Source of the DNA: Actinomadura mexicana
GTDB lineage: Bacteria; Actinomycetota; Actinomycetes; Streptosporangiales; Streptosporangiaceae
Direction of reading: 5' to 3'
Assembly (NCBI RefSeq): GCF_900188105.1
Contig: NZ_FZNP01000014.1
Location: 62,001-126,000 of the forward strand
DNA: 64,000 nucleotides
The position numbers were made by a program, and so were the translations under genes. Below the pieces are notes generated by a model. The model was not told the DNA's origin, made no database searches, and worked only from the letters and a program-made list of their open reading frames with translations. This document shows, piece by piece, positions 1 through 64,000 of this stretch. Each line of letters begins with the position of its first letter. The first letter of the stretch is position 1.

Positions 1-1
1 G

Positions 2-3000
2 AACCGCAAGTCGCTGGACGTACTTGAGGGGATCGAACCGCTGGAGGCGAGGCGGAAGGCACTGATGCGCCTCTTCGAGGACCCGCCACCGGGGCTCGCC
101 GATATGAAGGACACGGACCGGGCCGAGGCGTGGGCCGCCCGCGCCGATGACGACACGGTGGCGGCACTGCCTGAACTCGCCGGGCCGATCGGTTATCTGG
201 AGTGGGCCTGGTCAGGGCTGCGGCCGGTGCACGAGCATCTGATGGAGGCCGCCCCGCACAAGGAGTCGACGGACGATCTGCTCGTCAATCTTCTCCTGGA
301 CGCCGGACTCGACGCCGTTCCCGTCGAACTCTCGGCCGTCCTCGGCGAAGAAGGCTTTCGGGACCTGCTGGATCGGTTCGCTGCCCAGAGCGCCGGCTTC
401 GACCGCGATACCTGGAGGATCGCGGCCGGAGGCTGGCTCTGCAGGGCGCTGGGAGCAGGCGAAGCCGAAGCCTGCAGGCGTTGGATGGACCTGGCCGCGA
501 GGCTCATCGGCGCGGTGAACGGACTTCCTGGCAACGCCAAGTTCCCCGACAAGGGCCAGCTCCCGGTCAGAACCTTCATACGGCAACTCAGGCGGCTCCA
601 TGCCCCCCGCCGCCGCGTCGTCAACCCCGTGATGTCGGCGCTCGCGTCCGATCGGGTCTCTGATCTGCCGGGCGACGCGGAGACCCCGGAGGACGAGGAC
701 GCCGCGTTCGGGCTGGTCGGCCAGCCCGACGTCGTCGCCGCGCTGAAGGGGATCTCCACGGTCGCGGGGGACGTCCGGCTCCTGCTGGTCGGCCCGGACG
801 GCACCGGCAAGCGGGACGCCGCGGGGGAGGCCGCCCGGCTGCTCGCCGGCCGCATGACCGGAGACCCGCTCTGGCAGGCCGGGGACCACTACGCCGGCAA
901 GAGCGCCTCGGACGCCACCGCGAAGATGCTGGACGCCGTCCGGGACTGCGCGGGGAAGCGAGTCCTGATCATCGATGGCCTCGACGACCTGGCGCGCGAC
1001 GAGGACGCCGGTGCGGCCGCGCTGGAGGAACTTCACCGGGCCGTGGACGTCCGGGACGGCCTCCACGTCGTCGCGCTGTGCGAGCCGGGTGGCGACCAGG
1101 CGGTCCGTGATGTCAACCCCGCATTGGCGCTGCGGTTCACGGCGGTGCCCACACGTCCCTTCGACGCCGACGGTTTCGCCGAGCTGTTCCGCCGCGCACT
1201 GCGCGAGCGCGGGGCCCGCGCGGACGAGGACGCCCTGACCGCGGCGGGAGAACTGCTGGTCCGGACGCCGCCGGTGCGCAATCTCCGCAACGCCCGCCTC
1301 GCGCCCCACCTCGCCGGTCTTGTCCTGGCGACCGTGCGCGAGCGGACGGAACCGGGCGAGGAGCTCCTCGTTACGAGCGCCGACATTCCCACCTCCCTCG
1401 ACGAGGCGAGGCAAGCCGATGACCCGATGGCCGGGCTGAACGCCCTGACCGGACTGGACGCGGTCAAGCAGGAGATCGAACTGGTCGCCGCCCGCGTCCG
1501 GGCCGGAAGGCTGCGCCGGGAGGCGGGGCTGCCCGTCGCCCCGGCGCCCGCCCTCCACATGGTCTTCACCGGCAACCCCGGCACCGGTAAGACGGTCGTC
1601 GCACGGCTGGTTGCCCGGATCTTCAAGAAGCTCGGCGTCCTGTCGTCCGGGCACCTGGTCGAGGCGTCCCGCGCCCGGCTCGTCGGCCGGTACGTCGGTC
1701 AGACTGCGCCCAAGACACGCGACGTCGTGCAGAGCGCGGTCGGCGGCGTGCTGTTCATCGACGAGGCGTACTCGCTCACCCAGAGCGCCTCCGGCAACGA
1801 CTACGGACCCGAGGCGATCGCCGAACTGCTGAAGGCGCTGGAGGACCATCGCGACGACCTGGTGGTCATCGTCGCCGGGTACGAGACCGAGATGGAGCGC
1901 TTCCTCAGCGCGAATCCGGGTCTGGCCTCCAGGTTTCCCACCCGGGTCCGGTTCCCCGACTTCACCGATGCCGAACTCGTCGAGATCTTCACCGGCCAGG
2001 CCGCCGCGGCCGGAGTTGAGCCGTCCGCGGCCGCGCTGGGCAAGGTCACCGAGCTGCTCCGGCGGTCCCCGCGCGTCCGGTCCTTCGGCAACGCCCGCGT
2101 CATGCGCAACCTCTGCGAACGCGCCGTCGCCCTGCAGGCCCGCCGCCTCACCGCGCTCGACGCCCCCTCCGCCGACGACCTGACCGCCCTCGGCCCGCAG
2201 GACATCCCGGACGTGCTGAGCGGCACCGCCCGCGCCCAGTCCGTCACCGACCCCTTCGCCGAACTCGACGCGCTCATCGGGCTGGACGAGGTGAAGCAGG
2301 AGGTCCACCGGCTGATCGCGGAGGCCCGCGCCGCCGACCTGCGCCGCGACGTCGGCGCGAGGCCCGCCGCACCCACCCGGCACATGGTGTTCACCGGCAA
2401 TCCCGGCACCGCCAAGACGACCGTCGCCCGGCTCGTCGCGGCCGTCTACGCGGAGCTCGGGCTGCTGACCAGCGGCCATATGGTCGAGGCGTCCCGCGTC
2501 GATCTGGTCGGGCCGTATCTCGGACAGACCGCGCCCCGCGTCCGCGCCGCCGTGGAGCGGGCCCTGGGCGGCGTCCTCTTCGTGGACGAGGCGTACGCCC
2601 TGGCGTCCGACGCCTACGGGCAGGAGGCCATCGCCACCCTGATCCAGCTCATGGAGGAGTACCGGGGCGACCTCGTCGTCATCGCCGCCGGATACGAGCG
2701 CGAGATGCGCCGGTTCCTCGCCTCCAACCCGGGTCTGGAATCACGCTTCCCCAAGCGCATCGCCTTCCCCGACTACACCGACGTCGAACTCGTCGAGATC
2801 TTCCGGCACCTCGCCTCGGCAGAAGGCTTCACCCTGGCCCCGGACGTCCCCGACCGGCTCCGCGCCCTGCTCCGGAAGAGTTCCCGCGGACCGTCCTTCG
2901 GCAACGGCCGGCTCATGCGCAACCTGCTCGACGCCGCCATCGCCGCCCAGGCGCAGCGCATCACCGCCGGCGACCGCCCCGACGACACCGAGATCACCAC

Positions 3001-3070
3001 CCTGCGCGCCGCCGACCTGCGACCCGTCACCCCCGAAACGCGTTCCAAGAACGTAGGCCTGTATCTCTGA
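2..3070 (+). CDS. Triple-module CbxX/CfqX-type AAA+ ATPase, 5' end outside window
   Basis: The frame is open from the first bases of the window, so the first Met (base 65) is probably internal and the gene probably starts upstream. Counting from that Met, about 215 residues match nothing I recognise. Three AAA+ modules follow. Module 1 has a degenerate Walker A (GPDGTGKR, 243-250) and a weak Walker B (VLIIDGLDD, near 303). Module 2 has a canonical GNPGTGKT (about 503-510) and FIDEAY. Module 3 has GNPGTAKT (about 778-785), with Ala in place of the last Gly, and VDEAY. Modules 2 and 3 also share the CbxX signatures GHLVEASR/GHMVEASR and LASRFPTR/LESRFPKR. The family includes CbbX and EccA-type ATPases, which remodel partner proteins as hexamers. 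The substrate here is unknown. A convergent metallopeptidase-like gene follows, and a trypsin-STAND pair lies 1.8 kb downstream. Confidence 0.85.
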   Translation, partial: NRKSLDVLEGIEPLEARRKALMRLFEDPPPGLADMKDTDRAEAWAARADDDTVAALPELAGPIGYLEWAWSGLRPVHEHLMEAAPHKESTDDLLVNLLLDAGLDAVPVELSAVLGEEGFRDLLDRFAAQSAGFDRDTWRIAAGGWLCRALGAGEAEACRRWMDLAARLIGAVNGLPGNAKFPDKGQLPVRTFIRQLRRLHAPRRRVVNPVMSALASDRVSDLPGDAETPEDEDAAFGLVGQPDVVAALKGISTVAGDVRLLLVGPDGTGKRDAAGEAARLLAGRMTGDPLWQAGDHYAGKSASDATAKMLDAVRDCAGKRVLIIDGLDDLARDEDAGAAALEELHRAVDVRDGLHVVALCEPGGDQAVRDVNPALALRFTAVPTRPFDADGFAELFRRALRERGARADEDALTAAGELLVRTPPVRNLRNARLAPHLAGLVLATVRERTEPGEELLVTSADIPTSLDEARQADDPMAGLNALTGLDAVKQEIELVAARVRAGRLRREAGLPVAPAPALHMVFTGNPGTGKTVVARLVARIFKKLGVLSSGHLVEASRARLVGRYVGQTAPKTRDVVQSAVGGVLFIDEAYSLTQSASGNDYGPEAIAELLKALEDHRDDLVVIVAGYETEMERFLSANPGLASRFPTRVRFPDFTDAELVEIFTGQAAAAGVEPSAAALGKVTELLRRSPRVRSFGNARVMRNLCERAVALQARRLTALDAPSADDLTALGPQDIPDVLSGTARAQSVTDPFAELDALIGLDEVKQEVHRLIAEARAADLRRDVGARPAAPTRHMVFTGNPGTAKTTVARLVAAVYAELGLLTSGHMVEASRVDLVGPYLGQTAPRVRAAVERALGGVLFVDEAYALASDAYGQEAIATLIQLMEEYRGDLVVIAAGYEREMRRFLASNPGLESRFPKRIAFPDYTDVELVEIFRHLASAEGFTLAPDVPDRLRALLRKSSRGPSFGNGRLMRNLLDAAIAAQAQRITAGDRPDDTEITTLRAADLRPVTPETRSKNVGLYL

Positions 3071-3308
3071 CCCTTGTGCGCGCCACTCCGCTGTCCATGC
3101 CGATGCCCCGGCAGCCGGCCCCGCACCGCCGCGCGGGGGCGGCGCTCGGGGTGTCGCATCTGCACTGGCGTGAGGCATTGGAGAGGCTGACACAGCAGCG
3201 GCGGTCGCCTGGCGGGGCGTGAGGCCCGGTCGCCGAGGAGCGTCGACGGCAGCTGGACAAGCGGCGCCGTCCGACGGGTCTAGGAGGACCAGGCGTGCGG
3301 CGTGGGGG
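3071..3308. other. Convergent intergenic spacer, no gene seen
   Basis: This 238-base spacer separates the converging AAA+ and metallopeptidase-like genes. It is GC-rich and its short open frames have no recognisable product. I found no convincing hairpin terminator. Confidence 0.5.
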
Positions 3309-4247
3309 TCATGACGGTCTGTGGCGGGGCGCGTTCGGGGGCCACTCGGTTCGGTCGACCATCAGGTACAGGCCGCCGAGCCAGACGCGGTCGGCCTTCG
3401 GTACCACGCGAACGGAGACCGGGAGGGACCCGGTCCGGTTGGTCGGGAATCCGCCTGCCGCGGCGGCTCGGGCCAGGTAGGCGAGGCCCTGCCGCAGGAG
3501 GGTGCGGGGCCCCGGATCCAGGTGGCTCGCCCACGGCGGTTCGGTCTCGCCGCGCAGCCAGGCGTAGCAGGCCATGGCGTAGGCGAATTCGCGCTCGGTC
3601 AGATACCCGAGTCGTGTGTAGCCGTCATGGCGGGCCGCGTTCAGCGTGCGCTCGTCCAGATCGCCGAGTGGCTGGACGGAGAAGCCGCGGGTCGACTCGT
3701 CGAATCTCACCGCGGCGTTCGTGCTGAAGACGCCGAATCCGAAATAGACGGTGAGGAGATCGGTCAGCCGCTCGTGGTCCTTGCGCCCGTGGGTGATCCG
3801 CTCCTCGCCGAGGAGGCGGACATGGCACAGTTCGTGTGCGATCACGGCGGTCAGATAGGCGGCGTCGGACGCCTCCGTCATGTCCAGCCCGATGACCGCC
3901 CGGCCGTTCTCGACGTAGTAGTGCCCGACCGTGCGCTTGCCCTCGCGCGCCGCCGCGTCCTCGTCCTCCCGGCCGAACAGCTCCACGATGAGCTCGGACC
4001 GGTCGACCTCCATCAGTTCGCACGTCCGCGTGACCACGTCGTTGATCTGCTCCGGCGTGCCGGTGTAGCCGGCGGAGCGCAGATCCGGCCAGGGCAGGAC
4101 GATCGGCCGCATCGCCGGGTCGCGGCCGAACTCCCGGACGAACCAGGTGATCGACGTCTCGATCCACGCCTGCTGCGCACCGCCGACCGGGCACTCGGCG
4201 GTGATGGCCGTGGACCATGGCGGGGGCGTCTCGCGTTCCTCGTTCAT
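3309..4247 (-). CDS. HExxH zinc metallopeptidase-like protein
   Basis: I chose the ATG at 4247 because AGGA lies about ten bases upstream and the longer frame adds only low-complexity sequence. The product is 312 residues. It carries HELCH at 138-142 inside AVIAHELCHVRLLGE, the zinc-binding and catalytic pattern of gluzincin-type peptidases. Downstream, HERLTDLLTVYFGFG (about 158-172) can supply a third acidic zinc ligand. There is no signal peptide or membrane segment, so it should be cytoplasmic. Similar short HExxH proteins occur in actinobacteria without an assigned substrate. It converges on the AAA+ ATPase gene and lies upstream, divergently, of the Trypco2/trypsin-STAND pair, so a linked protein-processing role is possible but inferred. 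Confidence 0.7.
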   Translation of the reverse strand: MNEERETPPPWSTAITAECPVGGAQQAWIETSITWFVREFGRDPAMRPIVLPWPDLRSAGYTGTPEQINDVVTRTCELMEVDRSELIVELFGREDEDAAAREGKRTVGHYYVENGRAVIGLDMTEASDAAYLTAVIAHELCHVRLLGEERITHGRKDHERLTDLLTVYFGFGVFSTNAAVRFDESTRGFSVQPLGDLDERTLNAARHDGYTRLGYLTEREFAYAMACYAWLRGETEPPWASHLDPGPRTLLRQGLAYLARAAAAGGFPTNRTGSLPVSVRVVPKADRVWLGGLYLMVDRTEWPPNAPRHRPS

Positions 4248-4858
4248 AAGGGTTCCTGACGGTCGTCTTCTCGCGGCTCCGTCCCTGCGGAGCCGCCCGG
4301 GGAAGCAGTGGGCCGACCAGACCGAACGGCGCCCCTGTCGCCCACCGTTCGGATGCGCCTCCAACGGCCGGGCCACCCGTTCAGCTTTTTATCATGCGCT
4401 CCGATCATCTCACCGGCATTGACCATTAATGGCCTGAAGGAGCTGTAAGAATGGTGTTAGTTCGGAAGTTGAATGACCGGAGCCCGCCTGTTCGGGCGGC
4501 TGACGTGCAAAGCTCGCACGTGCGCGATTCGGGTGTCGGAGCCTGCCCGCCTCGGGCCGAGGTCTCAGGGCCGTGATCAGGACGCGGTGGCGGCACGCCG
4601 CGGTGGCGGCTCCCGCGCCGATGGGGAGGCGCCGCGTCGTTGCCCACCTCCGCCGCGGCGCCGACCCGTTCTCCTCCCCTGACGGCACGCGAATGGCCTT
4701 TTCCGGCCTTGCGGCCATTACCCCTCGTCACGAGCGCCGAAGCTCATGGAGGATTGGGTCGCGTGGCGGCAGAAGGCGTCATCCGCCCGGAATTGAAGAT
4801 CGTTCGATGCGGTCGCCCGTCCCGCTCTCTCGACGGAACGCGGATAGGGGAGGAACCC
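4248..4858. other. 611-base divergent intergenic region
   Basis: This region lies between the divergent metallopeptidase-like gene and the Trypco2 gene. Bases around 4380-4470 are noticeably more AT-rich than the surroundings and probably hold the promoter(s). Short open frames on both strands have no recognisable product and lack convincing ribosome sites. I see no RNA gene or strong inverted repeat. Confidence 0.45.
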
Positions 4859-5161
4859 ATGGGTGAGCTCGGTCTTGCCGAGACCATCGCCGCGCTTCGT
4901 GCGGAGTTGCTGGAGGCTCTGGAGGCGGGGAAGGAGTCGGAGTTCGCTTTCGGTGTCGGCCAGATACAGCTGGAGTTTCACGTCGGGGTCACGCGCCAAG
5001 GCGGGGCGTCCGGCAAAGCGAAGTTCTGGGTTCTCGAACTGGGCGGCGACGGGTCCTACCGGCGCGAGGAGATCCAGCGCGTGACGGTCACGCTGGAGCC
5101 GCCGCTCGACGACGATGGACGTCCGATCAAGGTGTCCCGCGGGCTGCGGGACAAACCCTGA
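4859..5161 (+). CDS. Trypco2 (trypsin-co-occurring domain 2) family protein
   Basis: The 100-residue product starts at an ATG preceded by AGGGGAGGA. It opens with a helix (LAETIAALRAELLEALEAGK) and continues with short strands (EFAFGVGQIQLEFHVGV, KAKFWVLELGG, RVTVTLEPPLDDDG) ending in KVSRGL. This helix-plus-strands layout and the phrase IQLEFHVGV...G.KFWVLELGG match the Trypco2 family, which is typically encoded beside trypsin-like peptidase/STAND proteins in actinobacterial conflict systems. One base separates its stop from the ATG of exactly such a gene, so the two are co-translated. Its biochemical role is not established. By family context it may bind or regulate the partner peptidase. 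Confidence 0.85.
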   Translation: MGELGLAETIAALRAELLEALEAGKESEFAFGVGQIQLEFHVGVTRQGGASGKAKFWVLELGGDGSYRREEIQRVTVTLEPPLDDDGRPIKVSRGLRDKP

Positions 5162-5162
5162 G

Positions 5163-7802
5163 ATGTCAGAGCTCACGGCCCGTGCGGTCGAGATCCTGCG
5201 CCGGAGCCCCGCCGGCCGGTGGAATGTGGGCTCCGGCTACCTGGTCGGGCGGCGGTGGGTGCTGTCGGCGGCGCACAACGTCGTGGACGCCGGGACGCTG
5301 CTCGTCCGGCGGGTGGACGAGACGGAGCATCCGGCCGAAGTCGTCATGGTGGACGAATCCGGAGACATCGCACTGCTGGCGGTGCCGGAGGACTCCTTGC
5401 CGGACGACCTGCTCCCGGTCCGTTTCGCCCGAGTCGATCGCTCCCGGACGGGCCGGGTCGGCCCGTGCTGGGCGATCGGCTTCCCCAGATGGAAGGAGCG
5501 TCCGCGCGGCCCGGAGGAGGTCGGGCTACGTGAAAGCGCTCAGGTGAGCGGTTTCATCCCGACGGGCTCGAACCTGCGCACGAACCTGTTGGAGTTGGGC
5601 GTTTCCCTGATGCCGCGTCCGGCGGGCGGGCGGGGCGTAAGCGAATGGCAGGGAATGTCCGGCGCGGTGGTATTCGCCCACGACGGCTCAGGCGACGAAT
5701 TCGCCATCGGCGTGGTGGTGGAGCATCATCTGTCAGAGGGGCCGTCCGTCCTCACCGTCGCCCCGCTGGACCACTGGGCGGACATGACGCGCGACACCCC
5801 CTGGGGGCGGGAACTCGGGTTGCGGAACCTGGCGCGCCTCCCACGCCCGCGACGTCCTCGTCCGTTCTCCTCGGGCCACGAGAACCTGAGCAGGTCGCTC
5901 CCCGACTTCACTGACCGGGACGAGGCGATCGCGAAAGCGGGGGCCCTGCTCACCGACCGGCTCGCCGAGACGTGTCCGCTGGTCGTCCTGCACGGGATGG
6001 CGGGAGTCGGGAAGACCGAACTGGCCAACGAGCTCGCCCACAGGCTCGCCGCCACGTTCAGCCATGCGCGGATCCGGGTGGACGTGGCCGCGGCAGCCAC
6101 CGCGGACGCCGTCATCATGGAGGTCCTGGCCGCGTTCGGCGTCCCCGGCGACCAGATGCCGCGCGATCCCGGGCAGCGCCGGCGCGAGTTCCAATCGCGG
6201 CTGAGGCAGGGGCCCAGCCTGCTGCTGCTCGACAACGTGTCCGAGGCGCGGCAGGCCGCCCCGCTCCTGCCCGGGACGCCCGGCGCGGCCGTGATCGTGA
6301 CCAGCCGGACCACGCTGGCCTCGCTGGACGGCGCCGACCGGCTCCGGCTCGACCCGCTGCCCGACCCCGAGGGGCTCCGGCTGCTCGAACGCATCGTCGG
6401 CACCGAGGCGGTGGGCCGCGACCGGTCGTCCGCCATCCGAATCGTCGAACTCCTGGCCGGACTCCCGCTGGCCATCCGCATCGCCGCCGCGCACCTGGTG
6501 ATGAGACGCGCATCGCCGGCCCGCTACCTGTCGGAACTACAGGACGAGACCAGGCGTATATCCCGTCTTGCAGGTGAGGACAGGGGAGTGCGCAGCAGCT
6601 TCGAACTCAGCTACCGGTCACTGCGGCCCGACACGGCGAGGCTGTTCCGCCATCTGGGCGTTCTGGCGGGCCGGGATTTCACCGCCGGACTGGTCGCACG
6701 CACCGGTGACGTGGACGACGAGGACGCCGAGCGCATGCTCGGCGAACTGACGGACCGGCATCTGACCGAGGTCGCGGGAGAGGACCGCTACCGCCTCCAC
6801 GACCTCCTCCGGCTCTACGCCAGGGAACGCATGGCGGACGAGGAGTCCGCGTCCGCCCGGCAGGAGGCGTTCCGGCGCTCGATGAACTGGTACGGCGACC
6901 GCCTGCACGAATGGATGTCGCGGCCGGGTGCGCACGAGCAGCCTCCGGCCGATGCGATCGCGTGGTTCGCCCACGAGTCCCGGAACGTGCAGGCGAGCCT
7001 TCGAGCCGCCGCGGAGGCGCAGGAGGACCGGCTCGTCGTCAGGATCGTGGAGTCGCTCTACGGCCTGATCTTCTACCGCGCGCACTGGGAGGAGATGGAG
7101 GCGGTCAAGGTCCTCGCCGTCGAGGCCGCGCGGCGCGTGGGGGACGCCCCGGCCGAGCTGGGATCGCTGATCCACCTGGCCGAGGCGCGCCGGCTCCTCG
7201 GGCGTGGGGCTGAGGCGCCGCCGCTCTACGAGCGGGCGCTGGAAGTGGTCCGCTCCATGGACGACCCCGGCAAGGAGGCGTGGGTGCTGACCCATTTCGG
7301 CGATTTCCAGTGCGACCTCGACCGGCCCGAGCGAGCCCTCGACCGCTATGCCGAGGCGCAGGCGATCTACCGTCGCCGGGACGACACGGCGGGCGAGATC
7401 TGGCTGGCCGCGCACATCGCCGACGCGTACCGCCAACTCGGCCGCTACGCGGACGCCGCCCGCGTGCTGGAGGACGCGATGGCCGTGAGCGAGCGACGAG
7501 GCGATCGCGACGAGATCGTCTGGTGCGCATGGCACCTGGCGCTGGCCTACGACGGCCTCGGCCGTTTCGCCGACGCCGAAGCGGTGCTCCGACCGGCCGT
7601 CGCCTTCCACCGGGAGATCGAGAACGAGGCCGGTCTGGCCACCATGCTGTGCATTCTGGGCGGCGTCCACCGCCATGCCGGGCGGGTGTCCGACGCCCGG
7701 CGGGCCTACTCCGAGGCGCTCGACCTCCTCGTCGAGATCGACGCCCCCACGCGGGTCACCGAAGTGCGGCAGATCCTCGCGGAACTCTCCGCAGAGGACT
7801 GA
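5163..7802 (+). CDS. Trypsin-like peptidase-STAND (NB-ARC-like) NTPase-TPR protein
   Basis: The 879-residue product starts at the ATG one base after the Trypco2 stop. An upstream in-frame ATG at 5115 would overlap that gene and is less likely. Residues 1-215 form a trypsin-like domain with a visible triad: His38 in LSAAHNV, Asp68 in SGDIALLAV and Ser166 in GMSGAVV. Residues 240-560 form a STAND ATPase with Walker A GMAGVGKTE (278-286), Walker B LLLLDNV (Asp357) and a GLPLAI motif. The C-terminal third contains about five TPR-like units with the A..Y..LGR/YADAA pattern. There is no signal peptide. The family knowledge is that STAND proteins stay inactive until a ligand binds the repeats, then oligomerise and activate the fused effector, here a protease. 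The trigger and target are unknown. Confidence 0.9.
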   Translation: MSELTARAVEILRRSPAGRWNVGSGYLVGRRWVLSAAHNVVDAGTLLVRRVDETEHPAEVVMVDESGDIALLAVPEDSLPDDLLPVRFARVDRSRTGRVGPCWAIGFPRWKERPRGPEEVGLRESAQVSGFIPTGSNLRTNLLELGVSLMPRPAGGRGVSEWQGMSGAVVFAHDGSGDEFAIGVVVEHHLSEGPSVLTVAPLDHWADMTRDTPWGRELGLRNLARLPRPRRPRPFSSGHENLSRSLPDFTDRDEAIAKAGALLTDRLAETCPLVVLHGMAGVGKTELANELAHRLAATFSHARIRVDVAAAATADAVIMEVLAAFGVPGDQMPRDPGQRRREFQSRLRQGPSLLLLDNVSEARQAAPLLPGTPGAAVIVTSRTTLASLDGADRLRLDPLPDPEGLRLLERIVGTEAVGRDRSSAIRIVELLAGLPLAIRIAAAHLVMRRASPARYLSELQDETRRISRLAGEDRGVRSSFELSYRSLRPDTARLFRHLGVLAGRDFTAGLVARTGDVDDEDAERMLGELTDRHLTEVAGEDRYRLHDLLRLYARERMADEESASARQEAFRRSMNWYGDRLHEWMSRPGAHEQPPADAIAWFAHESRNVQASLRAAAEAQEDRLVVRIVESLYGLIFYRAHWEEMEAVKVLAVEAARRVGDAPAELGSLIHLAEARRLLGRGAEAPPLYERALEVVRSMDDPGKEAWVLTHFGDFQCDLDRPERALDRYAEAQAIYRRRDDTAGEIWLAAHIADAYRQLGRYADAARVLEDAMAVSERRGDRDEIVWCAWHLALAYDGLGRFADAEAVLRPAVAFHREIENEAGLATMLCILGGVHRHAGRVSDARRAYSEALDLLVEIDAPTRVTEVRQILAELSAED

Positions 7803-7899
7803 GACCGCCTGCGCCGCCGCCACCCACCGGCATCGGTCGCGGGCCCGGGGAGCCGTGCGGGCGGGGTGCACCCTGCCGATCAGTGGCCGGTGCCGAACA

Positions 7900-8520
7900 A
7901 TGGCCGGGTGGGTTCCGCTGGATGCGATCGAGGGGTATCGGGGGTGCGGTGTGGTGAGCGGTGAGGAGGAACTCGTCTGGGAGGAGTTCTGGGCGAATCT
8001 CTGGCCGGTGTGGCGGCGGGTGCTCGGTGGTACCGACGCCGACGAGCCGCCGCCCGCCGAGCCGATCCTGCGGCGCCGCCGGCTCACGACCGACTTCGAG
8101 TGGGTGGGGACGTTCGAGCCCGTCCGGTGGCTGACGTCCGTCACCGAGGCCCTGCTCTGGGACGAGAACGGCATGGACCTCGGGCCGCTGGCCGGACGCC
8201 CCTGGGAGCTCCTCCAACTCGGCGGCCCCGCCGCCAACGTGGACCTGGGGCAGCTCCGCGGCACGCCCGTCCGGCATCTGGTCCTCTCGAACGTCGACGT
8301 CGAAGACCTGGCCGAACTCCGCGGCATCGTCGGCCTGGAGTCCCTGACCCTCGCGCACGGCGACTTCGGGACGCTCCCGCCGCTCCCGCGGCTCACCGAG
8401 GTCGTCCTGTACGCGGAGGGGGAGGTCGACCTGTCCGCCGCGAGCCACCCCGGCCTGAGCGTGATCCGCCGCGACGAGATCTATTTCCCGCCCTTCCGCC
8501 CCGACGGGATGGACGCGTAG
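7900..8520 (+). CDS. Small leucine-rich protein of unknown function
   Basis: The product is 206 residues from the ATG at 7900. GTG codons at 7951 and 7954 are also possible starts, and no ribosome site decides between them. The N-terminal half is acidic and Trp-rich (WEEFWANLWPVWRR). The C-terminal half has short leucine-rich units such as LLQLGG, VRHLVLSNVDVEDLAEL and LESLTLAHGDFGTLPPL, which suggest a solenoid-like, protein-binding surface. I do not recognise a named family. It follows the trypsin-STAND gene by 97 bases on the same strand and could be a partner or target-recognition protein of that system, but only position supports this. Confidence 0.6.
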   Translation: MAGWVPLDAIEGYRGCGVVSGEEELVWEEFWANLWPVWRRVLGGTDADEPPPAEPILRRRRLTTDFEWVGTFEPVRWLTSVTEALLWDENGMDLGPLAGRPWELLQLGGPAANVDLGQLRGTPVRHLVLSNVDVEDLAELRGIVGLESLTLAHGDFGTLPPLPRLTEVVLYAEGEVDLSAASHPGLSVIRRDEIYFPPFRPDGMDA

Positions 8521-8554
8521 CGGACGGGCCTCTTCCCCGGCCCCCGGCGGGCGG

Positions 8555-8947
8555 TCACCGAATGGTGCGTTTGGTCATCCCTTCGGAGCCGGGGTCGATT
8601 CCCCAGCTGAAGACGGTGTGCGGATGGACGCGGATGACATCGCCGCCGAAGCGGGAGCCCTCCGCGACCGCGGCCTCGGCGCGTCCGCGGATCTCGATGC
8701 CCCGCACCCGCCACGGCTCGACGGAGGCCAGGTCGTCCACGACGAAGGCGACCTGGTCGTTGTGGCGGAGGTTGCGGTACTTGCGGGACGCGGCGAGGTT
8801 CCAGCCGCCGATGTCGATCGTGCCGGTCTCGGCGTCGTAGTCGAACCCGACCGGGTTGTTCTGCGGGTCGCCCTTGGGGCCGACGGTGGCGAGGCGGCCG
8901 AGTCGCTGGGTGGAGAGGTATTCGCGTTCGAGGTCGGTGAGGCTCAT
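8555..8947 (-). CDS. PPOX-class F420-dependent oxidoreductase family protein
   Basis: The product is 130 residues from the ATG at 8947, and a TTG at 8968 would add seven residues. The split-barrel flavin-reductase fold shows in LGRLATVGPKGDPQNNPVGF, IDIGGWNLAASRKYRNL, DQVAFVVDDL and VRGIEIRGRAEA. The SRKYRNLRHNDQVAFVVDD stretch is typical of actinobacterial PPOX proteins that bind the deazaflavin F420, FMN or heme. The substrate is unknown. It follows the NUDIX gene by 17 bases on the same strand, so the two form a small operon. Confidence 0.85.
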   Translation of the reverse strand: MSLTDLEREYLSTQRLGRLATVGPKGDPQNNPVGFDYDAETGTIDIGGWNLAASRKYRNLRHNDQVAFVVDDLASVEPWRVRGIEIRGRAEAAVAEGSRFGGDVIRVHPHTVFSWGIDPGSEGMTKRTIR

Positions 8948-8964
8948 GCCGCCAGGTTGCAACC

Positions 8965-9459
8965 TCAACCGCGGCTGAGGTCAAGGGAGGCGATGACGCT
9001 GCGGAGGCGGGGCGACATCTCGTCCGGGAGCGCGTCGAGGGGCCACCAGCGGGCCTCCAGGATCTCGCCCTCGTCCAGGTCGAGCCGCCCGCCGACGACG
9101 CGGGCCGCGTAGTAGGCCTCGACCCGGTGCCGGAATCCGCCGGCGACGTGGAGCGGCGGTCCGGTGACCTCGACATCCAGGGCCGTCTCCTCCCGGACCT
9201 CGCGGGCGACCCCGTCTTCGAGCCGCTCGCCGGCGTTGACGTATCCGCCCGGCAGCCCCCAGGCGCGGTACGCGGGCCACAGCCGGTGCCGGAGCAGCAG
9301 GATCCGCCCCTGCTCGTCCCGGACGATCCCTCCCGCGTACACCAGGAACGTCCGGTGCCTGAGCCGCGCGAGCCGCCACTGCGCCCGGCCGCTCAAGCGC
9401 CTCCACACCGGCGCGGCCAGGACCCCGAGACGGGCCCGCGCGCCGAACGGGATCTTCAT
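8965..9459 (-). CDS. NUDIX hydrolase
   Basis: The 164-residue product has a NUDIX box in GGYVNAGERLEDGVAREVREET, matching Gx5Ex7REUxEExGU, which binds divalent metal and cleaves nucleoside-diphosphate-linked substrates. The N-terminal 45 residues are basic and lead into the core strand TFLVYAGGIVRDEQGRILLLRH. I chose the ATG at 9459 because a longer frame adds low-complexity sequence. The substrate cannot be predicted. It is the first gene of a two-gene unit with the PPOX protein. Confidence 0.88.
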   Translation of the reverse strand: MKIPFGARARLGVLAAPVWRRLSGRAQWRLARLRHRTFLVYAGGIVRDEQGRILLLRHRLWPAYRAWGLPGGYVNAGERLEDGVAREVREETALDVEVTGPPLHVAGGFRHRVEAYYAARVVGGRLDLDEGEILEARWWPLDALPDEMSPRLRSVIASLDLSRG

Positions 9460-9605
9460 TTCCGCGATGCTAGCGGGCCGTGAACGGCGGGCGGCCGCCC
9501 TCGGGGACAGGGTGTGACTCTGGCCACACCGCACCGGATCGGGGATCTTCGGCGGCATGCCGGTTCGTCCCAGAAGAAAGCCGTGTACGCAGATCGGGGG
9601 ACGAT

Positions 9606-9911
9606 GTGACCACGACCGCCATGGACCCTGCCGGGACGGACGCCGACGCGGCGCCCGCGAGCCGGCGCGGCGCGCACGTCCGCCTGCTCCGCAAGATCGG
9701 CGTCGCGGTCGCCGGAGTCGCCCTGATCGTCGCGGGCGTCGCCATGCTCGTGCTGCCCGGCCCCGGCATCGTCGCGATCCTCGCCGGACTCGGCCTCCTC
9801 GGCACCGAGTTCCCGACCGCCCGCCGCATCAGTAACAGCGTGAACGGTCACGCGCGGGCCGCGTGGCACCGGATCCGGGGCGGAGCCTCCCGCGTCGGCC
9901 GAAAGGGCTGA
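9606..9911 (+). CDS. PGPGW-family small membrane protein
   Basis: The likely start is GTG at 9606, preceded by GGGGGAC. An internal ATG lies at 9621. The product is about 101 residues. One hydrophobic hairpin (IGVAVAGVALIVAGVAMLVLPGPGIVAI LAGLGLLG, about residues 31-64) contains the LVLPGPG signature of the PGPGW putative transmembrane family. A basic C-terminal tail (RRISNSVNGHARAAWHRIRGG) follows. The function of the family is unknown. A strong hairpin follows the stop by 17 bases, so it is probably a single-gene transcript. Confidence 0.8.
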   Translation: MTTTAMDPAGTDADAAPASRRGAHVRLLRKIGVAVAGVALIVAGVAMLVLPGPGIVAILAGLGLLGTEFPTARRISNSVNGHARAAWHRIRGGASRVGRKG

Positions 9912-9927
9912 GCTCCGGCTGCACGGC

Positions 9928-9956
9928 GGACAGGACGCATTTCCGGCGTCCTGTCC
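9928..9956 (+). terminator. 11-bp hairpin terminator after PGPGW gene
   Basis: The arms GGACAGGACGC and GCGTCCTGTCC are perfectly complementary around a 7-base loop. There is no long T tract, which is usual for actinobacterial terminators. Confidence 0.7.
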
Positions 9957-10316
9957 TATCTGCCGTGAATCCCACTCGGCGGGGAACATGCCCGCGCGGC
10001 CCTTCCTGTCGGGGAAGAACGTGCTGTCTTCAGCGCCCGAGTCGCCGCTGCCCGGAAGGCGGGCCTGCTGGGCCGGCGAGGGCGGGCGGACTCGGCGGAG
10101 AGCAGGGAGGCGTGGTGCGGGACGGGCTCCTGGGGCCGCTGGGAAGCATGCCGGAATGGTTGTGAGATCTTGGGGTTGACCGCCCTGGAATTCGGCTGTT
10201 TCGGATGGCAATGGCGAATCATGCCAAACAAAGTTGATCAGTCTTGAGCTTGGCGTAATGGCGCTGCGGGTATAGGACGGAAGACACAATTCGATACGTC
10301 GCTCCGGAGTGTGCCG
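9957..10316. other. Promoter-bearing spacer upstream of the esterase gene
   Basis: No gene is evident in this 360-base spacer. The segment from about 10170 to 10300 is AT-richer than its surroundings. It contains TATAGG at 10271-10276 with CTTGGC 16 bases upstream, a weak candidate promoter for the esterase gene. Confidence 0.35.
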
Positions 10317-11132
10317 ATGCGTCCGTCCCGCCCCTGCCTGGTCGCCTTCGGTGCGGCGACCTTCGCCGCCGCCTCACTTCTCGGGTCCGGGTCCGCTTCT
10401 GCGGCCGGGCCCGACTACGTCGCCCTCGGCGACTCCTACTCGTCCGGCACGGGGGCCGGGAACTACGATCCGAACAGCGGAACGTGCCAGCGCAGCGCCA
10501 ACGCCTACCCGAACCTGTGGGCGGCGTCGCACGCCACGTCGTCGTACAAGTTCGTGGCCTGCTCAGGCGCGACGACCACCACCGTCGCCAGCGGCCAGCT
10601 CGGCGCGCTGAGCTCGTCCACCTCGCTGGTGAGCGTCACCGCCGGCGGCAACGACGCCGGGTTCGCCGACGTCATGCAGACCTGCGTCCTGCAGTCGACC
10701 TCCTCGTGCCAGAGCAGGGTGACGCAGGCGGAGACCTACATGAAGAACACCCTCCCCGGCCGGCTCGACTCGCTGTACGGCCAGATCCGCTCGAAGTCCC
10801 CGTCGGCGCGGGTGGTGGTGCTCGGGTACCCGCGCCTCTACGTCATCGTCGACTGGTGCGCCGGGCTGAGCAACACCAAGCGCACCGCGCTCAACCACGC
10901 CGCCGACACCCTCGACGGCGTGGTCTCCGCGGCCGCGGGCCGCGCCGGGTTCACGTGGTCGGACGTCCGGGACGAGTTCTCCGGGCACGAGCTGTGCTCC
11001 GGCGACGACTGGCTCAACGCGGTCACGATCCCGATCGGCTCGTCCTACCACCCGACCGCGCTGGGCCACCGGTCCGGCTACCTGCCGGCGCTGACGGGCT
11101 CGGCCGGCCTGGCCCTCCAGAAGCAGACCTGA
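10317..11132 (+). CDS. Secreted SGNH-family esterase/lipase
   Basis: The ATG at 10317 has GGAG seven bases upstream. The 271-residue product starts with a Sec signal peptide (MRPSRP then a hydrophobic stretch ending GSASAAGP, cleavage near residue 30). The nucleophile is Ser40 in GDSYSSG, the oxyanion Asn is in TAGGNDAGF, and the catalytic His245 is in SSYHPTALGH. The residue three before the His is Ser rather than Asp, as in the Ser-His dyad esterases of Streptomyces in which a main-chain carbonyl replaces Asp. Six cysteines can form three disulfides, as in that group. The enzyme should hydrolyse extracellular esters or lipids. Its 3' end overlaps by 55 bases the end of a convergent MFS remnant. 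Confidence 0.9.
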   Translation: MRPSRPCLVAFGAATFAAASLLGSGSASAAGPDYVALGDSYSSGTGAGNYDPNSGTCQRSANAYPNLWAASHATSSYKFVACSGATTTTVASGQLGALSSSTSLVSVTAGGNDAGFADVMQTCVLQSTSSCQSRVTQAETYMKNTLPGRLDSLYGQIRSKSPSARVVVLGYPRLYVIVDWCAGLSNTKRTALNHAADTLDGVVSAAAGRAGFTWSDVRDEFSGHELCSGDDWLNAVTIPIGSSYHPTALGHRSGYLPALTGSAGLALQKQT

Positions 11133-11836
11133 CCGGCGAGCACCGCGATCGCGCCGGCCATCAGCGTCGCGCTCACCCAGACGGGCGAGCGGTAGCCGAG
11201 GCCGGCGCCGATCGCGGCGCCGCCGAGCCACGGGCCGAGGGTCCCGCCGACGTTGAACGCCGCGGTGGCGAACCCGCCCGCCAGCGTCGGCGCCGCGGAG
11301 CCCTGCTCCAGGACGCGTGAGATCAGCGCCGGGCCCGTCCCGAACGCCAGCATCCCCTGCACGAACACCAGCACGACCACCGCCGCCGGGCTCCCGGCCG
11401 TCAGCGCGAGGACGGCCCACCCGGCGGTCAGGGACGTCATGCCCGCCGCGATGAGCGCGGCCGGATGCGCGTCGGCGATCCGTCCGGCGATGGTGACGCC
11501 CGCGAAGGATCCGGCGCCGAAGAGCGCCAGCAGCGCCGGCACCCGGGCGGAGCCGAAACCGGCGACGTTCGTGGCGAGCGGCGGGAGGTAGGTGAACGTG
11601 CAGAACGTGGCGCCCTGGAACAGCGCGTTGACGGCGAGGGTGAGCAGCAGGCGGCCGTTCGCCAGGGCGCGCAGTTCGCTGCGGGCGCCGCCCGCGGACG
11701 GGCGCTCCTCCGGAATCGCCTTGGCGATCGCGGCGACGGCGGGCAGGGACACCAGCGCGACCGCCCAGAAGGCGGCCCGCCACCCCCACGCTCCGCCGAG
11801 CACCGCGCCCGCCGGGACCCCGGCGACGCAGAACAT
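11078..11836 (-). pseudogene. MFS exporter remnant lacking its N-terminal third
   Basis: The frame from 11836 encodes about 252 residues beginning VAGVPAGAVLGGAWGWRAAF, which aligns with the loop and fifth transmembrane segment of drug-exporter MFS proteins. About eight membrane segments follow, including the GFGSARVPALLALFGAGSF and GRIADAHPAAL regions. The first four segments, with the usual N-terminal signature, are missing. Full-length relatives are about 390-400 residues. The upstream continuation of the frame is only the antisense of the tetR gene. The first ATG lies inside a palindromic operator that now also serves tetR. I infer that a deletion removed the 5' part of the exporter and fused the rest to the operator region. 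Alternatively, a truncated protein may still be made. Confidence 0.75.
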
Positions 11837-11863
11837 TGTTCTGGTGTGGCAGAATAATGTTCT
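11830..11863. promoter_or_regulatory. Paired TetR-type operators
   Basis: AGAACATTGTTCT (11830-11842) has perfect six-base arms and AGAATAATGTTCT (11851-11863) is a close copy. Their centres are 21 bases apart, two helical turns, so two dimers could bind on one face. The second site abuts the tetR ATG, so no Shine-Dalgarno sequence exists and the tetR message may be leaderless. Autoregulation by the adjacent TetR protein is inferred. Confidence 0.7.
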
Positions 11864-12436
11864 ATGAAGGAGGCCGGACGGGAGCGGATCCTGCGGGCGG
11901 CGCTGGAGCTGTTCGGGCGCGACGGGGTCGCCGGGACCACGCTGAGCGGGCTCAGGGCCGCGAGCGGGGTGAGCGTGGGCAGCTTCTACCACCACTTCTC
12001 CGGCAAGGAGCAGGTGGCGGAGGCACTGTTCGTCGAGAGCATCGGGATGTACCAGGACGCCTTCCTCGCCGAACTGAGGGCCCATGGCGGCGCGCGGGAG
12101 GCGGTGACCGCCGTCGTGGCCTTCCACGTGCGGTGGTGCAGGGAGCATCCCGACCGGGCCCGGTTCATGTTCACCGAACGCCCCGCCGGGAGCGACGGGC
12201 TGGCCGAGCGCAACGGCGCGTTCTTCCGCGAGGTGCGCAGCTGGTGGCGTGTGCAGGCACGGCACGGCGCCCTGCTCGACGTGGACGCGGTGACCGCGTT
12301 CGTCCTGTGGCTCGGGCCCGCGCAGGAACTGTGCCGGCTCTGGCTGAACGGCCAGAGCCCCGAACCGGACGGCCGACAGGTCGTATCGCTGAGCGAGGCC
12401 GCATGGCGGTCGGTGGGAGGTCCCCATGGTGATTGA
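11864..12436 (+). CDS. TetR-family transcriptional regulator
   Basis: The 190-residue product has the TetR N-terminal helix-turn-helix: RERILRAALELFGRDGVAGT, then LSGLRAASGVSVGSFYHHFSGKEQV (about residues 30-52). The C-terminal ligand domain (residues 60-190) includes AVTAVVAFHVRWCREHPDRA. The ATG directly follows two palindromic sites, which fits autorepression. It probably once controlled the divergent MFS exporter, which is now truncated. The next gene, an amidohydrolase, overlaps its end by 11 bases and is likely co-transcribed, so the regulator may now mainly control that enzyme. The ligand is unknown. Confidence 0.9.
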   Translation: MKEAGRERILRAALELFGRDGVAGTTLSGLRAASGVSVGSFYHHFSGKEQVAEALFVESIGMYQDAFLAELRAHGGAREAVTAVVAFHVRWCREHPDRARFMFTERPAGSDGLAERNGAFFREVRSWWRVQARHGALLDVDAVTAFVLWLGPAQELCRLWLNGQSPEPDGRQVVSLSEAAWRSVGGPHGD

Positions 12437-13235
12437 CGCGTGGATGCAGCACGGGACGGTGCGGTTCCTGCGGCACGAGATGCTCGACTCGCTCTGGAGG
12501 TGGACCGGGCAGAAACCGCCGGCGGAGGAGATCCCGGTCGGCACCACGGTCGCGGCGATGGACGCCGGGGGAGTGGACGTCGGACTGATCAGCGCCTGGT
12601 ACGGGCCCGAGGGCGACCTCGTGAGCAACGACGAGGTCGCGTCGTTCGTCCGGCAGGCCCCCGACCGGCTCGCCGGCATCGCCTCGGTCGACCTGCGCAA
12701 GCCCATGGAGGCCGTGCGGGAGCTGAGGCGGTGCGTGGGGGAACTGGGCTTCAGGGGGCTGCGCGTGGTGCCGTGGCTGTGGGAGCTGCCGCCCACCGAC
12801 CGGCGGTTCTACCCCCTGTTCGCCGAATGCGTGGAACTGGGCGTCCCCTTCTGCACGCAGGTGGGTCACACGGGCCCGCTGCGCCCGAGCGAGACGGGTC
12901 GTCCGATCCCTTACGTCGACCAGGTGGCGCTCGACTTCCCCGAGCTCGTCATCGTGGGCGGGCACATCGGCTACCCGTGGACGGAGGAGATGGTCGCGGT
13001 GTGCCGCAAGCACCCGAACGTCTACATCGACACGTCCGCCTACACGGTCCGCAGGTACCCGCCGGAGCTCGTCCGTTACATGGCCCAGGACCGGCACCAC
13101 AAGGTCATGTTCGGCACCAACTACCCGATGCTGACCGCCGAGCGGGCGCTCGCCGGCCTGGACGATCTCGGCCTCGGCGAGGACGCGCGGGAGGCGTTCC
13201 TCGCAGGCAACGCCCGGAAGGTCTTCCGCCTGTAA
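12426..13235 (+). CDS. Amidohydrolase-2 family protein (ACMSD-like TIM barrel)
   Basis: The 269-residue product starts at an ATG with GGGAGG upstream, inside the last codons of tetR. Amidohydrolase-2 motifs are the N-terminal IDAWMQH, then CTQVGHTGP (about 144-152), VIVGGHIGYPW (about 177-187) and MFGTNYPM (about 227-234). Members are metal-dependent decarboxylases or hydratases/hydrolases of small aromatic or dicarboxylic acids. The N-terminal motif is DxWMQH rather than the usual HxH, a recurring variant in one actinobacterial subgroup, so metal ligation may differ. The substrate cannot be named. Confidence 0.85.
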   Translation: MVIDAWMQHGTVRFLRHEMLDSLWRWTGQKPPAEEIPVGTTVAAMDAGGVDVGLISAWYGPEGDLVSNDEVASFVRQAPDRLAGIASVDLRKPMEAVRELRRCVGELGFRGLRVVPWLWELPPTDRRFYPLFAECVELGVPFCTQVGHTGPLRPSETGRPIPYVDQVALDFPELVIVGGHIGYPWTEEMVAVCRKHPNVYIDTSAYTVRRYPPELVRYMAQDRHHKVMFGTNYPMLTAERALAGLDDLGLGEDAREAFLAGNARKVFRL

Positions 13236-13354
13236 TTGATCTACAATGTAAAGGTCACCGCCGGAGCGTCCGACAGGACCCCCCGGCGCAGGTGACCGAG
13301 CGCCGTCCGCCTGAAGCGCGTGCGACCTCCGGGCCCCCTGGACGCGAACGTTGC

Positions 13355-13385
13355 GTGACCTGCGGGCCGCGGGCCCGCAGGTCAC
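13355..13385. terminator. 13-bp bidirectional hairpin terminator
   Basis: GTGACCTGCGGGC and GCCCGCAGGTCAC are perfect complements around a 5-base loop. The hairpin sits between the convergent amidohydrolase and TIGR03086 genes. Confidence 0.75.
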
Positions 13386-13391
13386 GGCGGT

Positions 13392-13985
13392 TCAGGCGGT
13401 CCAGCCCGGGTCGCGGCCGAGGTAGCGCAGGAGGGCGGCGACATCGTCGCCGCCGGTGTGCTCGATGGCGGCGGCGTAGGCGCCGTACTGGCGCAGCGGC
13501 TCGACGATCTGCCGGGCCACGTCCAGCAGGGGGCGGGCCAGGTCCGGGGTGAGCGGGGACGGGCGTCCGGTGGCGACGGCGATGTCCCACGCGTGGACGG
13601 CGGCGTCCAGCGCGGCGGCGCCGGCTCCGGTCTCGGGCTTGAGGGAGCCCGGCGGGACGGGGACGGGCACCTCGGCGGCCCCGGGGTCGACGGTGGCCCA
13701 GGCGGCGGCGCAGGCGGACACCGAGGGGTCGAGCAGGTCCATCGGCGAGCCGTCGAGCGTGCCGGAGGGGGCGAACGGGTTGTAGTCGGGGCCGGCCTGC
13801 CCGGTGATCGAAGCCGCGAAGGCGAGCTGGTCGCCGGCCGCGTGCTGGACGACCTGGGCGACGTTCCAGTCGGTGCAGGGGGTGGGGCGGCGCAGGTCCT
13901 GCTCGGAGAGGCCGCGGACCGCGTCACGGAGGGCCTTGTGGGCGGTGTCGAGGATGGTCCAGCCGGAGGTGGTGGTTTCGTTCAT
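13392..13985 (-). CDS. TIGR03086-type metal-binding protein (mycothiol-dependent isomerase/DinB-like fold)
   Basis: The 197-residue product has the four-helix DinB/MDMPI layout. Metal-binding signatures are PTPCTDWNVAQVVQHAAG (His near 48) and ALDAAVHAWDIAVATGRP (His near 131). TIGR03086 proteins are abundant in mycothiol-producing actinobacteria and are thought to use a bound metal and possibly a thiol cofactor. Individual substrates are mostly unknown. A near-palindromic site lies just upstream, so it may be controlled by a TetR-type repressor encoded elsewhere. Confidence 0.85.
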   Translation of the reverse strand: MNETTTSGWTILDTAHKALRDAVRGLSEQDLRRPTPCTDWNVAQVVQHAAGDQLAFAASITGQAGPDYNPFAPSGTLDGSPMDLLDPSVSACAAAWATVDPGAAEVPVPVPPGSLKPETGAGAAALDAAVHAWDIAVATGRPSPLTPDLARPLLDVARQIVEPLRQYGAYAAAIEHTGGDDVAALLRYLGRDPGWTA

Positions 13986-14004
13986 GCCCTTATCTTAGCA
14001 GAAC

Positions 14005-14019
14005 GGAATGATTCGTTCC
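14005..14019. promoter_or_regulatory. Operator-like near-palindrome upstream of TIGR03086 gene
   Basis: GGAATGATTCGTTCC is a 15-base near-palindrome (GGAA/TTCC arms plus GA/TC) centred about 26 bases upstream of the start codon. Its core resembles the site at 16405 upstream of the thiolase gene. The binding protein is unknown. Confidence 0.4.
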
Positions 14020-14092
14020 ACTCATCTCGCCAGATGATCCGGTGTTTCGGCCGCCGGCCGGGGAGACCGCCGACGGTTTCGCGGAGCGGCTC

Positions 14093-15013
14093 TCAGGCGG
14101 CCGGGCTGTAGCGGTTCTGGCGGGTCTGGGCGCCGATGTAGCGCAGCATGCTGCGCAGGGCCCAGTGGTTGAGGCCGGTCGGCATCATGCGGTAGCCCTG
14201 CCGGTTGGCCAGGGCGAGCGCGGCGAACCGGGCCTGGTCGAGCGGGGACCAGGGGATGTCGAAGCGGTCCCGGACGACCTGCGGCAGGCAGCCGAAGGTG
14301 ATCAGGCGGAGCGGACGCTCCACGACGAGGCGTCCGGCGCGGTCGATCCGGGGGCCGCCGACGGGCAGCAGCGTGACGGTGCCGGAGCCGTGCCTGGCGA
14401 TCTCCAGGGCGCGGGCGGCGGCGGGGGTGAGTTCGAGGGTCCGGGCGCAGACGTGCCAGAACCTGGACTGGAAGGCGGCGTAGTCGGCGGGGACGGGGCG
14501 CATGCTGACGCCGTAGCGGGAGTACCAGGTGACGGTCTCGGCGTACATCTGCTCGTGGTCCTCGGCGGTGAGGGTGCCGGGGTGGAAGGTCTCGGCGGCC
14601 TTGAAGATCTCCCAGGTGAACGTGGCGTGCGCCCACCAGAACGTCTCGGGTTCGAGGGCGTGGTAGCGGCGGGCGAACTCGTCCACCCCGCCGATGGCGC
14701 GGTGCAGGTCGCGGATGGTGCGGGCGCGGGCGGCGCCGTCCGGAGCGAGGATCGTCGCCCAGATCTGCGGGACGGACCGGTGGATCCGGTCGAAGGGGGC
14801 GTCGAAGAACGCGGAGTGCTCGGTGACGCCGGCGCCGATGCCGGGGTGCATGAGCTGCATCAGCCCGGCGGCGGCGCCGGGGAGCAGGGAGCGCAGGTCG
14901 GCGGCGTGCCGCCAGAGGAGCGTGCCGGGGCCGAGCGGGGCGCGGGCCGCCGCGCGGGCGGGCCTGCGGGCGGCGGCGGTGACGACCGTCGGGGGCGGGG
15001 ACGGGGCGGGCAT
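14093..15013 (-). CDS. MpaB/DUF2236-family oxygenase-like protein
   Basis: The ATG at 15013 has AGGAGG four bases upstream. The 306-residue product carries the family's histidines in LMQLMHPGIGAGV (about residue 60), RYHALEPETFWWAHATF and GLNHWALRS. The family includes the rubber-cleaving latex clearing protein and fungal MpaB and probably binds heme. Most bacterial members have no known substrate. There is no signal peptide, only a Pro/Ala-rich N-terminal tail. It lies between TIGR03086 and an SCP-x thiolase gene on the same strand, with spacers large enough for separate promoters. Confidence 0.85.
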   Translation of the reverse strand: MPAPSPPPTVVTAAARRPARAAARAPLGPGTLLWRHAADLRSLLPGAAAGLMQLMHPGIGAGVTEHSAFFDAPFDRIHRSVPQIWATILAPDGAARARTIRDLHRAIGGVDEFARRYHALEPETFWWAHATFTWEIFKAAETFHPGTLTAEDHEQMYAETVTWYSRYGVSMRPVPADYAAFQSRFWHVCARTLELTPAAARALEIARHGSGTVTLLPVGGPRIDRAGRLVVERPLRLITFGCLPQVVRDRFDIPWSPLDQARFAALALANRQGYRMMPTGLNHWALRSMLRYIGAQTRQNRYSPAA

Positions 15014-15193
15014 CGCGCCTCCTGACCGGTGACTGCTCACATCACCGTAACCGCTGTGAGACAAAAGTCAATCTTTGTCGCACACCGGAGAGCGGGGCCG
15101 GAGAGGCGGCGGCCTGCCGCCGCCTCTCCGAGGACCCCTGCCCGGACCCCGTCGGCCTGTGCGCATCCTCCTGGCCCCGCGCCTTCCCGCGGG

Positions 15194-16387
15194 TCAGGCG
15201 GTCGCGGGCTTGTACACGGCGACGGCGCAGGCGCTGCCGAGGCCGATGTTGTGCTGGAGGGCGACGCGGGCGCCGTCCACCTGGCGGGCGCCGGCCTTGC
15301 CGCGCAGCTGCCAGGTCAGCTCGGCGCACTGGGCGAGGCCGGTGGCGCCGAGGGGGTGGCCCTTGGAGATGAGGCCGCCGGAGGGGTTGACGACCCACTT
15401 GCCGCCGTAGGTGGTGGCCTCGTCGTCGACGAGCTTGTGGCCCTCGCCGACCCCGGCCATGCCGAGCGCCTCGTAGGTGATGAGCTCGTTGGCGCTGAAG
15501 CAGTCGTGCAGCTCGATGACGTCGACGTCGTCGATGGACACCTGCGCCTCGTCCATCGCCTTCCGGGCGGCGCGCTGGGAGACGCCGAAGCCGACGACCT
15601 GGATGGAGGAGTGGTCGGCGAAGCTCTCCTGCGTGTCCGTGGTGATGTGGTGGCCGGCGATCTCGACGGCCTGGTCCCACAGGTCGTGCTCGTCCAGGAA
15701 CCGCTCGCTGACGACCAGCGCGGCGCCGGCGCCGTCGGAGGTGGGGGAGCACTGCAGCTTGGTCAGCGGGTCGAAGATCATCGTGGCGTTCTTGACGTCG
15801 TCGAGGGAGTACTCGGTCTGGAACTGCGCGTAGGGGTTGTTGACCGAGTGCTTGTGGTTCTTCCAGCCGATCCAGGCGTAGTGGTCGGGGGTGGAGCCGT
15901 ACTTCTCCATGTGCTCGCGGCCGGCGTTGCCGAACATCTGCGGCATGGGCGCCTTGTCCAGCTCCCACTCGCGGCCCGCGGTCATGGAGCGCAGGTGGTG
16001 GTCGATGATCGTGACCTTGGACTCGCCCATGCCGGCGCCGAGCGAGCCCTTCTTCATCTTCTCCATGCCGAGCGCCAGCGCGCAGTCGGCGAGGCCGCCG
16101 CGGACGGCCTGGCGGGCGAGGAACAGCGCGCTGGACCCGGTCGCGCACGCGTTCATGACGGTCATGACCGGGATGCCGGTCATACCGGTCTCGTAGAGGG
16201 CGCGCTGGCCCATCGATCCGTACATCGAGCCGGCGTAGGCCATCTCGACGGCGTCGTAGCCGACGCCCGCGTCCTCCAGGGCGTTGCCGACGGCCTCCTT
16301 GGCCATGTCGGGGTACTCCCAGTCGCGGGAGCCGGGCTTCTCGAACTTGGTCATGCCCACGCCGACGACGAAGGTGCGGTTGGCCAT
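15194..16387 (-). CDS. Thiolase-family lipid-transfer protein (SCP-x-type thiolase)
   Basis: The ATG at 16387 has AGGAGG eight bases upstream. The 397-residue product has the active Cys81 in [11 protein letters not shown], the HDCFSANEL His motif of SCP-x-type thiolases and the C-terminal [13 protein letters not shown] loop. In family terms these enzymes cleave branched 3-oxoacyl-CoA, such as steroid side chains, or act with MaoC-like partners. No beta-oxidation partner gene is adjacent. A palindrome with six-base arms lies 18 bases upstream of the start, suggesting repressor control. Confidence 0.9.
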
Positions 16388-16404
16388 CGAGCTCGCCTCC
16401 TGTA

Positions 16405-16421
16405 ACCGAATCATGTTCGGT
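16405..16421. promoter_or_regulatory. Operator-like palindrome upstream of thiolase gene
   Basis: ACCGAATCATGTTCGGT has perfect six-base arms (ACCGAA/TTCGGT) around five bases. It overlaps the leader just upstream of the ribosome site. A TetR-type repressor encoded outside the window is a plausible binder. Confidence 0.55.
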
Positions 16422-16486
16422 ACACCATAACCCGCGGGCCGCCCGGCGGGCGGGGGCGCTCCCGATGATCGGGATGATCGGGCCGG

Positions 16487-17545
16487 TCAGGCGGTCGTCT
16501 CCGCGGCGAGCGCGGCGGCGAACGCGTCCACGTCGTTTTCGGTGGTGTCGAAGGAGCAGACCCAGCGGACCTCGCCGGTCGCCTCGTCCCAGGTGTAGAA
16601 GGGGAACCGCTTGCGCAGCCGCTCGGCCGCGTCCTTCGGCATGAGCGCGAACACCGTGTTGGCCTGCACGTCCTGCGTGATCTCGACGCCGGGGACGGCG
16701 CGGGCGGCGCCCTCCAGGCGGCGGGCCATGGCGTTGGCGTGCGCGGCGTTGCGCAGCCACAGGTCGCCGTCCAGCAGCGCGACGAGCTGCGCCGACACGT
16801 ACCGCATCTTGGACGCCAGCTGCATGCTCGACTTGCGCAGGTACGCCAGACCGCGCACGGCGCCCGGATCGAGGACCACGATCGCCTCGCCGAGCAGGAG
16901 CCCGTTCTTGGTGCCGCCGAACGACAGCACGTCCACGCCGGCGTCGGTGGTGAGGGCGCGCAGCGGCAGGCCGAGGGACGCGGCGGCGTTGGCGATGCGG
17001 GCGCCGTCCATGTGGACCGACAGGCCGCGCTCGTGCGCCGCCGCCGCGACGGCCGCCGTCTCCCGCGCGGTGTAGACGGTGCCGAGCTCGGTGCTCTGGG
17101 TGATCGACACGACGGCCGGCTCCCGCCGCTGGACGTTGCCGAAGCCCGTCGCGTACCGGTCCACCAGCTCGGGGGTGAGCTTGCCGTCCGGTGCCGGGAC
17201 CGTGACGAGCTTCAGCCCCGCGATCTTCTCGGCCGCGCCGCACTCGTCGGTGTTGACGTGCGCCGACTCCGGGCACACCACCGCGCTCCAACGTTCCGAC
17301 ATCGCCTGCAGCGACACCACGTTCGCGCCCGTCCCGTTGAACACCGGGAACACCTCGGCCTGCTCGCCGAAGTGGCGCCGGACGACCTCGCGGAGCCGGC
17401 CGGTGACGGCATCGTCGCCGTAGGCGGGCTGGTGTCCGGTGTTGACCGCGGCCAGGGCCGCGAGGACCTCCGGATGGACGCTCGCCTGGTTGTCGCTGGC
17501 GAAACCGCGCGCGGCGGACGGAAGGAGGTCGGACGGCTGAGTCAT
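16487..17545 (-). CDS. Low-specificity threonine aldolase family protein
   Basis: The 352-residue product belongs to the PLP-dependent beta-eliminating-lyase/threonine aldolase group. The PLP Lys is Lys213 in SFGGTKNGLL, and the cofactor pocket shows in HMDGARIANAAASLG (Asp180, Arg183) and the N-terminal FASDNQASVHPEVL. The enzyme cleaves L-threonine or L-allo-threonine to glycine and acetaldehyde in the cytoplasm. It is a single gene, with the coiled-coil gene 33 bases upstream on the same strand. Confidence 0.92.
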   Translation of the reverse strand: MTQPSDLLPSAARGFASDNQASVHPEVLAALAAVNTGHQPAYGDDAVTGRLREVVRRHFGEQAEVFPVFNGTGANVVSLQAMSERWSAVVCPESAHVNTDECGAAEKIAGLKLVTVPAPDGKLTPELVDRYATGFGNVQRREPAVVSITQSTELGTVYTARETAAVAAAAHERGLSVHMDGARIANAAASLGLPLRALTTDAGVDVLSFGGTKNGLLLGEAIVVLDPGAVRGLAYLRKSSMQLASKMRYVSAQLVALLDGDLWLRNAAHANAMARRLEGAARAVPGVEITQDVQANTVFALMPKDAAERLRKRFPFYTWDEATGEVRWVCSFDTTENDVDAFAAALAAETTA

Positions 17546-17578
17546 GCGCCCATTCTCCAGGACGCCCGCCGATGCCCC

Positions 17579-18142
17579 TTATGCCAGGCGGTCGGTGAGG
17601 TTCTGCACCGGAGCGGGCGCGCTGTCCGGTGGCGGCTCGGCGGTGCGCAGCGCCATCCGGGCGCGCATCGCGTCCAGGTCGTCGCCGAACCTGGTGACGG
17701 TGGACTGCAGGTCCCGCCACAGCCCGGTCCGCTGCTCCAGCGCCGCGACCTTGGCGCGCAGGTCGGCGACGCGCCGTTCGGCGGCCTCCAGCCGGGTGTG
17801 GTTGCCGGCGGTCTCGCGGCCGGTCCGGATCAGGCTGGTGGCGACCGCGGCCAGGTCGCGCTCGGTGTCGTCCATGCGCTCGTCGAGGCGCGGCAGCAGC
17901 CGGTCGTTGAGCTGCGCGACCAGCGAGTCGAGCTCGGTGCGGATCGTGCGCAGCTCGGCGGCCTGGACGCGGGCCGACTGCTCCAGGATCGACAGGCGCT
18001 CGACGAGGGAGGGCAGCAGCCGGACGAGCTCCGCCGACCGTTCCAGTTCCCGCCCGGCCCTGCCGAGGACGCCGGCGCCCTCGCGCAGACGGCGCTCCAC
18101 CTCGGCGGCGGCGCGGCGGACGAGACCCGGTATCACGGTCAT
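17579..18142 (-). CDS. Coiled-coil protein of unknown function
   Basis: The ATG at 18142 has AAGGGAG upstream. The 187-residue product is almost wholly heptad-like, with runs such as LPSLVERLSILEQSARVQAA, LNDRLLPRLDERMDDTERDL and LEAAERRVADLRAKVAALEQ. It has no membrane segment. The N-terminal helix IPGLVRRAAAEVERRLREG is amphipathic. I do not recognise a family. A structural or scaffold role is possible. It may be co-transcribed with the downstream aldolase gene. Confidence 0.75.
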   Translation of the reverse strand: MTVIPGLVRRAAAEVERRLREGAGVLGRAGRELERSAELVRLLPSLVERLSILEQSARVQAAELRTIRTELDSLVAQLNDRLLPRLDERMDDTERDLAAVATSLIRTGRETAGNHTRLEAAERRVADLRAKVAALEQRTGLWRDLQSTVTRFGDDLDAMRARMALRTAEPPPDSAPAPVQNLTDRLA

Positions 18143-18224
18143 GGCGCTCCCTTCCGGGGCCGGTGGGTGAAAACTCCTTAAACTGTAGGCGAATCGACCG
18201 TGCACGTTTGGTGAACCCACCGGT

Positions 18225-18392
18225 TTATCTCGGGACCCCGGCGCCTTTCCGGACGGGCTGCCGCCGCCACGGCCGACCGGGCGGCGCGCCGCAGGTGCAC
18301 AGGCCCTCCCGCACGATGAGCGAGGCGCGTTCGGCGGTGTAGTCCGCCCGGCTCGCGGCCGGGCGAACGCGGTGGCACGTCAGGCAGAGCAT
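18225..18392 (-). CDS. Small four-cysteine protein (possible zinc ribbon)
   Basis: A 55-residue frame opens with MLCLTCHRVRP and contains LCTCG at 32-36, so Cys3, Cys6, Cys33 and Cys35 could bind one zinc. The tail is basic (RPWRRQPVRKGAG). GGGGAGGA lies about ten bases upstream of the ATG. I know no named family for it. It could be a real small protein or a chance frame in a 520-base spacer. Confidence 0.4.
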   Translation of the reverse strand: MLCLTCHRVRPAASRADYTAERASLIVREGLCTCGAPPGRPWRRQPVRKGAGVPR

Positions 18393-18664
18393 GGGTCGTT
18401 CGTCCTCCCCGTAGCGCCGGGGGAGCGGGGCCGTCCCGCACGCATTCCCCCCGGACGCGTGCGGGACGGCGGACCCACAGGATGGTCCTTCGCCTCTCCG
18501 GCGCCGCTCACGGTAGGCGGTTCCACGTTGCATGCACGTTGCGATCAGTCGGTCACGGATCGTGCCGCCGCCCGGCCGTGCCGGATCCGGCGAATCGGTT
18601 GCGGCGTCCCGGCGATGGATCGATGCTCGAACGGAGCCGGATTTCCCTCCGGGAGAAAGGGCTG
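18393..18664. other. Spacer upstream of the GAF-regulator gene
   Basis: This 272-base spacer separates the small four-cysteine frame from the divergent GAF-regulator gene. Open frames crossing it have poor codon use and no recognisable product. I see no clear regulatory motif. Confidence 0.4.
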
Positions 18665-20113
18665 ATGGTGGTGCGCGAGCCGGTGACCGTCCGGGCGCCG
18701 ATCGCCGAGTCGTGGCGGCGCTCCAGGGACGCCGACGTCGACGCGGGCATGGAGGCGGCGCCCCTGGTGTTCGACCGGGACGTCCTCGCCGACGCCCGCG
18801 GCGCGCACCCCCTCCGACCGCACCTGCCGATGCTGGAGGCGCTGCTGCGGCGGGTCGCCGACGAGGCCGAGCACCTGATGGTGATCAGCGACGCCGCCGG
18901 GCACGTGCTGTGGACGCAGGGCCCGGCCTTCGCCCGCCGTGCCGCCGACGCCGTCGGCCTGACCGAGGGCTTCCTCTGGTCGGAGGACGCCGTCGGCACC
19001 AACGGCATCGGCACCGCGCTCGCCTCCGGGCGGCCCGAGCACGTGTACGCCGCCGAGCACGTCGCGCACGTCCTGCACCGCTGGTCGTGCGCCGGCGCGC
19101 CGGTCACCGATCCCGACTCGGGGCGCGTGGTCGGCTGCATCGACGTCAGCGCGACGGTGCAGGCACTGCATCCGGCGACCGTCGCGCTCGTCACCGCCGC
19201 GGCGCGGCTGGCCGAGGCGCGGCTGGAGAACCAGATGCTCGGGCGCGACCAGCGGCTGCGCGAGCGGCTCCTGCCGCACCTGCGGGGGCTGCGCGGCACC
19301 GGCGTCCTCGCCACCGGCACCGGCCGCATTCTCGCCGCACCGGGGGGCGCGCTGGTCGGCCGGCGCGTCGCCGTTCCCGAGCCCGGCGGGACGGTCGTGC
19401 TGCCGGACGGCCGTACCGCCATCGCCGAGCCGCTGGGCGAGGCGTTCCTGCTGCGGATCCCGGGGGCGCGCGGCCGGGTCGACGAGAGCGCCCCGCCCGG
19501 ACGCGGCCTGGCCGCCAGGCCCGCGGCCGCCGGGGCGCCGCTGCTGACGCTGGCGCTGCTCGGCGACGGGCCGCACGCGCTGCTGGACGGGCGGCGCTTC
19601 GACCTGACGCTGCGGCACGCCGAGATCCTCGCGCTGCTGGCGCTGCATCCGCGGGGGCTGAGCGGAGACCGGCTCTCGCTGTACCTGTACGGCGACGAGG
19701 GCAGCGCGGCGACCGTCCGCCCCGAGATCCACCGGCTCCGGCACCAGTTCGGCGACGTCGTGCGCGCCCGCCCCTACCGGCTCGGCTGCGCGGTCGACGC
19801 CGACTTCCTCGCCGTCCGGCGGCTGCTGGACGAGGGGGACGTCGCGGGCGCCGCGCGGTTGTACGGGGGCGAACTGCTGCCCCGCTCGGACGCGCCCGCC
19901 GTCCGCGCGGAGCGCGACGAGCTGGCGGTGCGGGTCCGGCGGCAGGTGCTGGACCGGGGCGGCGCCGACGTGCTGTGGGCCTACGCGCAGACCGAGCCGG
20001 GCCGCGCCGACCTGGAGGCGCTGGAGCGGCTGCGGGGCGTCCTGCCGCTGGGAGATCCGCGGCTGGCCGCCGTGGCCTCGCGCAGGGCCCGGCTGCTCAG
20101 CGGCGAGCCGTAG
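18665..20113 (+). CDS. GAF-domain transcriptional regulator with C-terminal winged-helix/BTAD-like domain
   Basis: I chose the ATG at 18665 because GGGAGAAAGG precedes it. The product is 482 residues. The N-terminus RAPIAESWRRSRDADVD is the signature of AcoR-type GAF regulators. The GAF region (about 60-200) includes ITDAAGHVLW-like VISDAAGHVLWTQG, SEDAVGTNGIGTAL and VVGCIDVSA. There is no sigma-54 AAA+ module or Fis helix. Instead, residues 310-470 read like a winged helix (LRHAEILALLALHPRGLSGD, VRPEIHRLRHQFG) followed by a BTAD-like helical part. It probably senses a small ligand. The target is unknown. Confidence 0.8.
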   Translation: MVVREPVTVRAPIAESWRRSRDADVDAGMEAAPLVFDRDVLADARGAHPLRPHLPMLEALLRRVADEAEHLMVISDAAGHVLWTQGPAFARRAADAVGLTEGFLWSEDAVGTNGIGTALASGRPEHVYAAEHVAHVLHRWSCAGAPVTDPDSGRVVGCIDVSATVQALHPATVALVTAAARLAEARLENQMLGRDQRLRERLLPHLRGLRGTGVLATGTGRILAAPGGALVGRRVAVPEPGGTVVLPDGRTAIAEPLGEAFLLRIPGARGRVDESAPPGRGLAARPAAAGAPLLTLALLGDGPHALLDGRRFDLTLRHAEILALLALHPRGLSGDRLSLYLYGDEGSAATVRPEIHRLRHQFGDVVRARPYRLGCAVDADFLAVRRLLDEGDVAGAARLYGGELLPRSDAPAVRAERDELAVRVRRQVLDRGGADVLWAYAQTEPGRADLEALERLRGVLPLGDPRLAAVASRRARLLSGEP

Positions 20114-20819
20114 GAGGCGGCACCGCGGCGGCGAGGTGGGCGCAGTCGTTGTAGCAGACGGCCGCGAGCCGGGTCCCGTCGTGGCGCCACCGGGTGACCG
20201 ACGCGTTGGCGACGGGCTCCTTCTCGATCCGCATGACCTCCTTCTCGGTCAGCTCCTCCACCAGGTAGCGGGTCATCACGATGATCGCGTCGTGGGCGAC
20301 GACCAGGGCGCGGCCGCCGGGGGCGCCGGTCTGGAGGTCGCGGTAGAAGCTGCGCAGCCGCAGCGCCAGATCGGCCCACGACTCTCCGCCGGGCGGCCGG
20401 TGGTAGAACTTGCCGAGATGGCGCAGCCGCTCGGCCTCGCCCGGGAACCGGGTGCGGACGCCGCGGGGGGTGAGCCCCTGCAGGACGCCCTGCTCGCGGT
20501 CGCGGATCCGCTCGTCCACCTGGATCCGCGGGGCGGCGAAGGACGTCTCGGCGAGCGCGATCCTGGCGGTGTCGTGGGCGCGCACGTAGGGAGAGGTGAT
20601 CACCGTCGTGGGGCGCTCGTCCTCGGGGAGCGCCTCCAGCCAGCGGCCGAGCGCCGCCGCCTGCGCCCGGCCGGTGTCCGACAGCGGGACGTCGGCGTCC
20701 CTTTCGGGGATGTCGACCTCCTCGGCGTCGGTGCCGAGGACGGCCTGGTAGGCGAGATTGCCGGTGCTCTCACCGTGCCGGGTCAGGGTCAGCCACTGCA
20801 GCGCGTTCACGCCCGCCAT
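20097..20819 (-). CDS. Histidine phosphatase (phosphoglycerate-mutase-like)
   Basis: The 240-residue product starts at ATG 20819. Its catalytic loop LTRHGESTGN carries the phospho-accepting His, TSPYVRAHDTARIAL the second Arg/His region, and VVAHDAIIVMTRY the C-terminal catalytic His. GVLQGLTPRG and RPPGGESWADLALRL are typical of cofactor-dependent phosphatases of this branch. The substrate is unknown. Its 3' end overlaps the convergent GAF-regulator gene by 17 bases. Confidence 0.88.
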   Translation of the reverse strand: MAGVNALQWLTLTRHGESTGNLAYQAVLGTDAEEVDIPERDADVPLSDTGRAQAAALGRWLEALPEDERPTTVITSPYVRAHDTARIALAETSFAAPRIQVDERIRDREQGVLQGLTPRGVRTRFPGEAERLRHLGKFYHRPPGGESWADLALRLRSFYRDLQTGAPGGRALVVAHDAIIVMTRYLVEELTEKEVMRIEKEPVANASVTRWRHDGTRLAAVCYNDCAHLAAAVPPPTARR

Positions 20820-20922
20820 GCTGCCATGCCCCGCCGCTCCCCGGCTCCGGCGCCGGCGGCGCCGGGCCCTGCCGATCGGGGGCGTCGCGGTTGCTCTACA
20901 GCCGGTAGTACTCTTTGGTGCC

Positions 20923-21288
20923 GTGACGAACGTGCTGTCCACCACGACCATCGTGGTGGCGCTCCTGGCCGCCGGCTACGCCCTCGTGACGGCGCTGCGC
21001 GGCCGGGCGATGGGCGCAGGCGACCTCGCCGCGTTCGGCGTCCTGGAAGTGCTGCTGGTCGCGCAGGCCGTGGTCGCCTTCGTCGGGCTCTCCGGCGGCG
21101 AGGGCCCGGACGGCCCCGCCACCTTCGTCGGCTACCTGCTGGGATCGCTGCTGGTCCCCGCAGCCGGCGCCGGGTGGGGGCTGCTGGAGCGCACCCGGTG
21201 GGGCCCCACCGTGCTCGTCGTGGCCGGGGTGGCCGTCGCCGTCATGATCGTGCGGATGAACCAGCTGTGGAGCGGCACCGGTGCCTGA
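20923..21288 (+). CDS. Four-helix integral membrane protein
   Basis: I prefer GTG at 20923 because translation from it gives a clean membrane protein (121 residues) and the longer frame is antisense to the phosphatase. Hydrophobic segments are TTTIVVALLAAGYALVTAL, FGVLEVLLVAQAVVAFVGL, FVGYLLGSLLVPAAGAGWGL and TVLVVAGVAVAVMIV. No Shine-Dalgarno sequence is visible, so a leaderless message is possible. It overlaps the next membrane-protein gene by eight bases. The function is unknown. Confidence 0.7.
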   Translation: MTNVLSTTTIVVALLAAGYALVTALRGRAMGAGDLAAFGVLEVLLVAQAVVAFVGLSGGEGPDGPATFVGYLLGSLLVPAAGAGWGLLERTRWGPTVLVVAGVAVAVMIVRMNQLWSGTGA

Positions 21289-21880
21289 GCCTGAACACGA
21301 GCCCGTCCCCGAGACCGGGCCCGTCCCCGAGACCGGGCCCGTTTCCGAGCCCGTCCCCGAGACCGCCGTCCGGGGGCCGCTGACCCGCGCGGACGACGGC
21401 GCCCGCGCCGGCGCCGAGGTCCGCACGGGCGGCGGTGCCCGCCCCGGCGCCACCGCCGGCGGGCCGGGGCGGCTTCTGGTCGCCGTCTACGCGGTCTTCG
21501 CGCTCGCGGCCGGCGCACGGGCGGGCGTGCAGATCGCCACCCGCTTCTCCGACGCGCCCGTCGCCTACCTGCTGTCGGCCTTCGCCGCCGCCGTCTACGT
21601 CCTGGCGACGGTGGCCCTGGCCCGGGGCGGCCGGACCTCGTTCCGGATCGCAGTCGCCGCCTGCGCGACGGAGCTGGCGGGCGTGCTCGCCGTGGGCACG
21701 CTCAGCATCGCCGACCGGGCCGCGTTCCCCGACGAGACCGTCTGGTCCGTGTACGGGCGCGGCTACGGGTTCGTGCCCCTGGTCCTGCCCGTGGTGGGCC
21801 TGCTCTGGCTGCGCCGCACCGCCCGCAGAGGTGGCGGAACCCCCGCGGGCGGTGGGCGCCCTGTGAGCGGCGGCGTGTGA
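21281..21880 (+). CDS. Membrane protein with N-terminal PETGPV repeats
   Basis: The GTG at 21281 overlaps the upstream membrane-protein gene by eight bases. The 199-residue product has an acidic, Pro-rich tail of about 60 residues with PVPETG repeats. Four membrane segments follow, near 64-84 (LLVAVYAVFALAAGARA), 92-112 (AYLLSAFAAAVYVLATVAL), 120-140 and 162-180. The repeat-bearing tail probably varies in length between strains because the DNA is a tandem repeat. No family is recognised. The two membrane proteins may form a complex. Confidence 0.7.
   Translation: MPEPEHEPVPETGPVPETGPVSEPVPETAVRGPLTRADDGARAGAEVRTGGGARPGATAGGPGRLLVAVYAVFALAAGARAGVQIATRFSDAPVAYLLSAFAAAVYVLATVALARGGRTSFRIAVAACATELAGVLAVGTLSIADRAAFPDETVWSVYGRGYGFVPLVLPVVGLLWLRRTARRGGGTPAGGGRPVSGGV
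21302..21365 (+). repeat. 18-bp tandem repeat coding PETGPV
   Basis: Two exact copies of CCCGTCCCCGAGACCGGG are followed by a 12-base shortened copy and a final partial copy. All are in frame, so length changes would not shift the reading frame. Confidence 0.85.
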
Positions 21881-21935
21881 GCCCTCCGGCCACAGGTGTC
21901 TGTCGGTCATGCCGTCCTCCTGCGAGGGGGCCCGG

Positions 21936-22703
21936 TCACGCCGCGGCTTGGGCCGGGCCGTGGGAGCCGACCGGCAGGGCGTGCACGGCGGCCCGGGCGA
22001 TCGCCTCGATCTCCTCGCGGGAGCGGTCGGCGGTGGGGTTGCGGCGCATCCACCGGATCAGCTTCAGCGGCGGCGCGAACACGATGCCGTCGGCGGTGAA
22101 CGGCGTGCGGGCGAGCTTGCCGCCGTGCACGGCCAGCACCGGCGTCACCGTCACCGCCGTCCCGGCGGCGCGGGAGATCGCCGCGGCGGCGGCCTCGGCC
22201 CGCGCGGTCACCCCGGCGACGAGCTTGGACTGCGTCCGGCCGTCGATGAACAGCCGGCCGCCGTGCTGGGACACCTCGGCCCCGGGCGACCACGCCTCGT
22301 TGTGCACGAGCCACACGCCGCCGGGCCCGACCACGAGTTCGTCGGCGATCCCGTGCCCGGGGACCGTCCGGGCGTGCAGCACGCGGTGCCCGCGCCGCTC
22401 CAGCGTGTAGCGGAGGAACCGGTTCATGCGCTGCTCGCCGCGCAGCCCGAGCCGCCACACCCGCGACGCGCTGTAAATGCGCCAATGCACGAGCGTGTCC
22501 GCCGCCGCCACCACGGCGGCCAGCACGACTCCGAAAACGGCGTTGACGAGCAGCCCGCACAACACAAGCGTCGCCGCCGCCAGAAAGGCGCGTGTCCGCA
22601 ACCGCCCTTTTCGGCCACGCTGCCAGAGTTCCTCGTACACCGCCTGGGGCGAGCCGCCGGTGAAAGCGGGCCGATCCCTGAGGTAGATGGAGCTGCCGAA
22701 CAT
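21936..22703 (-). CDS. NERD-domain membrane protein
   Basis: The ATG at 22703 has GGAGGA upstream. The 255-residue product has two hydrophobic helices near 38-70 (FLAAATLVLCGLLVNAVFGV). A NERD (nuclease-related) domain follows, with GLRGEQRMNRFLRYTLERRG, ADELVVGPGGVWLVHNEAW and GRTQSKLVAGV. NERD domains have a restriction-endonuclease-like fold. The order GExxG, D, then E/Q-x-K is partly visible, with W-S replacing part of the usual motif. The role is unknown. It is divergent from hrpB. Confidence 0.8.
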   Translation of the reverse strand: MFGSSIYLRDRPAFTGGSPQAVYEELWQRGRKGRLRTRAFLAAATLVLCGLLVNAVFGVVLAAVVAAADTLVHWRIYSASRVWRLGLRGEQRMNRFLRYTLERRGHRVLHARTVPGHGIADELVVGPGGVWLVHNEAWSPGAEVSQHGGRLFIDGRTQSKLVAGVTARAEAAAAAISRAAGTAVTVTPVLAVHGGKLARTPFTADGIVFAPPLKLIRWMRRNPTADRSREEIEAIARAAVHALPVGSHGPAQAAA

Positions 22704-22991
22704 GTCCCGTCCTCCCAGCACCTGCTTAGACGCCACCAGTATGGGGATGCCGCGGCATTCCCGCCACACTTTGCGAGGTGACTTAAATCAAACTCCCGCG
22801 CCACTTCTTGGGTCTGCGGCATTGCTCACCTGCTCGTTCACGTGTGATTGGGTTTATGATTCAGGGGAAGGCCCGAGAAGAGTCCTCGGAGATTGGATGA
22901 AAGGCGCGGTGCAACTATCACCGCAACATTCAAAGCCTTTTTCGCCGCAATTGATTGCCCCGCGGCACGGGCGGGGCGGCACACTGGGACG
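22704..22991. other. Divergent spacer between the NERD gene and hrpB
   Basis: This 288-base region must carry both promoters. Its central part, 22770-22900, is distinctly AT-richer than the genes. I could not fix a specific promoter pair or operator, and I see no gene. Confidence 0.4.
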
Positions 22992-25487
22992 ATGCACCTC
23001 AGCGCCGCCGAAGGCCTCCCCGTCCGCCACGCCGTCCCCGCCCTGAGAGCGGCCCTGGACGAGCACGGCGCGGCGGTGCTGGCGGCGCCTCCCGGCACCG
23101 GGAAGACCACCCTGGTCCCCCTCGCCCTCGCCGGGCTCGCGCTCGGCGCCCCGCCCGCGCCCGGCAAGGTCCTGGTCCTGGAGCCCCGCCGCCTCGCCGC
23201 CCGCGCCGCCGCCCGCCGCATGGCCTGGCTCCTCGGCGAACGCGTCGGCGGGCGGGTCGGCGTCACCGTCCGCGGAGAGACCCGCCCCGGCGCCCGCGTC
23301 GAGGTCGTCACCACGGGCGTGGTCCTCCAGCGGCTCCAGTCCGACCCCGAGCTCGACGGCGTCGGCACGGTCATCCTGGACGAGTGCCACGAGCGGCACC
23401 TGGACGCCGACACCGCGCTGGCGTTCCTGCTCGACGTCCGCGCCGCGCTGCGCCCCGACCTGCGCCTGGTCGCCGCGTCGGCCACCGCCGACACCGGCCC
23501 GTGGTCGCGCCTGCTCGGCGGCGCCCCGGTGGTGGAGACCGCGGCGGCGCTGCACCCGGTCGAGACGGTCTGGGCGCCGCCGCCGCGCCCCGCCCCGCCG
23601 CCGCACGGCATGCGCGTCGACCCTGGGTTCCTCGCGCACGTCGCCGCGACCGCCCGCCGGGCGCTGGCCGAACGCGACGGCGACGTCCTGTGCTTCCTGC
23701 CGGGGGTGGGCGAGATCGCCCGCGTCGCCGGGCTGCTGTCCGGCGCGCCCGCCGAGGTCCTGCAGATCCACGGCCAGGCGCCGGGCCGCGTGCAGGACGA
23801 GGTGCTGGCGCCCGCGTCCCGCCGCCGGATCGTCCTCGCCACCTCGGTGGCCGAGTCGAGCCTCACCGTCCCCGGCGTCCGCGCGGTCGTGGACAGCGGC
23901 CTCGCCCGCGAGCCGCGCACCGACCACGCCCGGGGCCTCGGCTCGCTCACCACCGTCCGCGCGTCCCGCGCCACCGCCGACCAGCGCGCCGGGCGCGCCG
24001 GGCGCGAGGCCCCCGGCGCCGTCTACCGGTGCTGGACGCAGGCCGAGCACGACCGGCTCCCGGCGCGCCCCCGACCCGAGATCGAGCTTGCCGACCTCAC
24101 CGGCTTCGCCCTCCAGGCGGCCTGCTGGGGCGACCCCGGCGCGACCGGCCTCGCCCTGCCCGACCCGCCCCCGGCCGCCGCGATGGACGCCGCCCGCTCC
24201 ACCCTGCACGCCCTCGGCGCCCTGCGGGACGGCCGCGCCACCGACCGCGGCCGCCGGCTGGCCCGCGTCGGCCTGCACCCCCGCCTGGCCCGCGCCCTGC
24301 TCGACGGTGCCCCGCGGGTCGGCGCCCGCGACGCCGCGCAGATCGTCGCCCTGCTCTCCGAGCCGCCGCCCCGCTCGGCGGGCGACGACCTCACCGCCGT
24401 GTGGCGCGCCCTGCGCGGCCGGGACCGGCCCGCCGACCCGCACGCCGCGCGCTGGCGCGACGAGGCGGCCCGCCTCCAGAGGTCGCTCACCTCGGGGGCC
24501 GGGGCCCCGTCCAGGCCCGGCGACGACCACGTGGCGGGGACCGTGGTGGCGCTGGCGTTCCCGGAGCGGGTGGCGCGGGCGCGGCGGGGGAGCGGCTACC
24601 TGATGGCGTCCGGGACGGGGGCCGAGCTGGCGCAGGGGTCGGCGCTGGCCGGAGCGCGGCCCGGCTGGCTCGCGGTCGCGGCGGCCGACCGTCCCGCCGG
24701 GGCGGCGTCGGCGCGGGTGCGGCAGGCCGTGGTGATCGACGAGGAGGTCGCTCGGTCCGCCGCGGCGCCGCTGGTCGAGACCGCCGAGGAGGTCGTGTGG
24801 CGCGACGGTGAGGTGGTGGCGCGCCGCGTCGAGCGCCTCGGCGCGATCGAGCTGGAGGCGCGGCCGCTGCGGGAACCCGATCCCGGGCTCGTGCGCGCCG
24901 CCCTGCTGGACGGGGTGCGCGCGGAGGGGCTCGGGCTGCTGCGCTGGACGCCGGCGGCCGTCGCGCTGCGGGAGCGGCTGGCGTTCCTGCGCGAGGCCCT
25001 CGGGGAGCCCTGGCCCGCGGTCGACGACGCGGCGCTGCTGGAGCGGGCGCCGCAGTGGCTGTCCGGCGCGCGGCGGCGGGCCGACCTGGCGAGGGTGGAC
25101 GTCGCGGGCCTGCTGCGCGGGCTGCTGCCGTGGGACCTGGCGAAGCGGCTGGAGGAGTACGCGCCCGAGCGGGTCGAGGTCCCGTCCGGCTCGCGGATCC
25201 GGGTCGACTACTCGGGGGAGCGGCCCGTCCTCGCGGTGAAGCTGCAGGAGCTGTTCGGGTGGGACGCGGCGCCGCGGCTCGCCGGCGGGCGGGTGCCCCT
25301 GGTCGTGCACCTGCTGTCGCCGGCGGGACGCCCGGCGGCGGTCACCGCGGACCTGGCCTCGTTCTGGCGCGAGGGGTACCGCGCGGTCCGGGCCGAGCTG
25401 CGCGGCCGGTACCCCAGGCACCCGTGGCCGGAGGACCCGGCGAGCGCCGTGGCGACGAAGCGGACTAAGCGGGCCGGCGGGAGCTGA
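22992..25487 (+). CDS. hrpB: ATP-dependent helicase HrpB
   Basis: The 831-residue product is a DEAH/RHA-type superfamily 2 helicase. Walker A is APPGTGKTT (32-40), the motif II box is DECHERHLD (about 128), and motif V/VI appear as LATSVAESSLTVPGV and DQRAGRAGREAPG. The C-terminal HrpB-specific region ends with ELRGRYPRHPWPEDP. Length and domain order are normal for HrpB. The cellular role of bacterial HrpB is poorly defined, and RNA remodelling is presumed. I chose ATG 22992 because the earlier in-frame Met adds AT-rich spacer sequence. It overlaps the convergent tetR gene by 23 bases. Confidence 0.93.
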   Translation: MHLSAAEGLPVRHAVPALRAALDEHGAAVLAAPPGTGKTTLVPLALAGLALGAPPAPGKVLVLEPRRLAARAAARRMAWLLGERVGGRVGVTVRGETRPGARVEVVTTGVVLQRLQSDPELDGVGTVILDECHERHLDADTALAFLLDVRAALRPDLRLVAASATADTGPWSRLLGGAPVVETAAALHPVETVWAPPPRPAPPPHGMRVDPGFLAHVAATARRALAERDGDVLCFLPGVGEIARVAGLLSGAPAEVLQIHGQAPGRVQDEVLAPASRRRIVLATSVAESSLTVPGVRAVVDSGLAREPRTDHARGLGSLTTVRASRATADQRAGRAGREAPGAVYRCWTQAEHDRLPARPRPEIELADLTGFALQAACWGDPGATGLALPDPPPAAAMDAARSTLHALGALRDGRATDRGRRLARVGLHPRLARALLDGAPRVGARDAAQIVALLSEPPPRSAGDDLTAVWRALRGRDRPADPHAARWRDEAARLQRSLTSGAGAPSRPGDDHVAGTVVALAFPERVARARRGSGYLMASGTGAELAQGSALAGARPGWLAVAAADRPAGAASARVRQAVVIDEEVARSAAAPLVETAEEVVWRDGEVVARRVERLGAIELEARPLREPDPGLVRAALLDGVRAEGLGLLRWTPAAVALRERLAFLREALGEPWPAVDDAALLERAPQWLSGARRRADLARVDVAGLLRGLLPWDLAKRLEEYAPERVEVPSGSRIRVDYSGERPVLAVKLQELFGWDAAPRLAGGRVPLVVHLLSPAGRPAAVTADLASFWREGYRAVRAELRGRYPRHPWPEDPASAVATKRTKRAGGS

Positions 25488-26223
25488 TCAGCATGTCGAT
25501 GCCGTCCAGGACGCGGGCGAGGCCGAACTCGAAGGCGCGTCCGGGCGCGATGGCGGCGCTGTACTCGTACCCGACCGCGGCGCCGACGCGGGTACCGAGC
25601 GGGTAGTCGTCCTCGGTCACCAGCGTTTCCAGGAGGGGGGCGCTCGCCTCCCACCACTGCTCGTCGGTCATCCCGCTGCGGCGCTCCGCCTCGGCGGCGT
25701 TGACCGACACGCGGGCGGCGCTCTCGGCGAAGCCGGTCACGAGCGCGACGACCGAGTCCATCTCCAGGTCGCTGAGGCCGAGGCCGTCCACGGCGCGCAG
25801 CTCGAACTCGAACCTGGCGCACGTGTTCGGGCCGAGCGGCGGCCGCGCCATGGTGATCTGCAGCAGCCACGGGTGCCGGTGGAACAGCGCCCAGTCGTCG
25901 CGGGCGATGTGCTCCAGGCGGGCCCGCCAGGAGTCGTGCCCGGGCGGCGTCAGCTCGCCGAACGCCCGGTCGACCATGACGTCGATCAGCTCGGCCTTGC
26001 CCGGCACGTAGGTGTAGATCGACATGGGGGAGACGCCCAGGTCCTCGGCGATGCGCCGGATCGACAGCCCGTCCAGGCCCTCGGCGTCGGCCAGCCGGAT
26101 CGCCGCCCGGACGATCTCCTCGGCGGTCAGCCGCGGCTTGGGCCCGCGCCGGGGGCGCTCCCGCACCCCCCACAGCAGCTCCAGGGTGCGCTTGGGGTCG
26201 CCCGCCCCGCTGTACTCGGTCAC
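25465..26223 (-). CDS. TetR-family regulator of the adjacent DrrAB-type exporter
   Basis: The 252-residue product has a TetR helix-turn-helix (LTAEEIVRAAIRLADAEGLDG, then IRRIAEDLGVSPMSIYTYVPGK). It is followed by a long TetR_C-type ligand domain with DWALFHRHPWLLQITMARPP. It is divergent from a DrrA/DrrB exporter operon, and the spacer holds two copies of an 11-base palindrome. By analogy with similar gene pairs it should repress the exporter and itself and be released by an exported drug or lipid. The ligand is unknown. Confidence 0.9.
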   Translation of the reverse strand: MTEYSGAGDPKRTLELLWGVRERPRRGPKPRLTAEEIVRAAIRLADAEGLDGLSIRRIAEDLGVSPMSIYTYVPGKAELIDVMVDRAFGELTPPGHDSWRARLEHIARDDWALFHRHPWLLQITMARPPLGPNTCARFEFELRAVDGLGLSDLEMDSVVALVTGFAESAARVSVNAAEAERRSGMTDEQWWEASAPLLETLVTEDDYPLGTRVGAAVGYEYSAAIAPGRAFEFGLARVLDGIDMLISSRRPA

Positions 26224-26242
26224 CGGCCGATCCTCTCAGGGA

Positions 26243-26312
26243 TGAAACTCTGTACTGCGTACGTTATATTGGCCGCGATGGTAAATCCGTACTGCGTACA
26301 TAGTTTTGGAGG
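26243..26312 (+). promoter_or_regulatory. Exporter promoter with duplicated TetR operator
   Basis: TATATT (26265-26270) is a good -10 box with TGAAAC (26243-26248) 16 bases upstream. The palindrome GTACTGCGTAC occurs twice: at 26252-26262, between the -35 and -10 boxes, and at 26289-26299, just downstream of the expected start site. GGAGG (26308-26312) serves the GTG start of the ATPase gene. Binding at either site would block transcription. The short distance to the divergent tetR start implies autoregulation. Confidence 0.75.
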
Positions 26313-26316
26313 ACGG

Positions 26317-27273
26317 GTGACGGAACCACGGTTCGCGGTCGTCGCCGAGGGGCTGCGCAAGCGCTACGGCGGCACCGAGGCCCTCGCCGGGCTGGACCTG
26401 CGCGTCCCCGCGGGGACCGTGCACGGCCTGCTCGGCCCGAACGGCGCGGGCAAGACCACCGCCGTCCGAATCCTGACCACGCTGGCCCGGCCGGACGGCG
26501 GCACGGCCCGCGTCGCCGGGCGCGACGTGGTCCGCGACGCGGTCGGGGTGCGGCGCCGCATCGGGCTCGTCGGGCAGCACGCCGCGGTCGACGAGGTGCT
26601 CGGCGGGCGGCAGAACCTCGTCATGTTCGGCCGCCTGCACCACCTCGGGGCCCGGCACGCGCGGCGGCGGGCGGACGAGCTGCTGGAGCGGTTCCGCCTC
26701 ACCGACGCCGCGGCCAAGCCCGCCGGGGAGTACTCCGGGGGCATGCGGAGGCGCCTCGACCTGGCCGCCTCGATGATCCTCGCGCCGCCCGTGCTGTTCC
26801 TGGACGAGCCGACCACCGGCCTGGACCCGCGCAGCCGGGGCGAGGTGTGGGACGCGATCCGCGACCTGGTGGGGGGCGGCACGACCGTCCTGCTCACCAC
26901 CCAGTACCTGGAGGAGGCCGACCGGCTCGCCTCAGGCGTCTCGGTGATCGACCACGGCCGCGTCATCGCCGAGGGCACCCCCGAGGCGCTCAAGGCGCGG
27001 CTCGGCGGCGACCGCGTGGAGGTCGTCGTGGACGACCCCCGGGCGCTCGGCGCCGCCGCCGAGGTCGTCGGCCGGGTCGCGACCGGCGAGGTGGACGTCG
27101 ACGCCGAGGCCCTGCGGGTCGGGGCGCCGGTGTCGGGGCGGGCGGCCGCGCTGACCGAGGCCGTCCGGGCCCTGGACAAGGCGGGCGTCGCCGTCGCCGA
27201 CATCGGCCTGCGCCGCCCGACGCTGGACGAGGTGTTCCTGCACCTCACGGAGAAGAAGGAGGTGCCTCGATGA
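26317..27273 (+). CDS. DrrA-type ABC transporter ATP-binding protein
   Basis: The GTG at 26317 follows GGAGG by four bases. The 318-residue product has Walker A GPNGAGKTT, signature YSGGMRRRLD, Walker B VLFLDEPTTGLD and H-loop-region LLTTQYLEEADRLA. A C-terminal extension (residues 220-318) ends DIGLRRPTLDEVFLHLT. This is the layout of daunorubicin-resistance DrrA-like ATPases. It powers the membrane partner encoded next, with a four-base ATGA overlap. The exported compound is unknown. Confidence 0.92.
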   Translation: MTEPRFAVVAEGLRKRYGGTEALAGLDLRVPAGTVHGLLGPNGAGKTTAVRILTTLARPDGGTARVAGRDVVRDAVGVRRRIGLVGQHAAVDEVLGGRQNLVMFGRLHHLGARHARRRADELLERFRLTDAAAKPAGEYSGGMRRRLDLAASMILAPPVLFLDEPTTGLDPRSRGEVWDAIRDLVGGGTTVLLTTQYLEEADRLASGVSVIDHGRVIAEGTPEALKARLGGDRVEVVVDDPRALGAAAEVVGRVATGEVDVDAEALRVGAPVSGRAAALTEAVRALDKAGVAVADIGLRRPTLDEVFLHLTEKKEVPR

Positions 27274-28121
27274 GCGAAGCGGACGGTGGGGCGCTGGGGG
27301 TGGTCCCCCCGCAGGGTGGACGCGTGAGCATCCAGGCCATGAGGTGGGCCGCGGCCGACGGGTGGGTCCTGACCTCGCGCGCTCTCGCCCACTGGGCGCG
27401 CAAGCCGGGCGAGGTCGCCGTCGGGCTGCTGTTCCCGGTGATGGTCGTGCTGATGATGGGCTACCTGTTCGGCGGTCAGATGGACGTCCCCGGCGGGAGC
27501 GCCGGCTACCGGGCGTTCATCGTCCCCGGCATGTTCGCGCTGACGATGGCGTTCGGGGTCGAGACGACGTTCGCCGCGATCGCGAGCGACGCGAGCAAGG
27601 GGGTGACCGACCGGTTCCGGTCGATGCCGATGGCCTCGTCCGCCGTCGTCGTGGGCCGGGCCACGGCCGACATGCTCCACTCGGTCGTCGCGCTGGCCGT
27701 GATGGCGGCCTGCGGGGTGCTGATCGGCTGGCGCGTCCACGACGGCGCGGGCAGGGCCCTCGCGGGGCTCGGGCTCCTCCTGCTGCTGCGCTTCTCGCTG
27801 GTCTGGCTCGGCGTCTACCTCGGCCTGGTCGCCAAGGGACCGGAGTCGGTCGCGGCCGTGCAGGTCCTGGTCTGGCCGATCGGGTTCCTGTCCAGCGCCC
27901 TGGTGGCGCCGAGCACGATGCCGGGCTGGCTCGGCGCGATCGCCGAATGGAACCCCATGTCGGCGACCGTGACGGCGTGCCGGGAGCTGTTCGGCGAGCC
28001 GGCCGCCGGCGGGTCGTGGGCGGCGCAGCACAGCGTGCTGATGGCGGTGGTGTGGCCGCTGGCGATCGCGGCGGTGTTCCTCCCGCTGTCGGTCCGCCGC
28101 TACCGCGCCCTCGGCCGCTAG
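27270..28121 (+). CDS. DrrB-type ABC-2 transporter permease
   Basis: The 283-residue product starts at an ATG overlapping the ATPase stop, with AGGAGG upstream. About six membrane helices are visible, including EVAVGLLFPVMVVLMMGYLF, ALTMAFGVETTFAAIASD, SVVALAVMAACGVLIGW and LLLLRFSLVWLGVYLGLVA. The GVTDRFRSMPM loop after the third helix is the ABC-2 signature. With the preceding ATPase it should form a homodimeric exporter under TetR control. Its end overlaps the next convergent gene by four bases. Confidence 0.9.
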   Translation: MSEADGGALGVVPPQGGRVSIQAMRWAAADGWVLTSRALAHWARKPGEVAVGLLFPVMVVLMMGYLFGGQMDVPGGSAGYRAFIVPGMFALTMAFGVETTFAAIASDASKGVTDRFRSMPMASSAVVVGRATADMLHSVVALAVMAACGVLIGWRVHDGAGRALAGLGLLLLLRFSLVWLGVYLGLVAKGPESVAAVQVLVWPIGFLSSALVAPSTMPGWLGAIAEWNPMSATVTACRELFGEPAAGGSWAAQHSVLMAVVWPLAIAAVFLPLSVRRYRALGR

Positions 28122-28834
28122 GGCAGGAGGGACACCCGGTGCCGGGCCAGCGCCAGCGCCGGGTAGCACGCCTCGGGAAGGGGCGCCGCGCCGCGCCCGG
28201 TGCCGAGCGCGGCGCGGAGCCTCGCGCCCACGGCGGCCGCGCCGTACGGCTGGACGACGCACAGCTCGGCCTGCATCGCCTGCCGCGCCGCCGCCATCAG
28301 CGCCGGGACGTCCCCGACGACCACGATCTCGGCGGGGGCGTCGCCGTAGGAGAGGCGGACGGCGAGGGCGTGCATCCCGGCGGTGCCGGCGCCCTCGTAG
28401 CGGAACTCGCAGACCAGGCGGTCGCCGTCCAGCGGCCCCTCCTGGATCAGCCACGCCTGGCCGGGGACGACCCGCCCGAGCGACTCCTCCCAGGGGGCCG
28501 CCGGGACGCCGGCGAGGCGGTCGGCGGCGCGGGCCGCGGCGGCGCGCCCCTCGGCCGGGCCGATCGCGGCGAGCGCCCGCAGGAAGGCCCGCGCGCCCGG
28601 GGTGGCCGCCGCGTGCAGGCAGCCGATCAGGTCGCCGAGCGCGGCGCGCCGTGCGGCGTCGTGCGGGGCCGCCGCCTCCAGGCCGCCGAGCTGCGCGGAC
28701 GTCCACATCTCGGCCTGCAGCGGGGCCGGCTGCGCGGGCAGGGCGTCCGCCTCCCGGACGTAGGCCGCGTACACCTCGCCGAGCCCCGGCAGCATCAGCT
28801 CGGGACCGGCGGACGGTCGGGTCGCACTCACCAC
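28118..28834 (-). CDS. Conserved actinobacterial hypothetical protein
   Basis: The product is about 238 residues and begins at one of two adjacent GTG codons (28834 or 28831). It is a soluble, Ala-rich alpha/beta protein with the phrases EESLGRVVPGQAWLIQEGPL, CEFRYEGAGTAGMHALAVRL and EIVVVGDVPALMAAARQ. I do not recognise the family. Codon use is typical of a real gene. It converges on the exporter permease with a four-base overlap. Confidence 0.65.
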   Translation of the reverse strand: MVSATRPSAGPELMLPGLGEVYAAYVREADALPAQPAPLQAEMWTSAQLGGLEAAAPHDAARRAALGDLIGCLHAAATPGARAFLRALAAIGPAEGRAAAARAADRLAGVPAAPWEESLGRVVPGQAWLIQEGPLDGDRLVCEFRYEGAGTAGMHALAVRLSYGDAPAEIVVVGDVPALMAAARQAMQAELCVVQPYGAAAVGARLRAALGTGRGAAPLPEACYPALALARHRVSLLP

Positions 28835-28891
28835 CTCAGCCTATGAGACACGGGAGAGCGGCCCGGCCGTGCGTCCCGGGGGGCGCGGGGC

Positions 28892-29617
28892 CTACGCCGG
28901 GACGGTCAGCAGCGTGCGGCCGTCGCCGATCGTGCGGACCTCGAACCGGCTGATCTCCTGCGGCCGCAGCGCCGTGCCGCCCTGCAGGGCCAGCTGGGGC
29001 TGCGGCGACCCCGGCAGACCGTAGCCCCTGTCGGGGACGGACCAGCCGACGACGGTGTGCGCCTTGCCCCGCCTGTCCACGGCGACCAGTTCGCACGCGA
29101 GCGGCCCGTCGACCCTGCTGAGCCGCAGCGCGATCCGGCTGCCCCACGCCTTCTGCTGCATCGCGACCGTCCCGGTGACGCCGGTGCCGGCGTCGGCCGC
29201 CGACATCGCCCGGCCGTCCCGCAGCAGCTGGGCGGTCCCGCCGTCCGGCGCGGAGGCGGCGGGGCCGCGGTCGGCTCCCAGCGTGTACCCGGTGCCGAGC
29301 GCCCCGCCGAGCAGCACGACCCCGGCGGCGGCCGCGGCCAGCGCCCGCGCGGCCCGGTGCCGCCGATCCCGGCGGATCCGGTGCCGGATCAGGTCGGTGA
29401 CCGCCGCCGGCTCGGGCGGCGCGGGCATCGCCTCCACCGGGTCGGCGATCGGGCCGATGCCGTCCAGGGTCTGGGCGAGCCCGCTCAGCGCGCCGAGCTC
29501 CTCGTGGCAGGAGTAGCACGTCGCCAGGTGCGCCTCGAAGGCGTGGCGGTCGGGCTCCTCCAGCAGGCCGAGGGCGTAGGCGCCGACGTCGACGTGCGGC
29601 ATGTCCGGCGCTCTCAT
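28892..29617 (-). CDS. Zinc anti-sigma factor, membrane-anchored
   Basis: The 241-residue product opens with DVGAYALGLLEEPDRHAFEAHLATCYSCHEELG, split here into helix plus the HxxxCxxC zinc motif (His30, Cys34, Cys37) of ZAS anti-sigma factors. One membrane helix lies near residues 88-108 (ALAAAAAGVVLLGGALGTGY). The C-terminal 130 residues are outside the cell and read like the anti-sigma-K/RskA domain. The ATG overlaps the sigma gene stop by four bases. It should hold the sigma factor at the membrane until regulated proteolysis. The signal is unknown. Confidence 0.9.
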   Translation of the reverse strand: MRAPDMPHVDVGAYALGLLEEPDRHAFEAHLATCYSCHEELGALSGLAQTLDGIGPIADPVEAMPAPPEPAAVTDLIRHRIRRDRRHRAARALAAAAAGVVLLGGALGTGYTLGADRGPAASAPDGGTAQLLRDGRAMSAADAGTGVTGTVAMQQKAWGSRIALRLSRVDGPLACELVAVDRRGKAHTVVGWSVPDRGYGLPGSPQPQLALQGGTALRPQEISRFEVRTIGDGRTLLTVPA

Positions 29618-30213
29618 GGCGTCACGCCCCTCTCCTCCAGGGCGACGCGCAGCGCCCGGAGCGCGTAGTAGACCCGGGACTTCACGGTGCCCACGGGGAT
29701 CCCGAGATGCTTGGCGGCCTCGTTCACCGAGCGGTCCCGGAAGAAGGTCTCGTTGAGGACCTCGCGGTGCGCCGGAGACAGGGCGAGGAGGGCTTCGGAC
29801 ACGACGACGGAGCGCAGCAGATCCTCCAACCCGTCGGGCACGCGCATGTTCTCCAGCGGGCCCTCGCCCGCCTCCTGCGGCCGTGCGTTCTTGCGGCGCT
29901 GGTCGTCGATGACGATCCGGCGGGCGACGGTCGCCAGCCAGGGCAGCAGCGAGGTCGCGTTCTCGTCGAGCTGGTGCGCGCTGCGCCAGGCGCGGATCAT
30001 CGTCTCCTGGACGACGTCCTCGGCCCAGTGCCGGTCGCCGCCGGTGAGACGCAGGACGAACGACAGCAGCGGGCGGCCGTACACGCGGTACAGCTCGTTC
30101 ACGATCACCTGGTCGTCCACGCCGCCGGCGGGCCGCGGGCCGCGGAACCAGCTCCACGGTCCGGGAGGGCGATCGCGGGTGGCCGACGCGGCGGCCGGTG
30201 ATCTGTGGGCCAT
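29614..30213 (-). CDS. ECF RNA polymerase sigma factor
   Basis: The ATG at 30213 has GGAGA upstream. The 199-residue product has sigma region 2 (LYRVYGRPLLSFVLRLTGGD, AEDVVQETMIRAWR) and region 4 (LSPAHREVLNETFFRDRSV, NEAAKHLGIPVGTVKSRVYY). About 35 N-terminal residues precede region 2. It is translationally coupled to its zinc anti-sigma factor. Sigma factors of this arrangement normally activate their own promoter, but I could not identify a confident recognition sequence upstream. Confidence 0.92.
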   Translation of the reverse strand: MAHRSPAAASATRDRPPGPWSWFRGPRPAGGVDDQVIVNELYRVYGRPLLSFVLRLTGGDRHWAEDVVQETMIRAWRSAHQLDENATSLLPWLATVARRIVIDDQRRKNARPQEAGEGPLENMRVPDGLEDLLRSVVVSEALLALSPAHREVLNETFFRDRSVNEAAKHLGIPVGTVKSRVYYALRALRVALEERGVTP

Positions 30214-30543
30214 CGGGGGTCTCCGGCGGGGTGCGAGGGGTGCGGGGCGACGCGGTGACCGTGGGTGTCACGTTGGGAGGCAGTACGGGACCCCTGCGCC
30301 TCGCGGTTCAACCGAGGCCGTTTCATGGGGGATTTTCCGAATTGCGCCTTACTTGTTCGCCATGTTTCGCTTACCGTGCGGTCCCAGGGATCATCGAGGT
30401 GCGTCTCAGGGGGCGAACGGGAGGCGACGACTCCGACCCGCGCATCGGAACCTTCGCCGGGCAACGCTCACTCCACGCTTTGGAGCGAATGCGGGCATCG
30501 GGCCCATTTGCCCACAGAGAGACCGAGGGCGGGGATCGGAACG
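30214..30543. other. Divergent spacer between the sigma gene and the cyclase-like gene
   Basis: This 330-base region has a patch of lower GC around 30320-30380 that probably holds promoter(s). No gene is recognised in it. I cannot assign a specific sigma-factor box. Confidence 0.4.
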
Positions 30544-31212
30544 GTGAAGGAGAACGGGGAAGTACAGCTCAGCTACCGCCTGCTGCTGGCGGTGGACATC
30601 CAGGGGTACAGCAGGCGCGACACGCGCGAGCAGCTGCGCGCGCAGCGGCTGCTGTCGGAGGCGCTCGACGGCGCCGCCCGCGGTGTCGGCCTCGACCGCG
30701 CCGGCTGGGACAAGCAGGTCGGCGGGGACGGCGAGCTCGCCACGCTGCCGGAGGGCGTCGACCCGGCGACGGTGGCCGGCGACTTCGTCATCCTCCTCGG
30801 CGAGGCGCTGCGCGAGGTCAACCGGGACGCCGGCCGCTTCCGGCTGCGCGTCCGGGTCTCGCTGCACCACGGCACGCTCACGGCCGGGCCGTTCGGCCCC
30901 GCGGGCGACGCGCCCATCGTCGTCCAGCGGCTGCTGGACGCGGCGCCGCTGCGCCGCCTGCTGGCCGAGGAGGCGGACCGCGACCTGGCCTACGTCGTGT
31001 CGGACTCGCTGTTCGACGACGTCGTGCGGACCGGGTTCTGCGCCCTGCCGCCGCGCGGCTTCCGCGCGGTCAGGGTCGTGGCGAAGGGCGCGGTGTTCCG
31101 CGGCCACATCCTCACCGGCCGCGCCGCCGGCGAGGAGGCGGGAGACGACGCGGGCGGACCGGGCTCCCGGTCCGCCCGCGTCCTGGACTTCCCGGCCCTC
31201 GCCCTGAGGTGA
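30544..31212 (+). CDS. Degenerate class III nucleotidyl-cyclase-like protein
   Basis: The likely start is GTG at 30544, giving about 222 residues. The N-terminus YRLLLAVDIQGYSRR matches the first metal-binding strand of class III cyclases (FxDIxGFS). The phrase QVGGDGELATLP matches the GDG hairpin, and RLRVRVSLHHGTLTAGPFG matches the strand before the transition-state region. The second metal Asp and the Asn/Arg pair are not clear. It may therefore be a non-catalytic sensor, or make an unusual nucleotide. Such stand-alone domains occur in actinobacteria without assigned activity. It is divergent from the ECF sigma gene. Confidence 0.65.
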   Translation: MKENGEVQLSYRLLLAVDIQGYSRRDTREQLRAQRLLSEALDGAARGVGLDRAGWDKQVGGDGELATLPEGVDPATVAGDFVILLGEALREVNRDAGRFRLRVRVSLHHGTLTAGPFGPAGDAPIVVQRLLDAAPLRRLLAEEADRDLAYVVSDSLFDDVVRTGFCALPPRGFRAVRVVAKGAVFRGHILTGRAAGEEAGDDAGGPGSRSARVLDFPALALR

Positions 31213-31276
31213 GGGGGAAGCGATCGGCGCGCCCCGTGGTTGACGCCGGTGAGGCCGACGATCGATGGAGGCGGAC

Positions 31277-31702
31277 ATGGCGGACGACGCGGCGCTGGTG
31301 AAACTTCTGGCGGGACGCGACATCGGGGTGCTGGCGACCCTCAAGCGCGACGGGCGGCCCCAGCTGTCCACGATCAACTACCACTTCGACGAGGGACGCC
31401 GGCTCGTCCGGATCTCCATCACCGGCGACCGGGCCAAGGCCCGCAACCTGGCCCGTGATCCGCGCGCGAGCCTGCACGTCGGCTCCCCGGACGGCTGGTC
31501 GTGGGCGGTCGCCGAGGGCACCGCCGAGCTCACGGCGGTCGCCGCCGATCCCGGCGACGCCGCCGTCGAGGAGCTCGTCGAGGTCTACCGCGACATCCGC
31601 GGCGAGCACCCCGACTGGGACGAGTACCGCCGCGTCATGGTCGAGGACGGCCGCCTGGTCGTCCGCCTGCACGTCGAGCGCCTCTACGGGCAGGCGCGCT
31701 GA
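31277..31702 (+). CDS. PPOX-class F420-dependent oxidoreductase family protein
   Basis: ATG 31277 is preceded by GGAGG at five bases; an earlier ATG at 31265 overlaps that ribosome site. The 141-residue product has the split-barrel pattern DIGVLATLKRDGRPQLSTIN, VRISITGDRAKARNLARDP and ASLHVGSPDGWSWAVAEGTA. RAKARNLARDP with the WSW segment is typical of the TIGR03618-like F420-binding group. The substrate is unknown. Confidence 0.88.
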   Translation: MADDAALVKLLAGRDIGVLATLKRDGRPQLSTINYHFDEGRRLVRISITGDRAKARNLARDPRASLHVGSPDGWSWAVAEGTAELTAVAADPGDAAVEELVEVYRDIRGEHPDWDEYRRVMVEDGRLVVRLHVERLYGQAR

Positions 31703-31721
31703 CGGCGGGCCGGGCGGAGGG

Positions 31722-32498
31722 TCAGGCCCCCAGCAGGGCGGCCAGGAGGCGGTTGTCGCCGCGCTGCCAGAGCGTCCCGGTCTCCTCGAAGCCCGCCTCG
31801 CGGAGCGCCGCGACGTGGGTGGACAGCAGCTCCGACTCCGACCCGTGGTGGCCGGTGGTCTCGTCGCGGGCCACCGCCGGCAGCTCGGCCAGGTCCGGGT
31901 CGGCGGCGATCGCGTCCCACCACTGGTCCCAGCCCTCGGGACGGTCACCGGCGAACCGGCGCGCCTGCTCGCGCTCGCGCAGGGCGACGTCGAGGGCCGC
32001 CAGCCCCGGCGTCCGGTCGTCCACCCCCAGGTTGTCGCCGTTGAGGAACAGCCCGCGGGGCCGGAGCACGCGCGCGAGCTCGCCGTAGGCGACCCGCAGC
32101 TGCCCGGCCGACAGCCAGTGCAGGGCGGTCGTGCTGACGGCGGCGTCGGCCTGCCGGTCCAGCCGCAGCCGCGCCGCCCAGCCGGGCTCGCGCAGGTCGA
32201 GCTCGGCGAAGGTCAGGCCCGGCCGCCCGGCGTGCACGGCGCGGCCGAGCGACAGCAGCAGCGGGTCGGCGTCGACCGCGACCACGGTCGCGCCGGGGAT
32301 GCGGTCCAGGATCCGGCCGGCGAGCGAGCCCGGCCCGCAGCCGAGGTCGAGGACGAGCGGGTCGGGCCGCCCGGTCGCGGCCTCCAGCGCGTCGACCAGG
32401 GCGGTGAACCGCTCCTCGCGATCGGGGATGTAGCCCTCCTGCTGGACGTCCCAGCGGGCGGTCCACGCGCTCGCGACCTCGTGGCTGAGCTTGGTCAT
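31722..32498 (-). CDS. Class I SAM-dependent methyltransferase
   Basis: The 258-residue product has SAM motif I LVLDLGCGPGSLAGRI (about 48-63), motif II VVAVDADPLLL and motif IV DAAVSTTALHWL. TTALHWLSAGQL resembles trans-aconitate-methyltransferase-like enzymes. GGAGAGG precedes the ATG. It shares a 70-base spacer with the divergent CGNR regulator gene, and an inverted repeat there suggests joint control. The substrate is unknown. Confidence 0.88.
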   Translation of the reverse strand: MTKLSHEVASAWTARWDVQQEGYIPDREERFTALVDALEAATGRPDPLVLDLGCGPGSLAGRILDRIPGATVVAVDADPLLLSLGRAVHAGRPGLTFAELDLREPGWAARLRLDRQADAAVSTTALHWLSAGQLRVAYGELARVLRPRGLFLNGDNLGVDDRTPGLAALDVALREREQARRFAGDRPEGWDQWWDAIAADPDLAELPAVARDETTGHHGSESELLSTHVAALREAGFEETGTLWQRGDNRLLAALLGA

Positions 32499-32508
32499 GA
32501 CCTCTCCT

Positions 32509-32537
32509 ATGACTGTCGTATAAGCTTTGGACAGTCA
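32509..32537. promoter_or_regulatory. Inverted-repeat operator between methyltransferase and CGNR genes
   Basis: TGACTGTC (32510-32517) and GACAGTCA (32530-32537) are perfect inverted repeats 12 bases apart. A third half-site, ACAGTCAT, occurs at 32579-32586 inside the start of the CGNR gene. The spacer contains TATAAG (32519-32524), which can act as a -10 box. The CGNR protein is the obvious candidate binder. Confidence 0.6.
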
Positions 32538-32568
32538 CAGTGTGAACCCGAAGGGCGTAACTGGTCAA

Positions 32569-33132
32569 GTGGAGTTCAACAGTCATACCGATGCGGTGGT
32601 GCAGGCGGCCGCCGGCCTGGTCAACGAGCTGACCCCGGGGGAGCGGCGCGGCCGCGCCTACTCCTTGCCCCCGCCGCCCGCGCTCGCCGCCGCCGTCACC
32701 GACGTCCTCCAGCGCGTCGGGCGCGGATCGCGCGCCACCGAGGCCGAACTGCCCGCGCTCGCCGCCGTCGCGCGCGAGCTGCGCGTCGTGTTCGACGCGG
32801 TCGCCTCCGGCGACGTCGACGGCGCCGCCGAGCAGGTCAACCGGCTCCTGGAGACGACCGAGGCCCGGCCCCGCCTGGAACGCCACGACGGGCACCCGTG
32901 GCACGTCCACTACCACGGCGCCGACGAGAACGACTGGGCCGGCCCGTGCGCCACCGGCCTCGCCATCGTCATCGGCGGCGAGATGCACGACCGCCTCGGC
33001 GTCTGCATCGCGCCGCACTGCGACCGCGTCTACGTCGACACCTCCCGCAACGGCACCCGCCGCTTCTGCTCCACCGCCTGCCAGAACCGCGTCAAGGCCG
33101 CCGCGTTCCGCGCCCGCGCGCAGTCGTCCTGA
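32569..33132 (+). CDS. CGNR zinc-finger (ABATE-domain) regulator
   Basis: I prefer GTG 32569, giving a product (187 residues) that begins MEFNSHTDAVVQAAAGLVN, the usual N-terminus of the family. TTG 32527 or GTG 32542 would extend it. The ABATE-like helical domain covers residues 1-140. The C-terminal treble-clef zinc finger has CIAPHC, then RRFCSTACQNRVKAAAFR, with CQNR in place of the consensus CGNR. These proteins are thought to be stress-responsive DNA-binding regulators. It is divergent from a methyltransferase gene with operator-like half-sites between them. Confidence 0.85.
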   Translation: MEFNSHTDAVVQAAAGLVNELTPGERRGRAYSLPPPPALAAAVTDVLQRVGRGSRATEAELPALAAVARELRVVFDAVASGDVDGAAEQVNRLLETTEARPRLERHDGHPWHVHYHGADENDWAGPCATGLAIVIGGEMHDRLGVCIAPHCDRVYVDTSRNGTRRFCSTACQNRVKAAAFRARAQSS

Positions 33133-33205
33133 CCGCGCAGCCGTCCGGGCAGGGCACCGAGACCGGGATCTGCCGCTTCTCGCGGCGCGGCTGTAGCGTG
33201 TGGCG

Positions 33206-33655
33206 ATGATCCAGGCCACCGCCACCACCGCCGCCTCGCCCGAAGCCCTCTTCCGGCACCTGGCCGTCCCCGAGGCGTGGGGCGCCTGGGGCAGGTTCCC
33301 CACCCCGGCGCGGCGGACGCGCGCGGGCGACACCGCCCCCTACGGCGTCGGGACGGTCAAGAAGATCTGGCCGGCCAGCGAACGGACCGTCGCCTACGAG
33401 CCCTACGAGCACTTCGGCTACGTCGCGCTGTCGGGCCTGCCCGTGCGCGGTTACCGCTCGGACGTCCGGCTGGAGCGCCGGGACGCCGGCACGTTCCTGC
33501 GCTGGGAGGCGACGTTCGAGCCGCTGATCCCCGGCACCGGCCCGATCGTCGGGTTCGCGCTCCGGCGGATGCTGGGGGCCTTCACCCGGTGGCTGCCCGC
33601 CCACGTCGAGCACTGCCCGCTGGACTGCCCGGCCCGCACCGCCGAGGGCATCTGA
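33206..33655 (+). CDS. SRPBCC (START-like) family protein
   Basis: The 149-residue product starts at ATG 33206. A TAGCGT -10-like box ends eight bases upstream, and there is no Shine-Dalgarno sequence, so the message may be leaderless. The helix-grip pattern is MIQATATTAASPEALFRHLA, GVGTVKKIW, YEHFGYVALSG, RWEATFEPL and a long C-terminal helix FALRRMLGAFTRWLPAHVEH. This is a polyketide-cyclase/dehydrase-like hydrophobic-ligand-binding fold. The ligand is unknown. Confidence 0.85.
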   Translation: MIQATATTAASPEALFRHLAVPEAWGAWGRFPTPARRTRAGDTAPYGVGTVKKIWPASERTVAYEPYEHFGYVALSGLPVRGYRSDVRLERRDAGTFLRWEATFEPLIPGTGPIVGFALRRMLGAFTRWLPAHVEHCPLDCPARTAEGI

Positions 33656-33692
33656 CCCGGCGGAGCATCCCGCCCCCGGCCGGAGGCTCTGA

Positions 33693-33728
33693 GCCGGAGG
33701 CCGTGCGACCCCCCGCACGGCCTCCGGC
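33693..33728. terminator. 15-bp hairpin terminator
   Basis: GCCGGAGGCCGTGCG pairs perfectly with CGCACGGCCTCCGGC around a 6-base loop. It lies between the convergent SRPBCC and GMC genes and is the first of two hairpins there. Confidence 0.75.
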
Positions 33729-33734
33729 GAAAAG

Positions 33735-33774
33735 GTGCAGGCCGAGAGCACCCCGCAGTTCCCTCGGCCTGCAC
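33735..33774. terminator. 12-bp hairpin terminator
   Basis: GTGCAGGCCGAG pairs with CTCGGCCTGCAC around a 16-base loop. It lies 14 bases before the stop-codon side of the GMC oxidoreductase gene and probably ends that operon. Confidence 0.65.
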
Positions 33775-33787
33775 GACCATGGACCCC

Positions 33788-36219
<2,432 letters not shown>

Positions 36220-36223
<4 letters not shown>

Positions 36224-37314
36224 GACGCGTGGCGCTTGAGGAAGTCGACGACGCGCGGGAACACGTCGATGTGCGAGTCCTTGCCGATCAGCGGGTCGAG
36301 GTGCCCGTAGCCGGGCAGCGAGGCCAGCTCGTGGCGCCCCGGCGCCGCCTTCTCCAAAATCTTGTGCAGGTGGATGTTGGAGTCGGTGAAGACGCGGTTG
36401 TTGCCGGGCGCGAGGAGCAGCAGGGGCGTCTCCACGTCCGCCGCGTTCTCCAGGTAGTTCTCCGGGAGGCGCGCGTAGCGCGCGTCCCGCGGCGCGTACT
36501 TGACCGAGTGGCCCGCCTTGACCATCTTGCGGACGTGCCGGTAGTAGTGCAGCCCCGACGCGGTGCAGATGTCGGCGACGCGCGCGTGCGTCTCGGGCAG
36601 CAGGTTCTCGTGCTCGTACATCGCGGGCCTGCCCGCACCCCACTGGAAGCTCTGCATGTGGCAGGCGCGGGTGGAGCACTCCCTGTGGAACAGCGACACC
36701 GCCCGCGACAGCATCCACGGCCGGGTGAAGCGCGGCGCGTCGCCGAACCGCGGGTCGAGGAACGGCAGTCCGAGGACGTACTCCAGGAACCAGGTGCCGA
36801 GGCCGAGCTTGACCTTCGAGAACGCCGGCACCCGAGGCGTGAGCGACACGCTGTTGCACGTGAGGGTGGCGATGTCGGCGACGGTCCCGGCGAACAGGGC
36901 CATCGAGAACGACACGGCGCCCAGGCAGTGCGCGATGACGTGCAGCGACCGGTCGCCGATGTGCTCGCGCAGCTCGGCGAGGGCGGCCGGGAAGTCGTAC
37001 AGGGCGATGTCGTCGAGGGTGTAGCGGTGCGTCTCGCCGTCGTAGGGGAAGCGGCCGCTCATCCGGAAGTCCAGGGTCCAGACGTCGGTGAAGCCGTTGT
37101 CGAGCAGGTGCGACGCCAGGTTCGGGATCTCCGGCATGACGAACATGTCGCTGGAGGAGGTGAGCCCGTGCACGAGCAGGACGACGTTGTCGCTCTCCTC
37201 GCGCAGGAACCGGGTCAGCCCCAGTCCGAGGCCGTCGTCGGTCGCGACCGGATATGTCGATATCTCCGCGTCCTTGACGCCCTCGAGAGTGAACCGAGGA
37301 ATCATCCGGCTCAT
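36220..37314 (-). CDS. Alpha/beta hydrolase with cysteine nucleophile motif
   Basis: ATG 37314 has GGGAGG eight bases upstream. The 364-residue product has the oxyanion segment VVLLVHGLTSSSDMF (46-60) and the nucleophile elbow HVIAHCLGAVS (125-135), with Cys130 where Ser is usual. The C-terminal catalytic His is in LPGYGHLDPLIG. Cysteine nucleophiles are known in PHA synthases, which share this fold, and this sequence resembles the hydrolase part fused to GMC enzymes in some bacteria. Here it is a separate gene, translationally coupled to the GMC gene. It likely acts on the same lipid or sterol-ester substrate or its product. Confidence 0.85.
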
Positions 37315-37474
37315 GTCCGCCACCTCCCTTTCCCGCAGTAATGATGGGGTGACCTGCTGGAACGCAACATCGTGGTAAACCCTTACTTCTGGCACGGAAC
37401 CCTGACGAACGCCTACTGAGACGGCGGTACGGGGGCGCGCGTTCGCGTCAGGGCCGGTCCGGGCGGGGCCCTGG

Positions 37475-40414
37475 TCAGCCGATCCCGGGGGCGTCGGGGT
37501 CCTGGCGGCTGAGGGCGTTGACCACGCCGACCCGGGAGTTCACCCCGAACTTGGCGAAGATGTGCGACAGGTGCGTCTCGACGGTGCGGATGCTGACGAA
37601 CAGCCGCTCGGCGATCTGCGAGTTCGTGCACCCCTCCACGACCAGCGACGCGACCTCGTACTCGCGCTTGGACAGCCCGCCCGGCAGCCCCGTCTCGCGG
37701 CCGCCGCCCCGCGCCGGCACCCGCACCCCGATCCGGCGCTGCTCGCGGACGGCCTGCGCGTGCAGGGAGCGCGCCCCGCAGCCGGCGAAGATCTCGGCCG
37801 CGAGCCGCAGCTGCTCGCGGGCGGCCGCGCGCTCGCCGGCCCCGGCGTGCGCCTGCCCGGCCCGCATCCGGGCCCGGCCCGCGTCGATCCGGTGCCCGGC
37901 CTCCTCGAACGTCTCCGCGGCCGCGAGCGCCTCGCGCGCCGCCGCGGCCGCGTCGGTGAGCTGCAGGACGTGGGCGCGGGCCAGTCGCGCCAGGCCGTTG
38001 TGGGCCTCCAGGCCGGGGATGATGAAGTGCTCGCCGCGCTCCACCCACTTCTGGGCGGCCGCGGCGCGGCCCCGTCCCGCCTCGACGCCGGCCATGACCT
38101 CGCTCAGCGACAGGTGCGTCCGCTGGTCCAGCGGACCCTTGACCGTCGCGTCGACGGCCTCGGCGCCCTCCTCCAGCCGGCCGAGGCCGATCAGCGCCAT
38201 CGCGCGCGCGTAGCGGGCCATGGACCCCCACCACTCGCCGACGCCGGCGCCGCTCTCGATGGCCTCCTCGGCGTGCCGCAGCGCGGACTCCTCGTCCCCG
38301 GACCAGCCCGCGACGAGGCTCTGCTGGGTGAGCGCGAACACCAGCTGCTGCCCCGAGTGCAGCAGCCGCGCCTCCTCCACCGCCTCCTCGGCGACGACCG
38401 CGGCCTCCTCCAGCCGGCCGGTCATGCCGTAGGCGCGGGTGAGGCCCGCCATCAGCGTGGGGACGACGTAGAGCTGCCCGGTGGCGCGGGCGACGTCCAC
38501 CGCCCGCTCGAACCGGCGGGCCGCGCTGCGGAAGCGGCCCATGAACGTCTCGGCCCAGCACAGCCAGGCGATCGCGTCCATCCACTCGGCCAGGTGCTCG
38601 TCGGGGGCGGCGTCCACCAGCCGGTCGGCCGCCGCCAGGTAGCGCAGGGTGTCCTCGATGCGGCCGGCGGCGAGGGCGGGCATCGGCCGGAACGCGGCGA
38701 CCGCGAGCTCCAGGCTGGGCTCCCAGTCCTCCGAGCTGTCGGGCATCAGGTCCAGGACGGCCTGGGCGGCGCGGAAGTCGATCCGCATCATCCGCTCGGC
38801 GATCAGCCGCATCCGCAGCGGCACCGCCGCCGGGGACCGGGGGTCGGGCATCCGCCGCAGCTCGTCCAGCAGCAGGGTGCGGGCCTCGTTCGGCCGGTCG
38901 AGCTGGCGTTCCATCAGCGCGGCGAGCCGGGCCGCGCGGGCGCGCTGCTCGTAGGCGTCCAGCGGCAGCATCTTCAGGACGCTCCGCGCGGTCTCGCGCC
39001 CATCGGTGAGGTGGCCCCCGACCGTCTGGACCTGCGCCAGCTCCATCATCAGTTCGAGGCGGGAGGGCTGTGCGGGGTCCCCGCCCACCGCGCCAGCGTC
39101 GCCGACCGCGGGCATCAGCCCGAGCGCGACCTTCAGCCAGTGCGCGGCGGTCGAGGGGGCCTGCGTGGCGAAGGCGCGGGCCGCCTCCACCAGGGTGGCG
39201 ATGGCGGCGCGGTCGCCCACCCGGGCCGAGCGCTCCAGGTGCCGGGCGCGGAAGGCGGCGGGTGCGCCGATCTCGGCGAGGTAGGCGGCGATCCGGCCGT
39301 GCGCGGCCAGCCGCCAGCCCGCCGCGGCGGACCGGTAGGCGGCGTGCCGCACGAGCGGGTGCCGGAACCGGAAGCGCTCGGCCCGGGGCCGCACGATGTC
39401 GCGGGCGACCAGCTCGTCGAGCGCGGCCAGCGCGACCCGCTCGCTCACCTCCGCGGCCACGGCGGCCAGCGGCGGCGCGAACTCGTCGGCCGCGACGGCG
39501 GCGCTCTGAGCGATCAGCAGCGCGTCCGGCGACAGCCCGCTCAGCTCCAGCTGCAGCGCCGCGCGCACGGCCGGCGGCAGCTCGCCCTCGGCGTAGCCGG
39601 CGGCGAGGGGCTCGCGGGTGCGGGCCAGGGCCTCCAGGTAGAAGGGGTTGCCGCCGCTGGCCCGGTACAGCTCGTTGCAGCGCGCCCCGCTGACGGCGGG
39701 GCCGAGCAGCTCGGCGACCTCGGCCTGGGTGAGCGGCCCGACGGTCAGCCGGTGCCCGCCCTCGCCCCGCAGCGACGCCTGGACCAGCGCGGCGAGGCGG
39801 GCCGACGCCTGCGCGGGCCGGTAGGCGACGGCGATCAGCACCCGGGCGCGCGGCGGGTGCCGCACGAGGTGGTCCAGCAACTCGATCGTGGCGTTGTCGG
39901 CCCAGTGCACGTCGTCGAGGATCAGGACCAGCCCGGACGGGGCGGCCACCTCCTCCAGCAGCCGCCGCACCGCGCGGTACAGCTGGTAGCGGGCCACCGG
40001 GGTGGTCACCGGCGCGCTGCCGGGCGGGCCGGCGTCCTCCCCGTCGCTGAGGGAGGCGGCGAGCGCCGGGAACACCGGGCCGAGCAGCCGGACGGTGCCG
40101 CGGCCGAGGTCGCCCGCGTGGTCCTCGAGGTGGTCGTCGAGGGCGTCGACGACGGCGCCGAACGGCATCTCCTGCTCGAACTCCGAGGCCCGGCCGGCCA
40201 GGGTCGCGAGCTTGCGGGACTCGGCGGCGTTCGACAGCTCGGTCAGCAGCCGCGTCTTGCCCGCCCCCGGCTCGCCCACCAGGGCCAGGAAGCGGAACGC
40301 GTCGGCCGCCGTGGCGTCCAGCGACTCCTCGAAGACACGGAGGACGTCCCTGCGCCCGACCAGCGGGACGCCGCCCGGCGCCGCTCCGTTGTCGTGGCCG
40401 GTACGACCCTCCAT
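37475..40414 (-). CDS. Large LuxR-family ATP-binding (LAL) transcriptional regulator
   Basis: The 979-residue product starts at ATG 40414 (GTG 40420 is an alternative). The N-terminal ATPase has Walker A LVGEPGAGKTRLL (about residues 46-58) and Walker B LVLILDDVHWAD. The middle 500 residues are helical TPR-like repeats. The C-terminus is a LuxR helix-turn-helix (LSKREYEVASLVVEGCTNSQ, then IAERLFVSIRTVETHLSHIF). LAL regulators respond to a small molecule and often activate secondary-metabolism or sugar genes. It lies between the hydrolase/GMC operon and the rhaB end of the rhamnose regulon, with its own promoter region. Confidence 0.92.
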   Translation of the reverse strand: MEGRTGHDNGAAPGGVPLVGRRDVLRVFEESLDATAADAFRFLALVGEPGAGKTRLLTELSNAAESRKLATLAGRASEFEQEMPFGAVVDALDDHLEDHAGDLGRGTVRLLGPVFPALAASLSDGEDAGPPGSAPVTTPVARYQLYRAVRRLLEEVAAPSGLVLILDDVHWADNATIELLDHLVRHPPRARVLIAVAYRPAQASARLAALVQASLRGEGGHRLTVGPLTQAEVAELLGPAVSGARCNELYRASGGNPFYLEALARTREPLAAGYAEGELPPAVRAALQLELSGLSPDALLIAQSAAVAADEFAPPLAAVAAEVSERVALAALDELVARDIVRPRAERFRFRHPLVRHAAYRSAAAGWRLAAHGRIAAYLAEIGAPAAFRARHLERSARVGDRAAIATLVEAARAFATQAPSTAAHWLKVALGLMPAVGDAGAVGGDPAQPSRLELMMELAQVQTVGGHLTDGRETARSVLKMLPLDAYEQRARAARLAALMERQLDRPNEARTLLLDELRRMPDPRSPAAVPLRMRLIAERMMRIDFRAAQAVLDLMPDSSEDWEPSLELAVAAFRPMPALAAGRIEDTLRYLAAADRLVDAAPDEHLAEWMDAIAWLCWAETFMGRFRSAARRFERAVDVARATGQLYVVPTLMAGLTRAYGMTGRLEEAAVVAEEAVEEARLLHSGQQLVFALTQQSLVAGWSGDEESALRHAEEAIESGAGVGEWWGSMARYARAMALIGLGRLEEGAEAVDATVKGPLDQRTHLSLSEVMAGVEAGRGRAAAAQKWVERGEHFIIPGLEAHNGLARLARAHVLQLTDAAAAAREALAAAETFEEAGHRIDAGRARMRAGQAHAGAGERAAAREQLRLAAEIFAGCGARSLHAQAVREQRRIGVRVPARGGGRETGLPGGLSKREYEVASLVVEGCTNSQIAERLFVSIRTVETHLSHIFAKFGVNSRVGVVNALSRQDPDAPGIG

Positions 40415-40572
40415 GTCCACACCCCAACAGCGACAGGCGGTCGAAACGCCGTGATCATGCTTCTCGTTGGTCCCTGAGCGGGGTTCACCTTATCGGGTAG
40501 AACGTCAATAAGGTGGGGCAACCCGCCCATGCCCGAGCGCCATCACCGCGGGGGGACCCTGCTTGACCGTGT

Positions 40573-40590
40573 TGTTCATAGCTATGAACA
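40573..40590. promoter_or_regulatory. Perfect 18-bp palindrome
   Basis: TGTTCATAGCTATGAACA is a perfect palindrome and much more AT-rich than its surroundings. It lies 77 bases after rhaB and 159 bases upstream of the LuxR-type regulator start. It has no loop, so it looks like a dimeric-protein binding site rather than a terminator. Confidence 0.6.
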
Positions 40591-40666
40591 GCCCTTTGCG
40601 GCCCCATGTCAACCTCGGGAGGGTAAACCGTCCCGCAGCCGTGACATCCGGGCCGGGGACCGGAGG

Positions 40667-42100
40667 TCAGCCGTCCAGGCCGATCAGCCGGGCGGCCTCG
40701 CTCCAGCGGGCCTCGTCGCCGGACGGGGTGTAGCGGCGCAGGTCCTCGGTGGCGGCGACCAGGGCGCGGGCCTCGGCCAGGTCCGCGACGGCGCCGTGCG
40801 CGCGGGCCTGCGCCAGGACGTTGCCGAGGGCGGTCGCCTCGACGGGCCCGGCCACCACCGGCAGCCCGCTGGCGTCGGCGGTCAGCCGGCACAGCAGCTC
40901 GTTGCGGCTGCCGCCGCCCACCAGGTGGACGACGTCGATCTCCCGCCCCGACAGGCGCGCCGCCTGGCGGAGCGTGGCGCGGTGCGCGAGGGCGAGGCTG
41001 TCGAGGATGCAGCGCACGGTCTCGGCGGGGGTGGACGGTTCGGGCAGCCCGCGGCGCCGGCAGTGCGCGGCGATGCGGGCCGGCATGTCGCCTGGCGGCA
41101 GGAACTCGGGGTCGTCGGGGTCGATGAGGCAGCGCAGGCCGGGCACGTCCCCGGCCGCGGCGAGCAGGGCCGGCAGGTCCGTCTCGCCCCAGGTCCGCAG
41201 GGACTCCTGGAGGAGCCACAGGCCCATCACGTTGCGCAGGTAGCGGACGGTCCCGTCGACGCCGCCCTCGTTGGTGAAGTTGGCCTTGCGGCTCTCCTCG
41301 GTCAGCACGGGGGCGTCCAGTTCCACGCCGACCAGCGACCAGGTGCCGCACGAGATGTAGGCGAAGCGGTCCGTCGCGGCGGGGACGGCGGCGACGGCGG
41401 AGGCCGTGTCGTGCGAGCCGACGGCCGTGACGCGCAGGGCGCCCTGGCCGGTCTCGGCCGCCACGTCCGCGCGGAGGGTGCCGATGTCCGCGCCGGGATC
41501 GCGTAGCGGCGGGAAGATCCGCGAAGGCAGGCCCAGCCGGGCGATGAGGTCCGCCGACCAGGTGCGGTCGCGGACGTCCAGCAGGCCGGTGGTGGAGGCG
41601 TTCGTGCGCTCGGCGCCGATCTCCCCGGTGAGCCAGTAGGCCAGCAGGTCGGGGATGAGCAGGAGCGTCTCGGCGCGGCAGAGGTCGTCGGCCGCGAGCT
41701 GGTAGATGGTGTTGAACGGGAGGAACTGCAGGCCCGAGGACTGGTAGAGGAGGTCCTCGCCCAGTTCGGCGCGGACCCGCTCCAGCACGCCGTCGGTGCG
41801 GGCGTCGCGGTAGTGGACGGGATTGCCGAGCAGGGCGCCGCCGGCGTCCAGCAGCCCGTAGTCGACGGCCCAGGAGTCGATGCCGACCGAGGCCAGGCCG
41901 CGCGGAGCGGAGCGCAGCCCGTCCAGGACGTTGCCGTAGAGGCCGAGGATGTCCCAGTGCAGGGTGCCGTTGACCCGGACGGGACGGTTGGGGAAGCGGC
42001 GGATCTCCTCCAGGACGAGGGTGCCCGGCCCGACGCGCCCGGCCATCACCCGCCCGCTGGACGCCCCGAGATCGACGGCCGCGAACATCGCTTCGCTCAT
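40667..42100 (-). CDS. rhaB: Rhamnulokinase
   Basis: The 477-residue product is a FGGY-family sugar kinase. The N-terminal phosphate loop is AAVDLGASSGRVMAG, and rhamnulokinase phrases include GIDSWAVDYGLLD, PVHYRDARTDG, FQLP-like LQFLPFNTIYQL and GSHDTASAVAAVP. The C-terminal ATP site is HLVGGGSRNELLCRLTADAS. It phosphorylates L-rhamnulose to L-rhamnulose-1-phosphate in the cytoplasm. It is the last gene of lacI-lutABC-rhaB and overlaps lutC by four bases. The other rhamnose enzymes are in the divergent operon. Confidence 0.95.
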   Translation of the reverse strand: MSEAMFAAVDLGASSGRVMAGRVGPGTLVLEEIRRFPNRPVRVNGTLHWDILGLYGNVLDGLRSAPRGLASVGIDSWAVDYGLLDAGGALLGNPVHYRDARTDGVLERVRAELGEDLLYQSSGLQFLPFNTIYQLAADDLCRAETLLLIPDLLAYWLTGEIGAERTNASTTGLLDVRDRTWSADLIARLGLPSRIFPPLRDPGADIGTLRADVAAETGQGALRVTAVGSHDTASAVAAVPAATDRFAYISCGTWSLVGVELDAPVLTEESRKANFTNEGGVDGTVRYLRNVMGLWLLQESLRTWGETDLPALLAAAGDVPGLRCLIDPDDPEFLPPGDMPARIAAHCRRRGLPEPSTPAETVRCILDSLALAHRATLRQAARLSGREIDVVHLVGGGSRNELLCRLTADASGLPVVAGPVEATALGNVLAQARAHGAVADLAEARALVAATEDLRRYTPSGDEARWSEAARLIGLDG

Positions 42101-42717
42101 TGGACGACCAGTACCTCCAGAGTCCTCGGTCCGTGCACGCCCTCCACGCGCGACAGCTCGATGTCGCTCGTCGCGGACGGGCCCGACACGAACGTCAGCG
42201 GGCGCCGCGGATCGAGCCGTTCGAGCGCCTCCGGCACATCGGCGGCGACCTGGCCGGCGAGGACGACGATCAGGTGGTAGTCGGGTACGAGCGACAGGGC
42301 GCGCGGCCCCTGGGCTGGTCCGTGGTCCAGCACGATCGTCCCCGTCTCCGCGACCGCGGCCGCGCAGCCGGTGACCGCCCCGGCGAGACCGTCGAGGGAG
42401 GCGACCGACGGGTCGCGCACGAGCGCCGCGCCGGTCGCGGACGTCCACTCCGCCGGCAGGCCGGACGGGACGCCGTAGGCGCCGGGACGCGCCGCGAGCC
42501 GTTCGGCGACGGTCGAGGCGACCTCGGCGGCGGCGACGCGCAGGACGGTCGCGCGGTAGTCGGCGACCCGCTCCGCGAACAGGTCGAGGATCGCGTCCTC
42601 GTGGTGGCGGCGCAGGTAGCCGCGGTCGATCCGGTCGTAGGAGGCCGCGACCTCGGCGGCGGGGCGGGCGGGCGCCGCCCGCTCGATCCGGCGCAGGATC
42701 TCCTCGCGCGCGTTCAC
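42097..42717 (-). CDS. lutC: LutC-type LUD-domain protein, lactate oxidation complex
   Basis: GTG 42717 overlaps the lutB stop by four bases. The 206-residue LUD-domain product contains [32 protein letters not shown] and [20 protein letters not shown], typical of LutC/YkgG. With LutA and LutB it forms the iron-sulfur L-lactate dehydrogenase complex that makes pyruvate. Here the gene sits in the rhamnose regulon, where L-lactate is the expected product of lactaldehyde oxidation. Confidence 0.92.
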
Positions 42718-44168
42718 CGTTCCCCCTCCTCGCGCCCGCCGCCGGTCCGGGCCCACCAGGCGCGGAACGACTCGGGCGGCGGCGCGGGCGCGTCCCGCGT
42801 CTCGGTCCAGGCGCCCAGCGGCCCGGGCAGCCGCCGGATCCGGCCGGCGCGCGCCACGGCGCGGCGGCTCGCGGACGCGGCGCGCTGCGCGAGCGCGAGC
42901 CGGGTGGGGGAGCGCAGCGTCCACCCGGCCGCCGCCATCGCCACCCGCTCCAGCGGATGGCGGGGCCCCTTCTCGACGGCGCGGGCCCGCAGGTGCACGA
43001 GCACCTCCGGGATGTCGATGGCGACCGGGCATGCCTCGAAGCAGGCCCCGCACAGCGTCGACGCGTACGGCAGCGACGCGTCCACCTCCGACCCGATGCC
43101 CCTGATCTGCGGGGACAGGATCGCGCCGATCGGGCCGGGGTAGGGCGAGCCGTAGGCGTGGCCGCCCGCGCGCTGGTAGACCGGGCACACGTTCAGGCAC
43201 GCCGAGCAGCGGATGCAGCGCAGCGCCTGCCGCCCCACCTCGTCGGCCAGGGTGGCGGTGCGGCCGTTGTCCAGCAGGACGAGGTGGAAGTCGCGCGGGC
43301 CGTCGCCGGGGGACACGCCCGTCCAGGCCGAGGTGTAGGGGTTCATCCGCTCGGCGGTGGAGGAGCGGGGCAGCAGCTGGAGGAACACCTCAAGGTCCCG
43401 CCAGCTCGGCACGATCTTCTCCACGCCCATCACCGAGATCAGCGTCTCGGGGAGCGTCAGGCACATCCGGCCGTTGCCCTCCGACTCCAGCACGACGAGC
43501 GTGCCGGTATCGGCGACGGCGAAGTTCACGCCCGACACCCCGACCTTCGCCGACAGGAACTTGGCGCGCAGGTGCCGCCGGGCCGCCTCGGCGAGCTCGG
43601 CGGGCGCGTCGGTCAGCCCCGCCGGCACGTCCTCCATCGCGCGCAGGAAGATGTCGCGGATGTCGGAGCGGTTGCGGTGGATGGCCGGGACGAGGATGTG
43701 CGACGGCCGGTCGTCCCCGAGCTGGACGATCAGCTCCGCCAGGTCGGTCTCGTAGGCGGTGATCCCCTCCTCGGCGAGGAACTCGTTGAGGCCGATCTCC
43801 TGCGTCGCCATCGACTTGACCTTGACGACCTCGGTCTCGCCGGTCGCCTTCACCAGGTCCGCGACGATCCGGTTCGCCTCGGCCGCGTCGCGGGCCCAGT
43901 GCACCGTCCCGCCGGCCTCGGCGACCTTCTCCTCCAGCAGCCGCAGGTAGTGGCCGAGGTTCGCCAGGACGTGGTCCTTGATCTGCTTGCCCGCCTCGCG
44001 GAGCGCGGGCCAGTCGTCCAGCTCGGCCACCGCGGCGGCGCGGCGCCCGCGGATCGTGGTGGTGGCGTGCGCGAGGTTCCCGCGCAGCCGCGGGTCCGCC
44101 ACCGCGCGGCGCGCCGCGTCCGGGAACGACGGCATTCCGAGATAGGTCGGCATCGCCGGCGAGGTCAT
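42714..44168 (-). CDS. lutB: LutB-type iron-sulfur protein, lactate oxidation complex
   Basis: The 484-residue product has an N-terminal LUD domain ([46 protein letters not shown]). It is followed by two 4Fe-4S motifs: [19 protein letters not shown] (about 315) and [15 protein letters not shown] (about 365). Size and order are normal for LutB. It passes electrons within the LutABC complex. The ATG overlaps the lutA stop by four bases. Confidence 0.94.
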
Positions 44169-44878
44169 GCGGGCTCCTCCTCCGTCGAGGCGAGGATCTC
44201 GGCCAGGTGGACGGTCCGCACCGCGGCGCGGGTGCGGGTGAGGGCGCCGCCGATGTGCATCAGGCAGGAGTTGTCCGCCGCGCACAGCGTCTCGGCCCCG
44301 GTCGACCGGACGGCGGTGACCTTGTCCGCGCACATCGCGGCCGACACCTCGGCGTTCTTCAGCGCGAACGTCCCGCCGAACCCGCAGCACTCGGCCGCGT
44401 CCGGGAGCTCGACCAGGTCGATGCCGCCGACCTCGCGCAGCAGCCGCAACGGGCGGTCGCCGACGTGCAGCATCCGCAGCGAGTGGCATGTCGGGTGGTA
44501 GGTGACGCGGTGCGGGTAGTACGCGCCGACGTCGGTGACGCCGAGGACGTCCACCAGGAACTCCGTCAGCTCGTGCACGCGGGAGGCGACCCCGGCGGCG
44601 CGCGGCGCGAGCCGGGGATGCCAGTCGCGGATCATCGCCGCGCAGGACGCGGACGGCGTCACGACCGCGTCGTAGGGCTCGAACGTCTCCGCGAACCCCT
44701 TCACCAGGGGCAGCGCCTGCCGCCGGTAGCCGGTGTTGAGGTGCATCTGCCCGCAGCAGGTCTGCGACTCGGGGAACTCGACGTCGTGGCCGAGGCGCCG
44801 CAGCAGCCGCACCACCGCCTTGCCCGTCCCCGGATACATCGTGTCGTTGACGCAGGTGAGAAACAGCGCGACTCTCAC
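44165..44878 (-). CDS. lutA: LutA-type CCG-domain iron-sulfur protein, lactate oxidation complex
   Basis: GTG 44878 overlaps the lacI stop by four bases, with GGGAGG upstream. The 237-residue product has two cysteine-rich CCG repeats. The first has [21 protein letters not shown] and [10 protein letters not shown]. The second has [22 protein letters not shown] and ADNSCLMH. These bind iron-sulfur clusters in LutA and in related glycolate-oxidase and heterodisulfide-reductase subunits. It is the catalytic partner of LutB/LutC in L-lactate oxidation. Confidence 0.93.
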
Positions 44879-45999
44879 AGTGCCTGCCTCCCGAGGGCGG
44901 GACCGCCGAGGGCGGAGCGGCTGGACTCGCGGACGACCAGCTCGGGCTGGAACATCACCTGCTGGTGGGCGTGCCCGCCCGTCTGGTCGCACTCCTCCAG
45001 CAGCAGCTCGGTCGCGATCCGGCCGAGCTGGTAGGTGGGCTGCCGCACCGAGCTGAGCGGGACGGCCGCCGCGGCCGAGAACTCGATGTCGTCGTACCCG
45101 ATCAGGGCGACGTCATCCGGCACCTTGATCCCGGCCTGCAGCAGGACGCGCAGCACGCCGAGCGCGAGCAGGTCGTTCGCGCAGAAGATCGCCTCGGGCA
45201 GGGGCGGGCCGGCCTCCAGCAGCCGCCGGGCCGCCTCCTGCCCGGCCCGGGCGTTCATCGCCCCGACGGCGACCTCGCGCATCGCGTCGCCGCCGAGCCC
45301 GGCGGCGCGCACCGCCCGCAGCGCGCCCTTGCGCCGGTCGGCGCACTGGCGCAGCACCGCCGGCCCGGTGACGAGCGCCAGCGTCCGGGCCCCCGCGTCC
45401 AGCAGCTCGGCGGCCGCGAGCTCGCCGCCCGCGACGTCGTCCACGGCGACCGAGCACTGGTTGGCGCGCGGCGTCGGGTGGTCGAGCAGCACCACCGGGA
45501 CGCCCCGCTCGCGCAGCCGGTCGGCGGCCTCGCCCTCGTCGCCGACCGGGGTCAGCAGGACCCCCCGGACGCGCTGCTCGGCGAACACCCGCAGGTTGCG
45601 CTGCTCCCGCTCGTCCGACTCGCCCGAGGAGGACAGGATCACCGAGTAGCCGCGCTCGCTGGCGGTGTCCTCCACGCCGCGCGCCACGTCGGTGAAGAAC
45701 GGGTTGGCGAGGTCGAGGACCATCAACCCGATCGTGCTGCTGTGCCCGGCGCGCAGCGTGGACGCCGAGCCGTTGCGGACGAAGCCGAGATCGCGGATCG
45801 CCTGCTCGACGCGGGCGCGGGTGGCCTCGGCGACGCGCTCGGGGCGGTTGAGCACGTTGGACACGGTGCCCGGCGAGACGCCGGCGTGCGCCGCGACCTG
45901 CTTGATGCCGACCGTCCGGCCCGGCGGCGCGGAGCGGCCGGTGTCGTCTGCGCCCAATCTGTGTGCCCCCGAGTCGTCCGCTGGTGTGTCGCCGCTCAC
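44875..45999 (-). CDS. LacI-family regulator heading the lut-rhaB operon (probable rhamnose regulator)
   Basis: The 374-residue product has a LacI helix-turn-helix ([22 protein letters not shown], about 30-51, split as [13 protein letters not shown] and TVSNVLN). The hinge region is [15 protein letters not shown], and the periplasmic-binding-protein-like sensor includes [27 protein letters not shown] and [13 protein letters not shown]. The start is GTG 45999 with no clear ribosome site. It is the first gene of its operon, and each following gene overlaps the previous by four bases. AAAACGT-centred sites lie in the divergent promoter region. The inferred role is repression of both operons, relieved by rhamnose or a pathway intermediate. 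Confidence 0.9.
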
Positions 46000-46013
46000 T
46001 TTGGGTCATCCGA

Positions 46014-46027
46014 TTAAAACGTGTCAA
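46014..46027. promoter_or_regulatory. Candidate LacI operator O1 at the lacI-lut-rhaB promoter
   Basis: TTAAAACGTGTCAA shares TTAAAACGT with O2. On the minus strand it overlaps TTGACA (46022-46027), a perfect -35 box for the lacI operon. Binding would block that promoter. Confidence 0.65.
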
Positions 46028-46157
46028 CCCGAGATCGAGGTCCACGGGCGCGAAACCCCGGAGGCCGGTCCCGGCCGCGAACGACTTCTGAATATCGCCG
46101 GCCCTTGTGGAGACGGGCTTTCCGCAGCGCTGGGCGGGTTGGAGGCAGGTTCCCCCC

Positions 46158-46187
46158 TTGACGGGTGCTCCGGGTCACATCTAGCGT
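46158..46187 (+). promoter_or_regulatory. Promoter of the rhamnose transport/catabolism operon
   Basis: TTGACG (46158-46163) and TAGCGT (46182-46187) are separated by 18 bases and match the vegetative actinobacterial promoter. The expected start, near 46194, leaves a leader of about 60 bases. Operator O2 begins about ten bases downstream of that start. Confidence 0.7.
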
Positions 46188-46203
46188 CCTCCGCAACATC
46201 TAG

Positions 46204-46217
46204 TTAAAACGTTTTTC
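46204..46217. promoter_or_regulatory. Candidate LacI operator O2
   Basis: TTAAAACGTTTTTC contains the perfect ten-base palindrome AAAACGTTTT with the central CG step typical of LacI-family sites. It lies just downstream of the predicted transcription start of the transport operon. Confidence 0.75.
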
Positions 46218-46256
46218 ATCTGTTCGTCACAGACGTCCCCCGCGAGGAGGGCCGCG

Positions 46257-47795
46257 ATGGGTGCACCGGGCCGCTCGGCGCCGCCGACATTGGCACTGGT
46301 CAACGTGAGTAAGTCGTTCGGCGCGGTCCGCGCGCTGCAGGGGGTCACCCTGGAGCTCCACGCGGGCGAGGTGCACGCCCTCGCGGGCGAGAACGGCGCC
46401 GGTAAGTCCACGGTCGTAAAAACGTTCGCAGGCGTGCACCGCCCCGACGCGGGCGAGGTGCGGGTGGACGGCGAGCCGGTGGCCTTCCACGGCCCCGCCG
46501 ACGCGCAGGCCGCCGGCGTCGCGGTCATCTACCAGGAGCCCACACTGTTCCCCGACCTGTCGGTCGCCGAGAACATCTTCATGGGCCGCCAGCCGCGCGG
46601 GGCGCTCGGCCGCATCGACCGCCGCGCCGTGCACGCCGAGACGGCGCGGCTGTTCGAGCGGCTCGGCGTCGCGCTGGACCCGCAGCAGCCCGCCCGCGGC
46701 CTGTCGATCGCCGACCAGCAGGTCGTCGAGATCGCCAAGGCGATCTCCCGGGACGCGCGGGTGCTCATCATGGACGAGCCGACCGCGGCCCTCACCGGCC
46801 AGGAGGTCGCCCGCCTGTTCGCCGTCACCCGCAACCTCCAGGAGCACGGCTGCGCGGTGCTGTTCATCTCGCACCGGCTTGAGGAGATCTTCGAGCTGTG
46901 CCGGCGGGTGACGACGCTGCGCGACGGCGCCTACGTCGGCACCGACATGGTCGCCGACATCACCCCCGACGACCTCGTCCGCCGGATGGTCGGCCGCGAT
47001 CTCGACGCGCTCTACCCCAAGCAGGACGTCACGCCCGGCGAGGTCGCGCTGAAGGTGAGCCGGCTGACCCGCGAGGGCGCCTTCACCGACGTTTCCTTCG
47101 AGGTCCGCCGCGGCGAGATCGTCGCGCTGGCCGGGCTGGTCGGCGCCGGTCGCAGCGAGGTCGCCCGCGCCGTCTTCGGCGTGGACCGCTGGGACGCCGG
47201 GACCGTCGAGGTCGGCGGGCGCGCGCTCCCGGCGGGCAGCCCCACGGCCGCGATGTCGGCCGGGCTGGCGCTCGTCCCCGAGGACCGCCGCCAGCAGGGC
47301 CTGGTCATGGACATGTCGATCGAGCGGAACATGGGCCTGACCCAGCTGCGGACGCTGCGCCGCGAGACCGGGCGCGGGGGCCTGATCTCCCGGAAGGTGG
47401 AGCGGGACCGCGCCGCCGACTGGGGCCTGCGCCTCCAGTTGAAGTACGCCCGGCTCAGCGACGCCGTCGGCGTCCTGTCGGGCGGCAACCAGCAGAAGGT
47501 CGTGCTCGCCAAGTGGCTGGCCACCGAGCCGGACGTGCTGATCGTGGACGAGCCGACCCGCGGCATCGACGTCGGCACCAAGGCCGAGGTGCACCGGCTG
47601 CTGTCGGAACTGGCCGCGCAGGACCTGGCGGTGCTGATGATCTCCTCCGACCTGCCGGAGGTGCTCGGCATGGCCGACCGGATCCTCGTCATGCACGAGG
47701 GGCGGCTGACCGCGCAGATCGCCCGCGCGGACGCGACCGAGGAGAGCGTGATGGCCGCCGCGACCGGCCGCCCCGGCAGCGGAAAGGCGGCCTGA
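46257..47795 (+). CDS. rhaT: Rhamnose ABC transporter ATP-binding protein
   Basis: The 512-residue product is a duplicated sugar-ABC ATPase of the RbsA type, with ATG preceded by GAGGAGG. Half 1 has Walker [10 protein letters not shown] (44-52), signature-region [14 protein letters not shown] and Walker [12 protein letters not shown]. Half 2 has a degenerate Walker A ([12 protein letters not shown]), signature [14 protein letters not shown] and Walker [13 protein letters not shown]. The degenerate second P-loop is normal for this family. It is the first gene of the importer operon. The rhamnose assignment rests on context (isomerase, mutarotase, kinase). A candidate LacI operator sits in codons 54-58. 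Confidence 0.88.
46416..46429. promoter_or_regulatory. Candidate intragenic LacI operator O3
   Basis: GTAAAAACGTTCGC lies inside the ATPase gene just after the P-loop codons. It matches O2 at AAAACGTT. It uses GTA and AAA codons, which are rare among the surrounding genes. Its centre is 213 bases from O2, a distance compatible with a looping auxiliary operator. Confidence 0.45.
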
Positions 47796-47799
47796 GCCG

Positions 47800-48888
47800 A
47801 TGACCGTCCTCACCCAGTCCCCGGCCAGGCCGGAGTCGGGCGGCCCGCCGGGCGGCGGGCGCCGCCTCGTCGAGATGGTGCTGCGCGCCCGCGAGCTGAG
47901 CATCCTCGGCGCACTGCTCGTGCTCGTGCTCGGCACGACGATCGCCAACCCGCGGTTCCTGTCCGGCCAGGGCGTCAAGGACATCTTCCTCAACGCCTCG
48001 ATCCTGGTGCTGCTCGCCGTCGGGCAGAGCATGGTCGTCGTCACCCGCAACATCGACCTGTCGGTCGGGTCCGTCGTCGGGCTCGTCGCGTTCAGCGCCG
48101 GGAAGTTCGCCTCCGGCGGGGACCGCAACGTCGTGCTGGTCGCGCTGGTGGGCGTCGGGATCGGCCTGGTCTGCGGGCTGGTGAACGGGCTGCTGGTCAG
48201 CTTCTGCCGCGTGCCCGCCCTCGTCGTCACCCTCGGCACGCTGTACGTGATCCAGGGGCTGGACTACCGCCTCGCGCACGGCGACCAGATCGGTGCCGCG
48301 GACCTGCCGTCCTCGCTGCTGAGCCTCGGCAGCGACGGGATCCTCGGCGTCCCCTATTTGGCGATCATCACCGTGGTGGTGATGCTGGCGGTGGGCTACT
48401 ACCTGCGCTCCTACTCCTCCGGGCGCGAGTACTACGCGATCGGGTCCAGCCCGGAGGCCGCGATGCTCGCCGGCGTGCCGATCCGCCGCCGCGTCCTCAC
48501 CGCCTACCTGGTCAGCGGCGCCCTCGCCGGGCTCGCCGGGGTGCTGTGGCTCGCCCGGTTCGGCACCGTCGTCGCCGACGCCGCGAACGGCTGGGAGCTG
48601 AAGGTCGTCAGCGCCGTCGTCGTCGGCGGCGTCGCCATCACCGGCGGCGTCGGCACCGTGTACGGGGCGGCGCTCGGCGCGCTGCTGCTCACCACCATCG
48701 GCAGCGTGCTGGTGGTGCTCAAGGTCAACTCGTTCTGGCAGGACGCGATCACCGGCGTCCTGCTGCTGCTGGCCATCAGCGTCGACCGGCTGCTGGCGCT
48801 GCGCGTCACCCGGGCGCTGAAACAGCGGTCCCTGGCGTCGGCCGCGCACCGCGCCGCCGCGCCGCAGAGCAAGGAGGGACGGTCATGA
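47800..48888 (+). CDS. rhaP: Rhamnose ABC transporter permease 1
   Basis: The 362-residue product is a RbsC/RhaP-type permease with about ten membrane helices. Landmarks are SILVLLAVGQSMVVVTRNID, LSVGSVVGL, GLVNGLLVSFCRVPALVVTL, the EAA-like loop SSPEAAMLAGVPIRRR and SAVVVGGVAITGGVGTVYGA. It starts four bases after the ATPase gene. It should pair with the next gene's product to form the membrane channel. Confidence 0.88.
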   Translation: MTVLTQSPARPESGGPPGGGRRLVEMVLRARELSILGALLVLVLGTTIANPRFLSGQGVKDIFLNASILVLLAVGQSMVVVTRNIDLSVGSVVGLVAFSAGKFASGGDRNVVLVALVGVGIGLVCGLVNGLLVSFCRVPALVVTLGTLYVIQGLDYRLAHGDQIGAADLPSSLLSLGSDGILGVPYLAIITVVVMLAVGYYLRSYSSGREYYAIGSSPEAAMLAGVPIRRRVLTAYLVSGALAGLAGVLWLARFGTVVADAANGWELKVVSAVVVGGVAITGGVGTVYGAALGALLLTTIGSVLVVLKVNSFWQDAITGVLLLLAISVDRLLALRVTRALKQRSLASAAHRAAAPQSKEGRS

Positions 48889-49874
48889 GCCGCCTGATGC
48901 GGTGGGAGACCGCCGTCACCGCGCTGCTGGTCGTGGTCTTCGCGAGCGGCGCCGGGTTCTCGCCGGACTTCGCGAACAACGACAACCTGTCGTTCGCGCT
49001 GGACGACCTCAGCGAGATCGCACTGATCGCGCTGCCGATGACGCTGCTGGTCGTGTGCGGGCAGGTGGACCTGTCGGTCGCCTCGATCCTCGGGCTGTGC
49101 AGCGCCCTCACCGGCAAGCTGTGGGACGGCGGCATGTCCATCGAGGCGATCATCCCGCTGGTGCTGGTGGTCGGCGTCGTGTGCGGGCTGGTGAACGGCC
49201 TGCTGGTGACCAGGCTCGGGCTGCCCTCCCTCGCCGTGACGATCGGCACGATGACCCTCTACCGGGGCCTGGCGTACGTGACGCTCGGCACCGGGGCGAT
49301 CTCGGAGTTCCCCACCGCCTACACCGATCTCGCGACGTCCTCCATCCCCGGCACCCCGATCCCGTACCCGGTCGCGCTGTTCGCCGTGCTCGCCGCCGTC
49401 ACCGGCGTCGTCCTGCACGCCACCGGCGTCGGGCGGTCGCTGTTCGCGATCGGCGCGCAGGAGGACGCCGCCTACTTCGCCGGCATCCGGGTCAAGCGCC
49501 TCAAGCTGATCCTTTTCACGGTGTCCGGCCTCGTCGCCGGGTTCGCCGGCATCGTCTACACGCTCCGCTACGGCAGCGCCCGCGCCGACAACGGCCTCGG
49601 CCTGGAGCTCACCGTCATCGCGGCGGTGCTGCTCGGCGGCGTCGACTTCGACGGCGGCAGGGGCACCCTCGGGGGCGTCATCGCGGCCGTGCTGCTCATC
49701 GGCCTGCTCCGCAACCTGCTGATGCTCAACGACGTCTCCACCGAGGTCCAGTCGATCGTCACGGGCCTGCTGCTCATCATCAGCGTCCTCACGCCGCGGC
49801 TGATCGCCGTGGCGCGCGAGGCCCGAGGCCGGCGGCGGGGCGCGAGACCCGCGGTCCCCGCCGCCGCACCCTGA
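48885..49874 (+). CDS. rhaQ: Rhamnose ABC transporter permease 2
   Basis: ATG 48885 overlaps the permease 1 stop by four bases and has AAGGAGG upstream. The 329-residue product has the same fold: LLVVCGQVDLSVASILGLC, LVNGLLVTRLGLPSLAVTIG, the loop GAQEDAAYFAGIRVKRLKL and AAVLLGGVDFDGGRGTLGG. Two different permeases per importer is the RhaPQ arrangement. Confidence 0.88.
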   Translation: MSRLMRWETAVTALLVVVFASGAGFSPDFANNDNLSFALDDLSEIALIALPMTLLVVCGQVDLSVASILGLCSALTGKLWDGGMSIEAIIPLVLVVGVVCGLVNGLLVTRLGLPSLAVTIGTMTLYRGLAYVTLGTGAISEFPTAYTDLATSSIPGTPIPYPVALFAVLAAVTGVVLHATGVGRSLFAIGAQEDAAYFAGIRVKRLKLILFTVSGLVAGFAGIVYTLRYGSARADNGLGLELTVIAAVLLGGVDFDGGRGTLGGVIAAVLLIGLLRNLLMLNDVSTEVQSIVTGLLLIISVLTPRLIAVAREARGRRRGARPAVPAAAP

Positions 49875-49950
49875 TCCACCGCACCGCCCTTGCCCCCCGC
49901 CGTACGCCCACCCACCCCGTAGCACGACCCGGAACTGTGAAAGGCACCTG

Positions 49951-51036
49951 ATGACCATTCGTTTGCGCGCTCCGCGCCGGCTGGCGGCCGCCGCCACGGC
50001 GGGCGCCCTGGCCCTCAGCCTGGCCGCCTGCGGCGGGACCACCAAGGACTCCGCGTCCGGCTCGGGGGACGCCAAGGCCGGGGGGAACGCCTCCGCGGAC
50101 CCGAACGCGCCGCTGAAGAAGGGCCTGAAGCTGGCGTTCCTGCCCAAGCAGGTCAACAACCCCTACGAGACGATCGTCGACAACGCCGGCATCGCGGCGG
50201 CCAAGGAGTTCGGCGGCCAGGCCAAGGAGGTCGGCCCGTCCGACGCCTCGGCTTCCTCGCAGGTCTCCTACATCAACACGCTGATCCAGCAGCGGCACGA
50301 CGCGATCCTCATCGCCGCCAACGACGAGAACGCGGTGTGCGGGCCGCTCAAGCAGGCGATGTCCAAGAACATCAAGATCGTCGCCTACGACTCCGACACC
50401 AACCCCGCCTGCCGGGACGTGTTCATCAACCAGGCCAGCTCGGAGGAGATCGGCCGCAGCGAGGTCAAGCTGCTCGCCGACCAGATCGGCAGCGAGGGCG
50501 AGATCGCGATCCTGTCGGCGACCGCGAACGCCACGAACCAGAACACCTGGATCAAGTTCATGCAGGACGAGCTGAAGAAGCCCGAGTACTCCAAGATGAA
50601 GCTCGTCAAGGTGGCCTACGGCGACGACGACGACCAGAAGTCGTTCCAGCAGACCCAGGGCCTGCTGCAGGCGTACCCGAACCTGAAGGGCATCATCTCG
50701 CCCACGACGGTCGGCATCGCCGCCGCCGCCCGCTACATCTCCGGCTCCAAGTACAAGGGCAAGGTCGCGCTGACCGGCCTCGGCACCCCCGACCAGATGC
50801 GCAAGTTCGTCAAGGACGGCACGGTCAAGGGATTCGAGCTCTGGGACCCGAAGAACCTCGGCTACCTCGCCGCGTACGCGGCGGCGGCGCTGTCGTCCGG
50901 GCAGATCACCGGCGCGCAGGGCGAGAAGTTCAAGGCCGGCAAGCTCGGCGAGCGCTCGATCGGCGCCAACGGCGAGGTGATCCTCGGCCCGCCGACGGTG
51001 TTCGACGCCAAGAACATCGACCAGTACCACTTCTGA
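49951..51036 (+). CDS. rhaS: Rhamnose ABC transporter substrate-binding lipoprotein
   Basis: The 361-residue product has a lipoprotein signal peptide ending in the lipobox LSLAACGG (Cys28), so it is anchored outside the membrane. The mature part is a type I sugar-binding protein with LAFLPKQVNNPYETIVDNAG, DAILIAANDENAV, KIVAYDSDTNP and GIISPTTVGIAAAARYI. The phrases match RhaS of rhamnose importers. It lies 76 bases after the permease 2 gene and 7 bases before rhaM. Confidence 0.9.
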   Translation: MTIRLRAPRRLAAAATAGALALSLAACGGTTKDSASGSGDAKAGGNASADPNAPLKKGLKLAFLPKQVNNPYETIVDNAGIAAAKEFGGQAKEVGPSDASASSQVSYINTLIQQRHDAILIAANDENAVCGPLKQAMSKNIKIVAYDSDTNPACRDVFINQASSEEIGRSEVKLLADQIGSEGEIAILSATANATNQNTWIKFMQDELKKPEYSKMKLVKVAYGDDDDQKSFQQTQGLLQAYPNLKGIISPTTVGIAAAARYISGSKYKGKVALTGLGTPDQMRKFVKDGTVKGFELWDPKNLGYLAAYAAAALSSGQITGAQGEKFKAGKLGERSIGANGEVILGPPTVFDAKNIDQYHF

Positions 51037-51043
51037 TCCCTCC

Positions 51044-51373
<330 letters not shown>

Positions 51374-51402
51374 CCAGGTGACCGGAAAGAAGAGAGGCAA
51401 GC

Positions 51403-52569
51403 GTGAACGACACCAGCGCGGTGAAGGACGCCCTGCGCCGCCAGCAGATCGAGACTCCCTCGTGGGCGTACGGGAACTCGGGGACCCGGTTCAAGGTCTT
51501 CGCCCAGCGGGGCGTGCCGCGCACCCCGCGGGAGAAGATCGACGACGCCGCGCAGGTGCACCGGTACACCGGTGTCGCGCCCAGCGTGGCGATCCACATC
51601 CCCTGGGACCGGGTGGACGACTACGCCGCGCTGGCCGCCCACGCCGAGGAGCGGGGCGTGCGGATCGGGGCGGTGAACACCAACGTCTTCCAGGACGACG
51701 ACTACATGCTCGGCAGCGTCACCAACCCCGACCCCGCCGTCCGCCGCAAGGCCCTCGACCACCTGCTCGAAGCCGTCGACATCATGGACGCCACCGGGTC
51801 CCGCGACCTGAAGCTGTGGTTCTCCGACGGCACGAACTACCCGGGGCAGGACGACATCCGCGACCGGCAGGACCGGATGGCCGAGGCCCTCGCCGCCGTC
51901 TACGAGCGGCTCGGCGACGACCAGCGGTTCCTGCTGGAGTACAAGCTGTTCGAGCCGGCGTTCTACATGACCGACCTGCCGGACTGGGGCGCCTCCTACG
52001 CGCACTGCCTGAAGCTCGGCCCGAAGGCGCAGGTCGTGGTGGACACCGGACACCACGCGCCCGGCACCAACATCGAGTTCATCGTGGCGTTCCTGCTGCG
52101 CGAGGGGAAGCTCGGCGGGTTCGACTTCAACTCCCGCTTCTACGCCGACGACGACCTGATGGTGGGCGCCGCCGACCCGTTCCAGCTGTTCCGGATCATG
52201 CACGAGGTGATGCGCGGCGGCGGCTACGACGCCGAGACGGGCGTGGCGTTCATGCTCGACCAGTGCCACAACATCGAGCCGAAGATCCAGGGCCAGATCC
52301 GCTCGGTGATGAACGTCCAGGAGGCCACCGCCAAGGCGCTGCTGGTGGACACCGCCGCGCTGCGGTCGGCGCAGCGGTCCGGCGACGTCCTGGAGGCGAA
52401 CGCCGTCTTCATGGACGCCTACAACACCGACGTCCGGGCGCTGCTCGCCGAGCTGCGCGAGGAGATGGGCCTGCACCCGGACCCGGTCGCCGCCTACAAG
52501 GCGTCCGGCTACTACGAGCGGATCGCCGAGGAGCGCAAGGACGGCCAGGCCGCCGGCTGGGGCGCATGA
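51403..52569 (+). CDS. rhaI: L-rhamnose isomerase
   Basis: The 388-residue product starts at GTG 51403 with AGAGAGG upstream. It is the RhaI type (Pseudomonas-like) rather than the E. coli RhaA type. TIM-barrel metal residues are visible in LKLWFSDGTNYPGQDDI, LEYKLFEPAFYMTD, VVVDTGHHAPGTNIEF and GGFDFNSRFYADDDLMVG. It converts L-rhamnose to L-rhamnulose. It overlaps the following rhamnosidase gene by four bases, coupling an intracellular enzyme to a secreted one. Confidence 0.93.
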   Translation: MNDTSAVKDALRRQQIETPSWAYGNSGTRFKVFAQRGVPRTPREKIDDAAQVHRYTGVAPSVAIHIPWDRVDDYAALAAHAEERGVRIGAVNTNVFQDDDYMLGSVTNPDPAVRRKALDHLLEAVDIMDATGSRDLKLWFSDGTNYPGQDDIRDRQDRMAEALAAVYERLGDDQRFLLEYKLFEPAFYMTDLPDWGASYAHCLKLGPKAQVVVDTGHHAPGTNIEFIVAFLLREGKLGGFDFNSRFYADDDLMVGAADPFQLFRIMHEVMRGGGYDAETGVAFMLDQCHNIEPKIQGQIRSVMNVQEATAKALLVDTAALRSAQRSGDVLEANAVFMDAYNTDVRALLAELREEMGLHPDPVAAYKASGYYERIAEERKDGQAAGWGA

Positions 52570-55500
52570 GCATGGCGCGCCGCCCCGTCGCCCTCGTCGC
52601 CGCCGCCGGGCTCGTCCTGGCCGTGGCCGTCCCCGCGCACGCGGTGGAGACCGCCGCCCTGCGCCTCGGCGGCCTGGAGACCGAGCACGCCACGACCCCG
52701 AACGCCGTCTCGGCCGCGAAGCCGCGCTTCGGATGGGTGCTGAGCGCGGGGGAGCGCGGCCAGCGGCAGACGGCCTACCGCGTGTCCGTCGCCACCGCCG
52801 ACGGGGACCGCGCCGTCTGGGACTCGGGCGCGGTCGCGTCGGCCCGCGGCTACGACGTGCGCTACGGCGGCCCGGCGCTCAAGGCGGCCACCCGCTACAC
52901 CTGGCGGGTCAAGGTCGCCGACGCCCGCGGGCACTGGACGCGCTGGAGCGCGCCGACCTGGTTCGAGACCGCGCTCGGCGCGGACGGCTGGCGCGGCTCC
53001 TGGATCGGCGCCCCCGAGAGCGCCGCGTCCACGCCCGACCTGCGCGGCACCAGCTGGATCTGGTACCCCGAGGGCGACCCCAAGACGCAGGCGCCCGCCG
53101 GCTCGCGCTACTTCCGCGGCGCGTTCGACCTGGCCGCGGTCCCGCAGGGCGCCCGCCTCGCCATGACCGCCGACGACGGCTTCACCGCCTGGGTGAACGG
53201 CGCCGAGGTCGGCGGACGCGACCCCGACCCGGTGGCGGAGAACTGGCGGCGCCCGATCGTCGTCGACGTCACCGCCCACCTGCGGGCGGGCCGCAATGTC
53301 GTCGCCGTCAAGGCGACCAACGGCAAGGCCAGCCCCGCCGGGCTGCTCGGACGCCTCGAACTGCCGGGGCAGGACCCGAAGCAGTTCGACACCGGCGCGG
53401 CCTGGCGGGCCGCGAACGAGGAACCCGCCGGAGACTGGAAGGCCGCCGGCTACGACGACGCGGCCTGGCCCGAGGCGAAGGTGCTGGCGGCCTGGGGCGG
53501 CGCCCCCTGGGGCGAGGTGAACCCCGAGAAGCCCACCCTCCCCGAGCCGCTCCTGCGCCGCGACTTCACCGTCCCCGGCAAGAAGATCGCCAAGGCGCGG
53601 CTGTACGCGGCGGCCGGCGGCTACGCCGAGCTGAGCCTGAACGGCCGGCGCGTCGGCGACGAGGTCCTCCAGCCCGGGTTCGTCCGCTACGACAAGCGCG
53701 TCGAGTACGTCACCCGCGACGTGACCCGAATGCTGCGGCACGGCGGCAACGTGATCGGGGCGCGGCTCGGCCGCGGCTTCTACGGCATGACCCAGAATAA
53801 CGCCTGGAACTGGAACGCCGCCCCGTGGACGGGGGAGCCGCGGCTGCTGGCCCAGCTCGTCGTCACCTACGACGACGGCGGCACCCAGACGATCGCGACC
53901 GACGGGCAGTGGCGCTACGCCGAGGGCCCCGTCCGCTACGACTCCCTCTACGGCGGGGAGACCTACGACGCCCGCGAGGAGAAGCCCGGCTGGGACCGTC
54001 CCGGCTTCGACGCCTCCTCCTGGCGGCAGGCGGCGACGGTCACGGCCCCGACCGCCACCGTGGTGCCCGAGGAGCACGAGCCGATCAAGGTCGCCCGCAC
54101 CCTTCGGCCCGTCGCGGTCACCAACCCCGCCTCCGGCGTCTACGTGTTCAAGATGCCCCACAACACCGCCGGGTGGGCCCGCATCAGGACCAGCGGCCCG
54201 AAGGGCGCGACCGTCAGCCTCAAGTACGGCGAGCGGCTCAACTCCGACGGCACCGTCCAGGCGGGCAACGGCCTGGTCACCGGCCGCTTCCAGACCGACG
54301 AGTACGTCCTGGCCGGGCGCGGGACGACCGAGACGTGGGAGGCCCGCTACAGCTACAAGGGCTTCCAGTACGTCCAGGTGACCGGCTGGCCGGGGGAGCC
54401 GCCCACCGCCGACGACCTCGACGGCCGCGAGGTGCACAGCGACCTGCGCTCGAACGGCTCGTTCCGCAGCTCCAACGACCTGTTCAACACGCTGGAGACC
54501 GTGACCCGGCAGACCGTCGTCAACAACTGGCACGGCATCCCGACCGACACCCCCATGTACGAGAAGAACGGGTGGACGGGCGACGCGCAGCTCATGGCCG
54601 AGATGGAGATGGGCCGCTTCGACCTGCGCCGGCTGTTCGCCAAGTGGATGACCGACCAACGCGACAGCCAGGGCCCCGACGGGACCGTCCCGGGCATCGT
54701 GCCCGACAACGGCTGGGGCCTCGGCTACTACGGGCAGGCGCCGCCGTGGCACGCCTCCCTCACCGAGATCCCCTGGCAGATGTACCAGCGGTACGGCGAT
54801 CGGGACGTCCTCGCCGCGACCTACCCGGCGATGCGGGCGTACCTGGACGGATGGCTCAAGCGCGCCGACGGGGAGGGGCTCTACCCGAGCAGCCTCAACG
54901 ACTACCTCGCCCCCGGGTACAACGGCAACACCCCCGAGGACGGGCGGCTGCACGGCACCGCCTACACCTACTCCAACGCGACGATCATCGCGGACGTGGC
55001 GGAGGTCCTCGGCCACGGCGACGACGCCGCCCGCTACCGGGCCGCCGCCGCCCGCGCCAAGGACGCCTTCAACAAGGCGTTCCTGCGCGGCGACGCCTAC
55101 GTCACCAAGTCCGACCCCGGCTACCGGCAGACCAACGCGCTGCTCGCCCTGGCCCTCGGCCTCGCGCCGCAGGAGTCGCAGAAGGCCGTCACCGACCGGC
55201 TCGTCCGGGACGTCCAGGAGCGCGGCGACCACCTCAACACCGGGGCGCTCGGCACCAAGTACCTGCTGACCGAGCTGACCAGGCGCGGCCACGGCGACCT
55301 CGCCTACCGCGTTGCGGACCAGCGCACCTATCCGGGCTGGGGGTACTGGACCGCGAACGGCGCCACCACCCTGTGGGAGCGCTGGGACCTGGACTCGCGG
55401 TCCCGCGACCACGTCTTCCTCGGCGGCGCCATCGGCGAGTGGTTCACCGAGGACCTCGCCGGGATCACGCCGGCCGCGCCCGGATTCGACCGGGTGCGGA

Positions 55501-55802
55501 TCGCGCCGCAGCCGGTCGGCGACCTGACCTCGGTGAACGGCTCCACGGCCACCCCGCACGGCCCGGTCGCGGTCCGCTGGACGAAGTCCGGCTCCGGGTT
55601 CGAACTGCGGGTGAGCGTCCCCGTCGGCGCCACCGCCGAGATCGAACTGCCCGCCGCGGCCGCGGACCGGGTCAGCGAGAGCGGGCGGCCGCTGACCGCC
55701 GCCCGGGGCGTGCGCGTCCTCGGCACCGGCCAGGGCGCGGGCGGGAGCGTCGTCCGGCTGGAGGCCGCGTCCGGCTCCTACACCTTCCACGCACGTTCAT
55801 GA
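52566..55802 (+). CDS. Secreted alpha-L-rhamnosidase, GH78
   Basis: The 1078-residue product has a signal peptide (MSMARRPVALVAAAGLVL to VPAHA) and the full GH78 order. An Ig-like domain covers 35-140, N-terminal carbohydrate-binding domains about 150-450, a beta-sandwich 480-590, the six-hairpin catalytic barrel about 590-940 and a C-terminal domain to 1075. The catalytic motif DTPMYEKNGWTGDA gives the likely general acid Glu666, and TTLWERWDLD gives the likely base Glu938. It should release L-rhamnose from plant or microbial glycosides outside the cell. It is translationally coupled to rhaI. An 18-base repeat runs through its stop codon. Confidence 0.92.
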   Translation: MSMARRPVALVAAAGLVLAVAVPAHAVETAALRLGGLETEHATTPNAVSAAKPRFGWVLSAGERGQRQTAYRVSVATADGDRAVWDSGAVASARGYDVRYGGPALKAATRYTWRVKVADARGHWTRWSAPTWFETALGADGWRGSWIGAPESAASTPDLRGTSWIWYPEGDPKTQAPAGSRYFRGAFDLAAVPQGARLAMTADDGFTAWVNGAEVGGRDPDPVAENWRRPIVVDVTAHLRAGRNVVAVKATNGKASPAGLLGRLELPGQDPKQFDTGAAWRAANEEPAGDWKAAGYDDAAWPEAKVLAAWGGAPWGEVNPEKPTLPEPLLRRDFTVPGKKIAKARLYAAAGGYAELSLNGRRVGDEVLQPGFVRYDKRVEYVTRDVTRMLRHGGNVIGARLGRGFYGMTQNNAWNWNAAPWTGEPRLLAQLVVTYDDGGTQTIATDGQWRYAEGPVRYDSLYGGETYDAREEKPGWDRPGFDASSWRQAATVTAPTATVVPEEHEPIKVARTLRPVAVTNPASGVYVFKMPHNTAGWARIRTSGPKGATVSLKYGERLNSDGTVQAGNGLVTGRFQTDEYVLAGRGTTETWEARYSYKGFQYVQVTGWPGEPPTADDLDGREVHSDLRSNGSFRSSNDLFNTLETVTRQTVVNNWHGIPTDTPMYEKNGWTGDAQLMAEMEMGRFDLRRLFAKWMTDQRDSQGPDGTVPGIVPDNGWGLGYYGQAPPWHASLTEIPWQMYQRYGDRDVLAATYPAMRAYLDGWLKRADGEGLYPSSLNDYLAPGYNGNTPEDGRLHGTAYTYSNATIIADVAEVLGHGDDAARYRAAAARAKDAFNKAFLRGDAYVTKSDPGYRQTNALLALALGLAPQESQKAVTDRLVRDVQERGDHLNTGALGTKYLLTELTRRGHGDLAYRVADQRTYPGWGYWTANGATTLWERWDLDSRSRDHVFLGGAIGEWFTEDLAGITPAAPGFDRVRIAPQPVGDLTSVNGSTATPHGPVAVRWTKSGSGFELRVSVPVGATAEIELPAAAADRVSESGRPLTAARGVRVLGTGQGAGGSVVRLEAASGSYTFHARS

Positions 55803-55854
55803 GGCCACGCACGTTCATGAGGCCACGCACGTCCATGAAGCCACGCACACGAGG
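55787..55854 (+). repeat. 18-bp tandem repeat across the rhamnosidase stop codon
   Basis: CCACGCACGTTCATGAGG occurs twice exactly, then once with two changes, then as a 14-base partial copy. The first copy includes the last codons and TGA of the rhamnosidase gene. Each full copy carries an ATG. The repeat ends ten bases before the ATG of the next gene. Confidence 0.85.
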
Positions 55855-55863
55855 AGACATCCG

Positions 55864-57915
55864 ATGACCGCCACTCCACCCGAGGTGGAGCGCCTGCTGG
55901 AACGCGCCAACACCCTCGGCTCGGACCCGCGCAACACCAACTACGCGGGCGGCAACGCGTCCGCGAAGGCCACGGTCACCGACCCCGTGACGGCCCGCGA
56001 CATCGAGCTGATGTGGGTGAAGGGCTCGGGCGGCGACCTCGGCACCCTCACCGAGAAGGGCCTGGCCGTCCTGCGGCTGGACCGGATGCGCGCCCTCGTG
56101 GACGTCTACCCGGGCGTCGAGCGCGAGGACGAGATGGTCGCGGCGTTCGACTACTGCCTGCACGGCAAGGGCGGCGCCGCGCCGTCCATCGACACCGCCA
56201 TGCACGGTCTCGTGGAGGCCGCGCACGTCGACCACCTGCACCCCGACTCCGGCATCGCGATCGCGACGGCCGCCGACGGCGAGGAGCTGACGCGCCGGAT
56301 CTTCGGGGACCGGGTGGCGTGGGTGCCGTGGCGGCGCCCCGGCTTCCAGCTCGGCCTGGACATCGCCGAGATCAAGCGCGCCAGCCCCGGCGCCATCGGG
56401 GTGGTCCTCGGCGGGCACGGCATCACCGCGTGGGGCGAGACGAGCGAGGAGTGCGAGGCCAACTCCCTCGACATCATCCGCACCGCCGAGGCCTACATCG
56501 CCGAACACGGCAGGCCCGACCCGTTCGGCGAGGTCGTCCACCCGGTGCTGCCCGAGGACGAGCGGCACGCCCGCGCCGCCGCGCTGTTCCCGCTCGTGCG
56601 GGGCCTGGCGTCCACGGACCGGCCGCAGGTCGGGCACTACACCGACAGCGAGGCGGTGCTGGACTTCGTGTCCCGCGCCGAGCACCCCCGGCTCGCCGCG
56701 CTCGGCACGTCGTGCCCGGACCACTTCCTGCGCACCAAGGTCGCGCCGATGGTGCTGGACCTGCCGCCGGACGCGCCGCTGGACGACGTCAGGACGCGGC
56801 TCGGGGAACTGCACGCCGCCTACCGCGAGGAGTACGCCGCCTACTACGACCGGCACGCCGGCCCGGACTCGCCGCCGATGCGCGGCGCGGACCCGGCGAT
56901 CGTGCTGGTGCCGGGCGTCGGCATGTTCTCCTTCGGGGCGAACAAGCAGACCGCGCGGGTCGCCGGCGAGTTCTACGTCAACGCGATCAACGTGATGCGC
57001 GGCGCGGAGGCGCTGTCGGCGTACGCGCCGATCGACGAGGCGGAGAAGTTCCGCATCGAGTACTGGGAGCTGGAGGAGGCCAAGCTGCGCCGGATGCCGG
57101 CGAGCAAGCCCCTCGCCTCGCGTGTCGCGCTCGTCACCGGCGGCGGCTCCGGCATCGGCGCGGCCACGGCCCGCCGCCTCGCCGCCGAGGGCGCCTGCGT
57201 CGTCGTCGCCGACCGGGACCTCGGGGCGGCCGAGAAGGTCGCCGCGGAGATCGGCGCCACCGCGCTGCGCGCCCCGGACGTCGCGATCGCCGTCGGCGTG
57301 GACGTGACCTCCGAGGACGAGATCACCGCGGCCGTCCGGGAGGCGGTCCTGGCGTTCGGCGGCGTCGACCTCGTCGTCAACAACGCCGGCCTGTCCATCT
57401 CCAAGCCGCTGCTGGAGACGACCGCCGCCGACTGGGACCTCCAGCACGACGTCATGGCGCGCGGCTCGTTCCTGGTGTCCCGCGAGACCGCCCGCGTCAT
57501 GGTCGAGCAGGGCATGGGCGGCGACATCGTCTACATCTCGTCCAAGAACGGGGTGTTCGCCGGGCCGAACAACATCGCCTACGGCGCGACCAAGGCCGAC
57601 CAGGCGCACCAGGTGCGGCTGCTGGCCGCCGAGCTCGGCGAGCACGGCATCCGCGTCAACGGGGTCAACCCGGACGGGGTCGTGCGCGGTTCGGGGATCT
57701 TCGCCGGCGGCTGGGGCGCCAAGCGCGCCGCCGTGTACGGCGTCGAGGAGGAGAGGCTCGGCGAGTTCTACGCCCAGCGGACGCTGCTCAAGCGCGAGGT
57801 GCTGCCCGAGCACGTCGCCGCCGCCGTCTTCGCCCTCACCGGCGGGGACCTGACCCACACCACCGGACTGCACGTCCCCGTGGACGCCGGCGTCGCCGCC
57901 GCGTTCCTGCGCTGA
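55864..57915 (+). CDS. rhaD: Bifunctional rhamnulose-1-phosphate aldolase/lactaldehyde dehydrogenase
   Basis: The 683-residue product fuses a class II aldolase domain (about 1-400) to a short-chain dehydrogenase (about 415-683). The aldolase shows NYAGGNASAKATV, the metal His pair in HVDHLHPDSGIAIA, and GGHGITAWGETSEECE. The dehydrogenase has ALVTGGGSGIGAATARRL for NAD binding, VVNNAG and the active-site YGATK with upstream Ser in VYISSKNG. This is the RhaEW/RhaD fusion of the rhamnose pathway, making dihydroxyacetone phosphate and then acting on L-lactaldehyde, most likely giving L-lactate. LutABC in the divergent operon can oxidise that lactate. Confidence 0.93.
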   Translation: MTATPPEVERLLERANTLGSDPRNTNYAGGNASAKATVTDPVTARDIELMWVKGSGGDLGTLTEKGLAVLRLDRMRALVDVYPGVEREDEMVAAFDYCLHGKGGAAPSIDTAMHGLVEAAHVDHLHPDSGIAIATAADGEELTRRIFGDRVAWVPWRRPGFQLGLDIAEIKRASPGAIGVVLGGHGITAWGETSEECEANSLDIIRTAEAYIAEHGRPDPFGEVVHPVLPEDERHARAAALFPLVRGLASTDRPQVGHYTDSEAVLDFVSRAEHPRLAALGTSCPDHFLRTKVAPMVLDLPPDAPLDDVRTRLGELHAAYREEYAAYYDRHAGPDSPPMRGADPAIVLVPGVGMFSFGANKQTARVAGEFYVNAINVMRGAEALSAYAPIDEAEKFRIEYWELEEAKLRRMPASKPLASRVALVTGGGSGIGAATARRLAAEGACVVVADRDLGAAEKVAAEIGATALRAPDVAIAVGVDVTSEDEITAAVREAVLAFGGVDLVVNNAGLSISKPLLETTAADWDLQHDVMARGSFLVSRETARVMVEQGMGGDIVYISSKNGVFAGPNNIAYGATKADQAHQVRLLAAELGEHGIRVNGVNPDGVVRGSGIFAGGWGAKRAAVYGVEEERLGEFYAQRTLLKREVLPEHVAAAVFALTGGDLTHTTGLHVPVDAGVAAAFLR

Positions 57916-57943
57916 GGAGGAACCGCCCCGTCGCAAGAAGGCC

Positions 57944-58017
57944 GGCCGGCGGCCCGGACCGCGCGGCCGCGGCGCTCACCCCGCCGCGTCCGCGCCGTCC
58001 CCACCGGGCCGCCGGCC
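57944..58017 (+). other. Long-stem hairpin between rhaD and the second GH78 gene
   Basis: GGCCGGCGGCCCGG and CCGGGCCGCCGGCC are perfect complements 46 bases apart. It could weaken read-through from the catabolic genes into the two secreted-enzyme genes, or stabilise the upstream message. Confidence 0.45.
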
Positions 58018-58062
58018 GTCCCTGCTGGGCCCGCTCGACCAAGTGAACCCGAAGGGATAACG

Positions 58063-60606
58063 ATGCCGCCGGCTGAGAAGTTCGCGCGCTCCCACGTGTC
58101 CGCCGTCACCTCCCTGGCCCTGGGCGCCGCCGCCCTGGTCGCCGTCCCGCTCGCCCCCGCGTCCGCCGCTCCCCGGGACCCGCTCGGCCTTCCGTCCCTC
58201 ACCCGCGCCGACCGCTACGTGCTCGCCCCCTCCGGCCGGAACGTCCGTCCCGTGCGGGCCGCGGAGTCGTACGGGGTCAACGGCGACCACGTGACCGCCG
58301 CCTCCGGGGCGTCCGAGAAGGGCCATGACCTCGACGCCGGGTCCTCCACCGCGGCGAAGGCCGACGGCGTCATGACCCGCCAGACGGGCGGCGGGGCGGC
58401 GGCGGCCTTCGGGTACGGCCTGCGCGTCACGCCTGGTCGCGCGGTCACCCTCCGGGTCGAGGAGGCCGGCAGTGCCACGGCGCACTACGAGGTGCTCGTG
58501 AACGGGACGGTCGTCCACGAGCGCGCACCGGACCCGGCCCAAGCCGGGGTATGGAGCGGCGACAAGGCGGGCCTCGTCCACTACGACGTGACCGTCCCGG
58601 CGCCCCTCGTCGGTTCGTCCAAGGACCTGCGGGTCACGTTCCGCAACACCGACAAGCCGGGCCCCGGCGCTCGCATCCACGCCGTGTGGACGTTGTACGA
58701 GGACGGCCGGGCCCCCGCGGCGCCCTATGGCGGGACGGTGCGGAACCCGTCCGGCGCGTTCCGGCACGGCACGACGACGCTCAGCTCCAACGAGTACGGC
58801 CGCCCTTACGTCGTCTACGACTTCGGGCAGGAGGTCGGCGGGCAGATCCAGGTCACCGCCGACGTCCGCAAGGGCTCGCCCAGGATCGGCCTGGCGTTCA
58901 GCGAGAGCGCGCAATACCTCACGACCGCCTCCGACTACAGCCAGGACCCGGTCGGCCTCGCCACCGAGACCCACTACCTGGAAACCCGGTCGCCATCTCA
59001 CGACAAGAACGGGCGTTCCGTGCTCAGCGACCCCGTCATCCGCGGCGGGTTCCGCTACCTCATGGTCTTCCTGGACGGCCCCGGCGAGGTGCGGCTGTCC
59101 GACCTGCGGCTGCGGTTCACCGCCGACCCCGCCAACCCGGACCTGGACGGCTACAAGGGCGCGTTCCTGTCCAGCGACGACACCCTGAACCGGCTCTGGT
59201 ACGCGGGCGCCTACACCGTCCAGATGTCGACGATCGACCCGGCCACCGGGCGCCCCTACCCGGGCCAGGAGGGCCCGGTCCGCAACGACGCCATCGTCGG
59301 CGAGGGCGACAGCGTCATCAGCGACGGCGCCAAGCGCGACCGGATGATCTGGGGCGGGGACAACGCGGTCGCCGACCCGGTGGCCTACCTGTCGACCGGG
59401 CAGGCCGGTCCGGCGGCCGGCGCCGTCGGGTTCATGGCCAAGGGCCAGGCCGCCGACGGCCAGATCCCCGGCCTCTACCTGACCGACAAGTTCGGCTACA
59501 ACATGGGCTGGGGCGAGTACGCGGCCTGGTGGGTCCACAACTACTGGACGCACTACCTCTACACCGGCGACCAGGCGTTCTTCGACAAGTGGTACGACGC
59601 GATGAAGAAGAACGTCGCGTGGCTGGAGTCGAACGCGGGCGACGACGGCCTCCTCACCATGAAGGGCGCCGGCGGCACCTGGGGCTACGGCAACGAGGCC
59701 GGAGGCACCTACGTCTCGTCCCTGTACGTCAAGGTGCTCGGCCAGGCCGCGCAGGCGGCCGAGGCCAAGGGCGACACCGGGCTCGCCGGGACCTACCGCG
59801 AGCACGCGGCCCGCACCGCCAAGGCGGTGAACGACCGCCTGTGGGACCCGGCAGCGGGTGCCTACAAGGTCAGCCCGTCCGACGGGAACCACCCGCAGGA
59901 CGGCAACGCCATGGCGGTCGTCGCGGGCGTCGCCACGGGCGACCGCGCCGCGTCGGTGCTGAGGTTCTTCGGCGGCAGTCTGGCCGACCCGCACGGCGAC
60001 CTCACCGTGGACAAGGCGGGCGGTGCCGTGCCGCAGTACATCAGCCCGTTCGTGTCCGCCCAGTCGCTGCTCGCCCACTCCTCCCAGGGCGACACGGCCG
60101 GCGCGATGTCGCTGCTGCGCCGCACCTGGTACCCGATGCTCGGCAAGGCGCAGCCCGGGACGCTGTGGGAGAACGTCAGCCGGGCGGGCGCGCCGCAGCT
60201 CGGGTCGTACACGAGCCTGTCGCACGGGTGGGCCGCCGCGCCGACCTCGTTCCTGACCAACCAGGTCCTCGGCGTCGCCCCGGCCTCCGGCGGCTTCCGG
60301 ACGTTCACCGTCCTGCCGCACCCGGCGAGCGGGCTGCGCTGGGCCCAGGGGCGGGTGCCGACGCCGCACGGCGACATCACCGCCGCCTGGAAGCGCGACG
60401 GCGGGACGTTCACGCTGCGCGTCGACGCGCCGCGCGGGACCACCGCGACGGCCGGCGTCCCCGTCCGGGTCGCGTCCGAGGTCCGGGCCGGCGGGACGGT
60501 CGTCTGGCGGCACGGCGCCGCCGTGAAACCCGGCGTCACCGTCCGGGACGGCCTCGTCCAGGTGCCCGGCCTCACCGGCACGTCCATCCTGACCGCGTCC
60601 CGCTGA
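58063..60606 (+). CDS. Secreted GH78-like alpha-L-rhamnosidase (DGxKRDR type)
   Basis: The 847-residue product has a signal peptide (hydrophobic LALGAAALVAVPLAPASA, cleavage near residue 35). A lectin-like N-terminal region runs to about residue 330, followed by the GH78-like (alpha/alpha)6 barrel. The catalytic-site motif reads SDGAKRDRMIWGGD (Asp421, Asp426), and TLWENVS places Glu703 as the likely base. The motif differs from the PMYEKNGWTGD form of the first rhamnosidase, so linkage or substrate specificity probably differs. It belongs to the same operon, and it closely resembles the next gene's product. Confidence 0.88.
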   Translation: MPPAEKFARSHVSAVTSLALGAAALVAVPLAPASAAPRDPLGLPSLTRADRYVLAPSGRNVRPVRAAESYGVNGDHVTAASGASEKGHDLDAGSSTAAKADGVMTRQTGGGAAAAFGYGLRVTPGRAVTLRVEEAGSATAHYEVLVNGTVVHERAPDPAQAGVWSGDKAGLVHYDVTVPAPLVGSSKDLRVTFRNTDKPGPGARIHAVWTLYEDGRAPAAPYGGTVRNPSGAFRHGTTTLSSNEYGRPYVVYDFGQEVGGQIQVTADVRKGSPRIGLAFSESAQYLTTASDYSQDPVGLATETHYLETRSPSHDKNGRSVLSDPVIRGGFRYLMVFLDGPGEVRLSDLRLRFTADPANPDLDGYKGAFLSSDDTLNRLWYAGAYTVQMSTIDPATGRPYPGQEGPVRNDAIVGEGDSVISDGAKRDRMIWGGDNAVADPVAYLSTGQAGPAAGAVGFMAKGQAADGQIPGLYLTDKFGYNMGWGEYAAWWVHNYWTHYLYTGDQAFFDKWYDAMKKNVAWLESNAGDDGLLTMKGAGGTWGYGNEAGGTYVSSLYVKVLGQAAQAAEAKGDTGLAGTYREHAARTAKAVNDRLWDPAAGAYKVSPSDGNHPQDGNAMAVVAGVATGDRAASVLRFFGGSLADPHGDLTVDKAGGAVPQYISPFVSAQSLLAHSSQGDTAGAMSLLRRTWYPMLGKAQPGTLWENVSRAGAPQLGSYTSLSHGWAAAPTSFLTNQVLGVAPASGGFRTFTVLPHPASGLRWAQGRVPTPHGDITAAWKRDGGTFTLRVDAPRGTTATAGVPVRVASEVRAGGTVVWRHGAAVKPGVTVRDGLVQVPGLTGTSILTASR

Positions 60607-60617
60607 CTGGAGTGATC

Positions 60618-62822
60618 ATGGCTTCCCCCACTGCCCGGCGCTCCCTCGCCCGCGCGGCCGCGGCCGCCGCCCTCTCGGTCACGAGCACCCTCGCGCTCGC
60701 CGTCCCCGCCGTCGCCTCGCCTCCCGCGAAGGGGCCCTGGCAGGACGCCTCCTACACGCCGCGCCCCGGCCAGTGGCGGCCGTACGTCCTGGCCCCCTCC
60801 GGCCGGGACGTCTCGCCGGTCAGGGTGTTCAAGGCCGACCCGCGCCAGGGCGCGATCGACGGCGACCCGCGCCGCGCGCTGAGGCGGGGAGGCGGCGCGG
60901 TCCGCCTCAGCGGCGCCGCCGACCGGGCGGGCTCCCCGCTGCTGATCGTCGACTTCGGCAAGGAGGTCGCCGGGCACCTCAAGGTCCGGGTGAACGGCGC
61001 CTCCGACGACCGGCCTAGGCTGCGCGCCTGCTTCTCCGAATCGGTCGAGTACATGGCGCTCGCTCCGGACGCCAACGACGGCCAAGGGAAGATCGCACCG
61101 GGCTGCGACACCGCCAACATCTGGAACGGGTTCCCCGGCCAGCCTTACACCCAGGACACCGACAGCCACGCCCTCCCGCTGGACGGGGTGAGCGTGCCCG
61201 GCACCGTCCGCGACAAGGAGCTGCGCGGCGGCTTCCGGTACGCGACCCTCTTCCTGGACGGCCCGGGGCACGTCGACGTCGACGAGATCTCCCTCGACTT
61301 CACCGCCGCGCCGGACCAGCGCGACCTGGACGGCTACCGCGGCCACTTCCTCTCCAGCGACGACGAACTGAACAAGATCTGGTACGCGGGCGCCTACACC
61401 GTGCAGATCAACACGGGCGCGTCGAACACGGCGAAGAAGTGGCCCTACCAGCCGGGGGAGGGCGACCACGCGGACGCGCAGGTCCCGCATGCCGACCCGC
61501 GCACCTCCGTGATCTACGACGGCGGCAAGCGGGACCGGATCGTCTGGCAGGGCGACCTCGCCGTCCAGGCGCCCGTCGCCTACGTCAGCACCTACGACCT
61601 GGGCTCGGTCGCCAACTCGCTGTCGTCGCTCGCCGCGCAGCAGCTCCCGGACGGCTACATGCCGGCCGCGAGCCTCGTCGGGCAGCACAACCAGAACGAG
61701 CTGCGCACCTACGGCGAGTACGTCACCTGGTTCGTGTCCAACATGTACGAGCACTGGTGGTACACCGGCGACCGCGCCTACCTGGACCGCTGGTGGCCCC
61801 AGCTCACCCGGGCGACCGCCTGGCTGGAGTCGGTCCGCGCCGCTGACGACGGCGGTCTGATCGGTTTCCAGGACTCCGGCTCGTGCGGCCACTACGGGTA
61901 CTCCGACTGCGGCCACGAGACCTACGTCAACGCCCTCTACGCCCGCAACCTCGACCAGATGGCCGCCATGGCGAAGGCGCGCGGCGACGCCTCCGCCACC
62001 GCCTACGCCGACCGGGCCGCCGCGGTGAAGCGGGCCGTCAACGATCAGCTGTGGGACGAGAAGGCCGGTGCGTACCGCCTGTCCCGGGAGATCCCTGGCG
62101 CCTACCCGCAGGACGGCAACGTCACCGCCGTCCTCACGGGCATCGCCGGCGGCGACCGCGCCAAGCGGGCCCTCGCCTACCTGCGCGCCCGCAACTGGAC
62201 GGACATCGGCTCGCTCACCGTCTCCCAGTCCACCCCCAACGCCGCCCTCCCGCCGTTCTACGCGCCGCTGCCGAGCGGGTTCGAGGCCGACGCCCGGCTG
62301 GAGACCGGCGACGCGTCCGGCCTGGAGCTGATCCGCCGCTTCTGGGGCCACCAGCTCGAGCAGGACCCGGGGTCCACCTTCTGGGAGCACCTGCAGCCCG
62401 ACGGCACGCCCAACCTGAAGCAGTTCTCCAGCCTGGCGCACGGCTGGGCCGCGCAGCCGACCGTCACCCTCAGCACCCGGGTCCTCGGGGTGCGGCCCGC
62501 GGCCCCGGGGTACGAGTCCTGGTCCGTGGTCCCCTTCACCGGGGACCTGACGTGGGCCGAGGGCACGGTCCCGACCCCGCACGGCGACATCGCCGCGTCC
62601 TGGCGCAGGACCGGCCGCGGCTTCCAGTTGACGGTCACCGCCCCGCGCGGCACGCACGGCCGCCTCGCCGTCCCGATCACCCCGTCCACCCGCCGGGTCA
62701 CCCTCGACGGCCGGACGGTCTGGGCGGGCGGCAGGGCCACCGCGCCCGGCGTGTCCGGCGACGGCGGCCACGTCTACGTGGACGGGGCGTCCGCCGGGCG
62801 CCACACCCTCACGGCCCGTTAG
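60618..62822 (+). CDS. Secreted GH78-like alpha-L-rhamnosidase, paralogue
   Basis: ATG 60618 has GGAG five bases upstream, 11 bases after the previous stop. The 734-residue product has a signal peptide (LARAAAAAALSVTSTLALAV to AVAS). It shares with its neighbour the phrases RPYVLAPSGRDVSPVRVF/RYVLAPSGRNVRPVR and LDGYRGHFLSSDDELNKIWY. Catalytic-site motifs are YDGGKRDRIVWQGD (Asp301, Asp306) and STFWEHL (Glu590). It probably arose by tandem duplication with later divergence, and it lacks one N-terminal region present in the neighbour. Extracellular glycoside hydrolysis is expected. Confidence 0.88.
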   Translation: MASPTARRSLARAAAAAALSVTSTLALAVPAVASPPAKGPWQDASYTPRPGQWRPYVLAPSGRDVSPVRVFKADPRQGAIDGDPRRALRRGGGAVRLSGAADRAGSPLLIVDFGKEVAGHLKVRVNGASDDRPRLRACFSESVEYMALAPDANDGQGKIAPGCDTANIWNGFPGQPYTQDTDSHALPLDGVSVPGTVRDKELRGGFRYATLFLDGPGHVDVDEISLDFTAAPDQRDLDGYRGHFLSSDDELNKIWYAGAYTVQINTGASNTAKKWPYQPGEGDHADAQVPHADPRTSVIYDGGKRDRIVWQGDLAVQAPVAYVSTYDLGSVANSLSSLAAQQLPDGYMPAASLVGQHNQNELRTYGEYVTWFVSNMYEHWWYTGDRAYLDRWWPQLTRATAWLESVRAADDGGLIGFQDSGSCGHYGYSDCGHETYVNALYARNLDQMAAMAKARGDASATAYADRAAAVKRAVNDQLWDEKAGAYRLSREIPGAYPQDGNVTAVLTGIAGGDRAKRALAYLRARNWTDIGSLTVSQSTPNAALPPFYAPLPSGFEADARLETGDASGLELIRRFWGHQLEQDPGSTFWEHLQPDGTPNLKQFSSLAHGWAAQPTVTLSTRVLGVRPAAPGYESWSVVPFTGDLTWAEGTVPTPHGDIAASWRRTGRGFQLTVTAPRGTHGRLAVPITPSTRRVTLDGRTVWAGGRATAPGVSGDGGHVYVDGASAGRHTLTAR

Positions 62823-62835
62823 GAGAGGACAAGCA

Positions 62836-64000
62836 ATGGCAGACACCACAGCGCCGCCGGTGAAGGTCGGCCTCGTCGCCGGCGGGCTCGGCGCCTACTG
62901 GCCGCAGTTCCCCGACCTGCTCCCGCAGCTCAAGCGGTCCGCGGAACGCGTCTCGGAGCGGATGCGCGGGCTCGGCGCCGAGGTCGTCGACGTCGGCTTC
63001 ATCTCCGACGCGCAGGAGGGCGCGGCCGCGGCCGAGCGGCTGCGGGCCGCGGGCTGCGACATCATCGTCGGCTTCCTCACCACCTACATGACCGCGACGA
63101 TGCTGGTCCCGGTGGCGCAGCGGGCGGACGCGCCCGTCCTGCTGATCAACCTGCAGCCGACCGAGTCGATGGACCACGCCACCTTCGACACCGGGCAGTG
63201 GCTCGCCTACTGCGGCGCCTGCCCGCTGCCGGAGATGGCGAACGCGTTCGCGCGCTGCGGCGTCCCGTTCCGCTCGGTGTCGGGCTACCTGGAGGACGAG
63301 CGCGCCTGGGCGCGGATCGGCCGCTGGGTGCGCGCCGCCGGGGTCCGCGCGGCGCTGCGGCGGGGCCGGCACGGGCTGATGGGCCACCTGTACCCGGGCA
63401 TGCTCGACGTCTCCACCGACCTCACGCTCGTCAGCGCCAACTTCGGCGGGCACGTCGAGGTGCTGGAGTTCGACGACCTGCGGGTCCGGGTCGAGAAGGT
63501 CACCGATGCCGAGACGGCCGCCAAGAAGGCCGAGGCGGAGAAGATCTTCGAGCTGGACGCGTCCGTGGACGACGGCGACCTGACCTGGGCGGCCCGCGTC
63601 TCGGTCGGCCTCGACCGCCTCGTCGAGGACTTCGGGCTCGACAGCCTCGCCTACTACCACCGCGGCCTGGACGGCGAGGTGCACGAGCGGCTCGGCGCCG
63701 GGATGATCCTCGGCGCGTCGCTGCTCACCGCGCGCGGGATCCCGGCGGCGGGGGAGTACGAGCTGCGCACCTCCCTGGCGATGCTGGTCGCCGACCGGCT
63801 CGGCGCGGGCGGCTCCTTCACCGAACTGCAGGCGCTGGACTTCCAGCGCGGCCACGTCGAGATGGGCCACGACGGGCCCGCGCACCTGGCGATCAGCGCC
63901 CGCCGCCCGCTGCTGCGCGGCCTCGGCGTCTACCACGGCAAGCGCGGCTACGGCGTGTCCGTCGAGTTCGACGTCAGGCACGGCCCGGTCACCGCGATCG
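62836..64000 (+). CDS. L-fucose/L-arabinose isomerase family protein, 3' end outside window
   Basis: The ATG at 62836 has AGGAGAGG upstream. The open frame runs 388 codons to the window edge, about four-fifths of the usual family length. Visible phrases are VGLVAGGLGAYWPQFPDLLP, DIIVGFLTTYMTATMLVPVA, VLLINLQPTESMDHATFD, GHLYPGMLDVSTDLTLVSA and GLDSLAYYHRG. The family isomerises aldoses to ketoses with a divalent metal. It may process a second sugar released with rhamnose, for example from rhamnogalacturonan. The exact substrate is unknown. It is the last visible gene of the rhamnose operon. Confidence 0.85.
   Translation, partial: MADTTAPPVKVGLVAGGLGAYWPQFPDLLPQLKRSAERVSERMRGLGAEVVDVGFISDAQEGAAAAERLRAAGCDIIVGFLTTYMTATMLVPVAQRADAPVLLINLQPTESMDHATFDTGQWLAYCGACPLPEMANAFARCGVPFRSVSGYLEDERAWARIGRWVRAAGVRAALRRGRHGLMGHLYPGMLDVSTDLTLVSANFGGHVEVLEFDDLRVRVEKVTDAETAAKKAEAEKIFELDASVDDGDLTWAARVSVGLDRLVEDFGLDSLAYYHRGLDGEVHERLGAGMILGASLLTARGIPAAGEYELRTSLAMLVADRLGAGGSFTELQALDFQRGHVEMGHDGPAHLAISARRPLLRGLGVYHGKRGYGVSVEFDVRHGPVTAI

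Follow-up and report, generated by a model that had tools for sequence, protein, structure and literature searches.

A truncated Cmx/CmrA-family exporter gene bordering a predicted TetR operator pair in Actinomadura mexicana

The window analyzed here, a stretch of 64,000 nucleotides of the Actinomadura mexicana genome (G000), contains an MFS exporter frame that lacks its beginning and borders on a palindrome next to a tetR-family gene. The first-pass annotation proposed that the exporter decayed through a deletion ending inside its operator and found a breakpoint so close to a protein-binding palindrome striking. How was the gene truncated, why does the break lie where it does, and did the operator belong to the exporter in the first place? 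Our reading, to which we assign a probability of roughly 0.88, is that a single deletion truncated an exporter that had a promoter of its own, that the palindromes are operators of the tetR-amidohydrolase operon, and that the event was ordinary gene decay.

The exporter remnant and its neighbors

The remnant frame runs on the minus strand from 11836 to 11078 and comprises 252 amino acids counted from the ATG. As the first-pass annotation stated, it starts at the fifth membrane helix: the exporter-derived part corresponds to the C-terminal 250 codons (140-389 of 389), beginning with the VAGVPAG motif of helix 5. Equally correct was the observation that the first ATG (CAT at 11834-11836) lies within the palindrome AGAACATTGTTCT (11830-11842); this ATG and the following TTC, the two codons that precede codon 140, are operator rather than exporter sequence. 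The remnant is 95 % identical to codons 137-389 of the orthologue in genome G005. Intact orthologues span the whole profile of the Cmx/CmrA chloramphenicol efflux MFS transporters (NF033135; 529 bits for the G005 protein), whereas the window copy aligns with profile positions 140-373 and, with 276 bits, falls short of the curated cut-off of 400 bits for a full-length match. Compared with the exporters of this family, the window copy is devoid of the first 139 codons, the promoter and the leader, and neither a promoter of its own nor a ribosome-binding site is recognizable. Thus, it is a pseudogene of the Cmx/CmrA family, and the chloramphenicol-type exporter activity has presumably been lost from it. 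A second, intact Cmx/CmrA paralogue is present elsewhere in the same genome (C17:539790-540905, 482 bits).

On the left, the remnant is convergent with a GDSL lipase/esterase gene (10311-11132, plus strand; PF13472) that is the same neighbor in relatives with and without the exporter and served as the left-hand synteny anchor. The 3' ends of the exporter and lipase genes overlap by 55 bp (window 11078-11132), as they also do in intact relatives such as G005. On the right, the tetR-family repressor gene (11864-12436, plus strand) encodes a TetR_N DNA-binding domain (PF00440, 52.6 bits against a cut-off of 24) and has orthologues in 26 of the 65 genus genomes; its product matches no curated NCBIfam subfamily above the cut-off. 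The start of the subsequent amidohydrolase gene (12426-13235, plus strand; Amidohydro_2, PF04909, 145.6 bits) overlaps the end of tetR, and the two genes adjoin each other in the exporter-bearing relatives and in most of the exporter-less ones. The nearest solved relative of the enzyme is the uncharacterized BB4693 (3irs).

The deletion and the decay of the remnant

Intact orthologues of the exporter occupy the same locus in nine other genomes (G005, G061, G062, G081, G080, G063, G032, G077 and G078), and G000 nests among the exporter-bearing genomes in the TetR-amidohydrolase tree, in which the branch support within the G000/G005/G061/G062 group is low (47-51 %). In G005, the exporter is complete and the TetR protein is 95 % identical to that of the window. 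Relative to this genome, the window lacks 633 bp (L010 836-1468 or an equivalent shift) that encompass the exporter promoter, the leader ORF and codons 1-139. The junction consists of a 3-bp CAG (11829-11831) common to the exporter gene and the outer edge of the operator; the G005 copies of this triplet are at L010 833-835 and 1466-1468, and the sequences are CCCCGGCGACGCAGGCGACGG on the exporter side and CGTACAGAACATTGTTCTGG on the operator side of G005, against CCCCGGCGACGCAGAACATTGTTCTGG in the window. This alignment with intact relatives leads us to conclude that one deletion, about 633 bp long and ending on one side at the operator edge, truncated the exporter. The deletion proposed in the first-pass annotation is thereby borne out and its ends located; its placement inside the operator is not, because both palindromes are complete, the break coincides with the outer edge, and the ATG belongs to the operator.

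Conservation of the same short frame in relatives under purifying selection had been named as potential counter-evidence, and a search allowing up to three mismatches detected the junction in no other genome among the 65 genus genomes. Its confinement to one draft assembly (53 contigs) might point to 633 bp dropped by the assembler, but such an artefact is very improbable given that the overlap at the junction is only 3 bp, that the sequence is single-copy, that the junction is located 73.8 kb inside a 199.6-kb contig and that the remnant carries substitutions at otherwise invariant positions, as expected from decay.

These substitutions include W235R, A222P and G254A. From codon 140 onward, G000 has 6 nonsynonymous and 5 synonymous private changes, compared with 7 and 23, respectively, in three sister genomes (Fisher p = 0.07), a count that leaves out the junction codons contributed by the operator; when these are counted, p = 0.012. 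The tilt fits a recent loss of constraint, without proving relaxation. The deletion is probably recent, which would explain why the frame has remained open. The 252 open codons and pairwise omega values of 0.19-0.44 with the sisters could also be taken as signs of a half-transporter retained under selection. We consider this very improbable, since the frame exists in one genome only and has no recognizable promoter or ribosome-binding site, its branch is tilted to nonsynonymous change, and pairwise omega mostly reflects the time before the deletion. The event is best described as ordinary gene decay. In the genome G006, the Cmx/CmrA gene next to this lipase has decayed independently (L156 2300-3021) and lacks the N-terminal part and an internal stretch; hence, exporter losses recur.

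The operators and the control of the lost exporter

The intact operator 1 (CAGAACATTGTTCTG, 11829-11843), a predicted TetR site, is placed just behind the putative -35 of tetR. Operator 2 (CAGAATAATGTTCTA, 11850-11864), 21 bp from operator 1, overlaps the putative -10 (a conserved CAGAAT) and ends at the tetR start codon; its core, the second palindrome copy AGAATAATGTTCT (11851-11863), abuts the ATG at 11864, as had been noted at first pass. At up to two mismatches, the palindrome has 4 strand-hits in the window where 0.08 would be expected, and in the whole genome (8.8 Mb) the 15-bp form at up to one mismatch is confined to these two sites and a third place. At about 20 orthologous loci, the two palindromes recur upstream of tetR with the spacing of 21 bp, irrespective of the presence of an exporter, and the strict paired motif accompanies tetR in 18 genomes. 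This strict motif was not found at the locus where tetR is missing, the few other matches elsewhere in the genomes looking different, and the exporter-amidohydrolase loci of G001, G009 and G071, which lack tetR, showed no palindrome (three loci read). Thus, the palindromes of the tetR promoter are conserved together with the tetR gene and, at the loci read, absent without it, as expected of an autoregulated TetR.

By comparison with autoregulated TetR repressors that have paired operators, the genus-conserved arrangement described here, with two palindromes 21 bp apart over the edge of the putative -35, the -10 and the start of tetR, suggests that the neighboring TetR uses the palindromes as its operators and probably autoregulates the tetR-amidohydrolase promoter through them. 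Literature searches, which had most subscription papers outside their reach, returned no description of such an operator. The exporter and the amidohydrolase gene are divergent with no tetR between them at L157 (G001), L052 and L053, a layout which implies that the amidohydrolase can exist here without the repressor and without the operators. The -35 position varies widely among relatives (TTGACA, CGTACA, CTGCCA and others), and the proposal that tetR fell silent when the deletion took its -35 was dropped.

Upstream of the intact exporters, at tetR-linked and tetR-less loci alike, a putative -10 element (TANNNT) is followed after 7 nt by a start-proximal leader ORF of the form MS(S/G)PE..RR. 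This ORF of nine codons (MSSPESDRR, with variants such as MSSPEANRR and MSSPEASRR) lies between promoter and gene in 24 of the 29 intact loci listed for the genus, among them loci that have neither tetR nor operators; the consensus MS(S/G)PE(A/S)xRR is represented, for example, on the minus strand of L138 (3660-3843), with equivalents in L039-L053, L057-L068 and L155. The cmrA gene of a Rhodococcus plasmid has MSSPKASRL at the same place, and a leader with PE arose only once among 420 shuffled controls. The ORF is probably leaderless. A sigma-70 consensus scan recognized a promoter in neither version of the locus, and the -10 and -35 assignments rely on conservation only. Rfam yielded nothing credible in the leader region, and no description of the leader ORF was found in the open-access literature. 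Transcription attenuation mediated by uORFs is known for the actinomycete resistance genes whiB7/wblC (PMC11550727), and the intact relatives resemble this system in having the short start-proximal ORF 7 nt after TANNNT, followed by G+C-rich inverted repeats. In contrast to whiB7/wblC (PMC11550727), the exporter leader is known here from sequence alone, and its predicted RNA folds are no more stable than shuffles, with one terminator-like site in G005. In our reading, control of the exporter was separate, perhaps through attenuation.

These features bear on the view that the operator pair first controlled the exporter, as in a classical divergent TetR-exporter pair, and serves tetR and the amidohydrolase alone only since the deletion. 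In its favor are the nine genomes in which exporter and tetR are divergent with operator 1 between them. We nevertheless consider it unlikely: the paired operator occurs at many tetR-amidohydrolase loci that lack the exporter, a separate -10 and leader precede the exporter even at loci without tetR or operators, and the putative exporter -10 lies about 24 bp beyond operator 1 rather than under it. Across the genus, the pair follows tetR, and the exporter was equipped with a separate -10 and leader; the main switch of the exporter was therefore probably never this repressor-operator pair. Hence, of the proposal that the pair outlived the exporter, the survival of the operators and of the tetR-amidohydrolase genes stands, and the role of the pair as the exporter's switch does not. 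Some influence of TetR on the lost exporter is possible because operator 1 is about 40-50 bp upstream of the putative exporter start. A TetR operator adjoining an exporter is no proof that the exporter is its target.

The position of the break and a proposed history

When G005 is compared with exporter-less genomes, homology is confined to the lipase end and a stretch that starts at the outer edge of operator 1 and continues into tetR. The operator edge therefore seems to mark how far constraint around the tetR promoter reaches, and not a special breakpoint. Any deletion leaving the tetR promoter block unharmed must stop at or before the block edge, and its stop within 3 bp of the palindrome, which had seemed striking at first, is a mild coincidence that needs no special mechanism. 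The alternative is a recurrent breakpoint at the outer edge, with the bound repressor or the palindrome itself promoting breakage; the G000 deletion, a 2.4-kb insertion in G080 and the junctions of the exporter-less genomes all start within a few bases of this edge, which would suit such a mechanism, yet selection on the tetR promoter block explains the position and we regard promoted breakage as highly unlikely. The insertion in G080 (L140 3600-6280) separates the exporter leader from operator 1, meets the outer edge of this operator to within a few bases, and carries HAD-like, MgtC-like and RpiR-like genes (named by eye).

Under the reading that we prefer, the ancestral order would have been GDSL lipase, Cmx/CmrA-type exporter and tetR-amidohydrolase operon, with the exporter transcribed away from tetR and driven by a separate promoter with a short leader ORF. 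In this lineage, a single loss of about 633 bp, with the ends rejoined at the 3-bp CAG, would have taken the promoter, the leader and codons 1-139, leaving an inert remnant of 250 codons in an open frame. TetR bound at operator 2, over the -10 and up to the start codon, and at operator 1, behind the -35, would autoregulate the tetR-amidohydrolase promoter, and selection on this promoter block would stop the break, as well as other rearrangements, at the block edge. The comparison shows the deletion, its junction, the intact operators and their phylogenetic coupling to tetR; TetR binding, autoregulation, the loss of exporter activity and an attenuator function of the leader are inferred from it. 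The locus offers a clean example of the loss of a resistance exporter next to a regulatory block that has been retained. With two copies of CAGAAYNWTGTTCTR at a spacing of 21 bp, the operator pair provides a ready test of what the TetR-amidohydrolase pair senses.

Finally, a third palindrome, CAGAACGTTGTTCTG, is located beside TTATCCACA, which is DnaA-box-like, at about 500-530 of L159 (G000:C23:315811-315825); it is possibly a further TetR target or a chance occurrence.

Follow-up and report, generated by a model that had tools for sequence, protein, structure and literature searches.

A stand-alone class III cyclase-like protein of Actinomadura with conserved metal aspartates, a Gln-Gly base pocket and a candidate folded leader RNA

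The stretch of Actinomadura mexicana DNA analysed here (the window, 64,000 nucleotides) encodes a small protein that we infer, from its conserved residues and a predicted fold, to be probably a soluble, stand-alone nucleotidyl cyclase of the class III type, competent to bind metals and to cyclise an NTP rather than a dead sensor. Its gene is:

30544-31212, + strand: cyclase-like gene, 222 aa, GTG start at 30544, stop at 31210-31212

Across the genus Actinomadura there are orthologues with about 66-94% identity, syntenic in all 20 loci examined, and the open reading frame is therefore taken to be a real gene; the named relatives with 84-89% identity to its product are all Actinomadura. The protein comprises a cyclase domain (residues ~8-192), a disordered linker (~193-210) and a short C-terminal peptide, ARVLDFPALALR. 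An N-terminal extension of the frame through the upstream leader described below is unlikely, an in-frame stop lying at most eight codons before the start in three loci (L009, L013 and L015). Estimates of dN/dS for the gene range from 0.38 to 0.67 (Nei-Gojobori, five sequences, synonymous distances of 0.09-0.23) and are unreliable because codon bias is extreme; taken as they are, they do not show strong constraint, which we count against an active enzyme.

The VDIQGYS (residues 17-23) and GGDG (residues 60-63) phrases, on which a sequence-only reading had built its proposal of a cyclase-like domain with an altered metal site, are indeed present, and the structure prediction that it had suggested as a check returned a class III cyclase fold, not the unrelated fold that it had named as the contrary outcome. 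The AlphaFold model (pLDDT 88.1, pTM 0.83) has a beta-alpha-beta-beta-alpha-beta core, and the matches listed for it are class III cyclases both in Foldseek (best E 1.4e-8) and in VIA, where the guanylyl cyclase Cya2 comes first (Z 16.5, rmsd 2.7 over 173 residues). In the PDB, a profile built from 50 members of the family also reaches class III cyclases, namely 3mr7 (E 0.0021), Ma1120 (5d0g, E 0.0057) and CyaC. Since family profile and predicted fold both match this class, the resemblance is not due to chance, and the predicted class III nucleotidyl cyclase fold is supported. Single-sequence scans against Pfam and NCBIfam, DUF2652 included, and against PADLOC returned no family at E up to 1. 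Single-sequence phmmer matches in the PDB, mainly weak ones to ClpP (best E 0.0089), were rejected as spurious, profile search and fold both disagreeing with them, and a viral structure library gave weaker matches only, the best of which are annotated as cyclase-like or regulator proteins.

The residues of the predicted active site are encoded as follows, with counts among 47 homologues:

30595-30597, + strand: Asp18, first metal aspartate, D in 45/47, aligned to the 3mr7 motif
30727-30729, + strand: Asp62, second metal aspartate (in GGDG), D in 45/47, at the beta-hairpin position in the model
30715-30717, + strand: Gln58, at the canonical Lys/Glu base-recognition position (Asp62 minus 4), Q in 24/47, E in 21/47
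30895-30897, + strand: Gly118, at the canonical Asp/Cys base-recognition position (Arg129 minus 11), G in 44/47
30928-30930, + strand: Arg129, transition-state arginine, R in 47/47

These counts involve no motif selection: they draw on 40 lower-scoring whole-genome tblastn hits picked from the list and on seven loci of the A. mexicana genome itself. Alignment A2, in contrast, holds the window and 49 of 74 loci that were fetched with the motifs YRLL[LM]AVD[IL] and Q[VAP]GGDGEL[AV], so invariance within it is not taken as proof. When the family profile is aligned to 3mr7, Asp18 and Asp62 fall on the two metal-aspartate motifs, with the GGDG Asp on the GDG Asp, while the base-recognition Lys is aligned with Gln58, the Asn with Ile125 and the transition-state Arg with Arg129; the last stretch of this alignment has no gaps, and the base-recognition Asp therefore falls on Gly118. 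The second metal aspartate of class III cyclases classically sits in the turn of a beta-hairpin, and the model puts Asp62 in such a turn, between strands 56-59 and 63-67. The clear second-metal residue that the sequence-only reading had found wanting is thus Asp62 of the GGDG phrase itself. That reading was right about the cyclase fold and mistaken about the metal site, both aspartates and Arg129 being among the most conserved residues; its statement that the standard purine-recognition residues are absent holds, Gln58, Gly118 and Ile125 standing in place of Lys, Asp and Asn.

The pocket conforms neither to the Lys-Asp (or Lys-Thr) pair of adenylyl cyclases nor to the guanylyl cyclase pattern of Glu at the first position with Cys, Ser or Gly at the second. 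The subfamily of the protein has Gln58-Gly118 instead, and four relatives in the same genome (L003, L005, L006 and L007) have Glu-Gly, the Cya2-type pair. Since Gln-Gly replaces Lys-Asp or Glu-Cys, a nonstandard base preference is a well-founded question. Rv0386 of M. tuberculosis has a Gln-Asn pocket. We know of no verified precedent for Gln at the Lys/Glu position and of no activity for any close relative, and both points count against an active cyclase. Gly at the second base site and loss of the transition-state (ribose) Asn, which is kept in 8 of the 47 relatives, do not mean inactivity, because Ma1120 is active with a natural Ala at the Asn site and A164N lowers or abolishes its activity; D157G keeps adenylyl cyclase activity, and K101E/D157G uses both ATP and GTP (PMC4215837). 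For the choice of GTP, another report describes the Glu contact as dominant and the second residue as variable (PMC7384201).

By analogy with known class III cyclases, we posit that the protein would form a head-to-tail homodimer, with the metals bound by one subunit and Gln58, Gly118 and Arg129 contributed by its partner, and that this dimer would bind a metal-NTP and cyclise it to a 3',5'-cNMP, with a base preference that is relaxed or unusual. The short conserved C-terminal peptide, placed after a flexible linker where relatives carry TIR, EAD2 or GUN4 domains, may recruit a partner, although such a role is a guess. The tail reads ARVLDFPALAxR in the main Actinomadura clade and is of the LTLLTGVGGRGD type in loci L109, L110, L112 and L113. 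Six distant relatives (L126, L127, L128, L129, L130 and L133) end in short conserved C-terminal tails of the type SVFGxNxG, which are placed like amyloid signalling motifs; a likeness in kind is, again, a guess.

It is unlikely, in our estimate, though by no means far-fetched, that the protein is a catalytically dead pseudocyclase whose domain binds an NTP or a cNMP as a sensor or dimerisation switch. The canonical base residues and the Asn are absent, and the loss of the latter could also mark decay, which does occur in the family: L147 has Ala and Ser at the metal positions, and L004 of the A. mexicana genome has Asn at the second. Kaur et al. state, moreover, that catalytic activity is missing from several cNMP cyclases fused to vWA (PMC7159879). 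A pure sensor, however, would not need both metal aspartates and Arg129, and all three are nearly universal among the 47 homologues and invariant in 30 aligned sequences. A pyrimidine cyclase that makes cCMP or cUMP in the manner of Pycsar PycC is improbable. The class III fold and a noncanonical base pocket are common to both; the cytidylate cyclase EaPycC has a Gln in its pocket (F100, R142, Q144; PMC11224242), the uridylate cyclases 8jsz (Z 15.1) and 7r65 (Z 14.6) are among the VIA fold matches, and two relatives, L131 and L132, carry TIR fusions. Yet the pocket residues differ, the EaPycC set of F, R and Q being unmatched by Ala16, Gln58 and Gly60, which stand there by spacing from the metal aspartates; PADLOC returns nothing for the protein at E up to 1, and no effector gene is present among the neighbours examined.

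The protein that we favour as a metal-competent cyclase is one member of a large family in actinobacteria, in which TIR, EAD2, GUN4, TPR and CRP fusions occur. The cyclase domain matches eight places in its own genome, the query included, and relatives there carry CRP-type cNMP-binding domains (L039, L040 and L042), TPR (L041) or EAD2 (L043); further relatives carry TIR_2 (L131 and L132) or GUN4 (L123). Of 150 genomes examined in the order, 96 have a match at E up to 1e-10, as do 29 of the 39 genera; 5 of 72,556 plasmid records match, and a search of phages gave no match. One of the relatives in the same genome (L040:5968-9591, - strand, 1207 aa) contains two cyclase-like segments (L004 and L008), each without an intact metal pair in the alignment, together with its CRP-type cNMP-binding domain. 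The two TIR_2 fusions, L131:5995-7044 from Actinomadura oligospora and L132:5995-7065 from A. rubrisoli, keep both metal aspartates (A2) and are possible one-chain cyclase-TIR effectors.

Cya2 (2w01) and Ma1120 (4wp8, 5d0g) resemble the protein in fold (Z 16.5 and 16.2), in the two metal Asp residues and in the Arg. Like the protein, Cya2 carries Gly at its second base-recognition site (PMC4886424), and Ma1120 too is without the Asn (PMC4215837); the protein differs from both in having Gln where the first base-recognition residue would be Glu or Lys, and identity over the aligned part is 16-18%. DUF2652 cyclase-like proteins are likewise small (~250 aa), cytosolic and class III-like, and the mycobacterial ones have Ile in place of Asn, as here, but they pair Lys with Glu where this protein has Gln-Gly, and it lacks a Pfam match at E up to 1 (PMC4886424). 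Kaur et al. (2020) describe cNMP cyclases of conflict systems, several of them inactive (PMC7159879). The likeness to these lies in the actinobacterial origin, in the EAD2-bearing paralogue L043 and in the TIR_2 and GUN4 relatives, and the domain families are presumably the same. The protein differs in being stand-alone, in having a neighbourhood conserved in the genus and in lacking an effector-associated domain or adjacent ternary-system genes (PMC7159879); fusion or linkage to EAD, VMAP or vWA domains is absent from it and from the neighbours scanned.

The cyclase gene faces a divergent ECF sigma factor gene:

29614-30213, - strand: ECF sigma factor gene, divergent neighbour only, Sigma70_r2 E 6.4e-17
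28892-29617, - strand: zf-HC2 anti-sigma gene, neighbour only
30282-30310, - strand: TGAACC-N17-CGTACT between the two divergent genes, likely promoter by which the ECF sigma gene is autoregulated, does not belong to the cyclase gene
30348-30375, + strand: conserved element CTTAC..GTTCG..CTTACC between the sigma and cyclase genes, also present upstream of the cyclase in several sigma-less loci

The adjacency reported by the sequence-only reading is real, but the link that it implies is not supported, as other genomes carry either gene without its counterpart. In 14 of the 20 syntenic loci the sigma and anti-sigma genes lie between the 28118-28834 gene and the cyclase; in the other 6 they are absent, and nowhere in the genomes concerned is there a close sigma (54-57% identity at best, or no match, versus 97-98% in two control genomes). 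Conversely, G019 and G028 keep the sigma gene, the anti-sigma gene and the 28118 homologue at the same place and have no cyclase there. Sigma factor and cyclase are thus separable, and the former should not guide ideas about the function of the latter: despite the divergent adjacency here and in most orthologous loci, a dedicated partnership between the two is largely refuted and has next to no chance of being correct. TGAACC-N17-CGTACT, which resembles a SigL-type promoter, was not seen in the upstream stretches shown for sigma-less loci. The CTTAC-type repeat element may possibly be a promoter or operator of the cyclase gene. A search for a sigma-70 promoter or terminator consensus found none. 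Expression would probably depend on such an element of its own and on a folded 5' leader, not on the adjacent sigma factor. The 28118-28834 gene (- strand) encodes a conserved 238-aa protein that stays beside the cyclase locus across the genus, has no Pfam or PADLOC match and is modelled well by AlphaFold (pLDDT 88.6); the model finds nothing convincing in the PDB (Foldseek E 1.0 and VIA Z 5.7 at best).

The conserved leader candidate lies just before the start codon:

30438-30541, + strand: structured leader candidate (match to covariance model R1), three-way-junction core at ~30460-30512, directly upstream of the start codon

Its block pattern was recognised in 51 of 53 sequences (the window and 52 loci; L095 and L115 did not match), of which 48 distinct rows form alignment A3 after removal of three duplicates. 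The putative junction consists of the helices GGCAA/TTGCC, CA.TC.CTCCA/TGGAG.GA.TG and GGG.C/G.CCC. Pairing is kept in 95.8% of 855 cells, versus 37-49% when the strands are slid, and 17 cells changed on both sides, versus 6.1 in shuffles that ignore relatedness (0 of 500 as high). Single-strand folds of five sequences are no more stable than shuffles (z -1.01 to +0.30), so the case for structure rests on covariation. An alternative helix proposed by RNAalifold shares a 3' strand with one of the junction helices and shows covariation in 6 cells versus 12 for the latter; both may form. A further helix could pair the 5' CCTCC with the Shine-Dalgarno side. Because the length of the hairpin loop varies, we argue for an RNA rather than a DNA operator. 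Rfam gave no match at E up to 10 on 30150-30620 and none at the gathering threshold on the window, and the leader is a candidate for an undescribed folded RNA without an Rfam family.

R1 matches 34 of 59 genomes, all of them among the 36 of the same genus (A. mexicana included), and the top match in every one of the 34 is immediately 5' of the cyclase gene; in G035 there is also a weak second match (E 3.7e-4) at another place. The two genomes of the genus that R1 does not match, G019 and G028, lack both the cyclase at the syntenic place and the leader (best E 0.19). R1 was built largely from this genus, and its occurrence there is partly by construction, whereas its constant position and its absence together with the gene do not follow from how R1 was made. 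Among 13 further genomes R1 matches 6 at E up to 0.1, every time just upstream of a cyclase hit; three of these are in another genus of the family, and among those three one match is weak (E 0.08). The remaining seven include G147 and G146, whose cyclases score highly, and outside the genus the leader is therefore not universal; they also include G096 and G173, of the same genus, with weaker best cyclase hits (1.2e-64 and 4.8e-41). Leader and gene persist where the sigma gene is absent. The leader candidate thus appears to stay with the cyclase gene across the genus and to be specific to it. That it is a riboswitch for the cNMP product of the cyclase or for its NTP, forming a self-contained feedback unit with the Gln-Gly cyclase, is very improbable; literature searches in a limited library found nothing on cAMP or cGMP riboswitches and nothing relevant on riboswitches in Actinomadura.

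The facts likely to be of most use are that an intact metal site goes with a Gln-Gly pocket, that the gene is independent of the sigma factor, and that a gene-specific, putatively folded leader precedes it. In a family for which no Pfam model matches this member and no tested activity was found, a compact, soluble protein that stands alone in a conserved neighbourhood offers a case on which the base choice of such enzymes could be tested. The leader would provide a second, independent handle, and its stimulus would tell what the cell controls.
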